Shown here: piece by piece, positions 1 to 22,767 of the stretch
How positions within the stretch are numbered: position 1 is the stretch's first letter
Layout: each line of letters opens with the position of its first letter
Notes under the pieces: model-generated
The model's database searches: none
What the model saw: only the letters and a program-made list of their open reading frames with translations
What the model was told of the DNA's origin: nothing
Assembly (NCBI RefSeq): GCF_000003605.2
Contig: NW_003151264.1
Span: 286,768-309,534 of the forward strand
From: Saccoglossus kowalevskii
Lineage: Eukaryota > Hemichordata > Enteropneusta > Harrimaniidae
Direction: 5' to 3'
DNA length: 22,767 nucleotides
Position numbers and translations under genes: made by a program

Positions 1-880
1 AATTTGGATGTACATGACACGAATGCATGTCTGATGTATGTATGTATCGTCATCAGTTCCTAGTTGCATTCCCATTGACGACCCCCAGCTTTTTTGTAAG
101 AGGTGGACTATTTGAAATCCGAGAGTGTTGCGTAAATATTTTTTTGCTCACAGTTTTGATACAGTCAATCTATAATTACGAATATTTTATTTTCAATTAA
201 ATTATATACATGTGTCTACAGACTTTATCATGTAATGAGTTTCTGAGTACTGTTACAAACTTGTTAATGGAATTTTGATGTATTCGTGCTCGAGAGATCC
301 TTGGTTTGGGTGAAGAGTCTTCCTATAGAAAAGAAAAGTGTTGGCTAAATAAGTTATTCAATATGACCAAACAAGTTACTCTTATATAGGTTGAGACCAA
401 ACCTGCTGACATTTCGGCCAAATTACAATGATTTCGATTCCAGATATAATTCTACATTGCATATTCACATATATCCCTTTGTGTTCTAATTCCATCTGCC
501 ATGCAAACCATTTGAAAATGTAGCCCAAGATGAGACTTAATAAAAGATTATCGAATGTAAGTAGTCTGGGTTGTTCACTCCTGTCTGGATGGGCTGCTAA
601 CGTTCTGATATTTAACTATTTATAAATTGATAGTACCGGTAACATTTAGGGTGAATGCACAATGGTCACACTGTCGATTATAGATTAATATAGCAGGCAT
701 GGGGAAAACATAAATTTTAAACCATTGTTTTGAGCTAGTTCAGCATACTACATTACCTAAGGCGCAGAGGCAAAATATTAGCAGTCCTTCCAGACAAAAG
801 TGGAGAGTGGGTAACCATAGGAACTGTCATTTGGCACATACATGGATAGAGATTACTATCACCTCCCCCCAGCAATCAGC

Positions 881-1260
881 TGTTTAGCTCAGTCAGTAGA
901 GCGATCAACTATCCAACCCTAACATCTCACAGTCGGGCCAATCAGAGAGCAGCTTTTTGTGCAACACCAATAAATAGTATGAATGAATGCGCATGTGGCT
1001 TTCCCCAAAGAATCCATGTTTCCAGTTACATTGAAATCATTTGAGTGGTTCTTGAGATATAGGTGAAAAAGCCTAGAATTGACTAATTACTAAGAAAATT
1101 ACCCATAGATAATTATTATGCACAGATTTAAACCAAAAATCAATCAAGCCTGCAAATTGTCCAAGACCATTCTTGCACTAATTACCATTGAAATCCAACA
1201 AGTGGTTCATGAGATATTTTTGGAACAGACATACATACAGGTTAACTATAATAACTTATA
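881..1260 (+). repeat. tRNA-derived SINE-like relic
   Basis: TAGCTCAGTCAGTAGAGC (885-902) is nearly a perfect tRNA D-arm/A box. A degenerate B-box-like stretch begins about 45 nt later (around 930), the normal tRNA spacing. Further on, a 35-bp motif (1026-1060) is repeated imperfectly at 1182-1217, sharing GTGGTTC and GAGATAT, before an ACATACATACAG tail. The right edge is approximate and no target-site duplication was identified. Confidence 0.4.
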
Positions 1261-1875
1261 AATTGTGCTTCGAAGATGGAAGCTGTTTAAATGTTGAGAT
1301 TTTCCCTGACTTTTAAATTGTCTGGTGACAGGGATTAATCTTTAATAGGAAACCCTAACTATGTGGCATCTAAGCCAATACAGTTAATTTGATACGTCAC
1401 CCTGCAGTTACAGGGAATCAAGCACTCCAAAGCAAATGTCATCTATCTCAACATACGATAATAAAGAGATAAATATCAAATTATGACGACAGAGACCACA
1501 AGATAAATGGAAGTATTGCATCAAGATATCTTGTATACAAATCTGAATTTAAAAACGATCCTAAATAAATATAGTACTTGATTGTAGGTAGAGAACAGTT
1601 TCTATAGTAACCATGGATGAGGAAGACAGCTATTAGTAAAATGTCTCCATCACGTGATACTAGATTTTTTTAGACAACATTACACATTTAATATTTAAAC
1701 TATGTATATGCCACTGTTCCCTCACTATAATTTGCTATAAAAAAGCTAAGGACAATGTGCTCTATGATAATATTGGACCCAGTCGTAGATCTAAAATAAA
1801 CTGACAATGTAAGGAAAAATTACCCCCCCCATTTTCTATAAATGTATTTAAAGGACAGTGCTCGCCATGCCACGA

Positions 1876-1894
1876 TGCATGCATGCATGCATGC
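1876..1894. repeat. short GCAT microsatellite
   Basis: About four to five copies of GCAT in a row, followed by a short CACACTCACAC stretch. Confidence 0.8.
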
Positions 1895-2718
1895 ACACTC
1901 ACACTGCAAAGACTCCGATTGTGTGCTTTGAACACAGGAGTCAAAAAATACACAGAATAATAAATGTAATAAACCAACAATCACAGTTTATTTCTTTTCA
2001 ACCATGATTGGTTTTTAACTTAAATGATCAATGATTTTTTAATAGCAAAATTATGTAATTATAAATAAAATTGAATTCACTGAAAGCAATTTATATATCA
2101 CCACTATACAATTGGAAAATAATATTTCATGTTGATTACCGTGGTAACGAGGAAATGGCAGTACATACAGCAATTATGTGAATCAAGCTTAGGCCAGGAA
2201 AAAAAAAATTCTCTGTTTCTCGTTTCATAGAAAATTTTAAAATGAGGAGGTGAAGCGTTTTTTTTTTTTTTTAATACTGAATTAAAATGGGGGAAATTTG
2301 AAACAAGTGTGAGTACAAGCGCATTTTGGAATGCTTTAGAAAGAAAAAAAACGTTTGAGGCGCATAGTTCAAAATGATGAATCGACATTGCCTAGATTTT
2401 TCAGACTGACATTGTATCTTTTTATGGGCAAACTGGAAAATTAGCATTTGCAGGAACACCTTTCAGCTCTACTTAAAATTCTCTTTTTGAACCAACCAAA
2501 ATGTCAACTTGTACATGTAAGATGTGGTGTATTATTGAAAAAATTCTCTCATATAACAGTATGAGCCAACCAGCACTGCGGAATAATAAATTGGGAATAA
2601 TTAATTAATTTCCATGAAATAAAAAGTTATTTCTACCTATGTTGGTTTCAATGTTACCAGAAACAAACTATTAATTTTAGTACATGTTAACAGTACTGAA
2701 TAACAGAACTGTAGAATA

Positions 2719-2926
2719 CTGTAGAATACTTTATTTTCGCTTGGAATTTATTTTCGCTATTTTCGCTGAAGAGATGATTCTGTGAAAATAAAATCCAGCG
2801 AATATACTTTTTTTCCTATATTTCACATTAAACTCATCAAAAATCAGTGAAAATAAATTCCAAGCAAAACGCCCAAAAAGCCTTTTCAGCGAAAATTAAT
2901 TCCAGCGAAAATAAAGTATTCCACAG
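2719..2926. mobile_element. Tc1/mariner-type MITE, copy 1
   Basis: A 208-bp element whose left end CTGTAGAATACTTTATTTT and inverted right end differ by one base over the outer 20 or so bases. It is flanked by TA on both sides, as for Tc1/mariner insertions. It has no coding capacity and folds as a long imperfect hairpin with repeated TTTTCGC blocks. The ten bases before it duplicate its own end (CTGTAGAATA). Confidence 0.85.
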
Positions 2927-5900
2927 TACTTTATTTTTAGGTGGTAAATACAATTTATGAGAAATTGGAGAAAATAAATTGTATCAACCCAATTTACAAT
3001 CTTCAGTAGTAGAAGTAGAATCAAAACAAAAACACTGTTTGTACGTATATAAAATATAAAACAGATTCATTTTGAACTATATATTAATGTTACATGTCAA
3101 AAAAATCCAACTACAGAATACCTGACAGAAAAGATCCATGAGTTGAATATTATATTTATCATAACTCAAATTCACATCCTTTGATCATAATTTTTGTACG
3201 AATAAATCACAACAGTAAGTAAAAAGAATATTTGAAAAAAAATGATGGTGTCTATGATTATTAAAGGTTTGGAATATATTTTTTTTTTCATAATAATTCA
3301 ATTGAGACATGTCGTGGCCATGGGTAATATACGGTACTGTTTGAGCCAGCAGTTGACAAATTGTTTGTGATTAGCTGAATGTATGAAAGCAGTCACTGTG
3401 GAATCATACACATTATCTGTTTTCACAATGATATGCATCAATATAAATATGATATTTATTTAATAAATGAACAACAAAGCAATCACAAATTTCCTGTTAT
3501 ACCATTAATATGTCACAGAACATTGCAATTTACAATGGTAATAATAACTAACCGACTGAGTATGCCCTCTTGAATCAAGGACATCATACTTTGTGTGTCA
3601 TACTCATTTTCACTGAAACTGCAATACCAGTGTTGTAGGTCAGGTTTGAAGGCGAGATGAAAGGGGGGGGGGGATAGAAAAAAAGCAAACAACTATAATG
3701 CATGTCACACAGCGACATATTTCTTTTAACATCACGATCAGAAACAACTCTTTTTTTGGCCTTATGTTAAATACACTGCACATGTCTGTAAACAGAAATA
3801 ATTTCAGAGATTTAATTTGATAATCCCCCAAACTAAATAACTAAAGAAAAATATTTTGCAAATTAAATTAATTTATAAAGCGTTTACAGTGCACGTTTGC
3901 TGTTTTAGTTAAGCTCATTTCTGACAGTATTATTAATCCTATTTCAATCTACAGTAACTGCTTATTTCTGTATTTCATCTCAGTTCCAGTTTATTCAGCC
4001 CATAGATTTGCACATGCCATATGGTGTATACATTCATGATTGAACAACACTTATACTACTTATTCAGGGTAATAGGTTAACACCTTAAAAAAAACTCTGC
4101 AACAGCAACAATTATTACACTTATTAATTTCATATTTAGAAAATAAATTCCATTAGTTTTAGAAGTGCAACACCTGACAACTCATCTCTGGGCATTACAC
4201 TCATCTCATCCAATATAGTGGTTACTACATCCATACAAGACACACAGAATAATGAATTCCAGACATACTTGATAGATAGATATTAGTTTTTAATAGTTAT
4301 TAGTAATTCAAAGCATATTAAAATCTTCTGCAGCCACATAGGAATGAAAGATCATGATTTGAACCAAAACTTCCGTTTGTAAATACAATTAACAGCAATG
4401 TTGACCAATTGGTCACTCAAATCTGTCTAGTATTCAGAAAAAATATATCTGAAATGTTGAACTCGCTGCATACTAATGATATAAACTACCATACGCTGTT
4501 TCACTTTTACAGAAGTCATGTTACTTTCGAAAAACTAATTTTTCCCCATGAAAATGCATCTGTCTCGAAATCAAAGCAGTATAGCCTTACAGCCTCAAGT
4601 CTGCATCGTGAACTGTACAACCACATAAGAATATTTTTTTTTGTTTATTTATGAGAGATTTAGAAAAAATCTAGACATACACGTATGAGAAAATAATCCA
4701 TGAATGATAGATTCCAACCTATAAATTCTACACAAGTACTGTTTGTTTCAACACGTTCTTTGCATCCACAAACACAATTCAAAAATGTGTGATTAGTGTA
4801 ATAGTTCTTATCCATATATATAACTTTTATACAAAATGTAGCTTTGGTCTCAAATACTCTTCTCAACTTTTGATGCTAATTTACAGTTTGAATAAAAATT
4901 GGTGAGAAATTATTTATGTAAATAATTATGGTACACCTTTTCACCACCACATTTTTTCCCACCCAAATTGTTGAACATTTTTTCACTTTTCTATATTTTT
5001 TTTTTCTAATTTCAATGTCTGGTCTAACATTGATTGCAGGTTGTGATTCAATGATTTACAGACTGGCCAACATTCTTGTTAGAAATGAACAATAAGAATA
5101 TAAGTTACATAGTTATGAAATGTGACAAATACGGATAAATATTGACAAATGGTTATTAATAACACATATTTGTGAAAAGTGACAATGGCAGTAAATAAGT
5201 AATTAATAATTAATAGAAAATTAGCATATCAGTAATCAAAATTGCAGCTACGAAAGAAACCAAACCACCTGTGCATAAGTATGAATAACAATAACCCGAA
5301 ATGGAATTACAACATTCTCTGCTATAATTAAATGTAATCATAATTAATTTTACTTCATTGATTGATTAGCTCTGAGAATGTCACATTCCTGTTGAAACGG
5401 TGTCCCTTAAAAAAACAACAACATATACTCACTGAAACATGACTGAAAATGAATGCACCTATTTCTGAAAAACAATCTCCTCCTTGTAAATCAGTTCAAA
5501 CTAAAATTCACAAATGTAAGGATAAAATACAGATCTTTAAATAGAAATGATCTCTTTAGAATGCAAATAATATGGTTTGATCTTGAAAGCACCGTACATA
5601 CATGTATAATTAAATATGCACGGTTGCCATTCATACATATACATAATAAACAACTAATTAACAATATGACCTAAGTATAATGACAAATTGTTGCTGACAA
5701 TGTTATTTGGAATATAGCTGTCACATATTATAACTGATCACGATCCGTATAATATGTAAATTAAACACATCTGGTGTAGACTTTGACGTCAACGACTGCA
5801 AATGTTTCTTTGTTTTATATTCATTATTTATATACAGGATAAATTGTTACTAATCATATTCTAAATATTATAGTGTAAAGATTACCCATGGTTCAGGCTC

Positions 5901-6962
5901 TTTCAGCTGATTCTATCAAATGCATTGTATCTCTATGTCAGCTGTGTCTGTGTATTTTTGAAAGCTGATCACAGTGGGGTTCATAATTATTGTCAATCCA
6001 AAATTGCTCAATTTGAGAACTATTTCAATAGAACACGATAGCCAAATATGATCAATGGAAAGCAATTAACAGTGATGAGGTGTTTTAAAATTACTGATGA
6101 TAATTAATGTCTTGTGTTTTCCTCATGACCTGTCTTGTCCCTGTGTGCATGTGCCACGAAAAATTACTCCGTGACCAAAGTACATTTTGTAGCTAAATTT
6201 GAAACAAATATCATGCAAATATAAAAAAAAAATTACATTATGATAAATTTCCACACTGAAAATTACAATATGTATTTTTAAGCACACTCAAATAAATAAA
6301 TGTGAAGTGTTTAACCCTCTGAATGCCATACAACTTTCTAAAATTCCTTTATTTTTGGGGTGTACCAGGACTTTTGTGAAAGACGACAAAATTGACTTTT
6401 GCTTTTAAAGGGTGAAAAAAGAAGTACAAAAATGATGGATACTACGAGGTAAAATCTGGTAGTAATATAACCCTGCTGGAATATGAGAGGATCAAATTTG
6501 GAATTTCTACAAAAGCATTGTATCTATGCCATATAATGTCAATAGTGAATTCTAGATTTTCAAGGTATTTTATTACTCCAACAATTCTAGCTCCATAGAA
6601 AATGTTAAAATCCACTAATGGTTAATAAGGTTTGTGCTAAATTAAATTATTCAATCTATTGTTAATTATTTTAGATTCAATTTTCAACATAAATCAGAAT
6701 ATTAATTTTTTAACTGTTACTTTGATTGTTTTATTAGCTATGCAATATCAGTAAGAGAACAATCATTATTTATTTTCACACATTATCGACTTCACAACTC
6801 TTTTGTTATCAGACCGTATATTTCATGAACTTTGAGTTTACAAAGGAAAATGACAGACGGCCTGACAAAATGCTTAAAATGGTTAACAGGGCAGTTTTTC
6901 ATTTACTGTTATCATTACCATGCATCTACAGTAATGATACTCTGCTACAGGAGATTATGCAC

Positions 6963-6968
6963 TTTATT
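6963..6968 (-). promoter_or_regulatory. candidate poly(A) signal for Rab33
   Basis: AATAAA on the minus strand, about 390 nt past the Rab33 stop. It is the nearest canonical hexamer I see downstream of the gene. No strong GU-rich element follows, so the real 3' end could be elsewhere. Confidence 0.3.
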
Positions 6969-7360
6969 GTCTCCGACGATGTCAGTTATCCAAGTATGTG
7001 ACACCTATATATATTGTAAGTCTCTAGCAAAGTATTTTTGAATGAATACAAAAAATGTTCAGGTCGACAATACCGATATATGTATAGATTTGGTATATAG
7101 GACACTTTGTGGGGAGTTCATGAGACAATACAATGCTGAATTACACAACCAGGTTATGGTGCTAACCGAAGGATGCTATGATGCAGTTACCTAGAGGGTA
7201 CTGTATAATTTCACTGTACCTAGGGAGACATTCACCTCAAAATACTACCTGGTTATTGACGATAATGACTCGGTAAATGAATTTAGTAGATCAACCTTAT
7301 TAATTAGTAAAAAAAGTGATCCGTTTCATTACACAATGACACTTTGTACCATACCACTCC

Positions 7361-7876
7361 TCAACATGAACAGCTAGTGCCATCACTGGTGGCGGTTGAC
7401 CTGCTGCACACAGCCGATCGTGAAGACGGTTCTCGGCCTATGCTGATAACCTTCGCACGTTTCATTTCTTTTGATCCATACTTGTGTAATACAGGATAAT
7501 CATTTGACATCATTGGTTTCTGACTTTTTAACTTGTGCGCTAATGTCATAAAAATCGCACTGACATTATCAACTTCGTTGTCGTCTTTTGCAGAGGTTTC
7601 GAATAGCGGCATCTGATTAGCATCAGCAAATTTCTGTGCCAAACTCGTCGCAACCGAAATCTTCTGGTTCATATCACACTTATTCCCCACTAAGATTCTT
7701 GGTATGTCCGGTGACAGTGAGTGCCTTTCACATTCTTCAATCCAGGTCGGCATGCCTTCGAACGTGTTCATTTTTGTCATATCATAAACAAAAACCACTG
7801 CATGCACGTTTCTGTAGTAATGCTGAACCATACTTTTACGAAACCTTTCTTGGCCAGCAGTATCCCAAAGTTGTAG
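7361..7876 (-). CDS. RAB33: Rab33 exon 2 (codons 81-251 and stop)
   Basis: The minus-strand acceptor TATATTGTAG precedes CTA CAA CTT TGG, giving [10 protein letters not shown] directly after ETIK of exon 1, as in the family. The first Met of the open frame (7831) is internal to the protein, not a start. The exon holds switch II, NKCD, ETSAK and the C-S-C prenylation end, followed by TGA (7363-7361). Confidence 0.96.
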
Positions 7877-10800
7877 CTACAATATAGAAATGAAAATTTA
7901 ATTAATATCCTTACAGTTATTTTTGATTGGTATCAAATTTAATAATTTAAAAAAATAAAAAAGAATGGCAATAACACATAGCATGGTATCCAGTCGACAT
8001 GTCATCCAAACATACAGTCTGGTATCCAGCCGACATGTCATCCATACATACAGTCTGGTATCCAGCCTACATGTCATCCAAACATACAGTCTGGTATCCA
8101 GCCGACATGTCATCCATACATACAGTCTGGTATCCAGCCTACATGTCATCCATACATACAGTCTGGTATCCAGCCGACATTTCATTCATACATACAGTCT
8201 GGTATCCAGCCTACATGTCATCTATACATACAGTCTAGTATCCAGCCTACGTGTCATCCAAACATACAGTCTGGTATCCAGCCGACATGTCATCCATACA
8301 TACAGTCTGGTATCCAGCCTACATGTCATCCAAACATACAGTCTGGTATCCAGCCGACATGTCATCCATACATACAGTCTGGTATCCAGCCTACATGTCA
8401 TCCAAACATACAGTCTGGTATCCAGCCTACATGTCATCCAAACATACAGTCTGGTATCCAGCCTACATGTCATCTAAACATACTGTCTGGTATCCAGCCT
8501 ACATGTCATCCATACATACAGTCTGGTATCCAGCCTACATGTCATCTAAACATACAGCTTGGTATCCAGCCTACATGTCATCTAAACATACAGTCTGGTA
8601 TCCAGCCTACATGTCATCCAAACATACAGTCTGGTATCCAGCCTACATGTCATCCAAACATACAGTCTGGTATCCAGCCTACATGTCATCCAAACATACA
8701 GTCTGGTATCCAGCCTACATGTCATCCATACATACAGTCTGATATCCAGCCTACATGTCATCTAAACATACAGTCTGGTATCCAGCCCCAAACATACAGT
8801 CTGGTATCCAGCCTACATGTCATCCATACATACAGTCTGGTATCCAGCCTACATGTCATCCAAACATACAGTCTGGTATCCAGCCTACATGTCATCTAAA
8901 CATACAGTCTGGTATCCAGCCCCAAACATACAGTCTGGTATCCAGCCGACATGTCATCCATACATACAGTCTGGTATCCAGCCTACATGTCATCCAAACA
9001 TACAGTCTGGTATCCAGCCTACATGTCATCCAAACATACAGTCTGGTATCCAGCCTACATGTCATCCATACATACAGTCTGGTATCCAGCCTACATGTCA
9101 TCTAAACATACAGCCTGGTATCCAGCCTACATGTCATCCAAACATACAGTCTGGTATCCAGCCTACATGTCATCCATACATACAGTCTGGTATCCAGCCT
9201 ACATGTCATCTAAACATACAGTCTGGTATCCAGCCTACATGTCATCTAAACATACATTCTGGTATCCAGCCTACATGTCATCCATACATACAGTCTGGTA
9301 TCCAGCCTACATGTCATCCAAACATACAGTCTGGTATCCAGCCTACATGTCATCCAAACATACAGTCTGGTATCCAGCCTACATGTCATCTAAACATACA
9401 GTCTGGTATCCAGCCCCAAACATACAGTCTGGTATCCAGTCGACATGTCATCCAAACATACAGTCTGGTATCCAGCCTACATGTCATCCATACATACAGT
9501 CTGGTATCCAGCCTACATGTCATCCATACATACAGTCTGGTATCCAGCCTACATATCATCTAAACATACAGCCTGGTATCTAGCCTACATGTCATCTAAA
9601 CATACAGCCTGGTATCCAGCCTATATGTCATCTAAACATACAGTCTGGTATCCAGCCTATATGTCATCTAAACATACAGCCTGGTATCCAGCCTATATGT
9701 CATCTAAACATACAGCCTGGTATCCAGCCTACATGTCATCTAAACATACAGTCTGGTATCCAGCCTATATGTCATCTAAACATACAGTCTGGTATCTAGC
9801 CTACATGTCATCTAAACATACAGCCTGGTATCCAGCCTACATGTCATCCATACATACAGTCTAGTATCCAGCCTATATGTCATCTAAACATACAGCCTGG
9901 TATCCAGCCTACATATCATCCATACATACAGTCTGGTATCCAGCCTATATGTCATCTAAACATACAGCCTGGTATCCAACCTACATGTCATCTAAACATA
10001 GTCTGGTATCCAGCCTACATGTCATCCAAACATACAGTCTGGTATCCAGCCGACATGTAATCCAAACATACAGTCTGGTATCCAGCCTACATGTCATCTA
10101 AACATACAGTCTGGTATCCAGCCTACATGTCATCCAAACATACAGTCTGGTATCCAGCCTACATGTCATCCATACATACAGTCTGGTATCCAGCCGACAT
10201 GTCATCTAAACATACAGTCTAGTATCCAGCCGACATGTCATCCATACATACAGTCTGGTATCCAGCCGACATGTCATCCATACATACAGTCTGGTATCCA
10301 GCCTACATGTCATCCAAACATACAGTCTGGTATCCAGCCTACATGTCATCCATACATACAGTCTGGTATCCAGCCTACATGTCATCCATACATACTGTCT
10401 GGTATCCAGCCTACATGTCATCCATACATACAGTCTGGTATCCAGCCTACATGTCATCCATACATACAGTCTGGTATCCAGCCTACATGTCATCCATACA
10501 TACAGTCTAGTATCCAGCCTACATGTCATCCATACATACAGTCTGGTATCCAGCCTACATGTCATCCATACATACAGTCTAGTATCCAGCCTACATGTCA
10601 TCCATACATACTGTCTGGTACAAATGTATCAAGCCTACATGTCATCTAAACATAGTCTGGTATCCAGTCCTTGGTTAGACATACTGGTATAAATAAATAA
10701 ATCAGTAAATCAACTGCACAGACTGTGCTCACATGATTGTAATAGCATGACCTTGATATTTTACAATATTATGAATGTGCTGTCAGAGATATATAGGTAA

Positions 10801-11663
10801 AACTGACTGAATAAACACAATTTTGAGAGGGTATGTTGCATTTATTACACTATAAATTTTTATACTGTTTGTCTTCACAATCAATATGAACTTTTCTTGT
10901 TTTCTTTTGATAAATAAGCATGAGGATGAAAAACATGTTTTTTATCTGTCCTTGCAAAATACTATCCATGTTTATGCATCTATTCTGTTCATTATCATTT
11001 TAATCCCATCCCTCGTTATTGAAAAATACAATACACACAGTCATACAAGTTCTACAAAAGGCATGGAAACATCTGTAAAAAAAAAAATCTACAAAAAACT
11101 AAATAGTTTTTACGATTGGATTTGTCTTTATAATCTCCGCACTAACAGGGTTTCCAAGATCTCTTTTTTTGAATATATTAAACAATGGCATTTAAAAATC
11201 GATTAATTAACTAAAATTAATTAAGTGGACAAAATTAAATCTCTTGTTCAATTATAAAATACGAGTCCTTGTTAACATATGAATACCGCTATAAACACCA
11301 ATCTCAAATTTAGGTTGTTGCACTTGAAATGGCGCAAAACTGAAATGAATGCATTGTTTATAACTGTTAAAAAAACGCAAATCAGATTGTTCATGTTTAC
11401 ATTGTTAGTAACGTTTGACTTACTTTTATTGTCTCACCGTTAACATCTACTGTCTTCTCGCGAAAATCTACACCTATCGTTGCCTCTGTCTTTTCGGGAA
11501 ACTTGCCTCCACAAAATCGAAATGTCAAACACGTTTTCCCAACATTTGAATCGCCAATAACAATGATTTTAAAAATTCGTGTTTGTTTTGAACTGCTCTC
11601 GATACTGCTCAATATATCTTCGCCACCGTCATCTTTTTTCATGCTCTCTTCTTTGTCTTCCAT
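7361..11663 (-). CDS. RAB33: Rab33-type small GTPase, complete two-exon gene (join 11663-11424, 7876-7361)
   Basis: The spliced protein is 251 residues, slightly longer than vertebrate Rab33B (about 229). Visible motifs are the P-loop GDSNVGKT at 37-44, switch I with ATIGVDF at 61-67, WDTAGQE at 84-90 with the catalytic Gln at 89, NKCD at 145-148, ETSAK at 173-177 and a C-terminal C-S-C (249-251) for double geranylgeranylation. Stretches such as [20 protein letters not shown] and [20 protein letters not shown] are characteristic of Rab33 rather than other Rabs. Rab33 proteins act at the Golgi, in retrograde Golgi traffic, and in autophagy through Atg16L1 (family knowledge). The start ATG (11663-11661) has A at -3 and G at +4. 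The acidic/Ser-rich residues 1-28 and the tail after residue 200 are the variable parts expected for a Rab. The gene is divergent from malate synthase, with 469 bp between start codons. I cannot separate a single invertebrate Rab33 from the A or B vertebrate paralogues. Confidence 0.96.
7877..7983. other. Rab33 intron, acceptor-proximal part
   Basis: AT-rich sequence between the Rab33 exon 2 acceptor and the edge of the minisatellite. It lies immediately 5' of the exon in transcript order and would hold the branch point. Confidence 0.6.
7984..10672. repeat. minisatellite, 36-bp unit, about 73 copies, in the Rab33 intron
   Basis: Head-to-tail units each contain CTGGTATCCAGCC, then ACATGTCATC and an ACATACAG block. 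Sites vary between units: CCGAC, CCTAC or CCTAT; CATCCAAA, CATCCATA or CATCTAAA; CAGTCTGG or CAGCCTGG. Three units have the same 10-bp deletion. The final unit (about 10618-10672) is degenerate. Because 36 is a multiple of 3, long spurious ORFs appear on both strands. There are no unique spacers. The array is expected to vary in length between individuals. Confidence 0.98.
10673..11423. other. Rab33 intron, donor-proximal part, no other feature seen
   Basis: AT-rich intronic DNA between the minisatellite and exon 1. A 106-codon plus-strand ORF here has low-complexity, AT-driven composition and no recognisable motif. Confidence 0.7.
11424..11663 (-). CDS. RAB33: Rab33 exon 1 (codons 1-80)
   Basis: The exon carries the N-terminal tail, P-loop and switch I. 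It ends after Lys80 in a phase-0 donor read on the minus strand as AAA|GTAAGT. Reading on into the intron would give only eight more codons, which do not match the family, so the donor fixes the exon end. Confidence 0.95.
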
Positions 11664-11765
11664 TTTCTCTGTGATTAATGCCGAGCTGCGTTATTCACGA
11701 CTGTTGTAGATCGACAGTGTTTGGTTAGCTTCGCGACAAACGCGTCGTGACAATAACTGCGAGTT

Positions 11766-11798
11766 TTACTTCGGTATATTATTGTCGCTTTCCGCCAT
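11766..11798 (-). other. upstream ORF, 10 codons, on the Rab33 side, not downstream of it
   Basis: The ATG inside the YY1-like site (AACATGG) opens a 10-codon frame ending in TAA on the minus strand. It lies 5' of the Rab33 start, so it could be a uORF if the Rab33 transcript begins upstream of 11798. Confidence 0.2.
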
Positions 11799-11802
11799 GT
11801 TT
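11792..11802 (-). promoter_or_regulatory. YY1-like site
   Basis: The plus strand reads CCGCCATGTTT, so the minus strand reads AAACATGGCGG, close to the YY1 core AANATGGCGGC. In animal promoters this motif often lies just downstream of the start site. Here that would suit the Rab33 direction. Confidence 0.45.
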
Positions 11803-11834
11803 GTTACTATTTTTAGAGAAGTTTCGTCGCTGGC

Positions 11835-11852
11835 GCCATGGCATGCCGGGAG
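11835..11852 (-). promoter_or_regulatory. ZNF143/Staf-like binding site
   Basis: On the minus strand the site reads CTCCCGGCATGCCATGGC. It fits the first 13 positions of the Staf consensus as I recall it (YWCCCRNMATSCM) and weakens after that. This motif is typical of TATA-less and bidirectional animal promoters. Confidence 0.5.
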
Positions 11853-11912
11853 CTATGCAGTCACCTGATATCTAAACAGCTGATACGACAACAACAACTT
11901 CGTTCTTGGTAA
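11838..11912 (+). other. upstream ORF, 24 codons, on the malate synthase side
   Basis: An ATG in the excellent context GGCGCCATGG opens a 24-codon frame that stops at TAA (11910-11912), upstream of the malate synthase start. If transcription begins upstream of 11838 it would act as a uORF. It is not in frame with, and does not splice cleanly into, the malate synthase coding sequence. Confidence 0.3.
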
Positions 11913-12025
11913 CTTGATTAAGAAAAAACACAATCTCGTGATAATCTAAATTTAATAACTATTCTTCTAATGTTAATGGGAAATATAACAAGTCGTCTAT
12001 TCTAGCTGTATTCCTCATATCCCTG

Positions 12026-12056
12026 AGGTCAGGTCACAGGAGGTCATCTGGGGTCA
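12026..12056 (+). promoter_or_regulatory. cluster of four nuclear-receptor half-sites with two DR4 elements
   Basis: AGGTCA occurs at 12026-12031, 12031-12036 and 12041-12046, and GGGTCA at 12051-12056. The last three are direct repeats with 4-bp gaps, giving two DR4 elements on a 10-bp period. The cluster ends 76 bp before the malate synthase ATG. DR4 is the classical arrangement for RXR heterodimers with LXR- or TR-type receptors; the receptor in this animal is unknown. It may lie in the promoter or the 5' UTR. Confidence 0.55.
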
Positions 12057-12132
12057 CAATACAGACATGGTGTGCATGGGTTAATCAATCGACAATAGTT
12101 GATGGTTTTTAGGTGACTAAACTACCATCAAA

Positions 12133-12240
12133 ATGTCTTCTCGGCTGGAAATAATAAAAGATCACTTTGTCACTCAGCGTTCTAGACATATCGTCGGTAC
12201 AGACTGTTCAAGTGAAAATCTGCCTCAAGCACTGAACCAG
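12133..12240 (+). CDS. malate synthase exon 1 (codons 1-36), with PTS2-like N terminus
   Basis: The start ATG has A at -3 and is the first Met after an in-frame TAA. The exon ends CAG|GTAAGG in phase 0. Residues 4-12 (RLEIIKDHF) fit the broad PTS2 pattern [RK]-[LVI]-x5-[HQ]-[LAF]. This exon encodes the leader ahead of the family's conserved N-terminal region. Confidence 0.85.
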
Positions 12241-15200
12241 GTAAGGGGTGGGCCATTTAAAATAAAGGGGAGTAAAGTTTTAAGGAAAAAGTGCCCTTGC
12301 TGATTTCTTTTGTTCAAATTGCATTCCCCAATGTTTTTAATGTTCAACCCTTGCAGAGACTGAAAACAATATATACAATCTTAATATCAATATCATAATT
12401 TAATTTTCACAATATTATATTGGTTTCTAGAAGTGCTCCATTTGTCTGTGTTTTCCACTTCAAAGAGCAGATCATTAGCAACCCAACATTAACAAATTAA
12501 TTCGTCCATATACTCTCCAGTCCGCACAATTCCAGAAGCCGTACCTAAACACGAATTGGTGACATCACAAAATACATGACCTTTATTCAGGGTCGTTTGT
12601 TCGGTATATACAAATTGGTATATACAAATTACAATAAAGATACTTTAAAAAATAAGACATTACAAATAAGGTGGAACAAATCATGTGACAATATAATGAT
12701 AAGTACAGTAATAACTTCTAGCTTAACAGTTGAACAAAATGATCATATAGATAAGATAAGATAATTCGTTATTACAACCATATTGAATGAATTTCAATTT
12801 AGGTGAATACAAATGTAATAAAGGTATAACAAACTATTCTAAAAAACTAAAACTATACTTATCATAAAGATACAGTAAAGAAATATTACTGGTACTTGAA
12901 CATAAAAATTAAAATATTATTATAGTCAGTGGGGTCACACCAAGGGTCCTGTGGTTGAAACTATGTCATGACGTGATGCACGAGGAAGACATCATTAAAT
13001 ACTCACAAAATCTCAATACAAAACGGGGTGGGGTGTGGGAGGTGTGGTCACGTATTACAATGTAGCAAACATGGGAAATGAAAAAAAAAACGCCTAATAC
13101 AAATGCCAAGGGCTTGAATTCTACTAGATAAACACTCGCCAGAACCAAACCAATCATTTTGGCTTTCCCATTCAACTAGTCGGGACATTAAAATACTGTA
13201 GAATACTATATTTTCACTTGGAATTTATTTTCGCTATTTTCGCTGAAGGGATGATTCAGTGAAAATAAAATCCAGCGAATATACTTTTTTTCCTATGTTT
13301 CACATTAAACTAATCAAAAATCAGTGAAAATAAATTCCATACAAAACGCCCTAAAAGCCTTTTCAGCGAAAATTAATTCCAGCGAAAATAAAGTATTCCA
13401 CAGTAGTTAGCAAAATGAAGACCACTCAACGACCAACGTCGTGGCGTGGTACACAAGCGTGCCATCGAGATAAAAACAAAATTAGCTTGAAAAAGCAGTG
13501 GTTTGAGTCCCGCTCAGAGAAAGTTTTTTTCACGAAAATGAGCCTCAAATATTTGTAGAGACATTTATTCTCTCAATTTAACAACTTGTAATGGTGGAAA
13601 TTAATTAAACAAGAGTTGTTTACATCAAAATAAGTATCAAATATTTGTTCATACTTTGATTCGGTTTAAAACCCATCCATGCCTGTCTTTTCTCACAAAC
13701 ACCAACTTGCAATGAAAATAATATTACAACAAATTGTTTGTGTGACTACCTACTTGGTTCAATGGATTTGTTCACTGTTAGCAATGTGAGAGATCGTTGG
13801 TTCAAATTTCTCTGGTTTGCAACATTTTTAAATGCTAGTGAGAACAGGTCTCCTGTAAATAAAACCTAAATCCTATATCATTTGTGTTAAGACACTCTTG
13901 GTACAGTGGACGAAACAGTGCGCTGGTAACTCAAAGGTTGCATGTTTGAATCACTGACTGGACACTCCTACAAAAGTTATGAAAAATGTTAAAGACATAT
14001 ACAGCTCAAAGTTTCAGTATATCAAGAACTCAAGTCAGCTCAATAACAGATATAATAATATTACAACAAATTATTTGTGTGACTACCTACTTGGTTCAAT
14101 GGATTTGTTCACTGTTAGCAATGTGAGAGATCGTTGGTTCAAATTTCTCTGGTTTGCAACATTTTTAAATGCTAGTGAGAACAGGTCTCCTGTAAATAAA
14201 ACCTAAATCCTATATCATTTGTGTTAAGACACTCTTGGTACAGTGGACGAAACAGTGCGCTGGTAACTCAAAGGTTGCATGTTTGAATCACTGACTGGAC
14301 ACTCCTACAAAAGTTATGAAAAATGTTAAAGACATATACAGCTCAAAGTTTCAGTATATCAAGAACTCAAGTCAGCTCAATAACAGAACAGTAGAATACT
14401 ACCTCCAATGAAAGCAAGTCAAAGCCGTGGAAGTACGAACAAGGTTACCATCTGCATGTCGCATGCACACCAACAGATTATTGCTGCTCTCCAAATGGGT
14501 CCCTTTTTTGTATTGACCCCCTAAGGTTTGCCCTTTCTAAATCTTACCCCCACAAATTGTATATCACCCTCTTTTAGAATGTATTGACCCACAAATTAAT
14601 GAATAATCATGACACTGCCATGTCATGAATAAATTAGCATAACTTAAAAAAAATTGCATAAAGTATAGGTACGTCTTCTGGAATTATGCCAATCTTTCTT
14701 ACAGCTTGATATTCCCGATGTGGAAGTGTTGGCTCCACCACAGGGTCTGGAAAATGAATTTAACACAATCTTCACAGTGGAGGCTGTTTCTTTCATTGCG
14801 GAATTAGTTCAACAATTTGACAAAAATGTAGACCAGGTAAGTGAATATTTTTATGAAGTGCATGTTTTTATTTAAAAGAAACATAACAACTTGCTGATTC
14901 ACAATGATACACTGGAAGGGTCTGAAAACTACACAGGTAGAGTATCGATCAATCAGCTAATGGTGTATTACCCTGAAAACTTTCACATGACTGTGTTTGT
15001 ATTTGTTGTCTTCAAAGTATAAAAACATCTCAACATACCTTGTATATATTTATAATCCAGCCTATATTTACTAATGTTAAACTATTTGTTTATATTAGAT
15101 GCTGCAAGCTCGCATTGTACGGAAAGCTAATTTAGATTCAAGTGGAGCTTTACCAGACTTTTTATCAGAATCTAGACACATTCGTGAAAGCTCATGGAAA

Positions 15201-18200
15201 GTCAAACCAGTACCACGTAGATTAATTAACAGACATATTGATTTAGGAGATGTGTCTCCCAGTAATGAGGTACACTTGAAGAATGCCTTGAAGTCAAAAG
15301 CACAGGCAATACAGGTATCACTGTAATCTAAATATTTTGAACTTCATTGTATAGAGCAATCAAGTTTGTTGTGTCGGTATAACTCTGTAACAGGAAAAAC
15401 AAACCACCAGACTAATAGTTGAAATCTGTGAAGTTATTTTTCATCCAAGAAGCAATAAAAAGCATTTTGATACAAGTACTCATTCATCAGAAATACCCCA
15501 ACACGAAGATATCAGTGTCTCACTTGTCAGCTATGCACAATACACAATCAATACAATAAAATGTATTCGGGCGCTGTAGAATATCATACCCGGTAATGAA
15601 TTATTTGTGATTGAAACTGGATGGCATAGTTTTGATGCACCTATCAAGAAGAGACCGACACTACCCAAGATCACATGCACCCAGTGTGCTACCAAGGATC
15701 AGATCAGCAACCCTTGACCAAGAGCCCAAACAACTGTATCAAAATATAATTACAAAACTGTCAAAATAGTGAATTACAAATCTTATAGTTGGAAATTACA
15801 ATGAAATATCAAACACTAGGTTTATCAAATAAAGAACAAATACATTACAACAAAAATAAACTGTTTCTCCAATACCATTCGCCCTTTGTGGTGACTTTGT
15901 AAGTAAATGCGAACTGTCTAACTGCTTCAAATTACTCAATAATTACATTTTGTACATAGAATTACAGGAAGTAGAAGTTTGGCAATGTAAGTTTGATAGT
16001 AATTCATTATTGTATTATTAAATGGCAATAGAGAGTTTAAGCGTACATAGCGGGAATGTAACATGTTGTTCTAATTTTGTTTGCATTATGTTCTTGGGTG
16101 TCAAAAAACTAATTAAGTACAAGCACCAACAACGTAACTGAAACAGAACCATGTCAACCGGTCTCTCATTGGTTAACCATAATTGACTATCCCATCAAAT
16201 TTGTTATGTCATTTCACGTTCGGAATCTGAATTTGACAGAGCCCTCGCTATTTCCATCCATTCTGTTGAGGTCCCAGGCCTGTTTGCCGAAACATCTTTC
16301 AGCAGATCAATGTCATGCGTTACCGTCCATCTAAATACATGTCTCTTCGCGGGAGTGGCCATTTTGAAATGTTTAAGAATAATTCATTTAGTTCCGTTTA
16401 AACTATAGTAGATGGTTAGTACACATCGCCTTTTGAGAAAGTGAACATAAATGCCCGGTGTTGTCTGCTTTGTTTACATAACGAGGTGACCAGTTGTGTA
16501 CGTTTTCAGTGGGTGTAAATATCAGCTAAAATGCAACCAATATTTCTCATTACACCATAAATATACAAAATCACTCTAATAAAAACGTTCTATCAATGTC
16601 AGTAAAAATTATTCACAATTGACAATGAGAAAAGCTCTCGGAAATCAACTACAAGTCAGTCACCTTGTTCACGTTCAAAACGACTGCCGTACGTACCTGG
16701 CAACCGATGACGTCATTGGTTCTCCATACAAATATTTATTTCCACATGTTACATCTCCATACATATATTTATTTCCACGTGTTACATCTTCATACATATA
16801 TTTCACTAGTACATGTATCTAGACTATGCAATACTGAGTTTTTAATGTACGTAATGAGCTCATTTGCATATTTGATTACTTTTTGTGTATTAACTGCATG
16901 TAATTTATATGATAATACTTATGATAATAATACTGTGCTTTAATTGTTAAAATTATTTACGCCGTAATCACATAAGGTTTCTGTTATGTGCTTTAGTGTG
17001 CAGACTAATAAGTATATTAACATAAAATCATGTTTAAGGTAAAGTGTGTGTTTTTCTTCCTAAACCCTTAATTGAAAACAATTGAAAATAAACTTTAATT
17101 TTCAGGTTGATTTTGATGATGGTCATTGTCCAAGCTGGAAGAACCAATTGTTAGGATATTACAATATCTATAACGTGGTTTATAATAAGTATCCTGATAT
17201 TGCAGCATTGTCCGATATTCCAGTTTTGATGTTAAGACCAAGAGCTTGGAACATGGTAGATCATGCAGTTATGGTAATTACTATATAGCAAAACATGCAT
17301 GTTTAATGTACTTTTCAATTCCCATTAAACAAAGTCCAAAATGGGGACTTATGCTTTGGTTTCTTTCTGTCCGTCTGTCCATTAGCAGACAAGACATAAA
17401 TCTGTTAACCTTTGACTACTAATGGTATTTTTAGTCTCAAAAAACACCTTGTGTTCTCCAAGCATGTCTCGACTGATTTTGATTGATGAACATCAATTTG
17501 TTTGTAATCTGATCCAGCAAATTAGCAAAACTAGTTACAACACAGCATCTTTTTGTGCATCGGTGGCATATATCATATTGGCTTAGATGGCCATGTTAGA
17601 TTTAACATTTCTCGGTCATACTCTGACCAATTTTGTTCAAGAAATTTGTCTTTCCTTAGTGGATATGTATTAACACGCTAGATACTCTTTCCCAATTTAA
17701 TTATAATCTACGTCTTTTATCGTTAATAATACATGTCCAGTTACTAAAAACTGGACGGGGACTATGCCATTGACAATGATTTGTTGATAAGTAATGGTCT
17801 CTTTGCATGTGATTTCACAGCTGTTACACCACAAGATGTTTCACATGTTATTTGTACTGTGGTTATTTTGATGGTAATCGCGTATGGCCAGTAATATCTG
17901 GGCAACAATATTTGAAATGACAAACCTACAAAAGCCTATCTTGTCTATGGAGGAAATCACTAATTTATCGTGTCAAGGTGTTACTTTCAAATACTGTAGA
18001 ATAATTTATTTTCGCTTAGAATTAATTTTCGCTATTTTCATTGAAGGAATGATTTAGTGAAAATAGAATCCAGCGAATATACCTTTTTATATGGTATATT
18101 TTACATTCAACTCGTTAAAAATCAGTGAAAATAAATTGCATACAAAACACCCAAAAAGTCTTTTCAGCGAAAATTTATTCCATCTAAAATAAAGTATTTT

Positions 18201-21200
18201 ACAGTAATCGATTGTTATTTATTTATTAGTTTGTTTGTTTGTTAATTAAAGGTTAATGGTAAAGAAGTAGCTGGTCCTCTATTGGATTTTGGATTATTAA
18301 TATACCATTTTGGACACATACTATTGGCCAATGAAAGTGGACCATTCTTTTATTTATCCAAGGTAAAGAATTCCTACATAATATTGTATAGAAAATAAAA
18401 ATCTCAAAGAAGAGGGATAAACAGACATGTAATTAAAATACAGAATCACAAAATTATTGAACCTGAATGAGTGTATGCTTTGATATGTGAGGAATTAAAA
18501 CTGACGTACAGTTAATATTTACTATTCATTTGTTTTCATGATTTTATTTATCCCAGTTATTACGATAGATGCAGTAATCTAAAGGAAAAAAAAATGGTAT
18601 ATATTTACTTTGCAGTTTTATCAATTTAAAATTGATAGCAAATTTGATATCAAAATTGCTTCCAGAATCTTCTCTAGCATAAATTGTTTTCAAAAAAAAA
18701 GGGAAAAACAGAAATTCAAATTTATTGAAGTTTATCATGAACCCTCTGAGTAACATTCACCAATGAGCGTATCGTGCATAAAATAATATCAATCGGTTTA
18801 ATTGATGAATCAATCAAGATGTGAAAAGTCTATCATATATGGTTAAAACAAGTGTGATACACAATTGAATACTGAGTGGTTTTTTTTCTAAGAATGCTTT
18901 TGCTGCAGAATAAAAAATTACCAGGTAGTCTATTGTGAATTTTCAAGGTGGATGTTCTTGCAAAGAACTCCACTATCATCTTGAAGTATTTCATTAGGAC
19001 TATATGTATGTGACATGCTGTGCCCTCACAGTTTAGAATCAGTTTATCAACAGCCAATCAGACTACTTCTTTCATTTTCATGCTTGGCCAAGCTATCAAA
19101 ACAAATATGTCTGCGCACCGTGGAAGCTGTGTTAGCTTGGATGTCGATGATGTAAAAGATGGAGACATCAGAAATGCAAAATTTCAAGTCCTTTTTAACA
19201 GTCATTTGTAACAAAGCTTTCTATTGGTCTGTAAACCTTCTATCATGCAACCATGTGACATACATGGTTATGAATAGCGTTACCGCACAACATCGTGCAG
19301 GCAGATGATGGGGTGTTCATAAATTTAAGAATATTTTTTTCAATGATTTTTGCATCTTATTGATATTTATTTATTAGTTAGAAGGTCATAAAGAAGCCAG
19401 GTTATGGAACAAAGTATTTGATTGGTCTCAACAAAAGGTTAGTATTCAATAATTGTAATATTTGTTATTATTCCTAATTAGTAATTAGTAATTAATTTAC
19501 ATCCTCATCTGTAACTCTATTTGTTTACAAATTTATCAATTTTATTGGAATATATTTATGAATATTGATTAGAATAAAGCATAAAAAAACAAGTGATGAT
19601 GCATTCAAAATGGGTAAATATATGTATTTGACTGGCCAATTATTGCATTCAATCTTCCTGGTGTAATTAACATTCAGTGATAGAATTCATGTTGTAGTAG
19701 AATCACATAGACATTGGGTGACCAAAATTGAAAAAAAAAAAAACATTTACACTTTTATTTTTTACTGTAAGATGAGGTGTGGTACACATACTTTAATACT
19801 TTTATTATACATCATTTACAAATGTGTATAATTATGCTCATAGATGTTAAACAAATGTTAAAGGAAGGAATCCAGAAAATATTTGGACTTAAGTGACTGA
19901 AGTACTTACAGTTATTGTATATTGTCTGTGAATGAAATAGTTATGGGGTTGGGTCTAAGTTTGTGGTTTGTCTTAAACATTGAGTGTTTACTGTCCAGGG
20001 TTTTATTCTTCACATTAGATAGAATTAATTCTTATGAAATTGCGAATAACCACCACAAAGGTATCCAAGTCTGTACAATGTGTGATTACAATTATGTTTT
20101 TATCCCTTTATGTACTTATCAATATGTTTGATTTTCAGTTAGAACTTCCCCATGGCTGCATCAAAGCATGTGTGTTGATTGAAAATATCTTGTCTTCTTT
20201 TGAAATGCATGAGATATTATATGAACTGCGTGACCATTCTGCTGGTTTAAACTGTGGCATATGGGACTACTCTGCTTCATTTGTTAATAAATTTGGTAAG
20301 CAGTAACATGCAACAAGCTATTTTGATTGTATTTAGCAACTAGGAATACAGTTCAATGACTAGTGATAACTACCAAATAACAATATAGTTTGATAAAAAA
20401 TGATAACTAACAACTAGTAGGGGCTTAATGAGAAGTAACTAACAATTAACAGTAAAGCTTGAGGACTAGTGACTAGTGATAACAAGCAGTATACTATCAA
20501 CTAGCAACATTTGATGTCTCATAGTAACTAACAATTAGCAGGGTGATGATGACTGGTAACTTACAATAAAGTTTGATGGCTAGTGATAACTACCAAGCAA
20601 CTGTAGCATTTGATGAGTAATGACTAGCAACTAAAATAGAATGTGATAACTAATGGTAACTGGTGGTGTTTGATGAGTGGTAAATATCAACTAACAAAAG
20701 AATTTTATTTCTAGTGGTAACGAGCAACAAGTATCAATAGTTTTTCATTCCAACTTCATACATCATATTATATGATCAAATAGATTTCTTTTGCTGGTTA
20801 CCATGGTGATGAAATGAGAAATCCTTGTGTGTATTGTATGTAATAACAGCTGATATGAATGGTTGAATGATTTTATAGAACAGAATTGGTCAGTTCAATA
20901 ATTTAAAAATTAATAATTACTTTGCAGGTCATCGTAGTGCCTTTCTCTTGCCAGATAGAAATAAATATGTCAACATGGAAAAACACTTCCTTAAAAGCTA
21001 TATGGATCTTGTGGTTCAGACGTGTCATCGCCGTGGTTGCCATGCAACAGGTGGCATGTCTGCATTGTTATTACCCAATGAAAATTCAAAAACTTATCGG
21101 GAAGTACTTCAGAAAACCACAAGGTGATTATAGATGTATAAAATACTTTAGAAAAGCAGTTATTGTAGTATAAAATATTTTTTTTTTATTTCAAATACTG

Positions 21201-22634
21201 TTTTTGTAGTAAAAAAAAATGTTGATACTTTTCTTTGTTTTTATTAGTGGCAAATTACGAGAAATTGAGGCAGGTGTTGATGGATTTCTGGTGTATGATA
21301 TTAGACTCATTGATCATATGCATAAGGTAAGACTTTATTTTTTTTAAGACTTCAAATGTTTGGTTATTTGTTGTTGTTGAGTAAAGCCATGTTTGGTGTT
21401 AACATTTTTGTTAATGATTGACACATGTTTTAGTTCCACTCAAATCCAAATAGAAATTGTTTCCTCAACAATGTATGATTTTTTGTTTGTAACATATATT
21501 GATATTTGTAATTTGAAAATGTCATTTTAAAGATCACATGTTACTTCAATATATTAATACAATAATACTTTATTATCACTGTAAAGAAATTACAATCTTT
21601 TTTGAGCTCTGAGTAATAAAGTTAAATTAATAAACATGAACACAAATTAATTATAGTATAAAAAAAAACAAAGAAAGTTTCTAAATGCTTCTTTTCAAGT
21701 TTGCATTATCAATGTATTGGATTAGTGTTTTCAGTAAATGTTTATCTGATGCGTTCATGATATAATATATTATTATTATGGCCATGCATATCAATGTTCT
21801 GTTACAGTGATTGTAAGTTCACAGTTGATATCTGTTTAATTTTTAGTTGTTTGATAGACATGCACCAACCGTGAATCAATTATTTGTCAATCGATCTGAT
21901 GTTAAAATCACTGCACAGGATTTATTGGTTATGCCAAGGGTGAGTGTTCAAAGCAATCTAAATTCTGCATTTCTGTTCAATTGAAGCTACTCATGCTGTA
22001 TTATGTATTAGTAACAAATATTTTGGTTGACGCCAGCATAGCGCATTAAACTGCCATTTGATAGGAAGATGGCTGCACAGCCCTGTCATGTAGTCCCAAA
22101 CATGAATATGACTTCTGTGGCAAAAATGCACTATGTCAGCACTAGCACTTGCAATTGCCCCCCCCCCCCCCACCCTCCCCCCCCCACCCCAAACAAAAGT
22201 CAGGAGAGACAATAGTGACATTCAATGTCCGGAACTGTCGCCTGGCACAAAAAAAAACAAATTGGAGTAAAAAGAAATCTGCCAAAGTACATTTCAAATT
22301 TCTTGGTATGATTTATCAAAGCTGTCACAGGAAATTTGTTATTACTTTTACTTTTAAAACATGGACACATTGATCAGTAATCTTGCTGCTGTTGGTGATG
22401 CGCCATTAATTTATCAAGATTTTGTAAAAATCAAGACTTGCAAGGAATAAATAAGCTGGACAATACTTATTTGTTGTAGCTGTGATATTATAACCTGAAA
22501 TTTGAAAAGAAATATAGGATTTTTTGAAATGCTCTGAATAATAAGATTTTTTCCTCAACAGGGAGGAGTGACATTTGCTGGACTATTACATAACATAGCG
22601 GTCGGTGTCCTTTTCATCTATTCATGGCTTCGAA
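12133..22634 (+). CDS. malate synthase, divergent animal form; 11 exons visible, 3' end beyond window
   Basis: Join 12133-12240, 14705-14836, 15099-15314, 17106-17273, 18252-18362, 19378-19437, 20139-20295, 20928-21123, 21248-21326, 21847-21939, 22562-22634: 464 codons plus one base. Malate synthase condenses glyoxylate with acetyl-CoA to malate. The whole length follows the A-type family: [30 protein letters not shown] (Arg198, catalytic), [32 protein letters not shown] (Glu280, Mg ligand), [14 protein letters not shown] (296-309, family signature; Asp308, Mg ligand), [11 protein letters not shown] and GVDG. The catalytic-base Asp normally lies after the segment W-L-R-G-x-G-C-V, hence past the edge. 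Bacterial and plant enzymes have about 530-560 residues, so some 70-90 are missing from view. Departures: the usual W-V-A-H-P reads L-V-Y-D-I (397-401) and the signature ends Y-S-A. The N terminus fits a PTS2. An in-frame TAA (12118-12120) just upstream supports the start. Confidence 0.93.
13196..13403. mobile_element. Tc1/mariner-type MITE, copy 2 (malate synthase intron 1)
   Basis: A 208-bp copy in the same orientation as the one near 2.8 kb and closely similar along its length, including the internal CAGCGAATATACTTTTTTTC. TA flanks both ends (13194-13195 and 13404-13405). Confidence 0.85.
13441..13530 (+). repeat. tRNA-like Pol III unit 1
   Basis: An A-box-like GTGGCGTGGTACA begins at 13441, and a near-perfect B box GGTTTGAGTCC lies at 13500-13510. 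A run of seven T (13524-13530) follows as a possible Pol III stop. The acceptor stem does not pair, so this is a tRNA-derived repeat and not a tRNA gene. Confidence 0.45.
13754..13809 (+). repeat. tRNA-like Pol III unit 2 (second copy at 14091-14146)
   Basis: The A box TTGGTTCAATGG (13754-13765) fits TRGYNNARYGG, and the B box GGTTCAAATTT (13799-13809) starts exactly 45 nt later, the spacing of a real tRNA. The stems do not form a tRNA. Confidence 0.45.
13899..13952 (+). repeat. tRNA-like Pol III unit 3 (second copy at 14236-14289)
   Basis: The A box TGGTACAGTGG (13899-13909) fits the consensus and GTTTGAATC (13944-13952) matches the B-box core. The spacing again is 45 nt. CAAAGGTTGCATGTTTGAATC reads like a T arm of a SINE head. 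Confidence 0.5.
14705..14836 (+). CDS. malate synthase exon 2 (codons 37-80)
   Basis: Bounded by TTACAG and CAG|GTAAGT, phase 0 at both ends. It encodes [14 protein letters not shown] and the helix [14 protein letters not shown], which match the conserved start of A-type malate synthases. Confidence 0.93.
15099..15314 (+). CDS. malate synthase exon 3 (codons 81-152)
   Basis: Bounded by TATATTAG and CAG|GTATCA, phase 0. It encodes [16 protein letters not shown], the family's L-P-D-F-L-x-E-[ST]-R-x-I-R-E block, then [14 protein letters not shown], which corresponds to the usual I-N-A-L-N-S segment. The first Met of the exon is internal. Confidence 0.95.
16204..16362 (-). CDS. antisense exon-like ORF with the start of a Myb/SANT-like domain (partial or broken)
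   Basis: The minus strand reads 52 codons from ATG (16362-16360, context CAAAATGG) to TAA (16206-16204), with an in-frame TGA just upstream of the ATG. The segment [16 protein letters not shown], then W35-M-E-I-A-R-A-L, has the Trp spacing (23 residues) and D-L-L-K-x-V pattern of the Myb/SANT-like domains common in invertebrate expanded families. The third helix (normally R-x-C-R-[DE]-R) is missing, so this is a first exon, a truncated copy or a relic. A weak donor (GAAC|GTGAAA) precedes the stop. The stretch is richer in GC and CpG than its surroundings. It is nested inside the malate synthase gene on the other strand. Confidence 0.45.
   Translation of the reverse strand: MATPAKRHVFRWTVTHDIDLLKDVSANRPGTSTEWMEIARALSNSDSEREMT
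16693..16719. promoter_or_regulatory. RFX-like / CRE / CCAAT cluster, possible promoter of the antisense ORF
   Basis: TGACGTCA (16708-16715) is a perfect cAMP-response element and shares a base with ATTGG (an inverted CCAAT box, 16715-16719). GTACCTGGCAAC (16693-16704) resembles an RFX X-box with a good right half. The cluster lies about 330 bp upstream of the antisense ATG at 16362. Confidence 0.4.
16724..16806. repeat. 33-bp tandem repeat, about 2.5 copies
   Basis: Units begin at 16724, 16757 and 16790 and share CATACATATATTT and TTCCAC, then GTTACATCT. The second and third units are closer to each other at the start. Confidence 0.85.
17106..17273 (+). CDS. malate synthase exon 4 (codons 153-208), catalytic Arg
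   Basis: Bounded by TTTTCAG and ATG|GTAATT, phase 0. [13 protein letters not shown] corresponds to the family's A-D-F-E-D-S-x-x-P-T-W, and LRPRAW to R-P-R-G-W, placing the catalytic Arg at residue 198. Gly and His of the usual P-R-G-W-H are Ala and Asn here. Confidence 0.95.
17274..18251. other. malate synthase intron 4
   Basis: A 978-bp phase-0 intron. It holds MITE copy 3 near the acceptor. The stretch around 17330-17560, with TTTCTGTCCGTCTGTCC, looks like an old interspersed repeat of the kind common in invertebrates, but I cannot classify it. Confidence 0.85.
17994..18204. mobile_element. Tc1/mariner-type MITE, copy 3 (malate synthase intron 4)
   Basis: A 211-bp copy, more diverged than the other two (for example an ATTTTACAG right end), with TA flanks. 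It ends 47 bp before exon 5, so it is close to the splice acceptor. Confidence 0.82.
18252..18362 (+). CDS. malate synthase exon 5 (codons 209-245)
   Basis: Bounded by TTAAAG and AAG|GTAAAG, phase 0. It encodes [20 protein letters not shown] and GPFFYLSK, matching the family's S-L-F-D-F-x-L-Y-x-F-H and G-P-Y-F-Y-L-P-K segments. Confidence 0.94.
18363..19377. other. malate synthase intron 5
   Basis: A 1015-bp phase-0 intron, AT-rich, with no mobile element recognised. A plus-strand frame around 19100-19211 has codon-like composition, but no family match and no convincing splice sites. Confidence 0.85.
19378..19437 (+). CDS. malate synthase exon 6 (codons 246-265), 60-bp micro-exon
   Basis: Bounded by TTATTAG and AAG|GTTAGT, phase 0. 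[14 protein letters not shown] corresponds to the family's M-E-S-H-x-E-A-R-L-W-N-x-V-F, so this short exon must be included for the protein to align. Confidence 0.94.
19438..20138. other. malate synthase intron 6, nothing else seen
   Basis: A 701-bp phase-0 intron, AT-rich, with short TAATTAG repeats near its donor and an A-run at about 19732-19743. Confidence 0.88.
20139..20295 (+). CDS. malate synthase exon 7 (codons 266-317 plus one base), Mg ligands and signature
   Basis: Bounded by ATTTTCAG and TTTG|GTAAGC, ending in phase 1. It holds VLIEN (Glu280) and the signature [14 protein letters not shown] with Asp308. PROSITE expects Y-[LIVM]-F after the Asp; here Y-S-A follows, so a strict signature scan could miss this gene. 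Confidence 0.96.
20320..20745. repeat. degenerate tandem repeat in malate synthase intron 7
   Basis: The intron (20296-20927) is built largely of scrambled copies of CTAGTGATAAC, AACTAACAA and GTTTGATG, recurring every 50-60 bp or so. It is an old, diverged tandem array. The period is irregular and the edges are approximate. Confidence 0.6.
20928..21123 (+). CDS. malate synthase exon 8 (codons 318-383 in part)
   Basis: The acceptor TTTGCAG joins G|GT to make Gly318. The exon encodes [10 protein letters not shown], then [11 protein letters not shown] (357-367), the family's A-x-G-G-M-A-A-x-I-P block. It ends AG|GTGATT in phase 2; Ser383 is completed by exon 9. Confidence 0.94.
21248..21326 (+). 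CDS. malate synthase exon 9 (codons 383-409), altered W-V-A-H-P region
   Basis: Bounded by TTATTAG and AAG|GTAAGA, leaving in phase 0. [19 protein letters not shown] aligns with the family's K-x-R-E-x-x-x-G-H-D-G-T-W-V-A-H-P-x-L. The Asp of G-x-D-G is kept, while Trp, His and Pro are replaced by Leu, Asp and Ile. Confidence 0.92.
21327..21846. other. malate synthase intron 9, nothing else seen
   Basis: A 520-bp phase-0 intron, AT-rich, with no repeat or regulatory motif that I can support. Confidence 0.85.
21847..21939 (+). CDS. malate synthase exon 10 (codons 410-440)
   Basis: Bounded by TTTTTAG and AGG|GTGAGT, phase 0. It encodes [12 protein letters not shown] and [14 protein letters not shown], matching the family's P-N-Q and I-T-A-x-D-L-L segments. 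Confidence 0.93.
21940..22561. other. malate synthase intron 10
   Basis: A 622-bp phase-0 intron. Apart from the C-rich tract at 22158-22190 I see only ordinary AT-rich intronic DNA. Confidence 0.85.
22158..22190. repeat. C-rich tract (possible G-quadruplex or i-motif)
   Basis: Runs of 14, 3, 9 and 4 C are separated by single A or T bases. The minus strand therefore has four closely spaced G-runs. Confidence 0.8.
22562..22634 (+). CDS. malate synthase exon 11 (codons 441-464 plus one base), last visible exon
   Basis: The acceptor CTCAACAG precedes [19 protein letters not shown] and WLR, matching the family's T-E-E-G-x-R-x-N-I-x-V-G-x-x-Y-x-x-x-W-L-R. It ends CGAA|GTGAGT in phase 1. The remaining C-terminal part lies past the right edge. 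Confidence 0.9.
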
Positions 22635-22669
22635 GTGAGTCACATCGTTGAGGGTTTGTTACATTTGCA

Positions 22670-22767
22670 GTATGCTAAGTAAGATGGTGTGAGTCCCATG
22701 CAATGTATGTTAAGTAAGATGGTGTGAGTCCCATGCAATGTATGCTAAGTAAGATGGTGTGGGTCCT
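22670..22767. repeat. 35-bp tandem repeat at the window edge, at least 2.8 copies
   Basis: Units start at 22670, 22705 and 22740, share TAAGTAAGATGGTGTG and differ by single bases. The array lies in malate synthase intron 11 and continues past the right edge. Confidence 0.95.

Follow-up and report, generated by a model that had tools for sequence, protein, structure and literature searches.

A malate-synthase-like gene of Saccoglossus kowalevskii with a possible PTS2-type peroxisomal signal in a separate first exon

Sequence analysis of a 22,767-nucleotide stretch of the Saccoglossus kowalevskii genome (here called the window; it spans bases 286768-309534 of contig C4133, the assembly totalling 572 Mb in 4830 contigs) revealed a malate-synthase-A-like gene of which the short first exon encodes, directly at the N terminus, a nonapeptide resembling a PTS2 peroxisomal signal (Table 1). 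We consider it plausible that this nonapeptide, RLEIIKDHF, is a working PTS2 on a malate-synthase-like protein and put the probability at roughly 0.4, about equal in odds to a coincidental match. If the signal is real, an animal malate synthase would be peroxisomal by a route that is unreported in the literature we found, and the animal gene would be tied to the algal malate synthase NgMLS2 of Nannochloropsis gaditana; if the motif is coincidental, this is an ordinary animal malate-synthase-like gene.

Table 1. Positions of the exons of the malate-synthase-like gene, of sequence elements in its first exon and of the candidate first exon of PHYH. Positions refer to the window unless a stretch is named.
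Feature	Position	Strand	Basis or remark
PTS2-like nonapeptide RLEIIKDHF, residues 4-12	12142..12168	+	codons 4-12 of ATG 12133
Cys25, then Ser26; candidate processing Cys	12205..12207	+	sequence; 13 residues past motif
Exon 1	12133..12240	+	ATG, in-frame upstream stop 12118, donor GTAAGG, coding score; 36 codons
Exon 2	14705..14836	+	opens the conserved malate synthase domain
Exon 3	15099..15314	+	
Exon 4	17106..17273	+	holds RPRAWN, R196 and R198
Exon 5	18252..18362	+	
Exon 6	19378..19437	+	
Exon 7	20139..20295	+	putative Mg ligands E280 and D308; I306
Exon 8	20928..21123	+	M361
Exon 9	21248..21326	+	L397, D400, I401
Exon 10	21847..21939	+	
Exon 11	22562..22634	+	last visible exon; ends WLR plus 1 base, donor GTGAGT
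PHYH candidate first exon, 24 residues, PTS2 RLHILSRHL	L101:4913-4984		model by eye

The gene has 11 visible exons, which together give a stop-free reading of 464 codons; all 10 introns are of the GT...AG type and exon 11 ends at a GT. A Pfam search of the visible protein identified the domains MS_N (PF20656, 2.4e-11) and MS_TIM-barrel (PF01274, 7.3e-70), and the PDB matches were two bacterial malate synthase A structures, 3cux (6e-95) and 3cuz (8.2e-76), with the alignment starting at residue 54. The NCBIfam equivalog malate_syn_A has a cut-off of 594.5 bits; the visible protein, from which profile positions 413-511 are absent, scored 380.6. A genome search with the TIM-barrel family scored three candidates and yielded two matches, both inside this gene, which by this family search alone appears to be the sole copy.

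Upstream, and head to head with the malate-synthase-like gene, lies a Rab33-like GTPase gene on the minus strand (7361-7876 and 11397-11690; the best PDB match of frame 7361-7876 is Rab-33B, 1.7e-60). The two start codons are about 470 bp apart and the genes perhaps share a promoter. A tandem array of about 74 copies of a 36-bp unit (7984-10620) separates the two Rab33-like frames. The window further contains three copies of a MITE-like element of about 220 bp that is rich in TTTTCGCTG (2701-2933, 13190-13404 and 17990-18206, ends placed by eye), two of them in introns of the malate-synthase-like gene; inverted-repeat arms measure 30 bp (90%) in the first copy and 31 bp (71%) in the second, and none are reported in the third.

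As the original prediction held, RLEIIKDHF fits the broad PTS2 pattern [RK]-[LVI]-x5-[HQ]-[LAF]; it lies within the first ~40 residues. It is the sole match in the 464 visible residues, and its position 5 is an Ile (I8), a large hydrophobic centre. The broad pattern ending in [LAF], in which Phe is allowed, is the form given in PMC7710942. The commonest PTS2 form is described as R-[LVIQ]-x2-[LVIH]-[LSGA]-x-[HQ]-[LA], and the original consensus ends in Leu or Ala (PMC4585086). RLEIIKDHF deviates from the commonest form at two of the nine places, K9 (position 6) and F12 (position 9); that form collects the frequent variants and is not demanded by the broad definition. The nonapeptide further contains two acidic residues (E6 and D10), and its helical moment is 0.15, with 0.05 for residues 1-17, as compared to 0.22 for RLQVVLGHL.

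Two residue backgrounds were used to calculate how often the broad motif would occur by chance in the first 40 residues: in 1.1-1.6% of proteins, or in 0.3-0.5% if a hydrophobic centre is included. Shuffling exon 1 produced the motif in 1.5% of 200,000 trials. For 25,000 proteins, about 275-400 broad matches are expected by chance. The nonapeptide appears to exceed chance modestly and, for a protein from an often-peroxisomal class, is no more than suggestive. A coincidental match, which we hold to be about as probable as a functional signal, would make exon 1 an extension without PEX7 function, the protein being either cytosolic or directed by a PTS1 encoded further downstream, as predicted for zebrafish Mlsl. 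Such a coincidence agrees with the chance level of 1-2% per protein, or hundreds of matches per proteome, and with the fit to the broad form only; the occurrence of the match at residue 4 of a protein from such a class, and in a separate first exon like those of PHYH in this genome and of the Nannochloropsis PTS2 genes, argues against it.

The C terminus of the protein bears on the same choice. It is out of view, as had been noted originally, the window stopping at a 3.3-kb run of N that occupies positions 236 to ~3528 of the adjoining downstream stretch (L003). The C-terminal exons most likely fall in this gap, and a search for the MS_C domain (PF20659) gave 0 candidates across the 572-Mb assembly. 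A short frame just past the gap was considered as last exon and rejected, being by eye unlike a malate synthase C terminus. With the final exons hidden by N, a PTS1 may be encoded there, which leaves room for the coincidental reading. The originally suggested contrast with plants, where malate synthases usually rely on a C-terminal PTS1, would apply only if the gap contains no PTS1. Animal malate synthases are described as PTS1-carrying (PMC7710942), and a PTS1, ARL, is given for zebrafish Mlsl (PMC8919083). According to the latter source the distribution is patchy, with predicted PTS1 sequences in teleosts and marsupials and none in amphibians, monotremes and cartilaginous fishes. Two other features were seen around the gap: a 35-bp repeat at 22670-22766 runs into the N stretch (L003:236-3528), and the frames L003:6774-7073 and 9593-9910 on the plus strand, past the gap, resemble by eye parts of a leucine-rich-repeat protein.

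Exon 1 joins exon 2 in phase 0. The Pfam search of the visible protein found no family in exon 1 and the PDB alignment begins only after it, in accordance with the proposal that the motif lies at the N terminus ahead of the conserved enzyme. The coding score of exon 1 is +3.84; among 929 open intronic windows of 108 nt, 4.4% attain this value. The true start could nevertheless be in another, unseen first exon, leaving 12133-12240 unused: exon 1 is predicted from sequence, is separated from exon 2 by 2.5 kb and has no family match, and the interval 11700-14700 contains three other phase-0 starts with a GTAAG or GTGAG donor. These, however, are all located within a 337-bp duplication, and exon 2 contains no Met, whereas exon 1 provides an ATG, a donor, the phase and a coding score; we regard a different first exon as very unlikely. 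The duplication itself is a tandem one in intron 1 (13717-14387), with copies that are 99% alike.

The relation of exon 1 to the enzyme domain was examined by comparison with the best 80 of at least 579 confirmed bacterial loci, obtained from a scan of the genome_contigs collection with a three-row alignment. Two peptide patterns, among them GLNCG[RI]WD, served to select the rows, so conservation at those places is inflated; all 80 were retained, including one (L065) with an ORF of just 354 aa. Among these best 80, the tblastn match starts at residues 34-58 in 70 cases and at residues 14-33 in the other 10, never inside the motif. The bacterial frame opens less than 58 residues before the equivalent of I58 in 68 of the 80, and with an upstream stop at that distance these frames cannot carry an extension of the length of exon 1; the other 12 could be longer. 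A Met is present in 73 rows, the farthest lying 18-38 residues before I58 in 66 of them, where starts are judged from Met positions only and GTG and TTG starts are ignored. A PTS2-like motif was found in none of the 80 N-terminal stretches, and on this ground the idea that the motif is a bacterial ancestral trait was rejected. Because the bacterial matches start past the motif, most of the bacterial frames are too short and the motif is absent there, exon 1 is, as judged from these alignments, an addition to the enzyme, the domain of which opens with exon 2. Scans of the viral_contigs and genome_contigs collections with the Saccoglossus protein itself returned no relative. A similar layout is described for many predicted PTS2 proteins of Nannochloropsis, where a short first exon encodes the nonapeptide and the domain starts from exon 2 (PMC7710942).

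An N-terminal addition of this type might also be a mitochondrial or ambiguous presequence, in which case the enzyme would be mitochondrial or dual-targeted. Exon 1 has basic residues (R4, K9, R16 and R18) as well as hydroxylated ones, and PTS2 signals and presequences are similar helices (PMC4585086). The same source describes presequences as almost devoid of acidic residues, whereas E6, D10, D24 and E28 are present here, and the helical moment is low; we consider such a presequence very unlikely. A Cys-containing cleavage motif downstream of PTS2 has been described (PMC7710942). We attach little weight to Cys25 as a possible processing site, because a Cys is easily encountered by chance and NgMLS2 is imported without one, according to that paper.

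A functional PTS2 would depend on the corresponding import route, which according to PMC7710942 is not used by Caenorhabditis elegans and Drosophila. A search of the Saccoglossus genome with Arabidopsis PEX7 gave 13 matches, of which the best were long WD40 frames elsewhere. A PEX7-like pair of exons on contig C2109, ranking 7th and 11th of the 13 by E-value, was selected for its colinearity and for the highest identity among the 13 matches, 42% in one exon. In the two colinear exons 40 of 88 residues are identical to Arabidopsis PEX7, including HHTEF. When each exon was searched against the PDB, the matches were unspecific WD40 proteins, and none of the 60 listed (of 447 and of 139) was named PEX7. 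We therefore regard PEX7 as probable in this genome.

A classical PTS2 cargo was found on contig C1700, where two exons of a phytanoyl-CoA hydroxylase (PHYH) gene (L101:5474-5632 and L101:8500-8712) match human phytanoyl-CoA dioxygenase (2a1x) best, with 1.6e-5 and 2.6e-29, respectively. In a model made by eye, the candidate first exon (MSAEERLHILSRHL...; MSAEERLHILSRHLRQPEGYHANI) precedes both of these and can join the first of them in phase 0; a PDB search with the 24-residue first exon gave no match. In this model, the short first exon carries a textbook PTS2, RLHILSRHL, and the arrangement is like that of the malate-synthase-like gene in its short first exon, the nonapeptide near the start and the phase-0 join. 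The PEX7-like exons together with a PHYH carrying RLHILSRHL indicate that the PTS2 route probably exists in this genome. The existence of the route favours the PTS2 reading of RLEIIKDHF, and the presence in the same genome of a strict-form cargo weakens it, since the PHYH nonapeptide agrees with the strict common PTS2 form and RLEIIKDHF does not. The proposed use of a PTS2 by the malate-synthase-like protein thus stays plausible, with the route probably present, but the nonapeptide, having Lys and Phe as its sixth and ninth residues, fits the broad form only.

The active site was assigned by alignment, using the residue numbering of PMC3112382 and PMC3832036, and conservation is again given for the best 80 of at least 579 bacterial loci. 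Both Arg residues of the RPR motif are kept (R196 in 80/80 and R198 in 79/80), one of the two presumably being the catalytic Arg; the Mg ligands are taken to be E280 and D308 (79/80 each), and W307 and M361 are kept as well (79/80 each). The catalytic Asp belongs to the C-terminal domain, outside the visible assembly. The motif Trp-x2-His-Pro, however, is replaced by Leu-x2-Asp-Ile, with L397 at the place of a Trp (79/80), D400 at that of a His (80/80) and I401 at that of a Pro (79/80). In addition, I306 replaces an Arg (80/80) and A199 a Gly (80/80). L397 is taken as the counterpart of Trp257 in Haloferax and Trp534 in Escherichia coli isoform G, mapped by motif and not by structure; the spacing from the preceding pocket residue to the Trp is 26 in both of those enzymes in the numbering of PMC3112382, versus 36 here. 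This Trp adjoins the aldehyde carbon of glyoxylate, and the Trp and a Pro crowd the methyl group of pyruvate (PMC3112382, PMC3832036). A Leu at position 397 could give room for a larger acceptor, or activity could be lost. Since animal homologues are stated to retain the conserved motifs (PMC1630690, data not shown there), the Trp-to-Leu change in the pocket may be special to this lineage. The altered pocket makes it doubtful, in a way that can be tested, whether the enzyme uses glyoxylate alone.

The original prediction would also place a step of the glyoxylate bypass in the peroxisome, and this part is not supported. No candidate for isocitrate lyase (PF00463) emerged from an exon-by-exon search of the 572-Mb assembly, in which gaps are possible. 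Malate synthase occurs in many animals, whereas isocitrate lyase is reported only for nematodes and cnidarians, and the conservation of the latter enzyme is stressed (PMC1630690). Because isocitrate lyase was not found despite this conservation, we consider the bypass reading unlikely, and the loss of Trp-x2-His-Pro points in the same direction. A glyoxylate cycle in this animal was rejected on account of the missing isocitrate lyase candidate. Malate synthase may also use glyoxylate derived from purine breakdown (PMC8919083, PMC3743077).

If RLEIIKDHF is a functional signal, the short exon-1 helix would be recognised as a weak PTS2 by PEX7 and the co-receptor PEX5, which would bring the malate-synthase-like enzyme into peroxisomes in its folded state, with the stretch between the motif and exon 2 serving as a linker that is perhaps cut near Cys25. 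As isocitrate lyase was not found, the enzyme would operate outside a glyoxylate cycle. It may condense acetyl-CoA with glyoxylate of other origin, for example purine breakdown, or, in view of the Trp-to-Leu change, with a bulkier 2-oxoacid. A more far-reaching and unlikely possibility is that PTS2 was the earlier targeting signal in the clade of animal-type malate synthases, retained by this animal and by NgMLS2, whereas fishes and marsupials exchanged it for PTS1. In this view the imported Saccoglossus enzyme, with its changed pocket, would join acetyl-CoA in the peroxisome to some 2-oxoacid that is used instead of glyoxylate or in addition to it, without taking part in a glyoxylate cycle.

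Among related proteins, the bacterial malate synthases A (3cux and 3cuz) share with the Saccoglossus protein the MS_N and MS_TIM-barrel domains, the RPR Arg pair and the putative Mg ligands. They differ in lacking the exon-1 extension and in having the near-invariant Trp, His, Pro and Arg that are replaced here. Zebrafish Mlsl is likewise an animal malate-synthase-like protein of uncharacterised function, and the accessible text on it mentions the predicted PTS1 and no PTS2 (PMC8919083). What role malate synthase plays in animals that lack isocitrate lyase was raised as a question in 2006 (PMC1630690), when most of the animals surveyed lacked the lyase, as appears to be the case here, and in 2022 the animal malate-synthase-like proteins were still called functionally not characterised (PMC8919083). 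Judged by titles and abstract openings, the open-access literature, with subscription papers mostly outside, holds no report of a PTS2 in an animal malate synthase.

A PTS2 malate synthase as such is already known from the alga Nannochloropsis (PMC7710942). The N-terminal domain of NgMLS2, with the motif RIx5HL at residues 10-18, confers peroxisomal targeting, as established with fluorescent fusions and immunogold labelling, and NgMLS2 clusters with the animal malate synthases (PMC7710942). As in the Saccoglossus protein, a PTS2-type nonapeptide lies close to the N terminus of this malate synthase and is encoded in the first exon (PMC7710942). The algal RIx5HL is canonical and was tested in cells, whereas the RLx5HF of Saccoglossus is of the broad form and predicted from sequence; NgMLS2 is described without a downstream Cys, whereas the Saccoglossus protein has Cys25, and Nannochloropsis additionally possesses an isoform with a PTS1 (PMC7710942).
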